Of a DNA stretch of 63,101 bases, positions 1 to 63,101 are shown in pieces. The notes under the pieces are model-generated. The model was not told the DNA's origin and did no database searches. It was given only the letters and a program-made list of their open reading frames with translations. The DNA comes from a virus: the IMG/VR virus record IMGVR_UViG_3300025083_002903, positions 1-63,101 of that record. One strand, given 5' to 3'. Each line of letters starts with the position of its first letter. Position 1 is the stretch's first letter. A program made the position numbers and the translations under genes.

Positions 1-1253
1 AAATTAACGGGAGCATCTGTACCGTCTTCGTTTAAGATAAACATTACTTTGTCTTGTCTTTGCAGGATAGCACTATAAGCACTAGAGCTAGAGGTCATTT
101 TAAGACCAGTTTCTGTAGTACCATTTACCCAAAGTCTAACATTACCGTTAGTAGTAGGTCCACCATAAAAATAATAACCTTCATAGCCTGTTTCGTTATT
201 ATCAGTGTCAATTTTAAAAAGCATTTGGTCATCAGTAGTAGTTATTTCATTAGTAGAAAAACTAATATCACCTGTGTTTGCGGCCGCATCTGCAAAGCTC
301 AAAACCCCAGAGCCATTAGTGGTTAACACTTGTCCGCTTGAACCGTCTGAGGTGGGTAGATCATAAGCGCTGCTAATTGTAACTGTGTTTTCATCAACTT
401 CTAAAGGCGTGTAATGGCTTGAACCACCGCCATATGTCTGTAATCGAATGTAATCGCCGGCACTATTAGATTTAATATTAAATCCGCCATTGCCTACATA
501 TTGAATGTGTCCTTGTATGCCAGTGGCGGTGGCGTTGAAATTGATAATAGGATTACCTGAGTTACCACTACCGTCTCCCAAATTAATAGCTGGATTTCCA
601 GACGCTGGGCCTGTAGTAATATTATCAACATTTAAGATGCTTCCACCAACTTCGATATCGGCAGCTGTTGTGATTTTTCCGTTAACATGAAATCTCTGTA
701 CCCCGGATTGGATAGTCATCAGAGAGTTCATCGAACCAGCTCTATAAAATATAACTTGATTTTTAAAGTTAAAATAGGTATCATTAGTAGAGCCTGCGCC
801 GTTACCTATTCTGAAAACAGTACCATCATGATATATCCATTGATCGTTAAATTTAGCCGTTGCCCCACTATCAAATATTAAATCATCTGTAGATTTATCA
901 AAGGTGATATTGTAAGTATCGCCTGTAAGCACTAAATCACTTGCTACGTCAATAATCCCGTCACCACCATCTATCTTAACGCCGTATGTATCGGTTTGTT
1001 TGTTAACTGAGTTAGTTGCAGAACCGCCATATAAAGCAAGACCACCATTATTTGTAAGATGAACCTGTGGTCTAGTCGTTTGAATCCCACCACCTAAGAT
1101 AGCTAGGTCATTATTCGCAGAGTATACATCATTACCTGTTGTATTTAAATCACCACCAAGTGTTGGTGATGAGTCTAAAGATACGTCGGTACCACCAGCA
1201 GAACCTGTATAGCCGACATATGAACCACCTAAAAACGAACTAAGATTAGCCAT
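1..1253 (-). CDS. Tail fibre-like protein, N-terminal part (runs off left edge)
   Basis: The frame is open from an ATG at 1253-1251 to the left edge without a stop, so about 416 residues of the N-terminal part are visible and the C-terminus lies outside. It starts MANLSSFLGGSYVGYTGSAGG; the GYTGSxG element also occurs in the fibres at 12027-14561 and 30501-34169. Around residue 290 there is a GQVLTTNGSGVLSF element, nearly identical to one in the 153-aa protein at 17245-17706, and it is common in marine phage fibre proteins. The body is rich in Gly, Ser, Thr and Asn with no catalytic motif, signal peptide or membrane segment. A late-promoter-like octamer lies 34 bases upstream. It is probably a receptor-binding fibre or fibre shaft, but the distal tip that would define specificity is missing. 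Confidence 0.75.
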   Translation of the reverse strand, partial: MANLSSFLGGSYVGYTGSAGGTDVSLDSSPTLGGDLNTTGNDVYSANNDLAILGGGIQTTRPQVHLTNNGGLALYGGSATNSVNKQTDTYGVKIDGGDGIIDVASDLVLTGDTYNITFDKSTDDLIFDSGATAKFNDQWIYHDGTVFRIGNGAGSTNDTYFNFKNQVIFYRAGSMNSLMTIQSGVQRFHVNGKITTAADIEVGGSILNVDNITTGPASGNPAINLGDGSGNSGNPIINFNATATGIQGHIQYVGNGGFNIKSNSAGDYIRLQTYGGGSSHYTPLEVDENTVTISSAYDLPTSDGSSGQVLTTNGSGVLSFADAAANTGDISFSTNEITTTDDQMLFKIDTDNNETGYEGYYFYGGPTTNGNVRLWVNGTTETGLKMTSSSSAYSAILQRQDKVMFILNEDGTDAPVN

Positions 1254-1286
1254 TATTCAAAACCTTTGCATTGATATCTTTAATTG

Positions 1287-1294
1287 TATTTATC
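1287..1294 (-). promoter_or_regulatory. T4-type late promoter-like octamer (GATAAATA)
   Basis: The minus strand reads GATAAATA, one base from the T4 late consensus TATAAATA. It sits 34 bases before the ATG at 1253 and just after the end of the gene at 1302-1817. The same placement recurs at other unit boundaries in this window. The sequence match is visible; promoter activity is inferred. Confidence 0.5.
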
Positions 1295-1301
1295 TATTTT
1301 A

Positions 1302-1817
1302 CTATACGGGGAGTGTGGGCCACGTAACATTAAAAGGGAAACCTTCTTGTGATGGTATATCTCGTAGTGCCTGGCGATAGGCAGTCATGTCAGATGACAT
1401 TGTAATATCCGACAAAGCCATCCAGTCAGTTTCCTGCAATAAGCTATCACGTTTAGCTCTTACGTTAGTTTCTGCCGTGGCTTGCTCCATGTTTTGCACT
1501 GTGTGAGCTACTTCCCACTCGTTGCCGTACAATGGTTGTCCTACCTCATCCTCCATAACTTCACCTGTATCTGGATGTAAGCAATCTTCCTCAGTCTTCA
1601 GACGAATGACTTCTCTTGTAGGTGTGCCTATAACAAGAGTTTGAACAAGCGGATCATAGCTTGGTTTTTCTAGTTCAGTGACCTCAAAGACTGCATACCT
1701 ACGCAGGATCGTATTAGGGATCTGGCGAGGAAAAGATGTGTCTGGGTTATCACGGCGAAATTGTCTAATCGTGTATGGAAATTGATCGACATTACCGTTT
1801 GTAAGTTTTACGTGCAT
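1302..1817 (-). CDS. Phage tail assembly chaperone-like protein (APC-type C-terminus)
   Basis: This 171-aa protein has a C-terminal half with the layout of the phage tail assembly chaperone family (Phage_tail_APC type). A basic helix, RAKRDSLLQETDWMALSD, is followed by YRQALRDIPSQEGFPFNVTWP. The RxxRDxLLxxTDW and YRQALRDIP motifs are the family hallmark and lie at about residues 119-165. The N-terminal half (about 1-110) is not recognised. Such proteins usually sit beside fibre genes and are thought to assist fibre folding or attachment. Here it follows a 191-aa lectin-like gene in the last part of a fibre unit, which fits. An alternative is that it is itself a minor virion component. The start is the only sensible ATG, preceded by an AGGAG-like site. 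Confidence 0.75.
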   Translation of the reverse strand: MHVKLTNGNVDQFPYTIRQFRRDNPDTSFPRQIPNTILRRYAVFEVTELEKPSYDPLVQTLVIGTPTREVIRLKTEEDCLHPDTGEVMEDEVGQPLYGNEWEVAHTVQNMEQATAETNVRAKRDSLLQETDWMALSDITMSSDMTAYRQALRDIPSQEGFPFNVTWPTLPV

Positions 1818-1832
1818 GGTTTCTCCTATGTT

Positions 1833-2408
1833 TTATAACTCAGTAATAATTATATTATCAAAATTACCCCCGCCAACTATACTTGCGTCTCCATGAATCG
1901 CAAAAAATGTATTAGTTGAGCTAACACTTTTGTTTGTTTCTATGGTTGTGCCGTTAATTGACCATGAAGCTTTTGCTTGTGAGTCGATTGTAATTACTAC
2001 CGAATGCCAAGTGGCTAAACTGTAATGATTTGCAGTTGCCGTAGGGTTTCCCCAACTTGTCCAACTATTAAATTGCCCTATCCCGCTATTAAAATTTGTT
2101 CTACCCTCTATTCTCAAATAGCTTCCTGACCCAGATGAGTTTACAGCAAAGGGAAAATTACAAAGATGCGCTCCAGAGTTTATGATATACACATCAAAGG
2201 AAATTATTTTTGATACAAAAGATGTACCAAGATCATAGTAAGCATAATTACCCCCAGTAGCCTTAAGACTGGGACTAGGATTGCCTACCGTACTGTCTAC
2301 TGTGGCACCACTAACCGTCCAGTTGCTTAAGGAACTTCCATCGCTTTGGAAAAGAGATGTATCGCTTCCATCCGCACCCATTTGGAATATTTTTGAAATA
2401 CTTGACAT
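1833..2408 (-). CDS. LamG/concanavalin-like structural protein (putative adhesin)
   Basis: This 191-aa protein is rich in Ser, Asn and Gly and has no catalytic motif. Its pattern suits a concanavalin-type beta sandwich: alternating hydrophobic strands such as IISFDVYI, then WHSVVITIDSQAKASWSING at about residues 134-153, which resembles the W..V.I.I.....W.ING strand pair of LamG domains. It ends with a final strand, FDNIIITEL. The N-terminus (MSSISKIFQMGADGSD) is short and could serve as an attachment tag. It lies one base from the 945-aa adhesin upstream and 15 bases from the chaperone-like gene downstream, in the same predicted unit. A sugar-binding role on the fibre tip is inferred from fold and context; no specific family is claimed. 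Confidence 0.55.
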   Translation of the reverse strand: MSSISKIFQMGADGSDTSLFQSDGSSLSNWTVSGATVDSTVGNPSPSLKATGGNYAYYDLGTSFVSKIISFDVYIINSGAHLCNFPFAVNSSGSGSYLRIEGRTNFNSGIGQFNSWTSWGNPTATANHYSLATWHSVVITIDSQAKASWSINGTTIETNKSVSSTNTFFAIHGDASIVGGGNFDNIIITEL

Positions 2409-2409
2409 A

Positions 2410-5247
2410 TTAGTTCTCCGACTCGTTTCCGGATGATGCAGCTAAACTAGTGTTTGTAGATGGAAATGAACGACCGTCACCGTAAATAATACGAACTGCG
2501 CCATCACCACCTTCTTTAGCACAATTCCCCCTATTACCTGACCCGCCACCGCCGCCGTAGTTCCCATCTGCCGTTGCCGAACCTGTACTACAACCAGAAT
2601 CTCCACCATCTCCAGTAGCACCACCTGAACCACCAGTACCACCTGTCGAGTTTCCGCCAGAGCTATAAATGCCTCCTGTGCCAGTTACACCTTCTCCAAA
2701 TATTCCTACACCGCCTCCGCCTGATCCAATAAAGTTAGTAGGGTAAGCACCTTCACCACCAGCACCTCCGCCACCACCGCCTCCACCTGCTCCACCACTG
2801 CCGTTTTGTGTAGTACCTCCACCAGCTCCACCGTTTCCACTATAGCCGGCAGCACCACCGCCACCTGATGCTCCTGAGTTTCCACCGTTGCCACCGTTAG
2901 CACCGCCATCGCCTACATATGTTCCACCAACACCATCTCCTGCAAGTTGAACTCCGTCTAACGCATACCCGCCGCCGCCGGCACCACCACCACCTTTTAC
3001 AGTTGTAGCATCTACGAAATACGAATCGCCTCCGTAAGAATTGGGGTAAGCCGAATGCTCTCCTTTGACTCCAACAACAACGGTATATGATTGCCCCGGT
3101 GTGACACTATAGTCGTTAATGTATCCTAGTCCAGCACCACCTCCGGCTGTGTCACCATAACCGCCACCGCCGCCCCCAACGCAAACTACGCTAACTTTAG
3201 TAACTCCTGTAGGGCATGTCCAACTATGAGTTCCAGCCGTAGTGTATCGATGACCGCCTGGTGGTATAGGTGCGGGTTCAACATAATCTTTAATATCTGA
3301 TGCTATATTAGAACCTTGATAAGTTGTACCACCATCGTCTGTGTAGAATGAAAGTATATCTTTTTGACCGATCTCTGGACTACTTGGCGCTACGCCTCCA
3401 GAAAACTTCGCTGATGACGGGTATGTGATTGTAGCTGCTGTTGCAGTACCTGATATAGAGTATTGGAAAATAGCATCATTGGATCTACCTGCTACATACA
3501 TTTTTGTACCGTCAGGTTTTAAATAAAGTCCAAAGGGAAGTGGATCTTGACTCTGTACGCTAAAACTCACACTGTCGTAGGATGCTGTAGAAAGATCGTA
3601 AGCGGTACTTAAACTATACTGGTAAACACTGTCAGTATTACTTCCAATAATATACATCTTTGTGCCATCAGATTTTATGGATATTCCATGCGGAAATACA
3701 TCTTGCGAACTAACACTAAAAGTAGAGCTATGAGAAGCTGTTGATATATCCCAAGCCGCACTTAAATTATATTGATTAGCAGTAGATAAACCAGCACCAC
3801 AGATATACATCTTAGTCCCATCTGAGCTAAAAAATAAACCCCGACCCGCTGCTTCTTTATTAGAGACATTAAGACTTTGGTTTAAAGAAGAACTCGTAAT
3901 ATCCCACGCAGTGGACATGTTATATTCATAAACTTTATCTTCGCCACGATCTATTGAATACCATTTAAGACCATCGGCTCTAAAGAATAGTGCCTCAGTA
4001 ATTCCCGGAGGTGAGCCATAATAATATGAAACATTGTTATATGAGGCAGTACTTACGTCAAAGGCAGTGGACAAGTCGTACTCAAATACACTGTCAGCAT
4101 TTCCACCTGTCATATACATTTTTGTACCATCAGGCTTAAAAAATAAAGCACTGGCTAGAGTTTCTTGACCACTGATATCAAAGCTCTTGCTATCATAGCT
4201 TGCATTAGCCAAGTCATAAGTCTCAGCCACATTCGCCCCAGTAATTTCTAAAGCAAAGCCAGCCACAGAGCCAGATGCTGGTGCGTTACCAAATGTAAAC
4301 GTTGTGTTAGATGTAGGAGTGTACTTGAAGTAATTACCAGTAGAAAGGTCTATGTTCTCAACATACGAGCCTGTAGAGTATTGATAGATGGTGTCATCAT
4401 TGGTTCCCATTAGATATAATTTTGTACCGTCATCTTTAAATCTAAAACCATAACCATCGGTTGTTTGACCTGACCACGAAAGTTCAGCAGTATCTTTGGT
4501 AGATGTTGAAATATCATAAGGTGTAGACATAGAAAACTGAATGATTTTATCTGACTGCCTTGCGGAAATCCACCATTTTGTGCCATCAGAATTAACGTTA
4601 ATACCAGCATGAACACCATCATATGACAAAACGTTAAAATTTGTACTGTCAAGACTTGCTGTAGATAAATCCCAAGCAGTTCCAAGTGTCCAACTATATA
4701 TTCTATCCGTGTTAAAGCAACCAACATACAATTTTGTTCCATCCTGAGCGCCGCCAGATGGTATGGAAAATTGGCCTCCAAGAAAACCAGAGGCGGCAGT
4801 AGTCAAATCTAAACTTACATTACTATAAGAACCCGTCGAAATATCATAAGGTGTAGTCAAAGAATATTCAAAAATTGCATCTGCATCAGACCCTTGCACA
4901 TACATCTTTGTTCCATCATTATTAAATAGAATACCTCTAGGGGAGGTCATCTGAGATGATAAACTTAAAGATTTACTTGCATAGCTTGCGGTACTTATAT
5001 CCCATGCAACTGAACAGTTGTATTGATATGCAGTATCATTAGTCTGCCCAACAATAACAAAAGACGTTCCATCTGGCTTAAAATCTAAATCAAAAGGAAC
5101 TGTTTCTTGAGTGGCTACTGAAAAACTTTTACTATCATAACTCGCATTAGCAATATCATAGCCAGCCTGTGCTTGAGCTACTGTACCTATACTCATCGTT
5201 GAATTAGATTCAAATGCTCCAGAACTATAATCTATTTCTATGCTCAT
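2410..5247 (-). CDS. Large adhesin: two five-repeat propellers plus glycine-rich tip
   Basis: This 945-aa protein has a clear modular order. A short tag (MSIEIDYSSG) is followed by five repeats of about 50 residues (about 30-293), each with an [N/K/P]DGTK core and an xYxLSTAWDxSTASYxS linker. A beta domain (about 297-343) carries TPTSNTTFTFGNAPASG. Five more repeats follow (about 344-600), then a cap (about 605-650, DGGTTYQG) and a glycine-rich region (about 664-945) that begins TAGTHSWTCPTGVTKVSVVC. The repeats look like propeller blades. The glycine-rich end resembles gp38-type phage adhesins. The ATG overlaps the previous stop (ATGA) and has a perfect AGGAGG at 5257-5262, inside the upstream gene's last codons. 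It is probably a receptor-binding protein. Its two repeat sets suggest fusion of two copies of the neighbouring ~400-aa paralogues. Confidence 0.75.
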   Translation of the reverse strand: MSIEIDYSSGAFESNSTMSIGTVAQAQAGYDIANASYDSKSFSVATQETVPFDLDFKPDGTSFVIVGQTNDTAYQYNCSVAWDISTASYASKSLSLSSQMTSPRGILFNNDGTKMYVQGSDADAIFEYSLTTPYDISTGSYSNVSLDLTTAASGFLGGQFSIPSGGAQDGTKLYVGCFNTDRIYSWTLGTAWDLSTASLDSTNFNVLSYDGVHAGINVNSDGTKWWISARQSDKIIQFSMSTPYDISTSTKDTAELSWSGQTTDGYGFRFKDDGTKLYLMGTNDDTIYQYSTGSYVENIDLSTGNYFKYTPTSNTTFTFGNAPASGSVAGFALEITGANVAETYDLANASYDSKSFDISGQETLASALFFKPDGTKMYMTGGNADSVFEYDLSTAFDVSTASYNNVSYYYGSPPGITEALFFRADGLKWYSIDRGEDKVYEYNMSTAWDITSSSLNQSLNVSNKEAAGRGLFFSSDGTKMYICGAGLSTANQYNLSAAWDISTASHSSTFSVSSQDVFPHGISIKSDGTKMYIIGSNTDSVYQYSLSTAYDLSTASYDSVSFSVQSQDPLPFGLYLKPDGTKMYVAGRSNDAIFQYSISGTATAATITYPSSAKFSGGVAPSSPEIGQKDILSFYTDDGGTTYQGSNIASDIKDYVEPAPIPPGGHRYTTAGTHSWTCPTGVTKVSVVCVGGGGGGYGDTAGGGAGLGYINDYSVTPGQSYTVVVGVKGEHSAYPNSYGGDSYFVDATTVKGGGGAGGGGYALDGVQLAGDGVGGTYVGDGGANGGNGGNSGASGGGGAAGYSGNGGAGGGTTQNGSGGAGGGGGGGGAGGEGAYPTNFIGSGGGGVGIFGEGVTGTGGIYSSGGNSTGGTGGSGGATGDGGDSGCSTGSATADGNYGGGGGSGNRGNCAKEGGDGAVRIIYGDGRSFPSTNTSLAASSGNESEN

Positions 5248-6449
5248 GAAAATGTTCCTCCTATTTCATACCCATACCAAGTTGTTCCACCATTGGTCGT
5301 AGAAAAAGATAGCACATCACTATCACCACTAGCTGGGCTTGCAGGCACTTGTCCATCATGCCATTTAACTGAAGAGGGGTAGGTAAATGTTGCGGCGGCT
5401 GCTGATCCTGCTGTTGAGTAAACATTAATATCAAAGCTAGTACTGTTCTTTACTGATACTACTTTAGCGCCATCAGAAGTCCACGATAAACTAGCAGAGC
5501 TAGTCCCACCAGTATATGTATTCATACTGGTATATGAAGATGGATCAAAAGGAGTAGCTAATACAAGATATATTTTTTCATATCCATACACAGAAGATAT
5601 AATTAGCTTAGTTCCATCGGCACTATAATTTGAACCATGAACCCAGTAATTAGATCGAGCAGTATAACCAAAAGCTGTTAAATTATACACTGTTGGAGTT
5701 CCAACACTTGAAAGATCGTAGGGTGTGCTTAGAGGAACTATTCCAAATCTTGTATCAACATTATTACCACCTAAAGTTAGTAAAGTGCCATTGTTTGCAA
5801 AACGAACCGATCTTGAATCGGAAATACCGCCGGTACTGGCAATAGTCGTCCAAGTACTGACATGAGTTTTCGTACTTGATAAATCCCACGCATTAGCTAG
5901 AGAAAATTGACTAAGCCTTAAAGTAGAATCATCACACCTTACAATTACTTGTGTACCATCAGGACTAAATGTAAATCCTCTAAAATCAGTTCCGCTTCCA
6001 CTAACTCCTGTGCCAGTTGTTCCGTTCACAACCAAGCTTCTCACAAGAGTTGCTGTGCTATCTACATCAAAAGGAGTTGCTAGAGAGTAATGCCATATTG
6101 TACCATAATAATCCAAAATAAATAAATCTGTACCGTTATCTCGTATAAAAACATCTTCTTCTAAATTTGACGGTCCAGTATTATCAAACTGGTTTGTACT
6201 TGAAAAGGTTGTTAGATTAGGTACATCCCATCCAGATGTGACATTTGCGCCTGTCAACTTAAGAGTAAATGAATAACCTGTTCCTGATGCTGGTGGGTTA
6301 CTAAACGTAAATGTAGTATTTGCGGTAGGTGTATGACTAAACACATTACCAGAAGTTAAATCAAGCGTTGCGTTCCCAGTGATGGCACCAAGAGTTTCTA
6401 CAAAGGTAGATTCCAAAGTACCATTTGTGTAATCGATCTCAATACTCAT
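5244..6449 (-). CDS. Five-repeat propeller-like adhesin, paralogue 2
   Basis: This 401-aa protein starts with the tag MSIEIDYTNG, shared with both neighbours. A beta domain (about 30-75, TPTANTTFTFSNPPASG) is followed by five divergent repeats, each with an xDG or NNG turn and a linker such as LSTPYDLSS or LATPFDPSS. The last ~45 residues match the caps of its paralogues (PSSVKWHDGQVPASP then TTNGGTTWYG). It lacks the glycine-rich tip of the 945-aa protein. Repeats are more diverged than in the neighbours, with longer loops. It overlaps the next gene by four bases (ATGA) and the previous one by four. This suggests translational coupling and similar stoichiometry. A receptor-binding or fibre-tip role is inferred; no enzyme motif is seen. 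Confidence 0.7.
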   Translation of the reverse strand: MSIEIDYTNGTLESTFVETLGAITGNATLDLTSGNVFSHTPTANTTFTFSNPPASGTGYSFTLKLTGANVTSGWDVPNLTTFSSTNQFDNTGPSNLEEDVFIRDNGTDLFILDYYGTIWHYSLATPFDVDSTATLVRSLVVNGTTGTGVSGSGTDFRGFTFSPDGTQVIVRCDDSTLRLSQFSLANAWDLSSTKTHVSTWTTIASTGGISDSRSVRFANNGTLLTLGGNNVDTRFGIVPLSTPYDLSSVGTPTVYNLTAFGYTARSNYWVHGSNYSADGTKLIISSVYGYEKIYLVLATPFDPSSYTSMNTYTGGTSSASLSWTSDGAKVVSVKNSTSFDINVYSTAGSAAAATFTYPSSVKWHDGQVPASPASGDSDVLSFSTTNGGTTWYGYEIGGTFS

Positions 6450-7594
6450 GATAAATCAGTTCCTGTCTTTTTACCTTGATATGTTAGGCCACCGTCTGAT
6501 GTGAAAAACATAAATGAATCAGTTGTGTTCACAGCAGGTAAATCCGGAACTATACCGCCAACCCAATCTATGTTTGTTGGAAACGTAATTGTTGTAGGAA
6601 CAGGTGTTGAACCTGTAGTATATCCTCGTATATACCCTAGCTGATCAAATATGAACATTTTACTACCATCAGGTTTAAACATAGTACCCCAGTAAACTGA
6701 TCTTTCTGATAATGTAACACTTACATTATAAGATGCTGTTGAAAGATCATAAGCCGAGCTTAACGTCCACATATGAATATCATTATCGTCTGTCCCAGAT
6801 ACAAATAACTTAGTACCATCATTGCTGAGTGTAACAGTTCTTGCATCTGCAAATTGAGATGATATATCAAGATCAGATGCACTAATATAAGATGCTGTTG
6901 ATATATCCCAAGGTGTACTTAACGACCACTCTTCTATTTTATCCGGTCCGTAACCACATATAAACATTTTACTGCCATCAGGTTTAAACTCGAAGTCCAT
7001 AGGAGTTGAAGAATTAACTGCCTTTTCAGTAGGAGTTCCTAATGAAGATATATCCCAAGCTGTAGATAAAGAATATTGTCTAGCTTTAGATTGAGAAAAA
7101 TCTATCGTATATAATTCAGTGCCATCAGGTTTAAATCTAATACCTAATTCATAATTTCCTGCTAAAGAAGCAGTCTGAACATAAGTTAATGTAGATAGAT
7201 CCCAAGGCGTACTTAAACTAAACTCACTAATTTCATCTTGATCGGTTTCAGTTAGGAAATACTTAGTCCCATCAGGTTTAAAATAAGATCCTCTGATAGT
7301 ACCACCTTGGCCTGCGCTGGTGTGCAACGTACTAACACGCTCTTCATCATTATCATAGCTTGCATTAGCAATGTCATAAGATGAACCTATATTAGCACCA
7401 GTAATATTTACAGTAAAGAGATATACACCATAACTAGGTGGGTTAGTAAAAGTTATAGCGGCATTCTCTTCGCTTGGTGTAAAATTGAATACAGAACCCG
7501 TAGACAAATCTAAGGCACTAGTACTAATAGTGCCAAGCTTATCTACTAGAGGAGTTATTTCAAACCCATTTGTGTAGTCAATTTCAACACTCAT
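6446..7594 (-). CDS. Five-repeat propeller-like adhesin, paralogue 1
   Basis: This 382-aa protein opens with MSVEIDYTNGFE, then a beta domain (about 28-70). Exactly five repeats of about 50 residues follow (about 73-328), with [P/N]DG turns near 107, 156, 205, 258 and 308. The first strand, SSYDIANASYD, equals the linker that ends the other blades, and the fifth repeat lacks its own linker. That is what a closed ring with a 'velcro' strand would look like. The cap (about 331-382) ends with FTSDGGLTYQG and matches the other two paralogues. It is the shortest, simplest member and a likely model of the ancestral unit. It overlaps its downstream neighbour by four bases and follows the 103-aa gene by 11. 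The role is inferred as a fibre-tip lectin or adhesin. Confidence 0.72.
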   Translation of the reverse strand: MSVEIDYTNGFEITPLVDKLGTISTSALDLSTGSVFNFTPSEENAAITFTNPPSYGVYLFTVNITGANIGSSYDIANASYDNDEERVSTLHTSAGQGGTIRGSYFKPDGTKYFLTETDQDEISEFSLSTPWDLSTLTYVQTASLAGNYELGIRFKPDGTELYTIDFSQSKARQYSLSTAWDISSLGTPTEKAVNSSTPMDFEFKPDGSKMFICGYGPDKIEEWSLSTPWDISTASYISASDLDISSQFADARTVTLSNDGTKLFVSGTDDNDIHMWTLSSAYDLSTASYNVSVTLSERSVYWGTMFKPDGSKMFIFDQLGYIRGYTTGSTPVPTTITFPTNIDWVGGIVPDLPAVNTTDSFMFFTSDGGLTYQGKKTGTDLS

Positions 7595-7605
7595 TGCTCT
7601 ACGCC

Positions 7606-7917
7606 TTAAACTGCAGTAGACCCGTCCATATCAGGTTGAGCCATAACCCACGTATAGCACTTAGATAAAAAATCTTCACCTTCTAGTGCTTCGATATCTG
7701 TTAAATTAGCACTATATCTTTTAAAGTCAACTTCCCTAGTTTCATCTGTAGGTGTTGATGTAGCATAAGCTGATAAGTCAATCCCTACTTCAAATTTGTT
7801 TTCACTATGATCTGAACGTTGACGATTAATAGATACTGATGCCACTCTATAGTATGCGCCATTAAACGCAATACCAAATTGAGATGCGCCTTCTTCGATG
7901 TTATGTTGTATAGCCAT
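7606..7917 (-). CDS. Small virion-associated protein of unknown function
   Basis: I do not recognise a family for this 103-aa protein. It starts MAIQHNIEEGASQFG and is acidic, with likely beta content in the first half (AYYRVASVSINRQ) and a helical C-terminus (TDIEALEGEDFLSKCYTWVM). It is the first gene of a predicted late unit: an exact TATAAATA lies 45 bases upstream at 7962-7969, and TTTCTCC beside the start codon reads as GGAGAAA on the coding strand. It precedes the three propeller-like adhesins. Position and timing suggest a small structural, adaptor or fibre-assembly protein, but nothing in the sequence proves it. No cysteine motif, signal peptide or membrane segment is present. Confidence 0.6.
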   Translation of the reverse strand: MAIQHNIEEGASQFGIAFNGAYYRVASVSINRQRSDHSENKFEVGIDLSAYATSTPTDETREVDFKRYSANLTDIEALEGEDFLSKCYTWVMAQPDMDGSTAV

Positions 7918-7961
7918 TGATTTCTCCTTTAGGCGTAAGTAATTTCAGTTGTTCTTGAGTA

Positions 7962-7969
7962 TATTTATA
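7962..7969 (-). promoter_or_regulatory. T4-type late promoter octamer (exact TATAAATA)
   Basis: An exact minus-strand TATAAATA directly follows the TAA stop of the gene at 7970-10096, giving TAATATAAATA. It lies 45 bases before the ATG at 7917 and would drive the 103-aa gene, the three propeller paralogues, the LamG-like gene and the chaperone-like gene. Confidence 0.75.
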
Positions 7970-10096
7970 TTAGGAATAAACAACTTCAGACGTGGTGATT
8001 GTAGCTACGAAACGAATATTTGTAGCCGCTGCTCCAGTCACCTCGATCTTGAGGCCACCGTTTGTAGTATCTGCGCTAATAGCCATGCCCCATCCATACG
8101 TGTTGTCTAAGATAGTCGTTGCACTGTTGACCAGCACTGTTGTCGCTGCCGAACCTTCCCTGCGGATCAAGCCTTCGATCTTCCATGCTGCCGATGCTGT
8201 GCCTTGTGAGGCTTGCTGACGGGCTACAATGGTGCCGTGGAAGGCATATGCAGAGTTGTTAGGAAGGACGATTTGGTTTGTTGTGTTAGGAGAGCTTAAA
8301 CTAGTGTCTGAAACTAATACTTTTGGAGTTGCATCTACTGTTTGGTTGCGAAGTACTTGAATTCCTGCTTGAAGCCCAAATTGATAAGTTGACCCTGCAA
8401 TTAAATCGCCGCCAGAAATAACCATCTTTCCAGAAAGAATTGCTCTTGAAGCGGGACCAAACGCAAATGAGTTACTAGCGTTAGCATGTGCTGGATACAA
8501 ATGAGTTGTTGCACCAAATGCGAATGAACCAGTACCGCAAGCAGTTGTCTGGAAGCCAAGCGCCACAGAATATGTACCACATGCCGCAGGCCCGCTACCA
8601 ATCGCAAGAGAGGCATAACCATTAGCATTTGCATACGAACCCAACGCAACTGACCCAGAACTAGTTGCTTTTGCCTGCTGCCCAATAGCCACCGAGTTAG
8701 CCCCAGTAGCACCATAAGAACTGGTGTTGTCAGTAATTACTGCTGCAAAACTATCATTACCACCTGCGTATGATTTGCTTAACGAAATTGATCGTTGGCC
8801 GACAGTAGCAGATGCTCCTGCGATTGCCTGGGATCCTAAAGCTGTAGAATAAAAAGAGTTAGTTTTTGTTAGGGGCCCGACAGATGTTGTTTCTATACTA
8901 TCCGCACATGCACAAAAACCAATTGCCATAGCTTGTGTTCCAGTTTGTGAAATAGCACAATATCCTAGAGAAAGGCTAGAAGATGAGGTAGCTTGAGCGC
9001 AAAAACCAATAGCCTGAGCAAATGTCCCTGTAGCCTTTGAAAGAAGACCAATACTCATAGCACAAGCAGTGGTAGTTCCAAATGTATTTGTGCAATTTTT
9101 AATACCAATTGCAATACTATCATTACCACCTGCATATGAGCAACCTATTGCAATAGCTGAATACCCATGTGTGCAAGCATTTCTACCAATAGCAACTGCG
9201 TCATTCGTATAATTTCTTGCCATATGGCCAACTGCTACACCACCTTGTTGACAGCTTTGAGAATCTTTCCCAATTGTTACTGAATTGCCTCCTACTCCGA
9301 ATGCACCAGCACCAATAGCCACGGCAGAAGAACCCCCGGCCTTGGCCAGTTTTCCTATCGAAATGGCCGAACCACTAGTAGAACCGTAACTTGATGTATT
9401 GTTGTCTATTGCTATTGCAACACTGTTCATCCCAGATGCGTGAGAATTACCTAACGCAATTGCATCTGTTGCACAAGCTTGTGCAGAGTTACCACCAATA
9501 GCAACCGAGTCGCTTCCGCAGGCAGTAGAAAGATAGCCTAATGAAATCGCCCCCGTGGCACATGCAGTAGCCTGCCCGCTAATAGCAATACTTCCCCATC
9601 CAGTAGCATTTGCTCTGTTAGCATTCGCTGTAGAATGTACATCAATATCCCAGTTAGTACTATGAGTATCAAATATAAAATTATTTGAGGCTTCAGGGTC
9701 TACAAATAAAATACCCCCTTGTCTAGACCTCATAGTCCAGTCAGTATTTCCGTTAACTCGTCCACTATGTAAACTATATTGCGGATCAATAGTTAGATCC
9801 CCAACTTGACCATAAGATGGTTGGAAACTATTACCTTTTGTATAAATTCTAATAAACCAGTCATCATCTAAAGTAGAGTCTTCTGGTAAAGTAAGTGTTA
9901 AATTATCAGTATCGACAATAAACACTTTACCTTTGTCTGCGTTAGTTACTGACCAACTCGACGTTTTAACTTCAGGCGCATCAAAAGCTGATCCACCACC
10001 GCCTACCGCACCACCGTCTACTAATAAACCTGTACCATCAGAGCTTAGAGTTATTCCTCCGCCAGAGCCTGTATGATCAAATTCGATTTTTCCCAT
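7970..10096 (-). CDS. Fibre protein with YadA-head-like repeats
   Basis: This 708-aa protein has three parts. The N-terminal tag (about 1-35, MGKIEFDHTGSGGGITLSSD) is shared with the next fibre upstream. A beta region (about 40-165) follows. A long array (about 165-550) of 14-residue-type repeats of the form SVAIGxxAxAxG resembles the left-handed roll of YadA and other trimeric autotransporter heads. The array carries about 14 cysteines (e.g. GFCACADS, NACTHG), unusual for a phage fibre, and three copies of a module ending NTSSYGxT or similar. The C-terminal ~150 residues match the ends of the two upstream fibres. It is probably trimeric, an inference from the YadA resemblance. It lies one base downstream of the 638-aa gene, with an AGGAG site before the ATG. 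Confidence 0.75.
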   Translation of the reverse strand: MGKIEFDHTGSGGGITLSSDGTGLLVDGGAVGGGGSAFDAPEVKTSSWSVTNADKGKVFIVDTDNLTLTLPEDSTLDDDWFIRIYTKGNSFQPSYGQVGDLTIDPQYSLHSGRVNGNTDWTMRSRQGGILFVDPEASNNFIFDTHSTNWDIDVHSTANANRANATGWGSIAISGQATACATGAISLGYLSTACGSDSVAIGGNSAQACATDAIALGNSHASGMNSVAIAIDNNTSSYGSTSGSAISIGKLAKAGGSSAVAIGAGAFGVGGNSVTIGKDSQSCQQGGVAVGHMARNYTNDAVAIGRNACTHGYSAIAIGCSYAGGNDSIAIGIKNCTNTFGTTTACAMSIGLLSKATGTFAQAIGFCAQATSSSSLSLGYCAISQTGTQAMAIGFCACADSIETTSVGPLTKTNSFYSTALGSQAIAGASATVGQRSISLSKSYAGGNDSFAAVITDNTSSYGATGANSVAIGQQAKATSSGSVALGSYANANGYASLAIGSGPAACGTYSVALGFQTTACGTGSFAFGATTHLYPAHANASNSFAFGPASRAILSGKMVISGGDLIAGSTYQFGLQAGIQVLRNQTVDATPKVLVSDTSLSSPNTTNQIVLPNNSAYAFHGTIVARQQASQGTASAAWKIEGLIRREGSAATTVLVNSATTILDNTYGWGMAISADTTNGGLKIEVTGAAATNIRFVATITTSEVVYS

Positions 10097-10097
10097 A

Positions 10098-12014
10098 TTA
10101 AACTCCTATCTCTGTTGTGTCGATGTTAGCTATCCACCTGATCGTAGTAGATGCCTCTCCTGTAACATTAATTCTAGCTGCGCCATTAGTTGTGTCTGGT
10201 ACAATATCAATATCCCAAGAAGTAGCATTAGCAGTGCAATATAATTTATTCTTAATAAACAAATCAACAGTTGTAGTAGCTACTCCATTGTCTCTGGATG
10301 CAACCCCTTTAATTTCCCAAACTGCATATTCTTGATTTGTCGTGCTTGCTTCTCTAGCTATTATTTGCCCTTGTAAACCCCAAGTCATGTGATCATCACC
10401 AAGTTTGATTTGGTTGTTACTTCCAACATTACTACTGTTAGTTTTCATTCCAGCTTCAGTAGCATCAGTTGTTTGTAAATATAAAACAAACTTACCCGCT
10501 TGTGCTTTACCTAATCCTGGAGCTGAAACAAGACCATACATCCATCTGTTTTGTACATTATGATCATGAGCATTACCTCCACCAATTGCTGCTGAGTAAG
10601 CTTCTCGAACATCACTACTCCAGGTACCAATAGCAACAGCATTATCATGAGCGCATGAACCTTGACCACCTATTGCAACACTTCTATTGCCTGCAGTATT
10701 ACCCCATCCTATTGATATAGAGTATGAACTAGTAGCCTTAGCCTGATATCCAATCGCAATACTATTACTACCCGTGGCTCCATAACTTGATGTGTTGTTG
10801 TTTATATTTGTTGCGATACTATGACTACCAGAAGCGTAGGATTTGCCAATCGCAGTGGCATCGCCACCTGATGATCTGGAACATCTACCTGCAGCCGTTC
10901 CACCTTCTCCACCTGAAACACAAGCACAATACCCCAATGCAAGGGAATAGCTGTTTCCAATTCTAGCAGAAGTTCCTATCGCCACACCATCACGCTGATT
11001 TGCTTGTGCGCCAGAACCAATAGCCGTCGAATTTGCGCCAGTAGCCTCAGGTGCATTTTGAGCATTACCAGCAAAAACACTTGAGGTAACTATGTCGTTA
11101 TCGTTAACTGTAATTTTTGGAGACACCAAACTCACATATTGATAAACGGAACTATAGTTACTATCACCTACATATAAAATACTTCCATCAGGTTTAAAAG
11201 CTAAAGCTCGAGGAGTAGGGTTATTACTAGTAGTGAGCATACCAATATTATCATTAGAAGCAGTTGAAACGTCCCAAGGTGTAGATAAAGTATGCTGCAT
11301 AACTTCATCTGATGAAGTTCCAACGGTATACATATTTGTACCATTTTCGCTGAACGTGACACCCGAAGTACCATTTTGTCCCGCATGGGCACTTTTGTTA
11401 GCGTAGGAAGCAGTTGATGCGTCCCAAGCACTAGTTAAAGTATATTGATAAACATAATTACTGCTTGTTACATAAGCAGTTAAACCATCAGATTTAAAAT
11501 AAAGTCCGCCCGGGCCTCCAAGGTTCATTTGTGTGGAAACATCAAAAGACTTGCTTGCGTAACTTGCTGTGGATAAATCGTATGGGGTACTCATGTTATA
11601 TTGGAAAACTTCGTTTTCAGACGCACCTATAACATAAATTTTACTACCATCTGAACTAACAAAAATATCTCTATTACTTGTTGTTTGTGTACTAGCATCT
11701 AAGTCATTACCAGTATCAGAACCCGTGTTAATCTCCCAAGGTGTTGAAAGTGTCCCCTGATGTATATAACCTGAAGGACTACTACCACTTACATATAAAG
11801 TAGTACCTGTATCTGGTCTAATATGAAAACCATAAACATAGCCTCCGGTTGCGCCTGCATCTCCGGATTTATTATCGTAATAGGCTCCCGTTAAATTATA
11901 CGGGGTTGGTTTTGTCGAAATACCTGTAGAGCCGTCAAATACAAGATTTGTGTCTTCTGATGAAAGTGTTACACCAGAGCCAGAGCCTGTGTTATCAATA
12001 TTAATAGAACCCAT
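10098..12014 (-). CDS. Chimeric fibre: propeller repeats plus YadA-like repeats
   Basis: This 638-aa protein joins modules that are separate in its neighbours. They are the tag MGSINIDNTGSGSGVTLSSE (shared with the 708-aa fibre), five propeller-type repeats (about 38-296, e.g. LSTPYDLSTASYASKSFDVS), YadA-head-like repeats (about 326-480) with a copy of the NNNTSSYGATGSNSIAIG module, and the shared C-terminal domain (about 500-638). The propeller part is like the 382/401/945-aa adhesins. The rest is like the 708- and 844-aa fibres, so domain shuffling within this array is likely. A TAGGAG site precedes the ATG. The product is probably a receptor-binding fibre. It lies 12 bases after the 844-aa gene's stop and is cotranscribed with it. 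Confidence 0.75.
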   Translation of the reverse strand: MGSINIDNTGSGSGVTLSSEDTNLVFDGSTGISTKPTPYNLTGAYYDNKSGDAGATGGYVYGFHIRPDTGTTLYVSGSSPSGYIHQGTLSTPWEINTGSDTGNDLDASTQTTSNRDIFVSSDGSKIYVIGASENEVFQYNMSTPYDLSTASYASKSFDVSTQMNLGGPGGLYFKSDGLTAYVTSSNYVYQYTLTSAWDASTASYANKSAHAGQNGTSGVTFSENGTNMYTVGTSSDEVMQHTLSTPWDVSTASNDNIGMLTTSNNPTPRALAFKPDGSILYVGDSNYSSVYQYVSLVSPKITVNDNDIVTSSVFAGNAQNAPEATGANSTAIGSGAQANQRDGVAIGTSARIGNSYSLALGYCACVSGGEGGTAAGRCSRSSGGDATAIGKSYASGSHSIATNINNNTSSYGATGSNSIAIGYQAKATSSYSISIGWGNTAGNRSVAIGGQGSCAHDNAVAIGTWSSDVREAYSAAIGGGNAHDHNVQNRWMYGLVSAPGLGKAQAGKFVLYLQTTDATEAGMKTNSSNVGSNNQIKLGDDHMTWGLQGQIIAREASTTNQEYAVWEIKGVASRDNGVATTTVDLFIKNKLYCTANATSWDIDIVPDTTNGAARINVTGEASTTIRWIANIDTTEIGV

Positions 12015-12026
12015 TAGTTATTACTC

Positions 12027-14561
12027 CTATGCATACGTCACCTCACTGGTCTGAATATTAGCAACCCAACGGATGTTATGAGAGGCTTCTCCTGTACAGG
12101 TAATTGTTAATGCGTTGTTCGTGTTGTCGGCCGAGAGAACTACAGTCCAACCATTACCGTCAGCAAATGTCTGTATGTTACTACTCACTAGAGTAGTTGT
12201 GCCGCCGTCATTCTTCAGCAAGCCTTTAATTTCCCAACCACCTTGATCCTGTGCGCCGTTTTGCATTGCTACTAGTGTACCTGAGAACATGATGCAAGTG
12301 TCAGAGGCTGCTACGATTTGGTTGTTAGTTGATGGTGATAGATTGTTGCTTGTCAAAACAGTTGCGGTTGCATCTGTAGTGTCTGCGACTAAAACAAATG
12401 AGCCGCCTTGAGCATCACCTTTTGTACCAAAGAAAATACCAGAAAATGCCATTTTTCCTTGCTGCTCTGTCTTCCCCCGAAGAATAGCTGCCGAATAACC
12501 ATGCTGTGCATTAGCATCAGTACCTATAGCCAAAGCTGACCCAACGGCTGTCGTTAAATAACCAACGGCTGTTGCACTTGTACCCGTAGCAGTACTGGTT
12601 TTACCGATTGCAACTGATCTTACGCCTGATGCAGTACCGTTTATGGCTATGGCATTTGTTTGTGAAGCCTTTGCTTGCTGGCCTATAGCAATACTATTAG
12701 CACCCTGTGCGCCGTAGGTTGAGGAGTTATTGCCAATTGCGGCTGCGAAACTTGTATTGCCTGATGCAGAACTTTTTCCTAGAGCGACTGCATATGTGCT
12801 GGTCGCCTGTGCTTGAAATCCAAATGCTGCGCTATCGGTTGCGCTTGCATAAGCACTTGATGCGATAGCCACGGATCTATAACCAGCCGCATTTCCCGCC
12901 GCAGCGGCAAAAGCCCCATTACCTCCAGCAGAAGCATAATGTCCAATTGCAATTGAATTGGTATTGGTGGCTGATGAATTTAGGCCGATGCTTACGGCAT
13001 CATTACCACTAGCGACTGGTTTTGTGCCAGTAGTATAATTTTCAGCGTAAAGATCAGAACCAGAACCTAGACTTGCTGCACTAGCATTTGGAAACACTTG
13101 CCATGTACTACCGTCATAGACAAATTCAACTTTTACATGTTGAATATCTAAAACAAAGTCTGCGGCGTCTCCTTCGATAGTAGAACCGTTTCTTCCAACA
13201 GTCAAGTTATTACTTGAGAAGTCATCTCCATCAGCGATTTGTATCGAATCTCCTGAGCTAGGAGATGCTGGTAGATTAATAGTAAATGCACCGCCATTTG
13301 TATCCGCAATAATAGCATCTAAGTGAACAGCAGTGTATGTAGCTGTCTTGGATAACCAACCGAACGTACCCTTCGATCCAGTATAACCAATATTACCTTG
13401 ATCGCCTTTATCACCCGTTCTTGCGAATGTAATAATAAGGTCTTCATTATTAGAGAAACTTGAAGCAGAGCCACTTACGTATGAACAGTTAACTATAAAA
13501 TAGCCAGTGCTTTCTGCTATTGATGTAATCGTAAACAATGAAAAATCGTCTGCATTTAAACGATTACTTATTCGGAAGTGACCTTTAATAGTACTTGTAC
13601 TATCATCAATAGTTCTTAAGAATGATTGAATATCTGTACTATTAATATCAGTATCGTCAATGTACATTGCTGTTACAGAAGAGTTAGTACCAACGTTTAA
13701 TCTTAGTTTACCAGCTCCAGGGTCTGAGTTTGCAGTTGTTGTACCGTCAAAAGTATAATTAAATGTTGCACCACCAAAGTTACCATCAGCGCCATCTGCG
13801 CCTGCAGGCCCAACATCAGAAATGTTTATCTGACCATTCATAGAAGCATGGAATTGGCAATAGTAATATAGTGTATTTGGTGCGTTATATGGAACGTTGT
13901 ATACTATTTGACCACTATCAGTACCGTTATTTGTTACGCCGTCACCTGAGCCTAGTGAGTTAGAAGAGTTATAGCCACCAGAAGCACTTTGAATATGAAA
14001 TGGATGACCCGGAGCGTTTACATCAAATATGTATGTAAAGCCTCTAAGTAATTCTAATGTGGGGTTGTTTGATCCGTCAATGGTATATGCGCCTACACCA
14101 CTATTAGTGACAGAGTATGTTCTAGCTCCGGCTTCACCTTTACTACCAGTATATCCTATCGGCCCTTGGTTCCCTTGGACACCTTGAATACCCTGGATGC
14201 CTTGGATACCTTGAATACCTTGGTCACCCTTTGAGGCCATCAAATCCCAATATGTAGTCCAAGAACCACCTACACCTGGCTCTGTTCCACTACTTGAGTT
14301 ATGACCATTAGTTGAGATATAAGTGTTACCATTATTCTCAACCGCAGATAGTTCTCCAGTTAGACCATAACCTTGACCAGTAGCCCAAGCACCTCTCCAA
14401 GTGATAGGTTCACCTTCGTCACCCCTAGAACCAGTGTAACCAATAGAAAGTGCTAATCCTGATTGTGCAATCCATTTAACACCATCCCAAGTCCAGACCG
14501 TAGTGCCGTCTGTGTGCGTATCGCTTATACTTGGGTTTGATGGAAAGTCTAGAGCAGCCAT
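12027..14561 (-). CDS. Multi-domain fibre: collagen-like, cupredoxin-like and YadA-like regions
   Basis: Domain order in this 844-aa protein is as follows. An N-terminal WDGVKW-type phage fibre tag (about 1-35); GYTGSRG; a small domain with WRGAW and WTTYW (about 52-106); collagen-like GxQGIQGIQGIQG triplets (about 111-135) ending GYTGSKG. A cupredoxin-like domain (about 157-248) has candidate copper ligands His186 or His189, Cys235, His238 and Met241. A beta domain (about 262-385) common in marine fibres is followed by a second GYTGSKG linker, a further beta domain, YadA-like repeats (about 520-690) and the shared C-terminal domain (about 705-844). It is the first gene of a late unit. The product is a fibre; copper binding is only predicted from spacing of the four residues. 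Confidence 0.75.
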   Translation of the reverse strand: MAALDFPSNPSISDTHTDGTTVWTWDGVKWIAQSGLALSIGYTGSRGDEGEPITWRGAWATGQGYGLTGELSAVENNGNTYISTNGHNSSSGTEPGVGGSWTTYWDLMASKGDQGIQGIQGIQGIQGVQGNQGPIGYTGSKGEAGARTYSVTNSGVGAYTIDGSNNPTLELLRGFTYIFDVNAPGHPFHIQSASGGYNSSNSLGSGDGVTNNGTDSGQIVYNVPYNAPNTLYYYCQFHASMNGQINISDVGPAGADGADGNFGGATFNYTFDGTTTANSDPGAGKLRLNVGTNSSVTAMYIDDTDINSTDIQSFLRTIDDSTSTIKGHFRISNRLNADDFSLFTITSIAESTGYFIVNCSYVSGSASSFSNNEDLIITFARTGDKGDQGNIGYTGSKGTFGWLSKTATYTAVHLDAIIADTNGGAFTINLPASPSSGDSIQIADGDDFSSNNLTVGRNGSTIEGDAADFVLDIQHVKVEFVYDGSTWQVFPNASAASLGSGSDLYAENYTTGTKPVASGNDAVSIGLNSSATNTNSIAIGHYASAGGNGAFAAAAGNAAGYRSVAIASSAYASATDSAAFGFQAQATSTYAVALGKSSASGNTSFAAAIGNNSSTYGAQGANSIAIGQQAKASQTNAIAINGTASGVRSVAIGKTSTATGTSATAVGYLTTAVGSALAIGTDANAQHGYSAAILRGKTEQQGKMAFSGIFFGTKGDAQGGSFVLVADTTDATATVLTSNNLSPSTNNQIVAASDTCIMFSGTLVAMQNGAQDQGGWEIKGLLKNDGGTTTLVSSNIQTFADGNGWTVVLSADNTNNALTITCTGEASHNIRWVANIQTSEVTYA
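13818..14093 (-). other. Cupredoxin-like domain inside the 844-aa fibre
   Basis: Residues 157-248 have strands and ligand spacing like a blue-copper fold: APGHPFHIQ early, then YYYCQFHASMNG, giving C-x2-H-x2-M. Plastocyanin-type sites use an early His plus Cys, His and Met near the C-terminus, so all four positions can be filled. The fold and metal binding are predicted, not shown. Confidence 0.6.
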
Positions 14562-14591
14562 CGCTTATCCTTTTAAAATATTATTTACTTT

Positions 14592-14599
14592 TATTTATA
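14592..14599 (-). promoter_or_regulatory. T4-type late promoter octamer (exact TATAAATA)
   Basis: An exact minus-strand TATAAATA lies in the 52-bp gap between the 81-aa gene and the 844-aa fibre, 31 bases before the ATG at 14561. It would drive the three YadA-type fibres (12027-14561, 10098-12014, 7970-10096). Confidence 0.75.
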
Positions 14600-14613
14600 A
14601 AGTCAAATCATAA

Positions 14614-14859
14614 CTAGGTTCTAGACCAGACTAAAGTGCTTCCCACATAGACTTCTTGTACTTGAGTACTAGCATAGTAGATATCACTAATTTCAGTGGC
14701 TGCATAGAATATATTTCTAGTAGCAGTACCTCCACCGCCACCTGGATCACCACCGCCGCCGCCACCGCCTGTAGGGAGAGCAACTCCTGAGAATCCAGTA
14801 GCAGTTATTGTTAAACCGCTGCCAAATCCAGTTGCTGATATGGTTAGATTTGCTGACAT
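14614..14859 (-). CDS. Small glycine-rich virion-associated protein
   Basis: This 81-aa protein has an N-terminal half with two similar strands (NLTISATGFGSG and LTITATGFSG), echoing the tag of the neighbouring fibres. A Gly-Pro-Asp linker (about 31-45, two runs of Gly) follows, then a C-terminal beta segment with repeated NIFYAATEI, DIYYASTQV, EVYVGSTLV strands ending in VW. The three YxxST/AT strands look like an internal repeat of a small beta prism or fibre-tip domain. It shares one base with the upstream gene (stop/start overlap at 14859). Its role is probably as a minor tip or attachment component of the fibres; no named family is recognised. It may be too short to function alone and could form a trimer. 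Confidence 0.6.
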   Translation of the reverse strand: MSANLTISATGFGSGLTITATGFSGVALPTGGGGGGGDPGGGGGTATRNIFYAATEISDIYYASTQVQEVYVGSTLVWSRT

Positions 14860-16997
14860 TACGTGATCAACTCAACAGCTATTTCGTGAACCCAAACTTT
14901 TTTAGTTGGACTATCACTATTTTCAAATGAGATTATAGCATTCATATGTCCAGGTCTAGTTGCATCAGTTTGCGGTAAGTTAGCATTTGGAATAGTAGTT
15001 TCGTAAGTAACTCTAGAGACAGAAGAACTAACATTTACAAGTTGTAATGTTGTTCTTGCGCCGAGATTGTTAACATACTGCAAATCAATTCTAAATGTTT
15101 TATCCCAATTAGCACTAGTTTCAAAATCTGCTTTAAATTTCAAGCTTTCTGTTGTGTACGCTGGTACAGGAACTTCGATGTTCTTTTTGTAATCATCATT
15201 TAAATTACCTGAAGCGTTTGATTGAAAGCACAAGGCATTACTATTAGCTGAGTCATTATAATACAAAACAGGGTAATGAAAGCTGTTGTTTCTATTATAA
15301 GACAAGCAAGCACCTATAGTTCTACCGTCGAAGTCATTCGATGAAAAGTGAATATTAGTATCAGCATTATAACTACCTGTATACGAATACAAATACTTAT
15401 CTGTTTTTACTTGAAACGATGGGTTAAGAGTTCTGTAATCAGTATTATCAGTTTGCAAAACACCTAGTGCCATATTTTCTTGGAATGAATAATGTGGTGT
15501 AGATGATCGTCCGTCGTGAAAAATACCAACAGCATCGTACCAATTAGTTGGGTTAGTTGGAATATTTTGTGTATAAGCATCACTGTTATCCGCTACCTGC
15601 GACTTGAATGTAGGACCTGTACTACTACTATTATATGCATTATCTAAGAAAGTACTCGTAGTGTAGTTGTGAAATGGTGTGTTGAGATTAAACGTATACC
15701 CAGTGTCACGGCTAAAAATCCCACCACCATTATTATAAGTGTAAATAATTGATCCTGGAATATTTTCAAAAGTAACAGTGCTGGCATTACTTGAGGTGTT
15801 ACTAAATGATGCGCCACTGGAACCAGAATATGTCATGTAATTACCAAACTTAAACGTTCTACTACCACTGCTGCCATAAAAATTTAGATAACCAGCTTGA
15901 TACCCAAATATATTATTTAACCGTGTTTCAACATCAACACCATATCGCCCATATAAATACAATGCATAATAAGCATATGTATAGTTTATTTCTAAATTAT
16001 TACATGAGTCTGCATTATAAGTACCAGCGCTACTATAGTAATTACTGTTGTATATGTATGTTGGGTACCCATAATCGCTTTTCAATAACCCACCAATTTT
16101 TTGTGTTACCGAGTTTCCTTTATTGTTGCCATGAGCAGAGTTTACATAATAGTAAAAACGGGCGACGGTGCTATTATCATCAAAACATAAGAAATATGTT
16201 TTTGGTATATCATAAAGAGTATCGGAGCTTGTATTATTACCATTTTGATTAAAATATATATAAGGATTAAAATTTGAAAAATTTGAATAGAACGGCAGTA
16301 ATGTATATCCGTTTCTTTGTGTCTCTGAGGTCCAACCATCAGTAACAGTAATATCTACATTTGATTGAACACAAAAATACGTTTGAATGCCGCTTGTATA
16401 AAACGTAGATGTATCAATATAGTATTGAGGATCAATAAAATATATTGTAGCGTTAGCTGCACCAGAGTTTGGGTATGCATCCTGAAACCAAGATGTGCCG
16501 TGACCAGTAAACCCACTCCCAGAATAAGTTTGAATATATGAGCTATTCTTAGTGTATTGGCCACCAAAAAAATATAATGGTTTATCGCCTGATGAGTCTG
16601 CTATTGCAAGTTGATCTGTATAAGTAGGGTCAAAACAAAACATCCAACCGTTTTTTCCGTTTGCTGTTGTCCACTGGCTACCACTGTTACCATCCAAGTA
16701 ACTGTTCATAGTTGTTCCGGAGCTGTTTGTTGTTCCAACCCTATAGTAGTTATTTGCGTAATAATTGCTACCTGCATCTACTAAAAACGAAGAACGGGGA
16801 AGACCTTTTAATCTAATCTCATCTCCGTCAGATAATGTAGTACTATTTGGAAAATTACCTGTACTTACGCCAGTTGTTAGAACGTCTGTAAATGACCAAG
16901 GAGCTGAATAAGTTCCTGTCTTACTAGACGTATCAGAAGTACCATGAATACCACCAGAATAAGATTCTATATATGGGTCTACCCAATAAATTGCCAT
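14859..16997 (-). CDS. Tyrosine-rich beta-structured fibre/adhesin protein
   Basis: This 712-aa protein starts MAIYWVDPYIESYSGGIHG followed by GTYSAPWSFTDVL. That start resembles beta-helix proteins that begin with YVDP and an 'APW/PFxT' element before a right-handed helix. The middle is very rich in Tyr, Asn and Ser (about 70 Tyr by hand count, near 10%), e.g. YTYAYYALYLYGRYG. The C-terminal ~100 residues (from VPVPAYTTESLKF) look like a separate beta sandwich, ending VWVHEIAVELIT. No catalytic residues can be assigned. It shares one base with the 81-aa gene and follows the 76-aa gene by two bases. It is likely a fibre or tailspike-like adhesin that binds polysaccharide. Enzyme activity is possible but not supported. 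Confidence 0.65.
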   Translation of the reverse strand: MAIYWVDPYIESYSGGIHGTSDTSSKTGTYSAPWSFTDVLTTGVSTGNFPNSTTLSDGDEIRLKGLPRSSFLVDAGSNYYANNYYRVGTTNSSGTTMNSYLDGNSGSQWTTANGKNGWMFCFDPTYTDQLAIADSSGDKPLYFFGGQYTKNSSYIQTYSGSGFTGHGTSWFQDAYPNSGAANATIYFIDPQYYIDTSTFYTSGIQTYFCVQSNVDITVTDGWTSETQRNGYTLLPFYSNFSNFNPYIYFNQNGNNTSSDTLYDIPKTYFLCFDDNSTVARFYYYVNSAHGNNKGNSVTQKIGGLLKSDYGYPTYIYNSNYYSSAGTYNADSCNNLEINYTYAYYALYLYGRYGVDVETRLNNIFGYQAGYLNFYGSSGSRTFKFGNYMTYSGSSGASFSNTSSNASTVTFENIPGSIIYTYNNGGGIFSRDTGYTFNLNTPFHNYTTSTFLDNAYNSSSTGPTFKSQVADNSDAYTQNIPTNPTNWYDAVGIFHDGRSSTPHYSFQENMALGVLQTDNTDYRTLNPSFQVKTDKYLYSYTGSYNADTNIHFSSNDFDGRTIGACLSYNRNNSFHYPVLYYNDSANSNALCFQSNASGNLNDDYKKNIEVPVPAYTTESLKFKADFETSANWDKTFRIDLQYVNNLGARTTLQLVNVSSSVSRVTYETTIPNANLPQTDATRPGHMNAIISFENSDSPTKKVWVHEIAVELIT

Positions 16998-16999
16998 TA

Positions 17000-17230
17000 T
17001 TATTCTCCAGTATTACTATTAGCTAATTCCCACTCGACCATTTTTTCAATCGCCATATCATCTAGTTCACTATATGCTACTGCTAATGTATCGGATACGA
17101 TAATCTGCTTAGTTACTCTATCTTCGCATTCAGTAGTTTCGTCAACAATAGTGCCATCAAACTCTAATGCTAGTTTACCATTCTTTGGGGTGTATCTATA
17201 AGATTCTCTAATTGCGGTTGCGATAATCAT
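17000..17230 (-). CDS. Small protein of unknown function in a fibre unit
   Basis: No family is recognised for this 76-aa acidic protein. It starts MIIATAIRESYRYTPKNGKL, has a beta segment (LALEFDGTIVDETTE) and ends in a helix (ELDDMAIEKMVEWELANSN). It lies between a 153-aa fibre-like gene (14 bases upstream) and the Tyr-rich adhesin (two bases downstream), so it is almost certainly cotranslated. An AGGATAG sequence precedes the ATG. A small chaperone or tail component is possible. Nothing in the sequence decides between them. Confidence 0.55.
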   Translation of the reverse strand: MIIATAIRESYRYTPKNGKLALEFDGTIVDETTECEDRVTKQIIVSDTLAVAYSELDDMAIEKMVEWELANSNTGE

Positions 17231-17244
17231 CTTTTTCTATCCTA

Positions 17245-17706
17245 TTAAGTAATGAAGTAAATTGTAGAAGCTACAGGTGATCCAGGGAGTGATGACACAA
17301 CTTCAATGTCGTAGTCTGTAATTCCTGCGGTATCTTGAAACGTAAATGCACCTGCGCCGTTTGTTGTAAGAACTTGACCAGTAGTACCGTCTGCAATGCC
17401 TAAGTCAGATAAATCATCAGGAATTATATTAGTATTATCTGTTAAGTCAGAAAGGTCTGTTGGTATGTTACTTGATGCAGTGTAAGATATCACACCAGTT
17501 ACATTGTTGTATGATAAGTCTCCCGCAACACTAATAGCTAGTCTTGCTTTAGCATCTGTGAAAAATTTCACTGTAGCAGTTTCCTGAAGTCTATCAATGT
17601 CAATTGGTGTGACTTTTACCCATTTATCTCCAACCCACTTATATGTATCGTCACCTGAAACGACTTCTTGGTTAAGAGTGGGGCTGTTTGGTAATGCTAT
17701 AGCCAT
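17245..17706 (-). CDS. Short fibre-like protein
   Basis: This 153-aa protein begins MAIALPNSPTLNQEV with YKWVGDKWVKV, the short WxGxxW attachment tag also found at the start of the 844-aa fibre (there FPSNP...WTWDGVKW). The middle contains LSDLTDNTNIIPDDLSDLG and GTTGQVLTTNGAGAFTFQD, a motif shared with the fibre at the left edge. The last 25 residues (SSLPGSPVASTIYFIT) end the protein abruptly, as if a distal domain were absent. It is the first gene of a late unit, 43 bases after an exact TATAAATA. It may be a short fibre, a fibre base to which other products bind, or a truncated fibre; the sequence does not decide. Confidence 0.65.
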   Translation of the reverse strand: MAIALPNSPTLNQEVVSGDDTYKWVGDKWVKVTPIDIDRLQETATVKFFTDAKARLAISVAGDLSYNNVTGVISYTASSNIPTDLSDLTDNTNIIPDDLSDLGIADGTTGQVLTTNGAGAFTFQDTAGITDYDIEVVSSLPGSPVASTIYFIT

Positions 17707-17748
17707 ATCTATTCCTCTTTATTGTCTAATAAACATTCTATCTTCTGT

Positions 17749-17756
17749 TATTTATA
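17749..17756 (-). promoter_or_regulatory. T4-type late promoter octamer (exact TATAAATA)
   Basis: An exact minus-strand TATAAATA lies 43 bases before the ATG at 17706 and 18 bases past the end of the last sugar gene. It separates the sugar cassette from the fibre genes that follow. Confidence 0.75.
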
Positions 17757-17774
17757 TAGATTGTTACTTTGATT

Positions 17775-18365
17775 TTAAACTGTAAATGCATACTTGCCAA
17801 TATGTTCGCACTTAATACTTGTATCCGCCCAAACACTAAACTTTAAATTCTTAGCCTTTTTACAAAAGTAAACGTCTTCTGATATAGTATTGCTGTGATC
17901 TATTGCAGACTTATACACAAAATGCGGGTACTCCATTTTATTTAGAACATTACCCTTGATAAGACAACAACCCATACCACATGCATCTACCTCAATTAAA
18001 CCTTGATTTCGTATCATGTTATGCGGTATGTTAGTCACACCACCTCTATCGTTATACATGTAGATTTCAAGCGTATGTGTATTAGGTATACGCTGAATGT
18101 AAAGACCAGAAATAATATCTTTATCATGACGAATCATCTTGACAAGAGTATCGTTTGGTAGTATAATGTCACTATCGACACAGAATAAGTAATCATAATT
18201 CTTTCCCCAAGAGGCAATAAGATTACGTATCTGATCTATTTGATATCCGTAAAAGAACTGAAACTCTGTACGATAACCATCTGGTATAATCAAGTCATAG
18301 ATAGATTTAAACGTCTCTGGTTCAACGTACTTGTTAGTAGGTATTGCAATCAAAATAGTTTTCAT
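17775..18365 (-). CDS. GT-A fold glycosyltransferase
   Basis: This 196-aa protein begins with the strand MKTILIAIPTNKYV and carries FCVDSDIILP (Asp64-x-Asp66), the DxD nucleotide-sugar/metal motif of GT-A enzymes. A later acidic region (SEDVYFCKKAKNLKFSVWAD, about 161-180) matches the ED near the acceptor site of GT2-like enzymes. It is short for the family but appears complete. It would transfer a sugar from a nucleotide donor in the cytoplasm. The acceptor is unknown. Its start codon overlaps the previous gene's stop by four bases (ATGA) and it is the last gene of the cassette. The nearest class is GT2-like; the exact family is not certain. Confidence 0.75.
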   Translation of the reverse strand: MKTILIAIPTNKYVEPETFKSIYDLIIPDGYRTEFQFFYGYQIDQIRNLIASWGKNYDYLFCVDSDIILPNDTLVKMIRHDKDIISGLYIQRIPNTHTLEIYMYNDRGGVTNIPHNMIRNQGLIEVDACGMGCCLIKGNVLNKMEYPHFVYKSAIDHSNTISEDVYFCKKAKNLKFSVWADTSIKCEHIGKYAFTV

Positions 18366-20347
18366 GTTAAAGCACTCCTAGCATTACGAGTTTGTTCTTC
18401 ACTGTTCACTTTGTAATCGTTTAGTGGATTTTCATCATTATAGTTATATATGATATCCTTCACAACGTATATTTTACTAGGATCAATCTTTTCGATAAGT
18501 TCATAGAAGAATGGTGTATCACCACCTGACATCATCCAGTTACCATCTTTATCTTTTAGGGCATCGTAGTTAATCTTATCATTGTGAAATACTGAGCCTA
18601 AGAAAGTTCTTAGGTGCGAGTAAGGAATATTCCAATTAAATAATTCTTTTCTATATGCTTTGTTTTGTTTTGTCTCACTTGAGTAATCTTGTGCAATGTG
18701 TGGAATATTATCTGCTTGACTCCAACATGAGCCATATGTAAATTCATAACCACGAAAGTAAATGTCATTGTATAGATGAAAGATTGTATTGTTATTCACT
18801 AACCAATCATCACCATCAAGTAGTATTATAATATCATCTTCTTTCGTCCACACTTCTATTGCTTCAATCTGGTTTCGAATGCAACCCTTTCTTTCTGTAT
18901 TAGTAATAACGACTGTATTCTTTTCATTAATTTCAATTGGATCATCTGAGGCATCGTCAATCAAAACATGTAGATAGTTATCATAGTCTTGTTGTTGCAC
19001 TGACTCTATACATTTATGTATATAATCTCCGGCATTTCTAAATGGAGATATGATAACAATTCTCCTTTGAGGGCCAAAGCTTCTATACAATTTAGTTGTT
19101 TCTTTATTAAGTATTCTTCTACCAAATACTCTAGTAACGTCTTCATTGATACGAGTTACTTTGCGATATTCTTCAACAGACAAAGGCTTCTTCATTACAT
19201 TATAAAGATGTTGTTTCCATTGAAGTGCGACTGTATCCCAACCAACAATATCTCTAATTTGATCGCAAGCATATTGCTTTTGTTGGTGTAGATATGGGTC
19301 ATTATATGCTTTAATAAATGTTTGTACGAATGCTTCTATCTGGGTTTCTTCGTTGATATGTGGGAAAAGAACATTTGGCTTTATGGGGTAATTAGTTTTG
19401 TAGCAAGCTAAATCTAATGCAGTCTCTTCTAATGCACCAAAGTTTGATGTGACAAGAGGTGTTCTGTATAGTAAGCTTTCTATTGTAGATATGCCAGATG
19501 TTTCTGGAAACTCTGGTGGGTATATCATCATATAAGACTTTGCTAAAATCTCTGCTACTTCTTTTTGAGTAACTATGCCTGTGAAATTTACGTCTAACTT
19601 TTTTAAGTTATCGTCTTTCATCAAATCTCTAACAGTCTTCTCTTGTTCATCTGGCGCAGCGCTATCTCTAAACTTATAGAAGCCACCAACACAAGTAAGT
19701 TTTGCATTGGGTAGTTGTTCTTTAATTCTAGGCCAAACCTTAGTGACAAGAGGGATAAGACCTTTTGTTGCAGATGAATTGTAGACAAATAAGTTCTTAT
19801 CTTTTTTTCTTACATCTACTTCATCTATCCAACGAACAGCGCCGTTTCGTGTTTGCCAAAACTTATCCTTAATAACTTCAAACATTCTAGGATTACCATG
19901 TCGATTATTAGAGACGTAGTTCGTATGAAAATCCGATAGAGTGTACACTTCATGTAAGAAGCCATCTAGCAAAGCACCTTCGATAAATTCATCACCATGA
20001 GCAAACGTATCATGCATCCATAAAACACGATGAGGAATACCCATCACTAAATTAACATAACGATGAGTTGAAAGTAATGGATGTACTGAACGTGATAGCA
20101 CTACCACATCAAACTTCATATTTTTTACTACATTACTTTGCGAATGGTCTACGTATAAAACATCATCATATCTACCAGGAGAACAATCACTATCAATGCA
20201 ACTATTTAATACAGTTACTTCAAAACCTATTTTTACAAGTTCTTTTGATAGTAATATTACAGCAGCTTCGGACCCACCAATTCCTCTTTTGTTAAGAGTG
20301 TTTCCATCGTAAGCTAATCCTAATCCATCAATAAGGAGTATTTTCAT
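18362..20347 (-). CDS. Bifunctional glycosyltransferase (GT4 + GT2 fusion)
   Basis: This 661-aa protein has two catalytic domains. The N-terminal GT-B domain (about 1-390) starts MKILLIDGLGLAYDG and has GGSEAAVILLSKEL, then PEFPETSGISTIESLL, the E-x7-E donor-binding element of GT4 enzymes. The C-terminal GT-A domain (about 428-650) starts RRIVIISPFRNAGDYIHKCI, with the nucleotide-binding DDASDD and the DGDD motif at 511-514 typical of GT2. The fusion suggests two successive sugar transfers. It overlaps hldD upstream by 20 bases and the last gene by four, so the cassette is translationally coupled. Donors are unknown; ADP-heptose or host nucleotide sugars are candidates. The acceptor could be a virion protein or host lipopolysaccharide. 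Confidence 0.85.
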   Translation of the reverse strand: MKILLIDGLGLAYDGNTLNKRGIGGSEAAVILLSKELVKIGFEVTVLNSCIDSDCSPGRYDDVLYVDHSQSNVVKNMKFDVVVLSRSVHPLLSTHRYVNLVMGIPHRVLWMHDTFAHGDEFIEGALLDGFLHEVYTLSDFHTNYVSNNRHGNPRMFEVIKDKFWQTRNGAVRWIDEVDVRKKDKNLFVYNSSATKGLIPLVTKVWPRIKEQLPNAKLTCVGGFYKFRDSAAPDEQEKTVRDLMKDDNLKKLDVNFTGIVTQKEVAEILAKSYMMIYPPEFPETSGISTIESLLYRTPLVTSNFGALEETALDLACYKTNYPIKPNVLFPHINEETQIEAFVQTFIKAYNDPYLHQQKQYACDQIRDIVGWDTVALQWKQHLYNVMKKPLSVEEYRKVTRINEDVTRVFGRRILNKETTKLYRSFGPQRRIVIISPFRNAGDYIHKCIESVQQQDYDNYLHVLIDDASDDPIEINEKNTVVITNTERKGCIRNQIEAIEVWTKEDDIIILLDGDDWLVNNNTIFHLYNDIYFRGYEFTYGSCWSQADNIPHIAQDYSSETKQNKAYRKELFNWNIPYSHLRTFLGSVFHNDKINYDALKDKDGNWMMSGGDTPFFYELIEKIDPSKIYVVKDIIYNYNDENPLNDYKVNSEEQTRNARSALT

Positions 20348-21107
20348 CTAGTGACGCCCGTAGTTTTGTTGTGTTAGCACGTGTAAACATTTGATAATGC
20401 TCTTTGATATTATCAGGCATAGGAATGTATTCTATACTTGCTTCATACTTATCTGCAATCTCTTTTGCGACTTCATAAAAAGACTTTGTAATTCCTGTAC
20501 CAAAATTCCATATGCCTCGCTCATCTATATCGATAAATCTAGAGTGCAATTGAACAATATCATTTACATGAATAAAGTCTCGTTTAAATTCTTTGCTACC
20601 TTCAAAAAGTTTAATTACACCATTCTCTTTTGCTTGCTTTTCAAATTGAGTGTATGGGCTTGCTTGATTTCCCTTGTGTTCTTCATGAGGACCATATACA
20701 TTAAAGTAACGAAATGCTTGCCATTTAATAGGTGCATCACGTGTGTTCATGTACTCTTCAAATAGATACTTACTTCTAGCATAATGATTCACTGGGTTTG
20801 GTTTAGAAGATTCTGAGAAAGAAGAACTTAACCCATAGACACTAGCAGATGAAGCAAATTGAAAATCAACACCATGCTTAATACAATCTTCGAATAGTTC
20901 AATACTAGAAACTAAGTTTTGATTTAGAACACTATCAACTGTAGCTGTTGTTGAACTAATAGCACCGAGATGAATTACCAAATCTTGATTTTTTACATTA
21001 GGATGTAACCAAGACCAATCATAAGTACTTACCTCATGATGATTCTGTAAGTGTTTTATTATATTCTGACCGATGAATCCTTTACTACCAGTAACTAGAA
21101 TTTTCAT
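20328..21107 (-). CDS. hldD: ADP-glyceromanno-heptose 6-epimerase (HldD-like)
   Basis: This 259-aa short-chain dehydrogenase/reductase-fold epimerase has the Rossmann motif GSKGFIG (Gly7, Gly10, Gly13), the SSASVYG segment (about 86-92) and the catalytic Tyr109-x3-Lys113. FRYFNVYGPHEEHKG and KLFEGSKEFKRDFIHVND closely follow E. coli HldD, as do IEYIPMPDNIKEHYQMFT and TKLRAS near the end. HldD interconverts ADP-D-glycero- and ADP-L-glycero-beta-D-manno-heptose using bound NADP. It is about 50 residues shorter than the E. coli enzyme (about 310): the loop after the first strands is reduced and the last dozen or so residues are missing. It overlaps the cupin gene by four bases and the fused glycosyltransferase by 20. 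The assignment is strong; activity of the shortened form is untested. Confidence 0.88.
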   Translation of the reverse strand: MKILVTGSKGFIGQNIIKHLQNHHEVSTYDWSWLHPNVKNQDLVIHLGAISSTTATVDSVLNQNLVSSIELFEDCIKHGVDFQFASSASVYGLSSSFSESSKPNPVNHYARSKYLFEEYMNTRDAPIKWQAFRYFNVYGPHEEHKGNQASPYTQFEKQAKENGVIKLFEGSKEFKRDFIHVNDIVQLHSRFIDIDERGIWNFGTGITKSFYEVAKEIADKYEASIEYIPMPDNIKEHYQMFTRANTTKLRASLDENTPY

Positions 21108-21463
21108 TTTTGGCTATCTCCTGTTTCAATTCTATAGTTATCTTCTACTGAATCTGGTGAAGAAACTTCTATGATAACACCATTATCATTCACACAAGTA
21201 AGTTTGTGTGGTAACATTGGCGGTATCTCTTTAGTTGTTCCTGCCGTAAGAACTTCTATGTGACGTATAGCGTTTTGAGTGTCTATGGTTTCTAATGTAA
21301 ATGTACCTTCTAATACATGCCAAGTCTCATGCTTTTCTTTATGAAAATGCATTGAAAAGCTTTTACCTTGATTAAATCTTAGTAACTTACCACAATACTT
21401 ATCGTTAGTAGCGAATATAAGTTCGCTTCCCCATCCCTTTTCCACTTCACCTTCAAGTCTCAT
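21104..21463 (-). CDS. Cupin-fold protein (phosphomannose isomerase type II-like)
   Basis: This 119-aa single-domain cupin fits cupin motif 1 exactly: Gly33-x5-His39-x-His41-x4-Glu46-x6-Gly53. Motif 2 is close (Gly75-x5-Pro81, with His86) except that Met83 replaces the usual Gly. His39, His41, Glu46 and His86 can bind a metal. The opening VEKGWGSELIFAT resembles the 'WGxE' start of the cupin domain of mannose-6-phosphate isomerase/ManC proteins. It overlaps the kinase gene by 11 bases and hldD by four, so it belongs to the heptose cassette. Heptose synthesis from sedoheptulose 7-phosphate needs a ketose/aldose isomerase (GmhA), which is not in the window. Whether this cupin fills that role is speculation. 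Confidence 0.75.
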   Translation of the reverse strand: MRLEGEVEKGWGSELIFATNDKYCGKLLRFNQGKSFSMHFHKEKHETWHVLEGTFTLETIDTQNAIRHIEVLTAGTTKEIPPMLPHKLTCVNDNGVIIEVSSPDSVEDNYRIETGDSQK

Positions 21464-22241
21464 TTTGTATCTCCTCTAGTGTAGGTGCATAGACTCCTGA
21501 ATGTTTAACAGTAATAGCAGATGCTTTCATAGCAAAGTTGATTGCACTTTCCATATTTTTTGTGTGTAGATAATCAAATGCCAGTGCTGCCAGAAACGTA
21601 TCACCAGCTCCGCATACATCATACGTATCTACTTTAGGTGGGTAAAACTCTTTATCTCCCCATACTACTTTTTTTGAGCCGTATGTGACAATCAATGATT
21701 GAGGATCTGGTGGGAGATAGTTTGTGTTTTCATACTCAAGTTGGTTGATCTTGATAAAGATATCTTTGAATGCACCCAAGTTTCTTTTCTTTGTATCTAA
21801 GAATATAGGTCCATCATAAAGGTGTCGTATAGAAAGAATAGTTTTATCGGACACAAATCCTTTATCATAATCAGATATGACTATTAGATCATATTCTGAG
21901 TATATGACCTCGGCATCATATTCAATTTTAAATATTCTACCATCAGGAGTGTCTTCGTCATTTAGCTTTTCGTCAACACGTAAAAGTTGTTGACCAGTTT
22001 TAATATCAACAAATCTTCTTTTATTCTCTACGAATTGTGTTTTTATGTAAACGTCTGCACCCAGGGCTTGTAGATTTTGATAGACGTTTGATGCCATTCC
22101 ATATTTCTTAACGACTTTTTCAAGGTCTAGAATTGGAATTGGTCCTTCTGGTGATATACGATTAACCTTACCATAATGATAGTAATCGTAGCAACTATCG
22201 CCTATTAATAAAATCTTCAATGGTTTTTGTAGTTGACTCAT
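21453..22241 (-). CDS. Heptose-7-phosphate kinase (HldE N-terminal domain-like, PfkB family)
   Basis: This 262-aa ribokinase-family protein has GDSCYDYYHYGKVNRISPEG (about 14-33), which matches the [20 protein letters not shown] opening of E. coli HldE. VISDYDKGF (about 121-129) matches its LSDYAKG. DVCGAGDTF (208-216) supplies the anion hole and the catalytic base Asp214. HldE's kinase half phosphorylates D-glycero-D-manno-heptose 7-phosphate at C1. The protein is shorter than the ~315-residue HldE kinase domain, with reduced lid and mid-region loops. In E. coli it is fused to the nucleotidyltransferase; here it is separate and overlaps that gene by 47 bases. It acts in the cytoplasm. Substrate is inferred from motif identity and neighbours; another sugar kinase of the same family is the alternative. 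Confidence 0.82.
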   Translation of the reverse strand: MSQLQKPLKILLIGDSCYDYYHYGKVNRISPEGPIPILDLEKVVKKYGMASNVYQNLQALGADVYIKTQFVENKRRFVDIKTGQQLLRVDEKLNDEDTPDGRIFKIEYDAEVIYSEYDLIVISDYDKGFVSDKTILSIRHLYDGPIFLDTKKRNLGAFKDIFIKINQLEYENTNYLPPDPQSLIVTYGSKKVVWGDKEFYPPKVDTYDVCGAGDTFLAALAFDYLHTKNMESAINFAMKASAITVKHSGVYAPTLEEIQNET

Positions 22242-22614
22242 CGTTTACTCTTTCGTAGAAATTCACTTCACTGCAAAACTCTTCGCCTATAACTCTCTTG
22301 CCTCGCCAGTCAGAACCCTTCACCATAATATGCGGTGAGTACGCTCTTATAGTATCAATCAACTCTTGGTCTGTACCAAATATTTTCACTTCATCAACAA
22401 ATCGAAATGATTCCATAATTGACTTACGAGTAAGCAAGTTATTTACTGGCCTATCATTGCCTTTATTATAGCGTATTCTTTCGTCAGTGTCAATGGCTAC
22501 AACCAAATAATCACCAAGACTTGCCGCATATTTTAGCAAGTCAAGGTGACCAAGATGTATTAAGTCGAATGCTCCGTTAACGAATATTCTTTTTGACGAT
22601 TCTAACAATGTCAT
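22195..22614 (-). CDS. Heptose-1-phosphate adenylyltransferase (HldE C-terminal domain-like)
   Basis: This 139-aa cytidylyltransferase-fold protein has the HxGH signature (His20-Leu-Gly-His23) in VNGAFDLIHLGHLDLLKYA. It also has RPVNNL (about 55-60), and MVKGSDWRGKRVIG (about 97-110) at the position of LVKGGDY in HldE. The length equals the HldE transferase half. HldE uses ATP and heptose 1-phosphate to make ADP-heptose. The gene precedes the kinase gene, the reverse of the E. coli domain order, and overlaps it by 47 bases. It also overlaps the GT9 gene by 38 bases. A glycerol-phosphate or ethanolamine-phosphate cytidylyltransferase is the main alternative from the fold alone, but the neighbours favour heptose. 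Confidence 0.82.
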   Translation of the reverse strand: MTLLESSKRIFVNGAFDLIHLGHLDLLKYAASLGDYLVVAIDTDERIRYNKGNDRPVNNLLTRKSIMESFRFVDEVKIFGTDQELIDTIRAYSPHIMVKGSDWRGKRVIGEEFCSEVNFYERVNDESTTKTIEDFINRR

Positions 22615-23524
22615 CTATCTGGTTCTCACTAAAGTTCATAACTTCATCATTCAAACGATCTGCCATTTGACCATCTAGCCCTCCAATACGTATTGGACTA
22701 TATTTCGCATGTGCATTTTTATTTCGATAGAATTTAAAGTGATCTGGGTACGACACATTATCTTCAAATGTCGACCCCATAATTACAAGGCCATCTTTAT
22801 CAAATGCTCTAGCAATGTGTTGACCTAGACTATCAATCCCTAAAAAATAATCAGCTTCGTTAATAATACCCATCCAAGAACGCATATCTAAGTTCTGTGG
22901 TACAAGAGTATTCTTATCGTCTTGATGAATAAGTTGACTAGGACCCATAAACAAAACACCCCAAGTCTTTGGAAGCTTCTTTACAATTTTTAGATATGTG
23001 TCTGGACTTAAGCTACGTTGAGTATCATCCGAAAATACGCCTTCTTCATTAACGTTAGCAGTAGCACCGAAGGGTTGTAGGACAACAACCTTATTACGTT
23101 TAAACTCTTTGCGAAGATTATCTAAGTAAGCTTTTGCAGAGTTCTTTTCGTTTGAATGTAAATATAGATTAGGCTTAGTTAAATCACTATGATCATTAGT
23201 ACTATTGATTTCTTCATCAAATGCTTCAATCAAAGATTTTTGTTGATTGTAGTATGTCCAACGATGATAGGGTTCTGGCTGATATAGATTACTATTCTTA
23301 ATCACAAGATCAAAGATACCTTTTTGATCGGCATCAAATGTTCTTTCTTGTAGAATAGGATGATTCCAATATAGGCTAGCCCATCCATAGATAAGTACTT
23401 TGAAATCATCTTGTGGATTTAATCTAGCATACTTTTCAAGTGCAGGAATTGCTGTTACAATTCTACCTGCTCCACCACTCAAAAGAAATACAGTGTTTCT
23501 TTCGCCATCATATCTATGTGTCAT
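22577..23524 (-). CDS. GT9-like heptosyltransferase
   Basis: This 315-aa GT-B protein starts with TVFLLSGGAGRIVTAIPALEKY (about 11-32), the donor-side glycine loop and helix of GT9 (the D of the usual GDxxxxTP is absent). A linker strand, VVVLQPFGA, is followed by GVLFMGPSQ. YFLGIDSLGQHIARAF (about 227-242) corresponds to the xDTGxxHLAxA motif of ADP-heptose transferases. The fold and the adjacent ADP-heptose genes agree. No cysteine is seen in the whole protein, so it lacks the iron-binding cysteines of the TibC/Aah autotransporter heptosyltransferases. The acceptor is therefore open: host LPS, a virion protein or another glycan. It is the first sugar gene, 35 bases after the 111-aa gene, with an AGAGG site before the ATG. 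Confidence 0.75.
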   Translation of the reverse strand: MTHRYDGERNTVFLLSGGAGRIVTAIPALEKYARLNPQDDFKVLIYGWASLYWNHPILQERTFDADQKGIFDLVIKNSNLYQPEPYHRWTYYNQQKSLIEAFDEEINSTNDHSDLTKPNLYLHSNEKNSAKAYLDNLRKEFKRNKVVVLQPFGATANVNEEGVFSDDTQRSLSPDTYLKIVKKLPKTWGVLFMGPSQLIHQDDKNTLVPQNLDMRSWMGIINEADYFLGIDSLGQHIARAFDKDGLVIMGSTFEDNVSYPDHFKFYRNKNAHAKYSPIRIGGLDGQMADRLNDEVMNFSENQIDDIVRIVKKNIR

Positions 23525-23559
23525 TATAACCTCTTCAATTCATAATCAATTTAATTTTA

Positions 23560-23895
23560 TTAATCGCTTGCTAAATCATCCAAACTAAAATCATCCACAG
23601 AAGACTCAGTATCTGCACTAACATTGTTAAACGCTTCGTAGTGAGTATCAAAAATAGAATCACTAATGATATTAGGCATTTCAGAAACCAGTTGTGCTTT
23701 AGTATAACCTGCAGGCACTTTACTAGGCTCTGCAATTTCCCAAGAATGAGTGTACGTGTTAGCCCAAGCTGGATTGTCTCCTTCACCAGCATGAGCGTAT
23801 TCTACAGCGATATCCCATTGGGTTACGAATCCATCTGATTCTCTCACCGTTGGTGTCGCTTTAGTCAATGTTAAAGTGTGATCATACGTAGCCAT
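23560..23895 (-). CDS. Small acidic protein of unknown function, first gene of the sugar unit
   Basis: I cannot name a family for this 111-aa protein. It begins MATYDHTLTLTKATPTVRES, has probable beta strands (VTQWDIAVEYAHAG, YTHSWEIAEPS), then a helical stretch and an acidic tail (SVDDFSLDDLASD). An upstream CATAAATA octamer 42 bases from its start and a SD-like AGGAGA suggest late, efficient expression. It is followed 35 bases later by the GT9 gene with no promoter-like octamer between, so it is probably cotranscribed with the sugar cassette. It could be a small virion protein or an acceptor or partner of the sugar enzymes. That last idea is only suggested by position. Confidence 0.55.
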   Translation of the reverse strand: MATYDHTLTLTKATPTVRESDGFVTQWDIAVEYAHAGEGDNPAWANTYTHSWEIAEPSKVPAGYTKAQLVSEMPNIISDSIFDTHYEAFNNVSADTESSVDDFSLDDLASD

Positions 23896-23936
23896 GTATT
23901 TCTCCTATTTGTATTTTTAACTATATCATAGTTTTT

Positions 23937-23944
23937 TATTTATG
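23937..23944 (-). promoter_or_regulatory. T4-type late promoter-like octamer (CATAAATA)
   Basis: The minus strand reads CATAAATA, one base from consensus, in the 56-bp gap between the giant virion gene and the 111-aa gene, 42 bases before the ATG at 23895. It is the only promoter-like octamer found ahead of the sugar genes. Confidence 0.5.
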
Positions 23945-23951
23945 TCAACCC

Positions 23952-26900
23952 TTAAGCCTGTGATTCAGTCCAAGTAATACGACCAGCCATAACAAGAGGT
24001 GATGCGGAGTTAACTTGAGACGTATCGATAGGTACCGCAGCAATTGTTAACAAGTCAGGACCGTTCGGGAAAACCCCATCGCCACCTAGAATAGAGTTTC
24101 CTAAGTCGGTGATCTGAGATAGATCAAACTCTGACGTAACTGGCAATCTCTTACCTTGTGCATCTTCGTTACCACCAGAAGCACGGAATGAGAAGATTTC
24201 CGAGCCACCAATCACACGATCACCAGCATTGTGTTTTAATAGTTCTGACAATGATGGTGAACCCACAATTGAGTATGTAACATTATCAACCGAGCCGTTT
24301 AGAATTAGAGCAACGTTACAGTCATGTGATAGTGTGATACCAAGAGACTTCAATTGCAATTGCATTCTATTGATAATCTCTCTAGCACCTACTGCACCTG
24401 ACAAGTTGTTGTCAACAGAAGGGGCAAGTCGAATACTAATCAATGGTACTGGATTTGTCAAGTCAACATCTGAACCACCGCCAGCAGGCGCACCAATGTT
24501 AACTTCTGTACCACTACCCACATTTGGATAAACCGCAGGTGGATTACGATACGAAGATGTTTGCATGAAAATAAAGACATAAATGTTACTACCAGAATAC
24601 TGTGTAAATGTAACTTGTTCACCATTTAATTCTTCGTCTGCAGTATACAATGGAGTGTTAGTAGAGAAAGCTGACCCAGCTGATGATGGGAATCGTAATC
24701 TAACGTACCAATCATATTGTCTCAATCCATAGTTATAATATCTAACCAAAGTCGAGGTGGCATTAGTATTTGCTGCTGTTGTGTCACCGTTAGTAAATGT
24801 TAGTGAGTTAGATGCCGCTGTAAATAGATACGCTTTATCGTCATCAAACTTACCGTCCATGATGATAGATGTACCCCAGTGGAATAGACCCGGAACAAAT
24901 GTCGGTGTACCGTTATTGAAAATCTCATATCTACCTGGAATGTTACCAGAACGCATATATGCTTCTTCAAGAACGTTGTTGTGAATGAACTCATGGACAT
25001 ATTTTACATGACCATATGTGTCTTTAAATCCGAAACGAATTTTACCAGCACCGTACCATGAGTAGTCGATATATGCCATCTGAATTTTAGTAGTATCAAG
25101 AATAAATCCTGATGGACCTGTTCCGTCACAAATGTCAACGTTCCATTCAGATTGTGGTATTCTAGCATCTTCAGTCTTTGTTACAATGATCTTAGATGTA
25201 GTAATACCTTTGTATGAAGGTTGAATATGAAGTTCAGTATCACTTACCACTTTAGTAATTTTATAGCTAACGCCACGAATTACCACATGGTCTTCTTGTG
25301 CTAATTGGCCAACAAATGATGTGTTATTACCAAATATCTTATTTGAGCCAAATTGGGCATTAACAGATCCTGGCAACTGGGTAACAGATGAACGTCTTAC
25401 AGTGTATAATTCATGACCATCAAACTCGAAGAACATTCCGTTTTGATAATCAAATAGACCTGCTCTAACTAAGCTATTTGCCCATGCAGTTATATTATAT
25501 CTAATAATACCATTAGGCACTTCTGACAATGGAGTTGAAGGTAACGTGTATGAGAATGTGAAGTCTGTTTTTGAATTAACGACAAACGTACCATTAAAGA
25601 CATCATCATCACAACCTTTAATCGTTACTGAGTTGCCCACAATAATTCCGTGAGGGTATTCGGTATGCACAGTCGCAGTTGTCCCAGACGACTCAATTCT
25701 AAGAGCAGTTCTAGACGGATTAAAGTTAATCGCAAGAGAAACTTGAATGCCTTTACCAGACTGATAACGGAAGTACTTACGAGTTTGACGAACAATAGAA
25801 CTATTCGGTGAAGTACCAGCGTTAATTTCAACACCACCGTCAAACGGTCTATGTAGGAATGAACCATCTGGTCTTACGTTAATTTGTGTTTCTACAAAGT
25901 AGCTAGTTTCTGTTTCAGTAATTCTGGCAGGAGACACTAGTGATAGTTCTGTATCATCAATAACTGTAGCAACAACATCTTCATAGTAAAGTGTTGGAGT
26001 ATTACTTGTATCTGCAAATCTAATAGTATCGCCTGGTTTAAAGTATCTCTTAAATAGTGTATCTACACCCAAGATTTTGTTTGAGCCTTCAGTAATATCT
26101 ACAAGACCATCGCCTGGACTAATACCAGATATTGCGCCAGATGTGAGAGTGTACGTATTTGGTGCAACATTGTTTGCATTAGCAGCAATTGTCAATGGAC
26201 TATTTGTAATTGCGGCTTCGTAAGTTTCAGCCAGTAAAAGATAATCTGGTCCAACTGGTATTGCAAAATACTCAGTATCTTCATTCAGACCATCAATAAT
26301 ACTATCGTCGCTTGTAGAAGCAAATGTAACTTTTTGGCCTAATTGAAATCTATGCTCAGTGGCACTAATATGATCAACACCTTCAAACACTACAAGGGAA
26401 GCATCTGTAAAATTTACTACTCTTTTTGGAACTTCATTGCCTAAAGAAAAGTCCATTTCAGTGTCTGTTGATTGTGTAACATCATAATAACCATCTGCAC
26501 CACCGATACTTTCTGCTGTTTTAAGAGTAAATGGTCCGTTACCAGTGCCTGTGAAATCATAAGTTACGCCTGCTGCGTTAGCTAAAGATATTCTTTGCCC
26601 ATTCACAACTTTTGCGAAAACAGTTTCTGATTGACCTGAAGTTAATGTTGATCTAGTTAAAGTGTTACTAATATCAGTTGCAATATTGTTTGCTAATGTA
26701 GCCGCTGGTAAGACTGCACCTCCTGTTGAAAGTGAATAGTTGCTACTGTTACTTCCAGCCTTGATAGGAAGAATAGCATGAATTACATATCTCTGTCCCG
26801 CTCGGTTACTATTTTCTTGCATAAGGACTGATCTACTTGATGAGCCCAAATATCTAATATCACCATCATAGTTTTCATAATATCCAGACCAGTCAGAGTT

Positions 26901-29600
26901 ATCGATTACAACAGTTAAAGAAATAAATCCATGATATGTACTATCTGGAGCCCTATACAACGCTTCATATTCATATCTCCACCCATTACCTAGAGTGGGC
27001 CATGCGCCAGATGTGTTATAATCATTTTGTCGATTATCTCGACTAACGCTACCAGAATAGTTATATGAATTACCACTTAAATAAAGTCTACTATAACTAT
27101 TTGCCCCCAAAACATCTTGATCAGCTGGTATTTGAAAAATGTTAACATGATATGGCGTTGTTGTGTTTTGAGTCCAAGGTGTGGTTATTAGTTTGTAGCC
27201 TTTACCTTCTAGTGCGGTTCCTGCAAATAGTGCATATTCTGTACCAGTTGCATAGTTGTCATTACTTAAACTATCACTAATAGTATTAAATACTGGACTA
27301 TACACGTTAACTTGACTCATTGAGGCATAAAAGTATTGTCTACCGCCATCAAAAGTGTCATTATAGCTATTAAATGGATAGTAGTGAGCAAACCCATTAT
27401 AGTATAATAGTCCGGCTTCAGTACCCATAGTTACTCTAGCGGCATCTAGTGTAGATTTTACTGAGTTATAAATTGTAGTAAGTGTACCGTTATTGTCAGG
27501 TTCAATAGCGCCGCCTACAGTAGTTGGGAATACTGCATCAACACCTTCGGTGAACGTCATTTCCTCACCATCTACTAAATCATAATCTCCTAGATATATT
27601 GTATCTCCAGTTGGATTAATTCTAGCGCCAATCGTAGAATATACACCAGACGCAGTATGAAGCCTAGAAGCATTCTGCAATTTAAATCTATTTGTAGAAA
27701 TTACTCTTACTCTATCTTGATATGGAGATGAGAATGTAGCAAATACTGGGTTTGAGTTATACTGGGTTGATGTGTCAACTCTTGCTTTAACGCTTTGACC
27801 ACTGGTAGTCGTAAATGTCACATCAGTATTATCACCTAACCCATGATCTGCTGCATAGAATGTATCTGCTTCTGCATCTTTATCTAGTGGGAAAAAGAAC
27901 ATAGTATCGTCTGCTAGGTTAGTAGTTTGTGACAAGCTATAGTTATATCCACCAGAAACATATAAACGAATGATCCCATTATTGTCAAAATAATGCCAGT
28001 TGTTTCTACCTATAGTTTGATAGTTTTCGAACAATTTGAAATCTTCAGTAAACTCATAACCATCACTAGCACTTTTTCTAGTAGTATACCCAGGATTCAC
28101 AGAAGTAGAGTAATATGGGAAGTAAGAGAGATTAAAGTGATTCGTGTCTGCAGTATAACCATTCCTTGCTATTGCAACTACTCGATTTGGGTATACTCCA
28201 CCTAGACCAAAGTATCCACTTCTACCTCTTGAAGTTGTTTGTCCTTTAGCAATTAGATCCCAACCAGAGCCTGATCCGTCGATAGCATATCTTGTATGAA
28301 GACGATTATTGTAATCATTCGCTCTTTTTTCTAATCTAGAAATTTCATAACCCAATAACAATTCGTGTCTACCATAATCACTTGTACCTTGAGAAGTGAT
28401 ATCGATAACTGGGTTTGTACCATAGTTACCACCTGTTGTTTCACACAATGTTATTGTATTTGCAGTAGGTGCTGATTTAACATAGTAGACTTCAAATCTA
28501 AATAATCCACCTGGAGGTGTATCTCCAGCTGATGGTGAGAATAGTAAAACGTCACCTGGTCTTAATTGGTGATTAGGCCAAGTAATAGTATTATCAATCG
28601 GGTTGATTGCAGATGCACCAAACTTATGTGCATATGTACCAATCATTTCTTTAGTTTCAGTTAATTGACTATTAAGCGTAAATGCTTTAGACGTAGTATT
28701 TTCATAATCAATGTAAATATTTCCATCTGGAGCAGGTGAACCAGTGCCTTCTGGAATATTGAATGTAGTAGAACCGATTGTGTTAGTAAAGTACAAACTA
28801 GATCCTACATCAAAACCGTGTGTATAATCTGTAGTTATTTTTAGAGTAGATTGTTGGGCACCATCTGTGGCTAGTCCTAAAGATTGATCAAAATTGATTT
28901 GTGATGCAGCATAGAACTGACCAGGAGTAATAGTTGTATATGAACCTACTAAGTTTTCAGTTCTTTGCTGAACACCTTTAGATTTATATACAAAAGAAGT
29001 AAGTGAAGGGACTTTAGTTACGAGAAACTTACCTTCAGCAGTACGAACACCAAGCCCTTGAACATCAATAGGTGAACCAACAGCAATGCCGTGGTTGTCA
29101 AGTGTAGAAACGGTAATGTTTTCTGCACCTGTAGTTGTCTGAACCGAAATAACATCTGGTAGAATATAGTCTGCTTGGTTAGCATAAAATCCTGGTATGT
29201 TGTTAACTAGTTCAAGTGTTTCCCATTTAGATCCCTGTAGACCATATTCAAAGTCGGTGTCAATCAAGTTTTGTGGATTAGTAACACGAAGTTTATTAAC
29301 AGGATCGACAAAGCTTTCGCTTGGCTCCATAAACTGGTAATCCATCTCAACAAAACATTGTAACGTGTCATTAGCATTCATACCATCACAGTCATTTTGT
29401 AAGACTAGTGTTGTTGATTTATTCTCAGCGGATACCGAATGACTTACAATACCTTTTGTAGTGCTATTGAATTGAAAGATAGTATCATTCGTTGACGTGT
29501 TTGTAATAAGAAGAATACGTTCAAGTGCATAAATTCCGTCGAGTATTACGGTATCGTTAACCGGATCAAAAGTGTATCTTGAAATTAGTTTCTTTGCCAT
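23952..29600 (-). CDS. Giant virion structural protein (1882 aa)
   Basis: This is the largest protein here. It starts MAKKLISRYTFDPVNDTVIL. The segment DTDFEYGLQGSKWETLELVNNIPGFY (about residues 112-137) is of a kind conserved in virion proteins of T4-like marine phages. Repeated tandem beta domains with HGFxxGSxxxF-type turns (DYTHGFDVGSSLYF, TEYPHGIIVGNSVTI, DHGLGDNTDVTF) look like repeated Ig- or fibre-type modules. Near the C-terminal third, MAYIDYSWYGAGKIRFGF followed by a strand-rich stretch ending FHWGTSIIMDGKFDDDKAY corresponds to the EFxWYGAxGAxFxAYV and KYGASYYIDGGD segments of the 1176- and 1379-aa proteins. It has no enzymatic motif. It is probably a tail or baseplate surface protein. 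It follows the 285-aa gene by four bases. Confidence 0.72.
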   Translation of the reverse strand: MAKKLISRYTFDPVNDTVILDGIYALERILLITNTSTNDTIFQFNSTTKGIVSHSVSAENKSTTLVLQNDCDGMNANDTLQCFVEMDYQFMEPSESFVDPVNKLRVTNPQNLIDTDFEYGLQGSKWETLELVNNIPGFYANQADYILPDVISVQTTTGAENITVSTLDNHGIAVGSPIDVQGLGVRTAEGKFLVTKVPSLTSFVYKSKGVQQRTENLVGSYTTITPGQFYAASQINFDQSLGLATDGAQQSTLKITTDYTHGFDVGSSLYFTNTIGSTTFNIPEGTGSPAPDGNIYIDYENTTSKAFTLNSQLTETKEMIGTYAHKFGASAINPIDNTITWPNHQLRPGDVLLFSPSAGDTPPGGLFRFEVYYVKSAPTANTITLCETTGGNYGTNPVIDITSQGTSDYGRHELLLGYEISRLEKRANDYNNRLHTRYAIDGSGSGWDLIAKGQTTSRGRSGYFGLGGVYPNRVVAIARNGYTADTNHFNLSYFPYYSTSVNPGYTTRKSASDGYEFTEDFKLFENYQTIGRNNWHYFDNNGIIRLYVSGGYNYSLSQTTNLADDTMFFFPLDKDAEADTFYAADHGLGDNTDVTFTTTSGQSVKARVDTSTQYNSNPVFATFSSPYQDRVRVISTNRFKLQNASRLHTASGVYSTIGARINPTGDTIYLGDYDLVDGEEMTFTEGVDAVFPTTVGGAIEPDNNGTLTTIYNSVKSTLDAARVTMGTEAGLLYYNGFAHYYPFNSYNDTFDGGRQYFYASMSQVNVYSPVFNTISDSLSNDNYATGTEYALFAGTALEGKGYKLITTPWTQNTTTPYHVNIFQIPADQDVLGANSYSRLYLSGNSYNYSGSVSRDNRQNDYNTSGAWPTLGNGWRYEYEALYRAPDSTYHGFISLTVVIDNSDWSGYYENYDGDIRYLGSSSRSVLMQENSNRAGQRYVIHAILPIKAGSNSSNYSLSTGGAVLPAATLANNIATDISNTLTRSTLTSGQSETVFAKVVNGQRISLANAAGVTYDFTGTGNGPFTLKTAESIGGADGYYDVTQSTDTEMDFSLGNEVPKRVVNFTDASLVVFEGVDHISATEHRFQLGQKVTFASTSDDSIIDGLNEDTEYFAIPVGPDYLLLAETYEAAITNSPLTIAANANNVAPNTYTLTSGAISGISPGDGLVDITEGSNKILGVDTLFKRYFKPGDTIRFADTSNTPTLYYEDVVATVIDDTELSLVSPARITETETSYFVETQINVRPDGSFLHRPFDGGVEINAGTSPNSSIVRQTRKYFRYQSGKGIQVSLAINFNPSRTALRIESSGTTATVHTEYPHGIIVGNSVTIKGCDDDVFNGTFVVNSKTDFTFSYTLPSTPLSEVPNGIIRYNITAWANSLVRAGLFDYQNGMFFEFDGHELYTVRRSSVTQLPGSVNAQFGSNKIFGNNTSFVGQLAQEDHVVIRGVSYKITKVVSDTELHIQPSYKGITTSKIIVTKTEDARIPQSEWNVDICDGTGPSGFILDTTKIQMAYIDYSWYGAGKIRFGFKDTYGHVKYVHEFIHNNVLEEAYMRSGNIPGRYEIFNNGTPTFVPGLFHWGTSIIMDGKFDDDKAYLFTAASNSLTFTNGDTTAANTNATSTLVRYYNYGLRQYDWYVRLRFPSSAGSAFSTNTPLYTADEELNGEQVTFTQYSGSNIYVFIFMQTSSYRNPPAVYPNVGSGTEVNIGAPAGGGSDVDLTNPVPLISIRLAPSVDNNLSGAVGAREIINRMQLQLKSLGITLSHDCNVALILNGSVDNVTYSIVGSPSLSELLKHNAGDRVIGGSEIFSFRASGGNEDAQGKRLPVTSEFDLSQITDLGNSILGGDGVFPNGPDLLTIAAVPIDTSQVNSASPLVMAGRITWTESQA

Positions 29601-29604
29601 GTCT

Positions 29605-30462
29605 TTATCCTAATGCTATTGAAAGTGCGACGATATCTTCACCGCTTGTTCCGTCTGAAATAATTGTATTTGGTTCACCAACACTAGTTGGACCAGTTGC
29701 GACAACCCATTGCACTGAGTCTCCGTCAAAGTAGTAGACTGATAGTGTACCGTCTGTTGTGTCATACCATAAGTCGCCATAATTAGCACCCACTGGTGCA
29801 GTAGCTTCTGAGAATACTGATACACCGCCACGAGAAGCTGTTGCACCCGCTGCTTGAAGCCATTGATTACTATCACCATCATCGTAATAAACAGATAATG
29901 TACCGTCTTCATCATCAAACCATAAGTCGCCTACGCCTGGGTTAACAGGTGCGGCTGAACCGATTGAAACTCTAGCTGGAGCTGCGCCACCCGCACTAGC
30001 GGCACCCGTGATAACAATCCATTGATTACTATCGCCATCGTTATAGTAGACTGATAATGTTCCATCACCGTCATCGAACCATAAGTCACCGATAGCTGGA
30101 GTTGTTGGTGCTGTACCACTGGTATGAACCATTTGATACCCTGAGAAAGGACCTACACCAGATTCACCAGAGACTGCTAGCCATTGAGAGCTATCACCAT
30201 CGTTAAAGTAAATGTTGAGTGTGCCATCATCTGTGTCGAACCATAGGTCGCCTTCTAGAGGAGATGAAGGGGCTGAGCTACTTGTTGTGACAGATGCGCC
30301 TCCGCCTCCGCCTCCTCCACCACCGATACCAGCATTAGTAATAGCTGCAGCGGTTGTAGAGTCGATAGCTGAAATGTTTTTAAGTTGTCGAGTTGAAGAT
30401 ATGACTTCAGACTCATTAACTGTTAATCCGTTCTTTACGGAAAAATTCTTATCGTTAGCCAC
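29605..30462 (-). CDS. Four-repeat virion/fibre protein
   Basis: This 285-aa protein has an N-terminal region (about 1-45, FSVKNGLTVNESEVI), a Gly run (about 46-55), then four copies of a ~54-residue module with the core GDLWFDxxDGTLSVYYxDGD and QW[V/I/L]. Copies begin at about residues 71, 125, 179 and 229. A fifth copy of the same module lies in the adjacent 1222-aa fibre (GAVWFDTCDGTLSVYYDDGD). The module looks like a small beta hairpin domain; tandem copies would give a repetitive stalk or carbohydrate-binding array. It is the first gene of a unit with the 1882-aa protein, 36 bases downstream of an octamer. Its function is inferred as virion or fibre; no enzyme motif is visible. Confidence 0.68.
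   Translation of the reverse strand: MANDKNFSVKNGLTVNESEVISSTRQLKNISAIDSTTAAAITNAGIGGGGGGGGGASVTTSSSAPSSPLEGDLWFDTDDGTLNIYFNDGDSSQWLAVSGESGVGPFSGYQMVHTSGTAPTTPAIGDLWFDDGDGTLSVYYNDGDSNQWIVITGAASAGGAAPARVSIGSAAPVNPGVGDLWFDDEDGTLSVYYDDGDSNQWLQAAGATASRGGVSVFSEATAPVGANYGDLWYDTTDGTLSVYYFDGDSVQWVVATGPTSVGEPNTIISDGTSGEDIVALSIALG
29704..30252 (-). repeat. Four in-frame ~54-residue repeats (GDLWFDxxDGTLSVYY)
   Basis: The four modules are similar in protein and partly in DNA sequence. The reverse strand repeatedly carries the codons for WFD, DGTLSVYY, DGD and QW. Copies two and three are the most alike (SVYYNDGDSNQW and SVYYDDGDSNQW). Such runs are prone to copy-number change by recombination. Confidence 0.85.
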
Positions 30463-30497
30463 GGTTCACTCTCCCCAAAGGCATATGTTGTTTATAT

Positions 30498-30505
30498 TAT
30501 TTATG
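30498..30505 (-). promoter_or_regulatory. T4-type late promoter-like octamer overlapping a stop codon (CATAAATA)
   Basis: Minus-strand CATAAATA contains the TAA stop of the 1222-aa gene (30501-30503) and lies 36 bases before the ATG at 30462. It is one base from consensus. It would drive the 285-aa and 1882-aa genes. Confidence 0.5.
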
Positions 30506-33500
30506 CAAGTATCATATTACCACTTATAACAAAACCTGTAGAATTAGTAGTTGCAGGAGTAACTAGTACTCTAACATTCCCACCACTAATGTCAACATCT
30601 ATAGTATATATTGAAGTATTTGTTTGTACGATACCATATTCTGTCGATACTGCAGTTGTACCATTATGTGTCATAAGTACTTCTGAAATGTGTCTTTCAG
30701 TTGTAGAATTATCAGTTGCTTGAATAACGAACTTACCACCAAGATAATCACTTACCGCAAATTGTGCTAGAGCAACTTGAGTTGTTGCTGTTGTAGTAAG
30801 TGTTTGGTTGTTAACTTCAGTAGAGCCAGCAATTGTAATACTGTTAGCATCTGCTTCGAAGTTGATACCACCAGAACCAATTGTTAACTTATCTGCAAAG
30901 TTATTACCAATGACAATTTTATTACTTACTACTGCATTGAATCCGCCTATACACAAACAGCGGCCAATAACGATATTGTTATCCCCACAGTGCCCCACAT
31001 TACTAAAGGCTCTATACCCAAGCCCAATATTACCGTTACCATTATACAATCCAACACCAGAGTTGGTACCAACGAAAGTGTTTTCATTGGCACATTTTGT
31101 ATATTCACCAGACTGCGCCCCAATAAATATATTGCCTTGCATCAATTGGCAACCTGAGCAAGCAGATAAGTCTACATTACCAAGACCTGAGCCCGCCCCT
31201 TGACCAAGAGCAATGTTGTTGCCCAAAAATGTGTTACATGCATCATTTGAAGTAGATTGTAATGCATATGAACCAATTGCAATGTTCTGTAAACCAACTT
31301 TATCATATTTTAAGGCATTTGCACCAATTGCAATGTTGTCATCACCACAAGTTTGATTTAGTAGGGATTCGGCACCAATGGCAATATTTCTTTTACCTAA
31401 GGTGTCATACTTTAATGCTCTATAACCAATCGCAACGTTACTATAACCAGAACCCACCTCGGTATGAGATGAAGCGGCTTCATAACCAATCGCAATGCCA
31501 CCACACGAAGACTTACCAGCACGTTTACCTATATTAACGCTATATCTATTACATGCTTGAAATCCTTCACCGGCGCAGTCGCCAATAGCAACTGCATCGC
31601 AGAATACAGTATTTCCATAACCTGCATTATAACCAACCGCAACTACACTATTAAAAGTTCCGTTCAGGCCGGCAGCAAAACCACCGACTAAAGTGTTTTT
31701 AGTACCTGAGGTATGACCTGCCCCTGCATAAGCTCCTACATATGTGTTGAATGAAGAACTGTTGCTATTAACCGAACAACCAGCTTCATAACCAATTGCT
31801 AAGTTATATGAATTACCATTTGTTTGAGCTGCAGCTGCACCAAGACCGATACCATAACTTCTACATAAGGCATCACTCTTTGCGTCTTGTAAGTCATCTA
31901 TAAAGTTAAGACCAGCACTACCAGTATATCCTATTGGGCCTTGAATACCCTGAGGTCCTTGAATACCTTGAATACCTTGACAACCTTGTGGACCAGAAGT
32001 AGTCACCCATTGAGACGTATCACCGTCATCATAATAAACAGATAGAGTACCATCGCAAGTATCAAACCAGACAGCACCATTTGTTACTGGACTTGGTGGT
32101 GTTGTTGTAGTAGCAACACTTAGTGTAGTAGACTGGGTAGTCCAAACAAATCCACCATTTGTTGCACTCCATTGTAAGATTTCACCGTCGGCTGCATCAT
32201 TAGTATCTAAATCAACACCAGGAATAATAAGACGATCTTGTGTAGTAGAACCGATAACAATTTGATTATCTATTTGATCACCAAAGCTACCTACTACATT
32301 AGCCATAAAGCCGATAACAATGTTACCTGATCCACATCGCAGGCTTTGTGCTGTGTTATAGCCTAAGACGGTGTTATAATCACCGCAAGATAGATTAATA
32401 AGGGATGAGCTACCAATTGCTGTGTTATATGCACCTGCTGAAGAGTGGTTACAGGCATTACCAGTTAAACCACCATCGCCCAATTTTCTTAATGCTGCAT
32501 AACCAATTGCAACGTTAACTTTAGTATCATGACCCGCACATAAGGAATCTTCACCGATAGCAAGGTTAAACTCGCCTTCTGTGTTACATCTTAGCGCACG
32601 GGAACCAATAGCAAAGTTAGTAGAACCAGTGGTATTAGCACATAAGGCATCAATGCCAATAGCAAATCCAGAAACTAAACTGTTACTTAATGCACGTGCG
32701 CCGATAGCAACACCACAGGACACACTTGATGATACAGTCTTAAAGGCATCTGGGCCTATTGCTATATTATCGTTACCCGTAGTTAATGTTGTTAAGGCAT
32801 CTGAGCCAACGACTATATTTCTAGAACCAGTAGAATTTTTACCTGCTCTTGCACCTATTAAAACAGAACAACTAGCACTCCCAGAGCTTTCTCCCAATGC
32901 TTCATTACCAATAGCAACTGTATCTGTAAATCTCGCACACTTACCAGCTGTGTAACCAATGTATACTGAACCAGTATAATTACCAGCTGCATTTAATGCG
33001 GCACAAGAACCTATGACAACGGTACGACAAGCATTTCCTGTTTCTACTGCTGCCTTATAACCAATTGCAACATGATCACCGTCAGTGTTTGCTCCACCAC
33101 ACTCCAGTGCGCCGTGACCAAGACTTGTGTTATAACTACTACAACATTTTGTTCTTTGAGAAAGGTTACCTACCGCTACACTACCAAAGCCTTGAGACTT
33201 CGCCATCAATGCTTGGAAACCTATCGCCACGTTGGAAGTAGATTGTAAATTTTGTTTTAGTGCTTCATTACCAATAGCAATGTTACACTCGCCAGTAGTA
33301 AGGCTTCTTTGTGCTAGTATACCTAAAGCAGTGTTATTAGTGTTTGCAGAAATGTTTGCAGGATCACACATAGCATTAGCGCCAAGTGCAACACTTGATC
33401 CGTCACTAAAACCATCACTTAATGAGTTTATGTTATCAGCACCAGCGGGTTGACCAATCCATTCACCGGATGAGTTAATAACTGCGCCATACCCACTAAC

Positions 33501-34169
33501 TTCATAAGCGCCAGCTTCAAACTTTTGTGATCCGACAGTCCATTGATCTTGACTTTCATCCCAAATTAGAGAAACGTTAGATAAAGTCCCTCTCTTAACT
33601 TCAATGCCAGAATCTTCACTTGGCACTGTTGTAGCAAGAATATCTGCATTTAGCGTAATAAGATTATCGCCAATATTTAATGTATTAGTGTCAATGTATG
33701 TGGTGGTGCCAGATACTGTTAAGTCACCACTAACAATAATATCATTGAACGTAACATTTGAGGTTGTTGTTACCGCTTGGCCAATACTTAACGGGCTTGC
33801 GCTTGTACCAAGACCACTAATCGTGCTATCGGTATTAACAGCTGTTAGAGTTGATCCGACCGCAGTATTGACATTAGCATCTAAGTCTGATAGTACTTGA
33901 TCAAGAGTAGTAGCTGAAGAAAAGTTAAATCCTGTTGTATCAATTGCAACAGTTGTTTCATCAACGAATAATCTATCATTAGTGTTGTCTAAAGTTAATC
34001 CAGTATGTAATGTGTAGAAATTTCTACTACCATCTGTATGAGTGATGACAATTGAGTTATTAGTGGAAGGAACACCTAAGTATTCTTCAACATTATCCAA
34101 TCCGACAAAATTACCAGTTGCACTATGTTTCTTTCTACCGCTTAATAACCCCATGCCTCTTTTAGCCAT
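30501..34169 (-). CDS. Large cysteine-rich fibre with YadA-type repeats
   Basis: This 1222-aa fibre begins MAKRGMGLLSGRKKHSATGN. Its N-terminal 260 residues hold a beta region with DLTVSGTTTYIDTNTLNIGDN and a VKRGTLSNVSLIWDESQDQW motif that is also in the 372-aa fibre. Two arrays of short 'NIAIGxxAL'-type repeats, resembling trimeric autotransporter heads, follow (about 270-650 and 770-1110). Between them are one WFDxxDGTLSVYY module and a collagen-like GIQGIQGPQGIQG linker ending GYTGSAG. By hand count 32 cysteines lie in the repeat arrays and linker and essentially none in the first 260 or the last ~110 residues. The C-terminus is a beta domain. It overlaps the 111-aa gene by eight bases. 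It is likely a long trimeric fibre; trimerisation is inferred. Confidence 0.75.
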   Translation of the reverse strand: MAKRGMGLLSGRKKHSATGNFVGLDNVEEYLGVPSTNNSIVITHTDGSRNFYTLHTGLTLDNTNDRLFVDETTVAIDTTGFNFSSATTLDQVLSDLDANVNTAVGSTLTAVNTDSTISGLGTSASPLSIGQAVTTTSNVTFNDIIVSGDLTVSGTTTYIDTNTLNIGDNLITLNADILATTVPSEDSGIEVKRGTLSNVSLIWDESQDQWTVGSQKFEAGAYEVSGYGAVINSSGEWIGQPAGADNINSLSDGFSDGSSVALGANAMCDPANISANTNNTALGILAQRSLTTGECNIAIGNEALKQNLQSTSNVAIGFQALMAKSQGFGSVAVGNLSQRTKCCSSYNTSLGHGALECGGANTDGDHVAIGYKAAVETGNACRTVVIGSCAALNAAGNYTGSVYIGYTAGKCARFTDTVAIGNEALGESSGSASCSVLIGARAGKNSTGSRNIVVGSDALTTLTTGNDNIAIGPDAFKTVSSSVSCGVAIGARALSNSLVSGFAIGIDALCANTTGSTNFAIGSRALRCNTEGEFNLAIGEDSLCAGHDTKVNVAIGYAALRKLGDGGLTGNACNHSSAGAYNTAIGSSSLINLSCGDYNTVLGYNTAQSLRCGSGNIVIGFMANVVGSFGDQIDNQIVIGSTTQDRLIIPGVDLDTNDAADGEILQWSATNGGFVWTTQSTTLSVATTTTPPSPVTNGAVWFDTCDGTLSVYYDDGDTSQWVTTSGPQGCQGIQGIQGPQGIQGPIGYTGSAGLNFIDDLQDAKSDALCRSYGIGLGAAAAQTNGNSYNLAIGYEAGCSVNSNSSSFNTYVGAYAGAGHTSGTKNTLVGGFAAGLNGTFNSVVAVGYNAGYGNTVFCDAVAIGDCAGEGFQACNRYSVNIGKRAGKSSCGGIAIGYEAASSHTEVGSGYSNVAIGYRALKYDTLGKRNIAIGAESLLNQTCGDDNIAIGANALKYDKVGLQNIAIGSYALQSTSNDACNTFLGNNIALGQGAGSGLGNVDLSACSGCQLMQGNIFIGAQSGEYTKCANENTFVGTNSGVGLYNGNGNIGLGYRAFSNVGHCGDNNIVIGRCLCIGGFNAVVSNKIVIGNNFADKLTIGSGGINFEADANSITIAGSTEVNNQTLTTTATTQVALAQFAVSDYLGGKFVIQATDNSTTERHISEVLMTHNGTTAVSTEYGIVQTNTSIYTIDVDISGGNVRVLVTPATTNSTGFVISGNMILA

Positions 34170-34497
34170 TTGAAGACTCCAGGATGCTTAGTGTTAATTT
34201 GAATGCTGAGTTTGCACTCGCTTGTGCTTTAATAGAGTTGCCGGGTTCTAAAATAAGTTTACCAGTCAACGGAGAAGCAGCATCTTCGATTGGTATATCG
34301 TAGTTCTTGATTAGTTCTGTTTCTGTTGTCGTACTAGTTTCATAGTGCGAAAATGTTACACTCTCTGTTGTAGAGCCAATATTTGTAAACTGCGCCATCA
34401 AAACGATTCCAGAGTACCCAACGGGTGCGGTGTAAACGGTATCATTATTTGTAGTGACAACATGTGTAACTGTTTTAAATCTATTTAATTCTGCCAT
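34162..34497 (-). CDS. Small virion structural protein (beta sandwich-like)
   Basis: This 111-aa protein is all-beta in pattern: TVYTAPVGYSGIVLMAQF, SVTFSHYETS, then a loop with AASPLTGKLILEPGNSI and a final strand FKLTLSILES. The order fits a small Ig-like or lectin-like sandwich and resembles small structural proteins of T4-like marine phages. Its end overlaps the start of the 1222-aa fibre by eight bases, and its ATG follows the 439-aa gene by four bases, so the three are coupled. A decoration, fibre-base or adaptor role is likely; a specific T4 counterpart cannot be named. Confidence 0.62.
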   Translation of the reverse strand: MAELNRFKTVTHVVTTNNDTVYTAPVGYSGIVLMAQFTNIGSTTESVTFSHYETSTTTETELIKNYDIPIEDAASPLTGKLILEPGNSIKAQASANSAFKLTLSILESSNG

Positions 34498-34501
34498 TGC
34501 A

Positions 34502-35821
34502 TTAATCCTCGATTGCTAGAATGTATGGGGTAAGAACAGCGAACAGTGATCTATCAAATGTATTACCAGTGATAGTTCCGCTTTCACGATTAATAGTCAA
34601 ATCACCACCAATTCTAAAATCACCTTTGTGGTCTGTCGATGTAAAGTATACTAAGCCTTCGTTGTTTGCATCTTCTACTACTTCGTTTGCTTGAATTGGG
34701 AAAGCACCAGATTGTGGTGTGTCATAAACACCTGTACCTGAGCCAACATATTCGAAAGTAATACTAGAAGCTTGAATGAGACTTCTCTGATGAAATGTTA
34801 CTGCGTCTCCATTGCCAACGTCTAGCTCAAGAGGTTCTAACAAAGTAACATCATATTCGTTTGCATTCCCAGTTGCGGTTACACCTTCAACCGAGTAATA
34901 CTTAGTATCATTTGCAAACTTAACTGCTTCTGCGTAATTAGGTGCTGTTGATACAGTAATTGTGACTACAGTGCCACCTGCTGTGCCAGCTGCACTTGTT
35001 CCTGATTTAGAAAGAGAAGAAGATCCAGTTGCTTTAAGCCCAAAGTTGCCAAATGAACAGTTAGAGTTTGTAAGTGAACAATTGCCACCACTTTCACAAA
35101 GAACACCTACGTCACAAGAAACTGTGAAGATAGATACTAGTTGTGCATATCCTTTGTTTATTAGGTGTACACCCTTACCACCTGCATTAATTTGAGTGAA
35201 TGCATCTGATACCATTGAGCGAAGACCACCGACAAGGGATCCATCAATTTTCATACCAGTACCAGTTGTAGTAATAGATGAGCAATTTTGTACGTAAGGA
35301 GATGTAGTGATGTTACCAGCAGAAGGATTAAACGCTACAGCTGCAGCTCCAGACGTATGTCCTCTAAATGTTACACCAGTAACATGAGAAGCATTACTTA
35401 ATAGAAGCAAGTCATTAGTTGCTGTTTGACCAGAGATGTTTGTTGTTCTAAGGTTATCGCCAACGATTGATACGTTAGCTGGTACAACCACACCACCTGA
35501 TGTATTATCAAGAGTGTAGTCACCACTTTTTAAGAAGATAGTTGTACCTGAAGAAGCATTAGCTAGTGCTTCGTCTAGAGTTAAATAAGCTTCGGCTACA
35601 GTCGAACCATCATTAGCGTCATTACCGCTTTCACTAACGTAAAGAACATTGTCTGCTCTATCAGCAAGACCAACTTCTCTAATTGAAAGATTCCCACTAG
35701 CATCTCTTTTGAAGAACATCTTACCATCATGGGTGTTGATGGCAACTTCTCCAAGTTCTAGTTGTGCGGTCGAAGGTATAGCACCAGTAGTGGCGCTACG
35801 GCGTAACTTAATGGTTGACAT
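34502..35821 (-). CDS. Tail fibre-like protein with beta-helix region
   Basis: This 439-aa protein has the N-terminal attachment type MSTIKLRRSATTGAIPS...LELGEVAINTHDGKMFFKRD, of the kind found in Mtd-type phage tail proteins. From about residue 60, YVSESGNDANDGST precedes a region of short strands and Asn/Gly turns (VVVPANVSIVGDNLRTTNI, LLLLSNASHVTGVTFRG) typical of right-handed beta-helices. The C-terminus reads DFRIGGDLTINRESGTITG then FDRSLFAVLTPYIL, a closing module I associate with T4-like phage fibres. An exact TATAAATA lies 71 bases upstream, so it begins a unit. No catalytic residues are evident. It is likely a structural fibre or adhesin. Confidence 0.72.
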   Translation of the reverse strand: MSTIKLRRSATTGAIPSTAQLELGEVAINTHDGKMFFKRDASGNLSIREVGLADRADNVLYVSESGNDANDGSTVAEAYLTLDEALANASSGTTIFLKSGDYTLDNTSGGVVVPANVSIVGDNLRTTNISGQTATNDLLLLSNASHVTGVTFRGHTSGAAAVAFNPSAGNITTSPYVQNCSSITTTGTGMKIDGSLVGGLRSMVSDAFTQINAGGKGVHLINKGYAQLVSIFTVSCDVGVLCESGGNCSLTNSNCSFGNFGLKATGSSSLSKSGTSAAGTAGGTVVTITVSTAPNYAEAVKFANDTKYYSVEGVTATGNANEYDVTLLEPLELDVGNGDAVTFHQRSLIQASSITFEYVGSGTGVYDTPQSGAFPIQANEVVEDANNEGLVYFTSTDHKGDFRIGGDLTINRESGTITGNTFDRSLFAVLTPYILAIED

Positions 35822-35891
35822 GTGTCCTCACTCAGTGTATAATAGCTATATAGCTTATAAGATAAAGATAGTATGTACTACCTGTTAGAAG

Positions 35892-35899
35892 TATTTATA
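35892..35899 (-). promoter_or_regulatory. T4-type late promoter octamer (exact TATAAATA)
   Basis: Exact minus-strand TATAAATA directly after the TAA stop of the 372-aa gene, 71 bases before the ATG at 35821. The spacing is longer than at other sites, so a longer leader is expected, or the start site lies elsewhere. Confidence 0.65.
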
Positions 35900-37018
35900 T
35901 TAGTATGTTCCACCATCAATAGTTCCTAAGAACTCTGCTGCAAATATTTTCTCAGTGCCTACACTCCAGTAGCCATTTGTTTCATCCCAGAATAGTGATA
36001 CATCATTAGCAGAACCACGATTTACAAGAATACCTGCATCTTGTGATGGAGCAGTACTTGCACTAAGATTACTATTGAGTTCGATAATATTATCTGCAAG
36101 AGCAATAGTTTCTGTATTGACTGTGGTTGTTGTACCTGATACGATAAGATTGCCAGCAATAGTAACTGTGCCAGCGGTAATGTCATTTGAGTATAAAGTA
36201 CCATCTACTGTTACATCATTGAATTGAACATCTGATGTAGTTTCGACTGCTTGACCAATACTAACTTCAACTGAATCACCAATAGTCTTAGTCGCAACAC
36301 CAGTTCCACCAGAAATTGTAAATGTATCAGTTAAGAGATTAACACCATTTGCGGGTGTTGTTCCATCATCTGTATCTGCCGCAATCGTAAGAGTAGTTGC
36401 AACACTTACTGTACCTGCTGCTGTAATACGACCTTGTTGATCAACTGTAAACGTTGGAATATTAGTTGTGTCACCATACGAACCTGGGGTTACTGCTGTA
36501 TCATCTAAGTTAAGAGTAGTTGTATTGTTAGGATCATCAAAGACAGATGTAATCGCTACACCACCAACAATTGTGCCACCAGTAACATCTTGAATGAATT
36601 CTGTAAGCGAAACGCTATCACTTCCAACGTACGGATTAATAATAACAACTTTACCAGTACCATTTGGTGAGAGTGTTAAATCACCATTAGCATTTGACGT
36701 TGTGATTGCGTTACCATCAATAGTAACATTATCAACGTTAAGAGCGTCAATCTTACTATCAGCATCTGTGACAATAGCACTAAGTGCTGTTAGAACACCT
36801 TCTTGATGATCTAAACGATCTGTGAAAAATTTACCACCGATAACATCTATCGACGTGGCTAAGCCAGTAACACCATCAACACCAGTACCGATAAATAATC
36901 TATCGCCATTGTCTTGCCATGTACCTGTACCATACGAGTAGCCTGATTCACCCGGATACAACCCTGTGGGCGCATTCGTCGTACTACTTCGTTTTATTCT
37001 AATTACTGAACCGGACAT
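35900..37018 (-). CDS. Tail fibre-like protein (372 aa)
   Basis: This protein has an N-terminal tag, MSGSVIRIKRSSTTNAPTGL, with a GDRLFIGTG element (about 38-46) as in fibre proteins of this phage group. The middle contains repeated beta segments (VTIDGNAITTSN, LTLSPNGTGKVVI). The C-terminal region has IAGNLIVSGTTTTVNTETI, LADNIIELNSN and VNRGSANDVSLFWDETNGYW. The last two also occur in the 1222-aa fibre as a related pair, so the two share a module. The product ends FLGTIDGGTY, like the next gene's INGGDY. It belongs to the unit that starts at the divergent promoter at 37609. A structural fibre or fibre-base role is inferred. Confidence 0.7.
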   Translation of the reverse strand: MSGSVIRIKRSSTTNAPTGLYPGESGYSYGTGTWQDNGDRLFIGTGVDGVTGLATSIDVIGGKFFTDRLDHQEGVLTALSAIVTDADSKIDALNVDNVTIDGNAITTSNANGDLTLSPNGTGKVVIINPYVGSDSVSLTEFIQDVTGGTIVGGVAITSVFDDPNNTTTLNLDDTAVTPGSYGDTTNIPTFTVDQQGRITAAGTVSVATTLTIAADTDDGTTPANGVNLLTDTFTISGGTGVATKTIGDSVEVSIGQAVETTSDVQFNDVTVDGTLYSNDITAGTVTIAGNLIVSGTTTTVNTETIALADNIIELNSNLSASTAPSQDAGILVNRGSANDVSLFWDETNGYWSVGTEKIFAAEFLGTIDGGTY

Positions 37019-37237
37019 TTAATAGTCTCCTCCGTTAATTTGAGTGCCTGGATTTTCTACTATGTTTTCTGCTTCCCAAAGTTCTGTCGTGGCATTATAT
37101 ATAAGGAGACCGCCACTTTGGGCGTTTGAAGCTTCAACATCGAATATATCACTCAATCTCAATGTGTTTGCGTTTAATCTATAATTCGTTACTAATAGTT
37201 TCTGATTAGGAGTAATTCTAGCTTTTATCTGTGACAT
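37019..37237 (-). CDS. Small virion protein (72 aa)
   Basis: This 72-aa protein starts MSQIKARITPNQKLLVTNYR, has LSDIFDVEASNAQSGGLLIY and ends NPGTQINGGDY. The segment GGLLIYNATTELWEA is of a type frequent in fibre and virion proteins of T4-like marine phages. It shares a single base with the 111-aa gene upstream (stop/start overlap at 37237) and directly precedes the 372-aa fibre, whose C-terminus ends in a similar GGTY. It could be a short fibre module, an adaptor or a fragment of a fibre. The sequence alone does not decide. Confidence 0.6.
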   Translation of the reverse strand: MSQIKARITPNQKLLVTNYRLNANTLRLSDIFDVEASNAQSGGLLIYNATTELWEAENIVENPGTQINGGDY

Positions 37238-37572
37238 TAGACACTCCTTGTTATACCTGGTGTTACTGTTGCAACCCCTTCGACAACTCGTAGGACAGTA
37301 CCACCGTTTGAGGTGATTTCAATGTCATATAAGTATCTGCCGGGTTCTAAATCTTTTGTTGTGTTACTACTCATCGATAGTGTGATTTGTCCACCGCCAT
37401 TGTTATCTGAACAGACAAAATCATGTGCTGTCGTAGAAGAATAGTTCTTCCTCATTTGAGCAAATGCATCCCATCCAGTTAAATCCCAAGCACCTCCTAC
37501 ATCATCTTCAACATCTACAATAGCTGAAAAATCAGTTCCTTGGTCTATTACTATATTTGCTTTGATTGCCAT
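37237..37572 (-). CDS. Small virion structural protein (Ig-like, BppU N-terminal-like)
   Basis: This 111-aa protein starts MAIKANIVIDQGTDFSAIVDV and continues WDLTGWDAFAQMRKNYSSTT, then ITLSMSSNTTKDLEPGRYLYDIEI. The order of strands and the LTGWxAxAQ[M/I]RK and GRYLYDIE motifs match small Ig-like phage proteins related to the BppU N-terminal domain, common in T4-like marine phages. It starts 37 bases after the minus-strand octamer of the divergent promoter region, so it heads a unit with the 72- and 372-aa genes. A baseplate or tail-surface component is likely. Confidence 0.68.
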   Translation of the reverse strand: MAIKANIVIDQGTDFSAIVDVEDDVGGAWDLTGWDAFAQMRKNYSSTTAHDFVCSDNNGGGQITLSMSSNTTKDLEPGRYLYDIEITSNGGTVLRVVEGVATVTPGITRSV

Positions 37573-37608
37573 ATTAGACTCTACTATTAGGTTATCTCTA
37601 TTACTTGA

Positions 37609-37616
37609 TATTTATA
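37609..37616 (-). promoter_or_regulatory. Minus half of a divergent late promoter pair (TATAAATA)
   Basis: The minus strand reads TATAAATA at 37616-37609, 37 bases before the ATG at 37572. It shares two bases with the plus-strand octamer at 37615-37622. The joint sequence TATTTATATAAATA is a perfect 14-bp palindrome. Confidence 0.75.
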
Positions 37617-37622
37617 TAAATA
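37615..37622 (+). promoter_or_regulatory. Plus half of a divergent late promoter pair (TATAAATA)
   Basis: The plus strand reads TATAAATA at 37615-37622, 39 bases before the ATG at 37661, with AAGGTG (37645-37650) as ribosome site. It is the only plus-strand octamer noted and serves the only plus-strand gene. Confidence 0.75.
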
Positions 37623-37660
37623 AAAACATACGAAACTCTTTTAAAAGGTGTAAAACAGTC

Positions 37661-40249
37661 ATGGCTGGAAAATATGTTCGTGTTGGTCTTAGAAGGGACA
37701 AGAATTTCTCTGACTTAGAAAGCACTTATTCGTCACTCGGTAATCTATTAAACAACTTAGCCCCTCCAGGAAAGTCGTTCATACCAGATGATATTCAAGT
37801 TCTCAATAACGTCTCTGAAGACTCTAACGTCACAAATGATAGCTTTTTAGAGTTAAAAGGTAATACTAGAACAGCAACTCAAATTCGATTTAGAACACCT
37901 ATTCAATTTTCATCTGCCTTTGAGACAGTTCCATTTACCGATGGATTCTCTTTCTTGAAGTCAGGAGAAGAGGTATTGTTTGAAACTGTTGGATCATCTA
38001 ATGCAGTTTATGATGCTATTACAGAAACTTATACTTATTTCTATAATGCAGTCATACTAACAAACTCTTCTACAGTTCCTTTCTCTGTTGACGAAGATTT
38101 GATCATTCAATCAACTGGTATTACTATTAGTGATATCGACCCTACGCAAGAAACTCTTGATAACTTCTTAATTGAGCCAAACATTACAATTAAAGACACT
38201 ATCGAAAATGCAAAAGTAATTACAGGTGATCCGCCTTACTTAGCAGGTGGTGATGGTCTAAAAGCTAAATTTTATCCATCTGATTCAATTGCTACAGCAG
38301 CACAAAGAAGTTCCAGTATTAGTGGTTACGAACTATTTAATTATGCTGAAGCTTATCTTGGTGGTGGTGCAGGGTTTCATTATGGACCATTTGATTTTTG
38401 GGAAAGTGGTTATTTTGGATTTGGTCCTTCAATCTACGACTCTCCTGAGTTTATCAATGGCCTTGGTGGTGTACAATGGGAAGGGTTTTTTGCACCGATT
38501 CCATATATCGTTGATAACAATTGGCAGATTGTGTGTAGCGGACTTATTATTATTGAACAAGATATAGATGGTAATAATAACTGGCAAAAAGTTCTTAACA
38601 TCCATGATAAAGAAAGAGAACTTGTATCTCAGACTTCTGGTGCTGTTACTACTATAACCTTATCGGATGATGATCTTATGAAAGTAGGTGTTGGTGATCA
38701 AGTCACATTCATAACATCACAAGGCAATATATTTAATACGTTTACAAAAGTCGATAACGTTGATTATCAGGGAAAGACTATCACTTTAGATCAAGCTGTA
38801 AATGTAGCTAATGGTGATATTATAAAAGTATCATTTCCTGTAGGTTTCCAGGATATCACCACACAAGTAAAACTATCCGTTCCTGGATTAAATGTCAAGA
38901 GAAAAGTTAGAATAAGTGTGTACTGGCCCAATGATGCTGGATACGATAGCTTTAGAAAAAGATGTAGCTTTGCATACATACAAGAATCCGCAACTCGACT
39001 ACCAGCTTCTTTCTTGTACACTACAGATTCAGTAGCAACTGCAAACACCAATGTAAATTCATTTGAGTATTTTTTAGATAACTATGTCAATCTAAGTAAT
39101 GATCGAACTACTGCTGCATTACAAGTAAACGATAAAGCAATTATAAGCTATGACCCACCTCTCACTTTTGCAAATAAAGTTAGTACTATACAAGTAGTGT
39201 ATATAGGTAATGGTGTGTTTTCATATGCAGGACTGGGCGGCGCACCTGTGTATCAGGGTGATAGAGTTATTCTCTCATTAGGTAACTCGTATCTACAGCT
39301 TCTAGCTATTGGCGACTCTCCTAATGAATCAGCATTCTATGTAGATGAAGAAGATGTAATTAATTACAACTCTGGCGCTGCAGCAGGAGAAGAAATTTCG
39401 GGTGATGCCAATACTTCAGGTGGACCATATTCGGGATTTCGTATAGACAATATTGGTCTTAAAGATATCTTTTTAAGATATAATAGCGCAGGTAATTTTG
39501 TTTCTATGCTAAGTGTATCAAATGAAGATGAACTTGCAAAAGATCAATTAGTTTATGCAATGAAGGGTAGTGGTACAACACTAGCAGATGAAGGTCCAGT
39601 TAGACTATCAACAATTAGTAAGTCCGCTGGAGAATATACACTTACTGTAGATGATCATTTTGGTGGGAGCTATGCAGATTTCTTAGGCGATACTAATCCA
39701 GATAATACAATACTACTTGTATATAAGGATAAGGCACTAGAAGACTTATCAAAGGTTAATTATTGTAATGGTGTTATAGGTCATTTGATTACAGCCGACG
39801 CCCTTTCTGGTGCAAATGAAATATTCTTAGACGATGTATCAGATGTTCAACAAAGCTATTATATTCAGTTTTCAGGTTACATCCCAGACGGCACTCAGAT
39901 TACAGGTGTTGATTCGGGAACAAACAAAATAACTTTATCAAACAATCTTACTAAGACGCTAAAACAAAATTATACAATTACTATTATTCCAGGTAACCCC
40001 GGAGCTGAGAGTTATGAGATTTGCGTATTACCTTTAGACACCGCACCACCATTTACTGGAACTGATACTGGACTTAAAACAGCATCGGGTGTAGAAAATA
40101 TTAAGACTAACGAACTATTATTCGATAATCTGTATATTAAAAATCTTATAGATGAAGATATTGGTAATCAGGAATATACTAAAACTATGAATATTACACA
40201 CGATAATGGAGTTGGTGTTAGAAAGGTGTATAAGCTTTTAGTCTTTTAA
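37661..40249 (+). CDS. Virion structural protein, the only plus-strand gene
   Basis: The start chosen is ATG at 37661 (MAGKYVRVGLRRDKNFSDL, 862 aa), with AAGGTG 10 bases before it. An earlier in-frame ATG at 37562 would overlap the minus-strand gene and its promoter and adds a non-conserved stretch. The N-terminus (DLESTYSSLGNLLNNLAPPG) resembles marine T4-like phage tail proteins. The body has beta-rich segments, several Asn/Gly turns and paired strands such as TITLDQAVNVANGDII and NKITLSNNLTKTL, which may be repeated modules. No enzymatic motif is seen. Its end overlaps the 3' end of the minus-strand 334-aa gene by four bases. It sits among baseplate/tail genes, so it is presumably a large tail or baseplate surface component. 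Confidence 0.72.
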   Translation: MAGKYVRVGLRRDKNFSDLESTYSSLGNLLNNLAPPGKSFIPDDIQVLNNVSEDSNVTNDSFLELKGNTRTATQIRFRTPIQFSSAFETVPFTDGFSFLKSGEEVLFETVGSSNAVYDAITETYTYFYNAVILTNSSTVPFSVDEDLIIQSTGITISDIDPTQETLDNFLIEPNITIKDTIENAKVITGDPPYLAGGDGLKAKFYPSDSIATAAQRSSSISGYELFNYAEAYLGGGAGFHYGPFDFWESGYFGFGPSIYDSPEFINGLGGVQWEGFFAPIPYIVDNNWQIVCSGLIIIEQDIDGNNNWQKVLNIHDKERELVSQTSGAVTTITLSDDDLMKVGVGDQVTFITSQGNIFNTFTKVDNVDYQGKTITLDQAVNVANGDIIKVSFPVGFQDITTQVKLSVPGLNVKRKVRISVYWPNDAGYDSFRKRCSFAYIQESATRLPASFLYTTDSVATANTNVNSFEYFLDNYVNLSNDRTTAALQVNDKAIISYDPPLTFANKVSTIQVVYIGNGVFSYAGLGGAPVYQGDRVILSLGNSYLQLLAIGDSPNESAFYVDEEDVINYNSGAAAGEEISGDANTSGGPYSGFRIDNIGLKDIFLRYNSAGNFVSMLSVSNEDELAKDQLVYAMKGSGTTLADEGPVRLSTISKSAGEYTLTVDDHFGGSYADFLGDTNPDNTILLVYKDKALEDLSKVNYCNGVIGHLITADALSGANEIFLDDVSDVQQSYYIQFSGYIPDGTQITGVDSGTNKITLSNNLTKTLKQNYTITIIPGNPGAESYEICVLPLDTAPPFTGTDTGLKTASGVENIKTNELLFDNLYIKNLIDEDIGNQEYTKTMNITHDNGVGVRKVYKLLVF

Positions 40250-41250
40250 GGTACTAACGAGCATAGTAAGTTATACTCTTCACCGTTAACTAAATTACCA
40301 AGATCATCTACAAACTGCGTTTGCAATAGTATCTTATGAGTAAAGTCTGTATAGGATTCAGTTGATCCTACTGGAGTTACTGCGATTGTATTGAGTCTTG
40401 GATTAGTTGCAGTTAAGTTATTAACATTAGTTTGAGTAGATGTTGTAATAGTTTCACTTGTCAAATTGTCAATTGACCAAGGATCGGTGTTATTACTAAA
40501 TGCTCTAGCTTTTGAATATATCAATCTACCTTCGGAATCAAATGTAGGATTATCATTTTCATCTAATACAACTTTATCTGAAATAATAAACAGACCAGGT
40601 GAAGTGTCTGACGGAGATAAGTCAGCAGTATTGATAATTGTTACAGTACCATTTAAATTAAATTCGCTATTCACTACATTGGTTTTTGTAGTAAATAAAG
40701 TTGTGCTTCTTTTTAAAGCAAATGCGTCCATAGTGGGTCTAACTTGATCACCAAATTCTATTATACTAGTGTCTCTAAAAGTAGTAGCAGGTATATCAAC
40801 TTCTTCATCAGAATTTAATATCTCTTCGAGAACAGTTGGGTCGATAGTTTGAAGAACATCGGGACTCATATTTTGGATGTTAGCTTTAGTTACGCCTTCG
40901 GATCTACGCAAGTCATCAGTGATGACTGTAAGATTAGCACCCAATTCATCAACTAACTCAAACTCATCAACGCCGTTTGAATTTACAACTGTGTATGATG
41001 TACCATCATGTGTAATAACAGTTCTATTAGAAAATGCAATGTTTTGCTTACTCTTAACTCTAAGTTTAGTAGTGTTTGGAATTAACTCAACTTGAGTTGG
41101 TCTTAAGACACTGAAGTTTCTAAGATTGTTAACGAATAGCGAAATGTCATTAGAACGACCAGCACCGGCAAGATTGTCCAATGCAGTAGCATCCTTAGAA
41201 AAGCTATCTGATTCTGCTAAGTTTAAATCTCTTGCAAACCCTTGAGGCAT
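40246..41250 (-). CDS. Virion structural protein (334 aa)
   Basis: This protein starts MPQGFARDLNLAESDSFSKD and has mostly beta pattern with several Asp/Asn-rich loops (e.g. SNGVDEFELVDELGANLTVI). Near the middle, PDVLQTIDPTVLEEILNSDEEV looks like a short helix pair, and the C-terminus is beta (FTHKILLQTQFVDDLGNLV). I do not recognise a named family, but it is in the giant structural-gene block, 13 bases after the leucine-rich-repeat gene. Its end overlaps the convergent plus-strand gene by four bases. It is the last gene of the unit starting at 54327-54343. A tail or baseplate component is the likely role. Confidence 0.62.
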   Translation of the reverse strand: MPQGFARDLNLAESDSFSKDATALDNLAGAGRSNDISLFVNNLRNFSVLRPTQVELIPNTTKLRVKSKQNIAFSNRTVITHDGTSYTVVNSNGVDEFELVDELGANLTVITDDLRRSEGVTKANIQNMSPDVLQTIDPTVLEEILNSDEEVDIPATTFRDTSIIEFGDQVRPTMDAFALKRSTTLFTTKTNVVNSEFNLNGTVTIINTADLSPSDTSPGLFIISDKVVLDENDNPTFDSEGRLIYSKARAFSNNTDPWSIDNLTSETITTSTQTNVNNLTATNPRLNTIAVTPVGSTESYTDFTHKILLQTQFVDDLGNLVNGEEYNLLCSLVP

Positions 41251-41263
41251 TGACTATCTCCTA

Positions 41264-43738
41264 TTACACTCTTATTGTCCATCTACGAATTTGTGTCAAA
41301 ACATTGTATTGTTCTTGCACAGTAGTAGAGAAGTTTAAGAGGTCGTTTAAACTAAATCCGTTATTAGACATATCAAATCTTCTATTCCAAGTATTTGTAG
41401 TATTTAGATGAATTTGATAGATATCGTTAATTATAGCGGCTCCAGCATCTACTGTTAAATTGTTATTATTTACGTAGTAATATCTTAAACTTGTGTTTGA
41501 AGATATTGATCCCGCTGAGTAGCTACTAAAATTATTACTCGCTAGATGACAATAATATAGTCTTGGACAAGTTGCAAAGCTAGGTAAAGACCCAGTAAAG
41601 TTATTATTTTGAAGTTGAAAGTATCTAATATTTGGTAAAGATGGTGATGGTAGACCACCACTTAAATTATTGTTATAGAGATACAAGTATCCAACACGTG
41701 AATTATTAAATGCAGGAGCTGATCCAGTTAAATCGTTGTTACCTAAATTACACCAAGATAGAGAAGGCATTTCTGCCAAGTTAGTTAATCCACCTGTGAT
41801 ATTAGTATTTGAAATAGTTATACTACTTAAAGATTTATTAGAGTTGAAGTTTGGTAAACTACCTACCATGTTACTATTGCCATACACATTTAAACTATTA
41901 ATACTTGCTGTTTGTGCAAATACTAAGCTGTCAAAGAATGAGTTCACACCATCACCAAGTTGACTACTACTTATAGTCAAACTACGTAGATTACCAGTTC
42001 CAGAGAAAGTTTGTCCACCAAGTACACCACTAAGTTTAGTATTGTAAAGATTTAAACTTGATAGAGATGGTAGGTTTTGAAATGCTAGTGAAACGTCACC
42101 AGTTACAGGATTACTAGACAAGTTGATAGTGTTTAGACTACCACATCCACTAAACACACCTTGAACACTAGAGCTACCTCTTAGTGTTTGTAAGTACTGA
42201 TGAGTGTAGCTAGTTATAGATTGACACCCACTAACAACAACTAAATTGTGATTGTTTCTTCTACTATAGAAAGTTTTCAATCTACCAGTATCAGTTCCAC
42301 CGTCTCCTGCTGCCGCAAGAGTGATATCAATTTCTTGTGACCCATCCCACCCAGCTTTAATATTTCTATTGGTGCTAGTGCTTTGTGTGATACTTTCAAT
42401 ATAAATATTTTCTAAGTTTTTTGCCTTCATAACAGATTCGTCGAGATATCTATATTGTTGAAATCTTACATCATAGTCTGTTAAGGAAGTGTTCTCTTGA
42501 GTTGTAGGGTCGACATAAATTTTTGGCGTTGGGCCCAATGAAAACATTCTAGTAGATGGTTGATTGCCTCTAAACTGTACTCTTTGTAGAGCTGTTAAAT
42601 CATCGTTTAGATAGTTTTTAGATAGGTCTATTGTGCTATTATCAGAAAAACAATTATTCATTGTAATTCGTTCAATCGTGCCAGGCAGTCTACTCAATTG
42701 TTGTGCAGCTGTTCTAGTTGATCTGGTGAATGGGTTTGATGTACAATCTAATATTTCTAATCCGGGTGATATGTAATTTAAATCAGGCAACTCTATAAGT
42801 TGGTTATTAGAAATATCTAGATTACGTAAACCAGTTGCTTGCGTTCTAGAGAACTCAAACATATTAAGGTTTTTAAGTTTTAGTAATTGAATTTTTCTAG
42901 GGTCATTAAAGAATTCTAATTGCAATGATGCTGAGCCATTGCCAAAGTATGATATGCCAAGCCCACCAGTATTTTGAACGTTCTCAAATGGTAGAAAGAT
43001 ATTATCATCTAAGTTATAAATTGTCCATGTAGGAGCGGGATCAGCTGCTCCGTTCGTAACAGTATGGTTCAAGTTATTTGTAGTAATCGTTTCTGCTACA
43101 ACTTTAAACTTCATGGGTATGCCACGCATAGCAAGAAACTTCTCAATAGTACCGTTAACATTTAAAGAAACTAAATGTGTGGGTACTTCTGCAGCAAATC
43201 TTTTTAATTGTGGTTCAACAGTCGTTGCCAAAGAAGTAACATCTAATACTGAAATTGGATCGCCATTAACATCTGTTTGATTTGGATTAGGTGTAATCTC
43301 TAAATCACCCTTATAGAAGATCGGCGCAGTTACATCAAAATCATCAAACGAAGACCAAGATGAAATTCTAGACGTTGATATATCGGCTGAACGTACTATA
43401 TCATTGTAGTAATCATAATAATCATATTTAATTGCTCTTGCTAAAAATTGATCATCTACTACAACGTTACTGTTTATAGTCTCGGTAGTAGTTTCGATAC
43501 CATTCATCAAAACTAAGTATTTTGCCATAGCGATAGATACTGAATCGTATGTCTTTTTAATATCAAAGTCTGCACCGGATAATGTAATAATGTCCCCTGC
43601 TGTGACACCCTCATCGAATGTACCAGATATTAAAGACAAATCAGCTAATCTTAAACCCATATTTTCTAAAGCTAGAAACTCATCTTGAATTTCAGAGAAG
43701 CTAAAGTTAACATTCAAACCGTAGTAAAACTGTGCCAT
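41264..43738 (-). CDS. Leucine-rich-repeat virion protein (824 aa)
   Basis: This protein starts MAQFYYGLNVNFSFSEIQDEF. Roughly residues 290-790 carry many ~20-24-residue leucine-rich repeats such as LRNLDISNNQLIELP, LSSLNLYNTKLSGVL, LSWCNLGNNDLTGSAP, IRYFQLQNNNFTGSLP and LYYCHLASNNFSS. The N-L-x-G-x-x-P pattern is the 'plant-type' LRR. The first ~280 residues are a separate beta domain, and the last ~40 (LLNFSTTVQEQYNVL) a helical cap. LRRs form curved solenoids used for protein or glycan binding. In a virion protein this suggests a surface recognition or receptor-binding role. It shares one base with the 1176-aa gene (TAATG) and is cotranscribed with it. Confidence 0.8.
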   Translation of the reverse strand: MAQFYYGLNVNFSFSEIQDEFLALENMGLRLADLSLISGTFDEGVTAGDIITLSGADFDIKKTYDSVSIAMAKYLVLMNGIETTTETINSNVVVDDQFLARAIKYDYYDYYNDIVRSADISTSRISSWSSFDDFDVTAPIFYKGDLEITPNPNQTDVNGDPISVLDVTSLATTVEPQLKRFAAEVPTHLVSLNVNGTIEKFLAMRGIPMKFKVVAETITTNNLNHTVTNGAADPAPTWTIYNLDDNIFLPFENVQNTGGLGISYFGNGSASLQLEFFNDPRKIQLLKLKNLNMFEFSRTQATGLRNLDISNNQLIELPDLNYISPGLEILDCTSNPFTRSTRTAAQQLSRLPGTIERITMNNCFSDNSTIDLSKNYLNDDLTALQRVQFRGNQPSTRMFSLGPTPKIYVDPTTQENTSLTDYDVRFQQYRYLDESVMKAKNLENIYIESITQSTSTNRNIKAGWDGSQEIDITLAAAGDGGTDTGRLKTFYSRRNNHNLVVVSGCQSITSYTHQYLQTLRGSSSVQGVFSGCGSLNTINLSSNPVTGDVSLAFQNLPSLSSLNLYNTKLSGVLGGQTFSGTGNLRSLTISSSQLGDGVNSFFDSLVFAQTASINSLNVYGNSNMVGSLPNFNSNKSLSSITISNTNITGGLTNLAEMPSLSWCNLGNNDLTGSAPAFNNSRVGYLYLYNNNLSGGLPSPSLPNIRYFQLQNNNFTGSLPSFATCPRLYYCHLASNNFSSYSAGSISSNTSLRYYYVNNNNLTVDAGAAIINDIYQIHLNTTNTWNRRFDMSNNGFSLNDLLNFSTTVQEQYNVLTQIRRWTIRV

Positions 43739-46700
43739 TAAATTTGTTCCCTAAGAGTAATACTCAATTCTATATCACCTGGTGGCGTTCTTGTTGGAGG
43801 ATCCCCTGGCACAGTTATCAAAGTCTGCGCAGTTAAGAAATATCCTACATTATTTGATCTTGAAGGTGTAATAGCAATTCTATCTTCACCAAAGAATTGT
43901 TTAAGATTAATCTTCTGTGCTTCATTCGATGAAACGAAAACACTTAGTAAATTTCTTTTCGGTGGTCGCAACGGTTGAGTAACTTGAAAATCAAGTTTCG
44001 CCGCAGACTGTGGAGATACGTCTTCAAAATCCGAAGGTTGCAAGTCTAATGATGATCCACCACTAAGTACAATAGGCTCTACTAGAGTACCTTGACTATT
44101 AGCCTCTGTATAAGTTCTAGAAGAAGTTATCCATTGAGGTGTAAATGTAGTGTTACCAGTAGGTCTTACTTCTTCAATAACAATGTTATTTATCTGTGCG
44201 TTATCTCTTAATGCAAAGACAACATATAAAGGTTGAATATCAAAAGAACCAGCTTTCGCTACGTTAACTGTTTGCTCTTGGAAGATAGAATTACCATCTT
44301 CATCAACAGTATCAATTCTAAAGTTATTTTGAAGAATTATAAGTTTCGTTTGAATAATTCCTTGAGCATTAATCAGATCGATCTTACCAGCTAGAGCATT
44401 TGTAGTATCAACTGTAAAATAATAATCATATATGATATTACCTAGAGGATCAACTTCGTTAGTGTTTTCTTCTATCAATTCAGATGTTACTATAATTCCA
44501 GTTCTTTCGTCATCAATACCTAACTCAACTGTACCTTCATTAATATCTCTAAGACTAAATCTAGGCGCAGCTTGAACATCGTCAAAGTACACTCTATATA
44601 CATATCCTGTTGCATCATCTGGATCTTGGGCAACATCCTCACTTATGATGTAATCGATGATTTCTACTTTACCAATGATACCAGAAATCTTGCCACTATC
44701 TTCTCCGTCTGGTTGAGGTAGATTGCTATCTAACTCAAAGCGAAGTCCATTAGTGCTTACGGCTGGACTAGTGTCGTATGGTAGAGTTGCACTTTGAAAT
44801 TCTTGTAATTGACTAAATTCTGCATACGCCTCATCATAGACATTAAATATTTCATTTGCAGCACCAAATCTTAGAACTTCTGTAAGAGGAGACCCTGCAT
44901 TAGCAACTTCTGCTGTCTCAATTGCAGTTAAGTCTTCTGGTTGTAGAGTAGTCACATCAACCATTCTAGGTTGTTTGTTTGTTAGCGCCAGAGCGAATTC
45001 AGAGAATTGACCGTGTATGTCATTGACATTTGGATTTAGAAAATGTATTTTAAAGAAATTACTTGAGAGTGGAATTGTTGATGCAACTACTGTATCATAT
45101 CCACTTAGTCTTGCTTGAAACTCATAACCGCTCATTGGACCTAAAATATTTCTAGAGACACCAGCAATTACTGTTGGTGTAATGACTTGTTCGTTTAAAG
45201 CCCTTTCACTCATATTATAATTTAGTCTTCTTTTTATCTTACACTCAAAGTCATCATCATCAAATCCGATGTATGTATTATACAAGAATGGTGCTATTAC
45301 TTTTTTCTCATCATCAGCAGCGGTCAATGTATAATCTTGTGCTGGAATAGACAAATCTTGTCTGTTAGCACTTACTCTCATATTAACTAAGCTAGAGCCA
45401 GGACTAATACCAGACTTTAGTGAAGGTGAATAATGAAAGTGTTGACCTTCTGGTGACCCGACAATCTCTTGTAATCTTATCTCAGATACTTCTGAAGAGA
45501 ATGCAGACAAGTCTTCTAAATATATTTTCTTATCATTTACAATCTGAGCGCCAAAGCTATTAGTAATAACATCTTTAGGGAAGATTGCAATGGTAGGAGA
45601 ATTAGCTCTAAATTCTTTTTTCTCTGAAGCTCCGTTATTAATAACAGACGTACCTTGGTCTCCACCATCGATATAATAAGATGCACCATATTTGTATAGA
45701 TAAACTGGCTCATACATCTTATCAGTATTTTGTACATTGACAAGATACTTAAATCTAAAGTTTGGATTTTCAAGACATGGACGGTCAATGCCGTTTTCAA
45801 TTGTAATTCTATGTAGAAGAACCCAACGACATTCATCGTTATCTACAGGCACATAAGCATAGAACTGGGCACCAATAGCACCGTACCAACCAAATTCTAC
45901 TTTATACATTGTAACACGTGTAATGTCAATGTTATAACCAGATTCGCCAGTACCGTCTAGTCTATCGTTAGTCCATTTGTCACGAGGTATTACACACTCA
46001 TAAAGAGGCTCTGTATTGTCAAGTCCACTAACGAATATAGGTGAAGCTGTTTGATCTCTTTCATTAAGACCCATGCGTTCTAGTAATTCTGGTGGTAACG
46101 GAATGGTGCTTCTACGTACAATACTTAAGTTTGGTCCTTTTAACTGGAACATGTATTCGTCTGTAGTATTTGAGCAACCCCATTCTATAGAGTTGTTTAC
46201 AATCTCTGGATTTGTTACGCCTCTAAGACCAAATGTGAATCCCGAGATACGTCCTGGTTGATATCTAAAAGATTTCTTACTTTGTAAAGTGGCGTACATA
46301 GTTTGACTAGAACTATAGCCAGGTCTTGCTGGAGTCACTTCATTTGTTTGACTTGACTTTACACCATTAACTATATTGATAACTTCATCTGTAGATTGAA
46401 AACCTTGATCTGGATAACCAAGTGCATCATCTAAGATTTTAAAATAAGCAATTGTCCACTTTTCAACTTGATTAAATGCATCTTGTTCAAACAAACCATA
46501 GTCTACTTTATAAGCAGCACCAGTATTAACTAGATTACCATTGGCTTGTATGTAGATGTTTAATGCATTATTTTGTGCTACATTAATGAATTGTAAATCA
46601 GCTCCACCGGAATCTTCGACAGTGATGAATGGTGGAATAAAGTTAGCGTTTGCAAAATTAGTATAGCCTTGATTGTCATATAAGTGCCATAGTATTTTAC

Positions 46701-47268
46701 CAATAATGATAAAGTTTAAATACTTGGGATAGTTAACTGCATCATGCTGAATGGTGCCTGGAGGCCATGGGTATGTAAACTGCACTGGAAAGCTAGAGAG
46801 ATATAGAGCTTGCTCACGTGTCTCTTCAGCAAATTTAGTACGATATCGATATCCATATTGAGGATGTTCACGTTCATACCAAGTAGTTGGATTAGGTGTG
46901 GTACCGCTTGTTCTATATTCCCAAGAACTATCGTCTAGGCCATACGAAGATACGTCAGAGAATAAACTCAATTGAGTCTCTGCTCTCTCAACGCCAAGTA
47001 AACTACTACTTACTTCACTAAACGTAGGAAACTGTTCTTCAATTTTAATTGTTTCTCTGAACTGATCGTTGTTTACATTGTTTACAACAACTGGCATAGA
47101 GTTGTCTTTTGTATTAAACAGCTCTAGTGCAGAACTCTCTAAGGTTACAAGAGGAATACCAGAGCCGTCGGTGAGAGGAGTACCAGTAACTAAATCGTAT
47201 AGTGGTTCAAATCTCTCAACCTTTGGCGCTGGGATTTTATCAAACCCAATCTTTACCTGTTTTGACAT
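43738..47268 (-). CDS. Large virion structural protein, paralogue B (1176 aa)
   Basis: This protein shares long stretches with the 1379-aa product. SKKSFRYQPGRISGFTFGLRG (here) matches SKRFFRYQPGRVSAATFGIK. YNIDITRVTMYKVEFGWYGAIGAQF matches YDFNRVTMLKIEFSWYGAVGALF. KYGASYYIDGGDQGT matches KYGASYYIDGGDRGT. The region after it is beta-rich and differs. Its N-terminus (MSKQVKIGFDKIPAPKVERF) and the LSLFSDVSSYGLDDS segment resemble the start of the paralogue (LGIFADVNTYDVNP). The C-terminus has DIELSITLREQI. It is likely a tail or baseplate surface protein of the same family as virion proteins in T4-like cyanophages and pelagiphages. It lies three bases past the 1379-aa gene. Confidence 0.72.
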   Translation of the reverse strand: MSKQVKIGFDKIPAPKVERFEPLYDLVTGTPLTDGSGIPLVTLESSALELFNTKDNSMPVVVNNVNNDQFRETIKIEEQFPTFSEVSSSLLGVERAETQLSLFSDVSSYGLDDSSWEYRTSGTTPNPTTWYEREHPQYGYRYRTKFAEETREQALYLSSFPVQFTYPWPPGTIQHDAVNYPKYLNFIIIGKILWHLYDNQGYTNFANANFIPPFITVEDSGGADLQFINVAQNNALNIYIQANGNLVNTGAAYKVDYGLFEQDAFNQVEKWTIAYFKILDDALGYPDQGFQSTDEVINIVNGVKSSQTNEVTPARPGYSSSQTMYATLQSKKSFRYQPGRISGFTFGLRGVTNPEIVNNSIEWGCSNTTDEYMFQLKGPNLSIVRRSTIPLPPELLERMGLNERDQTASPIFVSGLDNTEPLYECVIPRDKWTNDRLDGTGESGYNIDITRVTMYKVEFGWYGAIGAQFYAYVPVDNDECRWVLLHRITIENGIDRPCLENPNFRFKYLVNVQNTDKMYEPVYLYKYGASYYIDGGDQGTSVINNGASEKKEFRANSPTIAIFPKDVITNSFGAQIVNDKKIYLEDLSAFSSEVSEIRLQEIVGSPEGQHFHYSPSLKSGISPGSSLVNMRVSANRQDLSIPAQDYTLTAADDEKKVIAPFLYNTYIGFDDDDFECKIKRRLNYNMSERALNEQVITPTVIAGVSRNILGPMSGYEFQARLSGYDTVVASTIPLSSNFFKIHFLNPNVNDIHGQFSEFALALTNKQPRMVDVTTLQPEDLTAIETAEVANAGSPLTEVLRFGAANEIFNVYDEAYAEFSQLQEFQSATLPYDTSPAVSTNGLRFELDSNLPQPDGEDSGKISGIIGKVEIIDYIISEDVAQDPDDATGYVYRVYFDDVQAAPRFSLRDINEGTVELGIDDERTGIIVTSELIEENTNEVDPLGNIIYDYYFTVDTTNALAGKIDLINAQGIIQTKLIILQNNFRIDTVDEDGNSIFQEQTVNVAKAGSFDIQPLYVVFALRDNAQINNIVIEEVRPTGNTTFTPQWITSSRTYTEANSQGTLVEPIVLSGGSSLDLQPSDFEDVSPQSAAKLDFQVTQPLRPPKRNLLSVFVSSNEAQKINLKQFFGEDRIAITPSRSNNVGYFLTAQTLITVPGDPPTRTPPGDIELSITLREQI

Positions 47269-47271
47269 ATG

Positions 47272-50200
47272 TTATTGCTCTTCCCATGTACATCCAACAT
47301 TTGCAGTTCCAGTTAATGCAGTATTTGCAGTATCTTCAACATCAACACTATTTTCACTATCTAATGTGAAGTATAGCGCATCTGCTTGATCCGTAAGTGG
47401 GAAAGATAAGTATTCTTTATTGTAGTCATAGAAATCTGACAAGTCAAACTGATCAGCACCTGGACTAATATACAATGTTGAAACCGAAGAGCCAGTACCA
47501 GGAATTGGTGTCTGATCGTCGCTTGTAACTAGAATTGAACTTAATCCTTCTTTTTCTTCTGTAGTTTTAGATACAGTGCTACTTGCAATACTATCACCGT
47601 TTGCAGTCATTCTCTCATCTCTTAAGAACTCGCCAAATGCACTGCTACCAGTATCAAAGCCTTTAATTCTCACATCACCTGCATAAGTCTCTGCTATATC
47701 AAAGTAATATTCATTACCTAATCTATATAGCTTACCAAATAAAGTGACTTCATCAGAAATGTTATTTGCAGATACTGATCCTCTAAACCAACCATATGCT
47801 TCATCACCATCACTCATATATTCTTGATAACTAGCATCGATTGGAATCGGATTGTTATCTGGTGAAAGTAGATAGTTTGAGAGGTCTGGATTCTTACTAG
47901 CTTTAAATATAGGAACACCAGCACTTGGAACAAAGTCTGTTTGATATATTGGATTCTTTCTCATATTTAAACGAAGTGTAGTAGAAGTCAAGTTAGCTGT
48001 AGAAAGTTTAGTTGGATAAACCTGAACACGGTTTCTAACTTTTTGTTTCTGTGAACTAATGATTTCACGTTTTGTTTCTAGTCCAAACATGCTAGATGAT
48101 CTATCTACAATGATACCTAAGTCTGTGCCTTGAGGTGTTTTGCTAAAGTAGATTCTAGTTGGTGTAGTCCAAACAACTTTAATAGTTCTATCTGCTGAAT
48201 TGTTTGTAGATAGATTACCATTCATAAAGAATACGTTTTCTGGTTCGCCTGATCCAGGAGTTCTTGCAATATATGGTAAGTTATAAGCAGTATCGTCTAC
48301 ATAAGTCACAGTATTAGAACCACTGCCACCGAAGCCAACATACTTACGACCATATACTTCACGTACAGATGGTGAAGTGTGGCTATAAAGTCTTACTGTA
48401 CCACGATCACCACCGTCAATATAGTAAGATGCACCATACTTAACTAAGTGATGAGAAGTTGATTGACTATAACCTTTGTTTGTTGTATCATCGTAGCCTA
48501 AGCTTTTTGCATCACCACCACCATATACTGTATATGTGATAGGTAGTGTAGCGTTACCTAGAGAGGAGATTTTTAACTGGTTTGACGCTCTTAGATGATG
48601 TACACGAACCCATCTTGCATCACCATTGCTTACTGGAACATATGCTAAGAATAGCGCACCAACAGCACCGTACCATGAGAACTCAATCTTAAGCATGGTA
48701 ACTCTATTGAAGTCGTATTCATATACACTCTGATCTTCGATCTGTACACCAGCACTATCAAGCACTGATTCACCTGGTCTTACTTTACCAGTAGAGCCTG
48801 TTGCAATATCACTATAAACTAGTTTATTAGTTCTTGCATCTGCTGGATCTGTGTTAGGTAGACCATTTAGTTTATCTGTACTAAAGCGAGTACGTGGTAC
48901 ACGATATTCATAAACACCGTAATACTCTGGGTCAACGTTGTTCTTAATCCAGTTGATATATTCTGGAATGAAGTTAGCACTATCCATTTGCTCACGCATT
49001 TTTCTAGCGTCTGCAACTACGTTTGTGTTTAGAGCTGAGTCTACAAAACCAACTTCGTGAATGCCTGGAGCAACTGGTAGAGTTAGCTCTGAGCTATACT
49101 TATATGGGAACATCATACCTTGTGGATATGGATCGCCGCCTGGGAAGTCAGTACCACCTGCTGTTAGTCCACGCTCAGCTGGTGTTGCACTTGTGCTATA
49201 CTTAGAAGGATCATAAACATCTGGGAAAATGAATGGTACAACTAATTCAAACTCGGTATCACCAGTTTCTGTAAACGTAACATCTTGTGCAAGTACTTCA
49301 TCATATAGAGTGAAAACATTACCCTTTGGACCTTTAACAAGCTTTACTTTATACACTTTACCATTCTCTAAAGTATGTGCGCCAGGAGTACTCGGATCGC
49401 TTCCGACCCAACGTACATGTTGACCAAATGTCACAATGCCGTTATTAAGTTTAAAAGTGTTAGTGTCAGGTTGGAATCTAGCTTTCTTCTTCTCTGCTTT
49501 CTTCAATAGAGAAGGATCATTAACCGCTGCATGAACCATTACTAGTCCATCACGTAGAGTGATTAAGTTACCTGCAACTGCCTTTGTGCCATACTGTGTA
49601 TTAGTAATGTCTTCTGTTGAGAAGTTTCTAATGATGATGTTAGCTAGACCATTGCCTGTAGCAAGTGCGCCGTTAAACATTGTATTAGAGAATGAAGTTA
49701 AATCTTCGTTATAATACAGTGCTGAGTTATCTAGATCATTTACAATCAAATCTTTAAGATGTGTATGTCTAAGTCTTTCACGTGGCGCACCAGTATCATC
49801 TTGTGAGTAGATGGACATACCATTGCCATCATAATACATAGTTGAGTTGAATTTTGTTTCTGCGTTACCACCGCCAGACATATCGTTTTTATACCCATCT
49901 AAGATATAAAGAACATCACGCTGACACTTGTATTTGATTACTTCAATGCCTGCTGCGCCTGCACCAAACTCACCCAATCCACTCTCGCCACTAATATATT
50001 CATCGTATGTTAGTGAAGTAGATGTGTCATATGGGTTACTTGGGTTGTATTCAAAGTTAGATACGAAGTATGAGAAATAGTTCTTTCTCGTATCAAGTAG
50101 AGTTTCGATTCTTTCTTTATCACCCCAAGCAGTAGGTAAAATGTAGATGTTAGTAGTGTCTACAGCACCACCTGCGCCTACGATATCTAAGTTTACATTT

Positions 50201-51411
50201 GGATATGTTGTACTATCATTGACACGTGTAAAGAAGTCGATAATTCTTTGTGCAAGTGTTTGTAGATATGTTAGAGGCGCACCTGTAATATCGTTTGTGC
50301 CACCAGTGATAAGTGTCGATGAAGCAGCATCGTTTCCATTGATAACGTCTTTAAATGCATTGTACATTGTTATTTCGTATGGAGCAGACCTATTTGCAAC
50401 TGCAAGAGATGTTTGATAATTTCTTGTGTTGACTACTGTATGAGCATCAGCAAGACCACCTTCTGACATTGCTAAGTCCATTAGAATCATATCGATCCAA
50501 TAGTCAAAGTCTCTCTTACACTTCTCTTCAAAAGTCTCTTGTGCTTCAGCACTTAGTCCGTTATAGAATGTTGAGAATGCACCATCGGTCATTGCTTCTG
50601 TCCAAGTAGCATCGGCCAAATCAAAACGTGCTGAAATAATCTTTTTACGTTCACGAATGTTAGTAGTGTCTTCTACAATTGGGTTAGCAGGAGCTTTACC
50701 AATAATACGATAATCGTCTAACTGAGTAGATGGTAGATCAGATGGTGTTGAAATATCTGGCGCTGCACGTAGAGGCTCAGTGTCTACTCCATATGGTGAT
50801 GTTGGCGAACGGAACAACGATTGTGTTCTACGTACAACATTAAAGTTGTCGCCTTGACCATCTTCTTTATTTTCCCAATAATACCCATCGTAGTTGTCAT
50901 AGATGCCATACTTACGAATGACTGGGTTCTTAGAAAAGTTAACTGTTGATGTAGTTGTTTTAATACCAAACGTAGCCGCTGATACACGACCAGGCTGATA
51001 ACGAAAGAAACGCTTTGATGTTAGAACTGCCGATTTATTTTTAGGTGCTTCTACAAGTGCGCCTGCTTCTTCTGGTAAGTGAAATGTACCCCAACCTGAT
51101 CTTGCATTACCACCTAGAATAGAAGCCGATGTGTATGTCTCAGGGAAGGAAGACCACTCGGTTGGGTTCACATCATATGTGTTAACGTCAGCGAAGATAC
51201 CTAGAGCAACTTCTGAGCGAGGAATACCAAGAAGAGAAAGTGCTACTTCAGATTGAATTTTATTTTGCTCTTCTACAGGAATTGCTGGCTGGTCGCTTGC
51301 AACTACTACTGGAATAGAACGATCAGATGTTGTGATGCCAGGAGAAACTGGTGTAGTTCTGCCTACATTGATCACAGCACTGTTGTTGTTAATATTAGTA
51401 ATGCTTGACAT
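47272..51411 (-). CDS. Large virion structural protein, paralogue A (1379 aa)
   Basis: This protein begins MSSITNINNNSAVINVGRTTP and continues SIPVVVASDQPAIPVEEQN. It shares the RYQPGR, RVTM...WYGAxGAxFxAYVPVxN and KYGASYYIDGGD segments with the 1176-aa protein, and more weakly with the 1882-aa one. A central ~350-residue insertion (from about residue 250) contains helices (e.g. DFDYWIDMILMDLAMSEG) that the shorter paralogue lacks. VDRSSSM (about 1130) resembles a metal-binding DxSxS but no von Willebrand-type context follows. It is a probable tail or baseplate component. It starts four bases after the 960-aa gene's stop. No enzymatic motif is evident. Confidence 0.72.
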   Translation of the reverse strand: MSSITNINNNSAVINVGRTTPVSPGITTSDRSIPVVVASDQPAIPVEEQNKIQSEVALSLLGIPRSEVALGIFADVNTYDVNPTEWSSFPETYTSASILGGNARSGWGTFHLPEEAGALVEAPKNKSAVLTSKRFFRYQPGRVSAATFGIKTTTSTVNFSKNPVIRKYGIYDNYDGYYWENKEDGQGDNFNVVRRTQSLFRSPTSPYGVDTEPLRAAPDISTPSDLPSTQLDDYRIIGKAPANPIVEDTTNIRERKKIISARFDLADATWTEAMTDGAFSTFYNGLSAEAQETFEEKCKRDFDYWIDMILMDLAMSEGGLADAHTVVNTRNYQTSLAVANRSAPYEITMYNAFKDVINGNDAASSTLITGGTNDITGAPLTYLQTLAQRIIDFFTRVNDSTTYPNVNLDIVGAGGAVDTTNIYILPTAWGDKERIETLLDTRKNYFSYFVSNFEYNPSNPYDTSTSLTYDEYISGESGLGEFGAGAAGIEVIKYKCQRDVLYILDGYKNDMSGGGNAETKFNSTMYYDGNGMSIYSQDDTGAPRERLRHTHLKDLIVNDLDNSALYYNEDLTSFSNTMFNGALATGNGLANIIIRNFSTEDITNTQYGTKAVAGNLITLRDGLVMVHAAVNDPSLLKKAEKKKARFQPDTNTFKLNNGIVTFGQHVRWVGSDPSTPGAHTLENGKVYKVKLVKGPKGNVFTLYDEVLAQDVTFTETGDTEFELVVPFIFPDVYDPSKYSTSATPAERGLTAGGTDFPGGDPYPQGMMFPYKYSSELTLPVAPGIHEVGFVDSALNTNVVADARKMREQMDSANFIPEYINWIKNNVDPEYYGVYEYRVPRTRFSTDKLNGLPNTDPADARTNKLVYSDIATGSTGKVRPGESVLDSAGVQIEDQSVYEYDFNRVTMLKIEFSWYGAVGALFLAYVPVSNGDARWVRVHHLRASNQLKISSLGNATLPITYTVYGGGDAKSLGYDDTTNKGYSQSTSHHLVKYGASYYIDGGDRGTVRLYSHTSPSVREVYGRKYVGFGGSGSNTVTYVDDTAYNLPYIARTPGSGEPENVFFMNGNLSTNNSADRTIKVVWTTPTRIYFSKTPQGTDLGIIVDRSSSMFGLETKREIISSQKQKVRNRVQVYPTKLSTANLTSTTLRLNMRKNPIYQTDFVPSAGVPIFKASKNPDLSNYLLSPDNNPIPIDASYQEYMSDGDEAYGWFRGSVSANNISDEVTLFGKLYRLGNEYYFDIAETYAGDVRIKGFDTGSSAFGEFLRDERMTANGDSIASSTVSKTTEEKEGLSSILVTSDDQTPIPGTGSSVSTLYISPGADQFDLSDFYDYNKEYLSFPLTDQADALYFTLDSENSVDVEDTANTALTGTANVGCTWEEQ

Positions 51412-51414
51412 TGC

Positions 51415-54297
51415 TTATAGTACCCTTCCCTTAACAATCGTCTTTTCAGAGATGTTTCGTAATGTGCCTTCTGCGGCCCCTGGTGTTAATGTTGCGGTGT
51501 TATCAAATTGTATTGTAACAATAGCAGTTGAAGTTGCTAAGTCTTCTACAATCTTAAATATCTCACCTATATAATTTCCTGTACTCACGTTGAATCCGCC
51601 ATGGTCGTTTAATCTTACACTATCGCCAATCGCTATATTAGAATAACTATTTACAACAATTGAATATAGTCCGTTGTTAGTCGGTCCTGCTACGTTAGTT
51701 GGATATTCGCCAGTAGCTCCTGCTATCGATCCGTTGATTAAATCAGCGGCATTGTTGGTAAACGTTCCAGAAACAGTAATCACAGTAACCGTATTACTAT
51801 TTAGCGTAGCAGTTTTGACTAGTCCATTAGCACCTGAATTATCTTGAGTAATTAATTCGCCTGCCGCAAAACTATTTGCACCACTAAGAGTTAGCGTTAC
51901 TTCATTTTCTAAATTAGCAGTCTGGATTGTGCCGGCAAGATCGCTCGTTGTTAATCCTACAACATATACTAGACCTACATGATCTGCATTAGCGGCAACT
52001 AAAGTAGAGTAATTATAATTGTTCAATATTTGGTTTACACTAGTTTCTTGAATTCTAAACTGGAACAAGCCTTCTGTTGGGTCAAGGTTAAAATCAGAAA
52101 TCTGATTAAACGTGATGACAGGATCAACAATTTTCTCGTAAAGATTTTCTTCTCCACTAGAATCCTTTTCTAACTTATAAATGTCAAATGATAGTGTACC
52201 TTCATTTTCTGTTAAGTCATAGTTGAAACCATTCTCTTGATAACGATAAACGTCACTAGTGTATTGCTGATCTTCGGTTAATTCAATATTAACTGCATCG
52301 TAGATACTGTTTAGAACATCTGGTGATGGTAGAAGTTCATCTGCTGGACCAATGAGAATATTTGGTGAAGAGATGAGGAATCTTGAACCATACACAAGTA
52401 AGCCATTACCACAATTGTTGATAATGTTATTTGTCACTAGAATTTTATCGCCAATAGAAACATCTAAATGAAGAGTGTAGTTTTGGAAAGCGTTACTCGC
52501 AATAATGTTTGCATTACCTTGAGTTTGTAATAGAGGTGAATAATCAAATCTATCTGTAACACCACTATTTCTTAGTTCACTTTCTCTCATACGGAAGTTA
52601 ACTGCGCTAGGGGAATAGATACCTCCAGCGATAACATTTAGCGTTTTAGAATTTGATATTAGAATATCTTCTGCTGCATTACCGAAGTTAAAGAAGTAGT
52701 TTCTACTTGTATCAACTGTATCATCAAATAGAATTTGACATTGGAATGATCCATCAAAATCCACATCTGAGATTGAAATGCCATCTGCGCCTTGAGCGTT
52801 TTGCAATCTAATAACGTTGTTGCTAGGTGTTGGTCCATAACCAGACCAAGGTAGTTTAGCAACCTTAGTGATATTTGGAATACCCTTGAGTGAGAAGTTA
52901 TTAGGCAGCGATATTGTAGATACTACATAAGTTTTATCATTCAAAGATAGAGCAGAGCGACCGTCTGCGTAGTACTCATCAATAGCACCTTGAATAGTTG
53001 GCGTATCGTTATGTGATATGTTAACAGCTTTTGATGGTGTTCCATACACTGTATCTGTCAAAGTAATTGCATTGTTCGCTAAGTCAACACTTTCAATAGT
53101 ACAATCAGCCCAACCAGTAAGTGCTACTGCGGGTGGTAACATAGGTACATGAATAGAAGATGTGTATGTATTATCTGATAGTCTCTTTGGACCCCAAGTG
53201 ACGTGATCGAAAGTACCATAGTCGATATAGTAACCACGATTTGATTCTTTTAGGCCAATGACTTGATATAATCTAAAGTCTGCATCATCAGATGAGTTTA
53301 TTGAACGATAGATAATAACTGCTCTATCTTGTCCACCACCAGTCTTAGAAATGTTAACAGTAATGTTATAAGTTTCGTTAAACTGATCGATGATAGGTCT
53401 TGGATCTTCATTGCCTTGATCATCTAGTAAAGGATAGAATGTAATGCTTGTTGCTGCAGATGCAGATGAAATTCTACCGTTACTCAAATCCATTTCTGCT
53501 ATCTTATAGTAAACAGTTTGTGCAGTCAATCCAGTTTCTGGGAATGTATGCGCCAGACCTTGAATTGAAAAGTACTTCGTGTTATCTGCAATCGTAGAGT
53601 TATCTAAACTAGCACCATAAACTCTAATAGGACGACCAGCGTTAAAGTTTGCGATAAATTCTACATTAGTTAGTCGATCTGATTGTGCAGATGACATAGT
53701 TGAGGGGAATGTAGCATCACATTTAATAAGACTATTGTTTAAGTTACCATCATAGAATGCAGTTGAAATCTGATCTAATTCTGTTGCTAGATATGTTTGA
53801 AGGTCTACTCTAAATCTATCAGTCGTGTAGTACTTGTTTGTACCACCTTCAGTAACATCATCAGAATCAATGTTAAATGTACCTTGATTTGTTAGAACTT
53901 GGCCATTGAAGTTTTTACTAACATACTTTAACTTATACTCTGCAGCGTCAGGATCATACGTAACAAACCCAGACACGTTTGCAAATTCACCTAGTTCTGT
54001 TCTAACTGTAGGCGTATTTGTAAAGTTTGTATAATCAAGATAGTATGTACCCTCTTGACCGTCTAGGGTATCAGCGTTTAAGTCATTAGACCCATCACCA
54101 GAATCCCTTGTATTGATTTGATTGATAAGAGTTTCAGCTGTTAAAAGATTGTTAGCGAAAACGTCATCGAAAACGAATGTTCTTAGATCGCTCAATAAAA
54201 TCTTTTTTGAAATTACTTCATCTACGTCTGTGGCAGCAATGATGTCTTGTGCATCTATTGCTGTTAACGTTGTTAATTCACTAAATCTTTTTGCCAT
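51415..54297 (-). CDS. Large virion protein with beta-helix region (960 aa)
   Basis: This protein starts MAKRFSELTTLTAIDAQDIIAATDVDEVISKKI. Its N-terminal region has SNDLNADTLDGQEGTYYLDY, a fibre-protein element. From about 390 to 640 there are many short strands with Asn/Gly turns (NVIRLQNAQGADGISISDVDF, AEDILISNSKTLNVIAGGIY, ILVTNNIINNCGNGLLVYG) typical of a right-handed parallel beta-helix, as in tailspikes. The C-terminal part is beta-rich (NGLYSIVVNSYSNIAIGDSV). No catalytic triad can be assigned, so a depolymerase activity is not supported. It begins the late unit at 54327-54343. It is likely a tail surface or spike-like structural protein. An alternative is a baseplate rim component. 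Confidence 0.7.
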   Translation of the reverse strand: MAKRFSELTTLTAIDAQDIIAATDVDEVISKKILLSDLRTFVFDDVFANNLLTAETLINQINTRDSGDGSNDLNADTLDGQEGTYYLDYTNFTNTPTVRTELGEFANVSGFVTYDPDAAEYKLKYVSKNFNGQVLTNQGTFNIDSDDVTEGGTNKYYTTDRFRVDLQTYLATELDQISTAFYDGNLNNSLIKCDATFPSTMSSAQSDRLTNVEFIANFNAGRPIRVYGASLDNSTIADNTKYFSIQGLAHTFPETGLTAQTVYYKIAEMDLSNGRISSASAATSITFYPLLDDQGNEDPRPIIDQFNETYNITVNISKTGGGQDRAVIIYRSINSSDDADFRLYQVIGLKESNRGYYIDYGTFDHVTWGPKRLSDNTYTSSIHVPMLPPAVALTGWADCTIESVDLANNAITLTDTVYGTPSKAVNISHNDTPTIQGAIDEYYADGRSALSLNDKTYVVSTISLPNNFSLKGIPNITKVAKLPWSGYGPTPSNNVIRLQNAQGADGISISDVDFDGSFQCQILFDDTVDTSRNYFFNFGNAAEDILISNSKTLNVIAGGIYSPSAVNFRMRESELRNSGVTDRFDYSPLLQTQGNANIIASNAFQNYTLHLDVSIGDKILVTNNIINNCGNGLLVYGSRFLISSPNILIGPADELLPSPDVLNSIYDAVNIELTEDQQYTSDVYRYQENGFNYDLTENEGTLSFDIYKLEKDSSGEENLYEKIVDPVITFNQISDFNLDPTEGLFQFRIQETSVNQILNNYNYSTLVAANADHVGLVYVVGLTTSDLAGTIQTANLENEVTLTLSGANSFAAGELITQDNSGANGLVKTATLNSNTVTVITVSGTFTNNAADLINGSIAGATGEYPTNVAGPTNNGLYSIVVNSYSNIAIGDSVRLNDHGGFNVSTGNYIGEIFKIVEDLATSTAIVTIQFDNTATLTPGAAEGTLRNISEKTIVKGRVL

Positions 54298-54326
54298 TCG
54301 AGTGACCTTTTACTGTCTGTTATACT

Positions 54327-54343
54327 TATTTATTCTATTTATG
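54327..54343 (-). promoter_or_regulatory. Two late promoter-like octamers (CATAAATA and AATAAATA)
   Basis: In the 52-bp gap before the 960-aa gene the minus strand reads CATAAATA (54343-54336) and AATAAATA (54334-54327). Each is one base from consensus, and they lie 39 and 30 bases before the ATG at 54297. They would start the giant-gene unit that ends at 40246. Confidence 0.5.
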
Positions 54344-54349
54344 AAAACA

Positions 54350-55000
54350 TCAAACGGTATGTTTCACCCAAACTTTGAAAAAACCAGAAGGGTCTGTAAT
54401 AACTCTAGACGTTTCTACTGTATCTTGTTCTATCTTACTCTTAGTTTTTTGAATTATTTCATCATATCCATTAGAGAAGTTTGAAGATGTAGTCTCTACA
54501 ATTTCTCCATTATTATTTCTAAGTAATATTGTTTCATCGCCTTGATAAATTTTAGCTGTTTGAAGGGAGATACGTGTTTGTCTATTATCACTTGTTAATA
54601 TAAAAATTCTAATTTCATCATTCATATCATTGTAAATAGTATCTATCATCTCTGCTTTATGTTTTCTAAGAGTTGATTCTGTCTTACTATACTTGTACTC
54701 AATACCGTTATATACTCTAAATTCGTTTAGTTCTACGATTTCATCTAAACTACCATGCGCCTTTAACATATAGTGGTGTAGGGATTCTATTTGAGTTCTA
54801 AATATGTCAGCGTGTCTTTTCCACTTATCAGGAACACTATCTGACGCTTTCCAAGTATCATATGCCTCTTGAGCGTCAACATCTCTTCCATCAAACCCTA
54901 ATGCACTAAGAAGGGTAATACCTTCTTCACAAGCACCGTTTTTAAATAAATCAACTGTATCAGATTTTTGTCTTAACCAATTAGTATTAAATTTTGCCAT
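54350..55000 (-). CDS. Protein of unknown function (216 aa)
   Basis: I do not recognise a family. The N-terminal half (MAKFNTNWLRQKSDTVDLFK, LSALGFDGRDVDAQEAYDTWK, ADIFRTQIESLHHYMLKAHG) is helical with a small 'FDGRDVDAQEA' element. The C-terminal half is beta-rich (IEYKYSKTES, EIRIFILTSDNRQTRISLQ, ETILLRNNNGEIVETTS), ending VWVKHTV. It is nine bases after the glycine-rich adhesin gene and ends seven bases before the promoter octamers of the giant unit. It is probably a structural or assembly protein of the tail. Confidence 0.58.
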   Translation of the reverse strand: MAKFNTNWLRQKSDTVDLFKNGACEEGITLLSALGFDGRDVDAQEAYDTWKASDSVPDKWKRHADIFRTQIESLHHYMLKAHGSLDEIVELNEFRVYNGIEYKYSKTESTLRKHKAEMIDTIYNDMNDEIRIFILTSDNRQTRISLQTAKIYQGDETILLRNNNGEIVETTSSNFSNGYDEIIQKTKSKIEQDTVETSRVITDPSGFFKVWVKHTV

Positions 55001-55009
55001 GATGTTTAC

Positions 55010-56053
55010 CTATATCTGCGGACCGTATATTCTAGTACCACCTTGTGATACAGAGTAAGTACCTGAAGCTACTCTAATAGCATAACCAGCAGTACCGCCA
55101 TTATTGCCGTCGCCATGTTGTCCGGGCTGACCAAAATCTCCACCACGACCAGCGTGGGCTGCTCGACCAGGTGTACCTTGAATTAACGAAGGTTTTACTC
55201 TACCTCCACCGCCTCCAGCACTCGCTGCATCTGCCCCTTTTCTATTGAACCAGTTACCACCGTTACCGAATTGGTTGCCACCTGTAGCTATTGAAGCTCT
55301 ATAAGCGGCACCATCACCCCCGGCACTTCTAATTGCTCCACCTATACCACCAGCTAGATTGAAATTATCGTTACCATAAACACCACCGCCATTACCGCCG
55401 CCAGCGCCTCCGCCGCCACCACCAATTCGTAATTCACTACCGGTCATTTCTTTGGCCATGCCTCCGCCGCCACCGCCACCGCCTGCGATGCGGCCGCTAC
55501 CAAGTACATTAATATTAATATTGGATTCACAATCTATAAGTATTGCGCCGCCGCCATTTTGGCCTGTGTTCACACTTCTATTTAAATCACTTCGACCATA
55601 GCCACCATTACCACCTTTTCCCATAATAACACCAGCAATATTTAAGCCGACGTTTTGTCCTGAAAATTGATTTATCATTAGTGCTGGTGTGTTTATATCG
55701 TTGGACCAAATAAACTTATCATTAGAAATTATGATATTGATATCGGAGATTCCATTATATCCAAAAATCATTGCTTGATCGTATAGATTTGCTTCTTGGA
55801 TATCATAATTAATTAGAAATGTATATTCTAATTCAACTCCATAGTAATTCGAAAATGATAAAGGTTCATCAGCTTGGCCATAAGGTATTTGATTATATGG
55901 CTTATACGTAATACTCATGTTGTCGCTTAAAGATTGAATAATCTCTTTGCCGTAGTACTCAGTTAAATTATGAGGAGCAAAGCTATCTATATGAGTGAAC
56001 TCATCAATGATATCATTTTCTAATGCAAGGGGACCAGATGATTTAATAGCCAT
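55010..56053 (-). CDS. Glycine-rich gp38-like fibre adhesin
   Basis: This 347-aa protein has an N-terminal part, MAIKSSGPLALENDIIDEF, with THIDSFAPHNLTEYYGKE, an element seen in baseplate/fibre proteins of T4-like marine phages. A beta region (about 80-165) follows, then a glycine-rich region (about 165-347) with GGGGGGG runs interleaved with short loops (GGAIRSAGGDGAAYRASI, GGGGRVKPSLIQGTPGRAAHAG). This resembles the polyglycine-helix bundle of gp38-type adhesins, in which the loops bind the receptor. It is two bases after the S74 fibre gene, as expected for an adhesin that follows its fibre. It likely decides host specificity. A second glycine-rich tip occurs in the 945-aa protein. Confidence 0.75.
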   Translation of the reverse strand: MAIKSSGPLALENDIIDEFTHIDSFAPHNLTEYYGKEIIQSLSDNMSITYKPYNQIPYGQADEPLSFSNYYGVELEYTFLINYDIQEANLYDQAMIFGYNGISDINIIISNDKFIWSNDINTPALMINQFSGQNVGLNIAGVIMGKGGNGGYGRSDLNRSVNTGQNGGGAILIDCESNININVLGSGRIAGGGGGGGGMAKEMTGSELRIGGGGGGAGGGNGGGVYGNDNFNLAGGIGGAIRSAGGDGAAYRASIATGGNQFGNGGNWFNRKGADAASAGGGGGRVKPSLIQGTPGRAAHAGRGGDFGQPGQHGDGNNGGTAGYAIRVASGTYSVSQGGTRIYGPQI

Positions 56054-56055
56054 GA

Positions 56056-57309
56056 TTAACCCCTTTTAATTTCTTCGATCTCTCTACGCAATTCTTTAAT
56101 AGCTTCAATCATTAGACCCATCATATTTCCATAGCGGACTGCATCGAAAGTGTCATTTTCTTCTTCTACTTGATATACGACTTCAGGTAAAACTTCTTTT
56201 ACTTCATCTGCCATCACACCAGTCATTCGATCTTTATCACCAATGTAATTAAATGTATAACCATTTAGCATTTCTACTTTGTCTAGTGCGTTTTCAAGTT
56301 TTTCTATATTTTCTTTTTTACGTCTATCAGAAAGACTAGCCTTGGCGGTGATATCACCTTTTACTTCTAAGGCTCCACTAGAATGGTTTAAAGAAAGAAT
56401 AGTTTGCGTTGCACCACTTGATATTTGAGACTTTATAGCAAAGTTCTTCTGCTTCATAAACAGTTCTGTTTCTTTATTAGTTTCAATCAGAAATTTTGTA
56501 TCATTAGTTGTTATAGAAGTAAATGCTGGGTCACTGCTTGCGTTGCCAACTGGACCCCATTGAAGATAAGCATCTTTGTTGAGTCTAAAATTACCACTAT
56601 CTTTAACAGCGTACCCATTAATTGGTAGATAATTCGAATCTGATTCAGCTTCAGTGTAATATCTTCCATCATGTGTGTGACTATCATTTTCAACTTCAAG
56701 GTTTACAGCTATTGGACTAACCTCACCACCTTGAATATCAAACTCTCCAGAAACATCACCAGAAAATTGAACTGTTGTAGCATTAGCCCATGTTGTGGCG
56801 GATGCTGCATTACCTAGCAATTGAGATGGTAAAATCGTATTAGATATTGTGAGGTTGTTACCGACTAGAGTACCAGAAATTCCATCTGGATTATCAGCTA
56901 ATTCTAAGCTATAGCCAATAGGATTGTTTATGATAGAAAATGAAGTATGAGTTGCATTTGTATTCATAGTATACTTTGTGGAATTTTCAAAGTCAAACTT
57001 GATACCAATTACACCTTCATTTGAACCATCGTCTGCTCTATTGAGGATAATGGAATCATTATTATCATGATTTAGTGTTATAGGTTTACTGATAGCAAGT
57101 CTTGTTGAAGAGATGCTATTTACATCAATCGTATCCACTGTCAACGTACCAGTTGAAGAAATGTTTCCGTCAATAACAATATTGCCAGCGTTGATTTCTG
57201 CGTTACCTATAGTAACTACGTCTTCAATCACGTCAATAATATCGTTGGTTGTAATTAACCAATCCTCAAATGTGTTTGAAATTATAAGTGGTGTTAGTGT
57301 TCTACTCAT
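56056..57309 (-). CDS. Tail fibre with S74 chaperone (auto-cleaving) C-terminus
   Basis: This 417-aa protein starts MSRTLTPLIISNTFEDWLITTN with TIGNAEINAGNIVIDGNIS (a fibre shaft-like region). A C-terminal peptidase S74 domain spans about 327-417. Its catalytic Ser327 and Lys332 fit the S-D-x-x-x-K spacing of endosialidase-type chaperones; the segment SDRRKKENIEKL then leads to MLNGYTFNYIG and RMTGVMADEVKEVLPEVV and a helical end (EAIKELRREIEEIKRG). The domain directs trimer folding and is cut off before Ser327. It lies between a 62-aa coiled-coil gene (four-base overlap) and the adhesin (two bases). It is probably a fibre of the T4 gp37 kind, though shorter. Confidence 0.82.
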   Translation of the reverse strand: MSRTLTPLIISNTFEDWLITTNDIIDVIEDVVTIGNAEINAGNIVIDGNISSTGTLTVDTIDVNSISSTRLAISKPITLNHDNNDSIILNRADDGSNEGVIGIKFDFENSTKYTMNTNATHTSFSIINNPIGYSLELADNPDGISGTLVGNNLTISNTILPSQLLGNAASATTWANATTVQFSGDVSGEFDIQGGEVSPIAVNLEVENDSHTHDGRYYTEAESDSNYLPINGYAVKDSGNFRLNKDAYLQWGPVGNASSDPAFTSITTNDTKFLIETNKETELFMKQKNFAIKSQISSGATQTILSLNHSSGALEVKGDITAKASLSDRRKKENIEKLENALDKVEMLNGYTFNYIGDKDRMTGVMADEVKEVLPEVVYQVEEENDTFDAVRYGNMMGLMIEAIKELRREIEEIKRG

Positions 57310-57494
57310 GCGCTTTTCTCTTTAATAATTGATTGCAATTCCACTACAACTTCCTCTAAACTAGTAACTCTTTCATATAGTGTGTTAAACATTACTTCTC
57401 GCTCTTTTCTTTTTTTATGAGCTAACCAAGCTTGCTTATCCGAAGATACTAAAGCGTGTGAAGTTTTTTGTCTAGAAAAAGTTTCTTGTGTCAT
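57306..57494 (-). CDS. Small coiled-coil protein (62 aa) between giant protein and fibre
   Basis: This 62-aa protein starts MTQETFSRQKTSHALVSSDK and is strongly basic in the middle (HKKRKEREVMF), followed by a heptad-like helix (LYERVTSLEEVVVELQSIIK). It overlaps both neighbours by four bases (57306-57309 and 57491-57494), a sign that it is a real, coupled gene. I associate this kind of small basic-then-coiled-coil protein with fibre genes in T4-like marine phages, but I do not have a named family. A fibre-assembly or adaptor role is inferred. Confidence 0.65.
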   Translation of the reverse strand: MTQETFSRQKTSHALVSSDKQAWLAHKKRKEREVMFNTLYERVTSLEEVVVELQSIIKEKSA

Positions 57495-60400
57495 GATACT
57501 GCTACTGCTCTATAATCCTTAACATATGGTGCCAAATGAATTCCAGTTGATTCTAATTGAATTTTCAATTGAAATGAAATATAATCTGCTTCTGATGTAG
57601 AAGGCAATTCATACTCATACTCTCTATAATCCTCGGTAGTTGCCAATGAACTGAATACACTAGTATTTAGATTAGTTAATTCTATCCATTCGCTAAACTC
57701 TTCTTCATTATTTTTATATTTAAATCTACTGTAAATCTTAACGTCTGTACCTTTAGGTCTATGTAGAGTGGTGAAAACGTTTAGTCCTTCAGCAGGAATC
57801 TTATCATCTAGTTTAACTTCTTTACTAACATAAGTCGAATTACCAAAATCTGCAAGAGTATATTGATATGCATTGATAAGACTAATAGCAGAGTCGAATA
57901 TAGGTGAAACGTTATCATCTACAGAGTTTAGCGAAACTCTAGCGATAAAGTCTTGGCTTGTCCCAGTAGCAACGTTTACTACATTTGATTGACTTCTAAT
58001 TACTCTTGGTGATTCCTGCATGTACTCTGTTGTATCATCAGAAAATGATTTATCAGGTAATACGCCATTAAACAATTGATAATCTATCGATGTTTTAATT
58101 GTATTTGCTGTGTAGAACAATGCTTTAAAGTAACTGAGTGGGATATCAATAACACCATCTACTGCAATGCTACATCTAGCTCCACTAGTTGCACCAATGA
58201 TGATATCACCGGCCTCAAAGTAGTTAGTAGTTGAAGCAGAACTTTTCTTAAGATGTAGCTGATCTGATCTAAATTTATTGTAGTAAGTTACAATACCACC
58301 TTTAACAAGAGTTACTTCTACTGGAGAACTCGTATCAAACTTACCAGATTCAGTACCAACAAGAAGAGGCTTCTTGATAATCATTACATCACCATCTGTA
58401 TTAATACTTACGATAGGTGAAAGATGAACTGAGTTACTTGTACTCTGTTCGATTAACACATATTGATTAGCAGCAAATGGGAATGCGTTATTGTTTGCTG
58501 TAGTAAGTTTTAGATAATTACTACCTTCGTCAGTACTATCTACAGTAATTGAAGATGTGATATTAACAGTAGGTACCGTTGAATATGCTATCTCATTTGG
58601 TAAGAAGACGCCATTAATATCTTCAATTTCAAAAAACTCCATGTTGTCAGGCATAAGATTAATGTGCGAGTCTAATGTAGAGAATGTATATCTATTAAGT
58701 CTAAACTTAATATCTTCATCTTGGTAAGACCTCCACGCAGAGTTATTTGTAGAAGTAAATAGAACACCTGTGCCCCAATCTTGAGACACCACACTACCAG
58801 AAGCTAGATCAAGTCCGCCAACCTTTGAAGTAAATATATTAAAGTTTGGGTTGTTACCATCTGGTATGACTACAAAACAATACTCACTATCTAGTGCTAG
58901 ACGTACTGGGTTAGGGAAATTAACAGTTGTTGCTACGCTACCATCCGAAGAGGTATTGATCACATCAACAATGTTACCATTAGCATCAAGTCTAGTTGAG
59001 TCTAAATGAACTTTACCGAATGGAAGAACGTTTTTAGTTGGATAACCATTTTCAACTTCACGCAATTCTACAGTAACACCTTGTGTTGAGTCTTTTGTTC
59101 TAAAGAATATATCTAAGGAATCGATTAGAACATACCCAGACCCAGCTGCCATTTCAGAACTAGTAAAGAATGTTTGTGCGATTGGATCTCCACCAATACG
59201 TCTCATTCTCGTACTAATTCCTGTTTGAATTGTTTGTGTGTCGAAGTTAACTGTTCTAGTAGTAACATTTAACGCACTTGTTGTCAAGTCTAAATTGTAT
59301 GCTCTGTAAATAAACTTAGCATAAGAAGTTCTTGCAGACAATAGAGATTCGTAAGATAATGCATCAGAGATTTCAAGTGCATTATCACCGATGTAGTAAG
59401 TGCTTGCCGGTATTCTAAACACTGCACTAATTCTACCAGTATTATCTGATAGTAATGCAATTTCACCGCTAATCGTTTCTCCGAATGATCCTAGAATTTC
59501 AATGTCATTAACATCAACTTGACCGTTTGCATCAGGATTTGGCATTGTGCCTTTTGCAACATGAGTAGTTACATCATCTTCTGCAAAGTAAAACTTGTGA
59601 AGAGTATTAGGTCTTAGGCCCCATACAAAAACTTTAACATCGTTTGTTTCAATAAAGCGATTAAACTGAACATCAGTAATAAAGTTCCCTACGTGTTGAT
59701 TGACATTAGATGTAGTACTACGTAGAGCTGTGGCAGTACTCACAAATGTATCAGTAGCCCAATTGCCTCTAACATCTGTTCTTGCAAGGGTAGTAGTTGA
59801 TTCTGAAGTAGTGTCGATAAATCCACTAGCATCTAAAGTATCAACTAAATTTAATAGTGGTGTTGCTATGTCAATATCAATATTAGATGGTGGTCCTGGT
59901 ATTCTATCAACCCCACTATCATATTCTGGGAAGATAGCACCTTGTCCAGTAAATAGGTAGAAGTTAGAAACACAGTTTCTAAATTGTGTTGCAAACCTTT
60001 GATTTAAAACACTTTCTGAACCAGTATTTGCTTTTGTGACAACATCTTTAAAGTAATCTACGTTATTACTATCTGTGTTAATATCACCTCTTTTTAGATG
60101 AACTGGAAACTCTCGTATTGCAGGAGTTAGTCTTTCACGACCTGTGTCAACTGCGGCTTGATGCTCTGCTGATGTTACATCTGCAATAGATAGATTTTTC
60201 ATGGGGTCAACTAAGAAGCCGTTCTTAAATCTATTGAGTCCACCGGCATCAGTGATAAGTAAATCTTTAGTATCTGTTTCTAAAAGACTTAATGTAGTAA
60301 TCTCAGTTATTGCATCAATCTTTTTAGCCATCCCATCAATCTCTTCCATAGTGTATCTTGGATGCGCTCTGTTTTCAACTTTAGCTGCATAGATGCCACT

Positions 60401-62896
60401 ATTTTCGATAGCATTACTAATTTGTTTTACTGATGCTAAATTTAGTTCATCAATAACTCCTGGTGCTGAAGGTACCAATGCTGGTTGACCCTGAATTAGT
60501 TTAACTTCACCATACATGTCAATTGCTACAGTGTCTTTTCTAGGCATGTAGTACTCAACACTAGCTGTAATTTCACTTACGTTTGCTACTGAAGTGATGA
60601 CAGTACCATCAATATTTTTTGCTTGACCTGCATACAATGAGTTCTGATACACACTACCTACTGGTGATACAACTGGCGCACTTGAGTCGCCTCCAGTGTG
60701 ATAGTTTACTAGAGGTACAACCGAAGGCCTAAAGTCAATACAAGATGAAAGCTCAAATGTAGTTCCGTTTAATGCTCTATATAAAGGTGTAGATGATATA
60801 TCAGTTGCGCTATAGCTACTACCAGTAAAGAAGCCTGCACCGTTATTTGTATTGTGTTTGTAACAAGAGAATGATACTAGTAAGTTAGAGTTTAGAACCA
60901 TGTTTAAAGTCTGACCAGTCTTCAACTCAATATAAGAATAGTCATACATACCATCTTTTTGATTTGATACTAATTTAAACTTATTGGTAACATCTTCGAT
61001 ATATGTAGTTTCTGGTGTACTACCAGAGGAATTGTAAATCCAAACTCTATCTAAAGCATATGCATCTGGTACACCTAAACTTGCTCTTGTCGCACCAGGT
61101 GTATCATCAACTGTGCTAACAGCAGTTTGAACTTTAACACTTATGTTTTCTTTAGTGTCTTGTGTAGTTGGTATAACTCTTTCATCAAAGTAAATTCTTG
61201 TTGTTTGAGGATTGACATTACTTTGTAGAGTTAATTGCAAGAAGGAATCACTATTCGAGTCTGTTACAATACCACTTGACGTTACATTAATTTTTGCATT
61301 ATTACCATCAATAACTAAAAAGTTATCATTATCAAGAGGTGTTCTAGTTCCAACGAATGGAATGTTTATTGTATTGGTAGTTGTACCTGTTGAAGCTGTG
61401 TAAAAAGTTCTACGTACATATGACAAATCATCTACTTCAGTAACACCGGATTGATTAAAGCTAAAGATCATCGGCGCAGATTCTGTCTCATTAAGACCAG
61501 GATCTACTGTACACTTTTCTACTGTGCTTGGACCAATACCTGTAATAGCTGTTTTTAGTTCATCATCATTTTTTCTTAGATTGTATACATAAATCTTACC
61601 ATCTTCAACATTAGATACAGAAGCTGAACCTATGATGTTATTACCATTATCGTAAAGATTATACTCTGTTCCATCTAAATCAAACTTAGTTACAATCCCA
61701 GAGGTTGTAAAGTAGTTACCATATCTTGCACCAACAGTTTGTTGTGTAAGCGTTTTAGTATTACTAAGGTTTGTTAGTGGTAGATATCTAGTAGCAAGAG
61801 TTTGTACTTCATAACCTCTTACATATGCTTTACCTGGAGATACTGTAACATATTGATTGTTTACACCACTCTCGTTAATTACTTGAGTGTTTACGTTAAA
61901 CCCACTTACAACATAGTTTCCCGATTCGTCATATGTTCTTCTTGCTAGATTATCATTGAGTACATTAAATTCGGTTGTATCTCGAATTTGAATTGCAGAC
62001 CCTCTCTTGTATCGAATGATAGCAAAGAACTCTTCTGGTTCTGCATTTTCTGCATACGAAACAAGTAATGGTTGCAACTTAAGTCTATCAGCACCAGGAG
62101 CATTAAGATTATTATAACCCTGAGCGTTATCTAAAAGTGTTTGGTCTTGATTAGAACTTACAATGGTCTCAACTATTGTAAAGCCAATTGATACATCATC
62201 TGGAACAGAGTTATACTTCTGAACGATAAGTGTTTGAGATGAGACGTAGTTGAAGTGACCTTTTTGGTAAACGATACCATCTTCAATAGTGACACCGAAA
62301 GAACGACCTACGTGATTAGTGAATGTAGTAACAGTTATGTTACCAACTCTATTACCATCTGGATCAAAGATTTCTAGCTCTTCGCCTGCTTCAAATTGAT
62401 CTAATGTAACATTAGCGCCTGTGGTCGTACCAGTATATTTGATGTAAAAAGTTTTTAAATCTGGTGAACGTGTTTCAAAGCCTTCTGATGCAGAAATGAT
62501 TTCCGCTTTAAGACCTGACGATGCACCTCTAACAGAGAAGAAACGTAAATCATCTTCGTTTACATCAGCAATACTTTCAGCTTCTAATGCTGTTGCTCTA
62601 TATGGTAAGAAAGAAATGAGACCATCACTAGCGCCTGTGATACCAGAAGTATCGTCATCTAATTTAACAAAGAAGATGTCTTGTAGTTCGTTAATGCTGA
62701 CACCTGTAATGATAGTGCCTTCTTTATAGATATTCGAACCAAATCTTTCAACTTGGCTTTGTAGCATTGTCTGCAATTGAGTTAGTTCACGGGCTTGCAC
62801 TGAACGTGCAGGTTTGAACAAGACACGCACGAATTGTTTTTCGATATCAAAATCGTCGAAATACGGATCTACATTTAAGTCTGTGTTAATACTCAT
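57491..62896 (-). CDS. Giant virion structural protein, DUF4815-type (1801 aa)
   Basis: This protein begins MSINTDLNVDPYFDDFDIEK, then FVRVLFKPARSVQARELTQL and GSNIYKEGTIITG. This is the strongly conserved start of DUF4815 proteins in T4-like marine phages, which follow gp8. Beta-rich segments continue through the middle (e.g. VSPGKAYVRGYEVQT, RRIGGDPIAQTFF) with several further modules at the C-terminus (from about residue 1450, EFFEIEDINGVFLPNEIAY). No enzymatic motif is seen. It occupies the place where T4 has the wedge and fibre-connector proteins gp9-gp12, so a baseplate or fibre-base role is likely. Its 3' end overlaps the small gene by four bases, and it starts 17 bases after the upstream stop. 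Confidence 0.78.
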   Translation of the reverse strand: MSINTDLNVDPYFDDFDIEKQFVRVLFKPARSVQARELTQLQTMLQSQVERFGSNIYKEGTIITGVSINELQDIFFVKLDDDTSGITGASDGLISFLPYRATALEAESIADVNEDDLRFFSVRGASSGLKAEIISASEGFETRSPDLKTFYIKYTGTTTGANVTLDQFEAGEELEIFDPDGNRVGNITVTTFTNHVGRSFGVTIEDGIVYQKGHFNYVSSQTLIVQKYNSVPDDVSIGFTIVETIVSSNQDQTLLDNAQGYNNLNAPGADRLKLQPLLVSYAENAEPEEFFAIIRYKRGSAIQIRDTTEFNVLNDNLARRTYDESGNYVVSGFNVNTQVINESGVNNQYVTVSPGKAYVRGYEVQTLATRYLPLTNLSNTKTLTQQTVGARYGNYFTTSGIVTKFDLDGTEYNLYDNGNNIIGSASVSNVEDGKIYVYNLRKNDDELKTAITGIGPSTVEKCTVDPGLNETESAPMIFSFNQSGVTEVDDLSYVRRTFYTASTGTTTNTINIPFVGTRTPLDNDNFLVIDGNNAKINVTSSGIVTDSNSDSFLQLTLQSNVNPQTTRIYFDERVIPTTQDTKENISVKVQTAVSTVDDTPGATRASLGVPDAYALDRVWIYNSSGSTPETTYIEDVTNKFKLVSNQKDGMYDYSYIELKTGQTLNMVLNSNLLVSFSCYKHNTNNGAGFFTGSSYSATDISSTPLYRALNGTTFELSSCIDFRPSVVPLVNYHTGGDSSAPVVSPVGSVYQNSLYAGQAKNIDGTVITSVANVSEITASVEYYMPRKDTVAIDMYGEVKLIQGQPALVPSAPGVIDELNLASVKQISNAIENSGIYAAKVENRAHPRYTMEEIDGMAKKIDAITEITTLSLLETDTKDLLITDAGGLNRFKNGFLVDPMKNLSIADVTSAEHQAAVDTGRERLTPAIREFPVHLKRGDINTDSNNVDYFKDVVTKANTGSESVLNQRFATQFRNCVSNFYLFTGQGAIFPEYDSGVDRIPGPPSNIDIDIATPLLNLVDTLDASGFIDTTSESTTTLARTDVRGNWATDTFVSTATALRSTTSNVNQHVGNFITDVQFNRFIETNDVKVFVWGLRPNTLHKFYFAEDDVTTHVAKGTMPNPDANGQVDVNDIEILGSFGETISGEIALLSDNTGRISAVFRIPASTYYIGDNALEISDALSYESLLSARTSYAKFIYRAYNLDLTTSALNVTTRTVNFDTQTIQTGISTRMRRIGGDPIAQTFFTSSEMAAGSGYVLIDSLDIFFRTKDSTQGVTVELREVENGYPTKNVLPFGKVHLDSTRLDANGNIVDVINTSSDGSVATTVNFPNPVRLALDSEYCFVVIPDGNNPNFNIFTSKVGGLDLASGSVVSQDWGTGVLFTSTNNSAWRSYQDEDIKFRLNRYTFSTLDSHINLMPDNMEFFEIEDINGVFLPNEIAYSTVPTVNITSSITVDSTDEGSNYLKLTTANNNAFPFAANQYVLIEQSTSNSVHLSPIVSINTDGDVMIIKKPLLVGTESGKFDTSSPVEVTLVKGGIVTYYNKFRSDQLHLKKSSASTTNYFEAGDIIIGATSGARCSIAVDGVIDIPLSYFKALFYTANTIKTSIDYQLFNGVLPDKSFSDDTTEYMQESPRVIRSQSNVVNVATGTSQDFIARVSLNSVDDNVSPIFDSAISLINAYQYTLADFGNSTYVSKEVKLDDKIPAEGLNVFTTLHRPKGTDVKIYSRFKYKNNEEEFSEWIELTNLNTSVFSSLATTEDYREYEYELPSTSEADYISFQLKIQLESTGIHLAPYVKDYRAVAVS

Positions 62897-62913
62897 CTAT
62901 ACTTTCTCTCTTC

Positions 62914-63101
62914 TTAAAAGTCAAAAATGAATTTGATTTTTTCGGTTGTGTCTTCTTGTCTTGTGATCGGTTTAAAATTAGCAAAGTGATATAGTGTTCC
63001 ACTTAATGAAGCATACTCACCATTCGTAATACTATTTATTCTAAAATTAATACCGTCTGTTGTAGTGTAGTTTCTCTTAATTTTAGCTAATGGACTATTC
63101 G
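62914..63101 (-). CDS. Baseplate wedge protein gp8-like, C-terminal fragment
   Basis: A minus-strand frame is open from the right edge to a stop at 62914-62916, giving the last 61 residues (starting NSPLAKIKRN). The segment GTLYHFANFKPITRQEDTTE, followed by KIKFIFDF at the end, parallels the end of T4 gp8 (GEMIYMENRPPIIMAMDQTE, then EINILFTF): an aromatic strand, a 'pPI' turn, a TE and a hydrophobic last strand. gp8 is a baseplate wedge protein in the inner tail tip. It precedes the DUF4815-type gene by 17 bases, as expected in T4-like phages. Only the C-terminus can be seen, so the rest of the identification depends on context. Confidence 0.62.
   Translation of the reverse strand, partial: NSPLAKIKRNYTTTDGINFRINSITNGEYASLSGTLYHFANFKPITRQEDTTEKIKFIFDF

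Follow-up and report, generated by a model that had tools for sequence, protein, structure and literature searches.

The window examined here is the whole of a 63,101-bp viral record (GC 37.8%) from a marine T4-like myovirus, whose closest annotated relatives are Kyanoviridae cyanophages, pelagiphages and methylophages. Its tail-fibre and virion genes lie nearly all on the minus strand, and the sole large plus-strand ORF, gene B (37661–40249, 862 aa), sits inverted inside this long leftward block. Facing it is gene A (37237–37572, minus strand, 111 aa), which leads the leftward unit and matches phrog_1084/phrog_3304, annotated as L-shaped tail fibre assembly; a gap of 88 bp (24% GC) separates the gene A ATG (37572) from that of gene B (37661). 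The gene B product, from a family with the N-terminus KYxKFGLRADKNLxDL and the C-terminus IPLNTAPPF, is probably a virion or tail-fibre protein. Searches of PDB and Pfam found no relatives of it, and its predicted structure (mean pLDDT 42) was too poor for use. The minus-strand gene at 35900–37018 matches phrog_15769, as does the C-terminal part of gene B, weakly, and the two may share a common domain family. At its far end the gene B stop overlaps that of the convergent minus-strand gene at 40246–41250 by 4 bp (40246–40249), and beyond, at 41264–43738 in the virion-gene region, an 824-aa protein with leucine-rich repeats is encoded.

Opposed late promoter boxes between genes A and B

The A/B gap holds a perfect 14-bp palindrome, TATTTATATAAATA (37609–37622), present as a single copy in the entire record. 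It consists of two back-to-back late promoter boxes fused with a 2-bp overlap: an exact TATAAATA at 37609–37616 on the minus strand, for gene A and the minus-strand tail-fibre block, and an exact TATAAATA at 37615–37622 on the plus strand, for gene B, which is conserved among relatives. The palindrome, the two bases that its boxes have in common (TA, 37615–37616) and its location between the start of the minus-strand unit and the only plus-strand gene had all been recognized in a first-pass annotation of the sequence, and each of these points was borne out. The distances to the two start codons given there, 37 and 39 bases, are correct as coordinate differences; the bases actually intervening number 36 and 38.

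T4-type late promoters direct initiation about 6 bp beyond the box and depend on gp55, gp33 and gp45. Cyanophage promoters of this one-way type use NATAAATA as the box in place of TATAAATA (PMC2984593 and PMC2988020), and both boxes of the palindrome are exact matches to the box, TATAAATA or NATAAATA, expected of a T4-type late promoter upstream of late genes. In T4 one 8-bp box, spanning −13 to −6, makes up the promoter (PMC1524935), and on this placement transcription is predicted to start near 37603 for the minus-strand box (31-nt leader) and near 37628 for the plus-strand box (33-nt leader). The predicted starts are 25 bp apart, compared with 23 bp for the 12-bp form described below.

By count, TATAAATA is not enriched in the window (8 observed, 9.1 expected), so that numbers alone are uninformative and location and comparative tests were used instead. 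Under a first-order Markov model the 14-mer is expected 0.003 times in the window, and a plus-strand TATAAATA suitably spaced from the gene B start 0.004–0.015 times. All five minus-strand copies, which are in a virion-gene region, lie 30–70 nt upstream of minus-strand genes, in zones that make up 4% of the window, for which the chance is about 1e-7. One-way late promoters are formed by the copies at 35892–35899 (upstream of 34502–35821), 17749–17756 (upstream of 17245–17706), 14592–14599 (upstream of 12027–14561) and 7962–7969 (upstream of 7606–7917). The copy at 37615 is the only plus-strand TATAAATA outside genes and is 38 nt from gene B; three further genes, at 23560, 29605 and 51415, are preceded by copies of CATAAATA. 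This placement of TATAAATA and CATAAATA indicates that T4-type late promoter grammar holds in the window. The palindrome shares with the one-way promoters an identical 8-bp box and a similar distance to the start codon but differs from them in having two outward-facing boxes with bases in common.

Conservation of the junction among relatives

Relatives of gene A were found at 79 loci, and in one group of these TATTTATAAATA precedes gene A with a divergent gene beyond it. TATTTATAAATA is a 12-bp palindrome made of the same two boxes with four bases in common, and the divergent genes beyond it are homologous to gene B (25–29% identity over the length, with conserved ends). A search with the gene B protein, which took no account of the promoter, yielded 73 loci, 70 of them with a readable start. 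Where gene B faces gene A, TATTTATAAATA was present at the junction in 43/43 database loci, at matching distances. In 16 of the 70 loci gene B faces a different gene, and here both boxes are present, 5 or 8 bp apart; at one further locus they are 43 bp apart, and at two neither box occurs. In the remaining arrangement, gene B following a codirectional gene (8/70), the reverse box is absent throughout. The relatives with boxes split by 5 or 8 bp and another divergent gene include L129, L136 and L140–L153; in L142 the divergent gene product has an N-terminus with a weak match to a tail-fibre connector family. Four of the codirectional loci (L102, L104, L108 and L112) have a 12-mer elsewhere, where the plus-strand cassette that includes gene B begins, its divergent neighbour in L102 (12-mer at about 1302–1313) being a head-tail adaptor of the Ad2 family.

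The association persists after dereplication. When junctions were grouped at 50% protein identity, the reverse box was present in 26 of 27 divergent groups vs none of five codirectional ones (p = 3e-5); grouping by gapped DNA identity was dropped as it merged unrelated AT-rich sequences. The 12-mer occurs exactly once in each of the 41 contigs with the junction, always at the junction, and its control, the same 12-mer read backwards and hence of equal composition, is found in none. The exact 14-mer is absent from these 41 contigs, and its occurrence at an A/B junction is therefore particular to this window. Among late promoters at the relatives' loci with no detected divergent partner, 116 of 123 have no reverse box; of the seven exceptions two are truncated where their contig ends and four stand beside another divergent gene.

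These counts bear on the reading that one direction only is a promoter and that the second box arises by accident from the AT-rich symmetry of the site. Since TATAAATA begins with TATA, just four or six more upstream bases suffice to finish the palindrome, and one locus (L009, 4963–4974) retains the 12-mer upstream of gene A despite lacking gene B and having a codirectional gene on that side. Against it stand the reverse box in all but one of the divergent groups, its absence from codirectional gene B junctions and from most one-way promoters, and the split forms, in which both boxes are kept although the palindrome is interrupted; we regard this reading as very improbable. L009, possibly a case of recent gene B loss, suggests that a reverse box can outlast its gene or has another role. 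With that one clear exception, the element lies between divergent genes and its reverse box is tied to divergence.

Perfect dyad symmetry is also common in operators, and on that ground the palindrome could be bound by a protein dimer, or fold into a hairpin, instead of acting as a promoter. Recognition by a dimer requires constant spacing, and the offset between the boxes varies (5, 7, 12, 15 and 50) while the late consensus and its orientation are kept, which disfavours such a site; a hairpin of a 14-mer consisting purely of A and T would be expected to be weak. Both forms of this proposal seem extremely improbable. The variable box spacing, together with the tie between reverse box and gene divergence, led us to discard the operator, the hairpin and the accidental second box alike.

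A broader scan of viral contigs gave a modest excess over control and was for this reason not used as main evidence: among the matches listed, the 12-mer lay between divergent ORF pairs in 10/114 cases vs 2/105 for the reversed control (p = 0.035), and for the 14-mer near an ATG the excess of divergent pairs among the matches listed was not significant. The exact 14-mer was seen between other divergent gene pairs, among the matches listed, in L223, L241, L263 and L195, where some neighbours have virion-type family matches. Nucleotide and protein searches found no homologous junction in cultured phages; in the three cultured Kyanoviridae inspected, Melnitz-1, HTVC008M and S-SRM01, the gene A relative is codirectional with its neighbour and has a one-way box.

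Precedents in T4 and Escherichia coli

The T4 genome contains one copy of the 12-mer (116450–116461), located in the 50-bp gap between the divergent baseplate genes 26 and 51, and the same 12-mer is present at 26/51 in eight of the nine Straboviridae examined, T4 included. The exception, Krischvirus FL04, has no fused form at this junction, and in T4 the junction has a second leftward box. Overlapping promoters at the T4 baseplate cluster were reportedly described by Scarlato and colleagues in 1989 as driving its divergent transcription. The T4 junction thus resembles that of the window in its fused, opposed TATAAATA boxes, short gap and divergent late virion genes but differs in that its boxes have 4 bp in common (12-mer) rather than 2 bp (14-mer), and in its flanking genes. 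BLASTP detected no similarity between gene A and gp26 or between gene B and gp51; the two junctions hold the same kind of element but do not appear to be one locus by descent, and because their genes are unrelated the arrangement appears to have arisen repeatedly.

Bidirectional promoters built on the symmetry of the −10 element have been described in E. coli, where the two starts are commonly 23 bp apart and the directions interfere solely under strong activity of one of them (Warman, Grainger and colleagues; PMC12825309). They are like the palindrome in that a symmetric TATA element is read both ways and steric exclusion is expected, and their common separation is the value predicted for the 12-mer, while that predicted for the 14-mer of the window is 25 bp. 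The E. coli promoters rely on sigma70 with an optional −35 element, whereas the window promoter would use a phage late sigma with sliding-clamp activation and no −35 element. An element common to boxes on both strands is what characterizes a symmetry-based bidirectional promoter, and this is found in the palindrome and is conserved. With the reported T4 precedent and the E. coli promoters in hand, the element belongs to a kind already known.

Proposed polymerase loading and possible competition at the fused boxes

In our view the palindrome very likely serves this marine T4-like myovirus as a two-way late promoter, on which polymerase with a gp55-type sigma could load in either direction. The proposal in the first-pass annotation of two opposed, overlapping late promoters draws strong support from the relatives, from the link to gene divergence and from the T4 26/51 junction. 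The direct basis of this reading is the sequence itself, its conservation, its association with divergent genes and its recurrence at T4 26/51; from these we infer use in both directions, the start sites and mutual exclusion. Three observations count against it: L009, the 14-mer that at this junction is confined to the window, and FL04 without the fused form.

The existence of such a palindrome follows from the late box beginning with self-complementary TATA, so that opposed boxes can overlap by TATA or by TA; by computation, outward-facing TATAAATA copies can overlap by 4 or 2 bases only, and one TA added to the core converts the 12-mer into the 14-mer. For a T4 late promoter the 8-bp box is sufficient, with no −35 element (PMC2988020), and gp55 reads flipped nontemplate bases at −12, −9 and −8, with the DNA opening from −12 to +2 (PMC7892883). 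RNA polymerase carrying the presumed gp55-type late sigma would load in either orientation on the symmetric TATA element, and transcription would begin about 12 bp to each side of the palindrome centre, on the left running into gene A with the tail-fibre block and on the right into the inverted gene B. The junction would thereby have two tasks, starting gene B and restarting the leftward block, both of which a symmetric element could perform compactly. Known polymerase footprints make it plausible that simultaneous use is sterically impossible, as had been suggested at first pass; one polymerase would probably exclude the other on any given DNA copy, so that each copy would fire one way at a time, and both units would be expressed across the many replicated genomes.

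It had further been suggested that the site acts as a switch or balance between the two units, for which the comparison gives no support. In its fullest form this reading holds that the shared bases force a competition that sets the ratio of the gene A block to gene B, with selection acting on the coupling. The overlap is retained in all A/B junctions found and at T4 26/51, and in E. coli the two directions of such promoters do compete under strong activation (PMC12825309). Other gene B junctions, however, keep both boxes unfused, 5 or 8 bp apart and in one case 43 bp, which indicates that overlap is not essential; where the boxes are fused, the overlap differs in length (2 or 4 bp), the analysis identified neither an operator nor a regulator, and compactness alone could account for the overlap, the T4 gap being just 50 bp. 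The two shared bases of the window appear to be nothing special, four being common to the boxes in most relatives. Given the many genome copies present late in infection, and interference in E. coli only under strong one-way activation, a dedicated switch would not be needed, and we consider one unlikely. A wider conjecture, to which we likewise give little credence, is that fused late promoters arise again and again in T4-like phages, at every point where a late operon is interrupted by an inverted gene or cassette, that polymerase exclusion would fix the ratio of two virion components, and that slippage in the central (TA)n tract, with its two, three or more units, might tune this ratio through tract length.

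As a probable bidirectional late promoter, the A/B palindrome offers a comparative case of how a phage late promoter consisting of one 8-bp box can become two-way through symmetry, and it indicates that two-way late promoters arose both in T4 and in marine T4-like phages, at junctions whose genes are unrelated. The idea of the symmetry-based bidirectional promoter, described for sigma70 of the host, would thereby extend to a sigma factor encoded by a phage. The natural variants of the junction, with overlaps of 4 and 2 bp and gaps of 5, 8 and 43 bp, are well suited to tests of polymerase competition.
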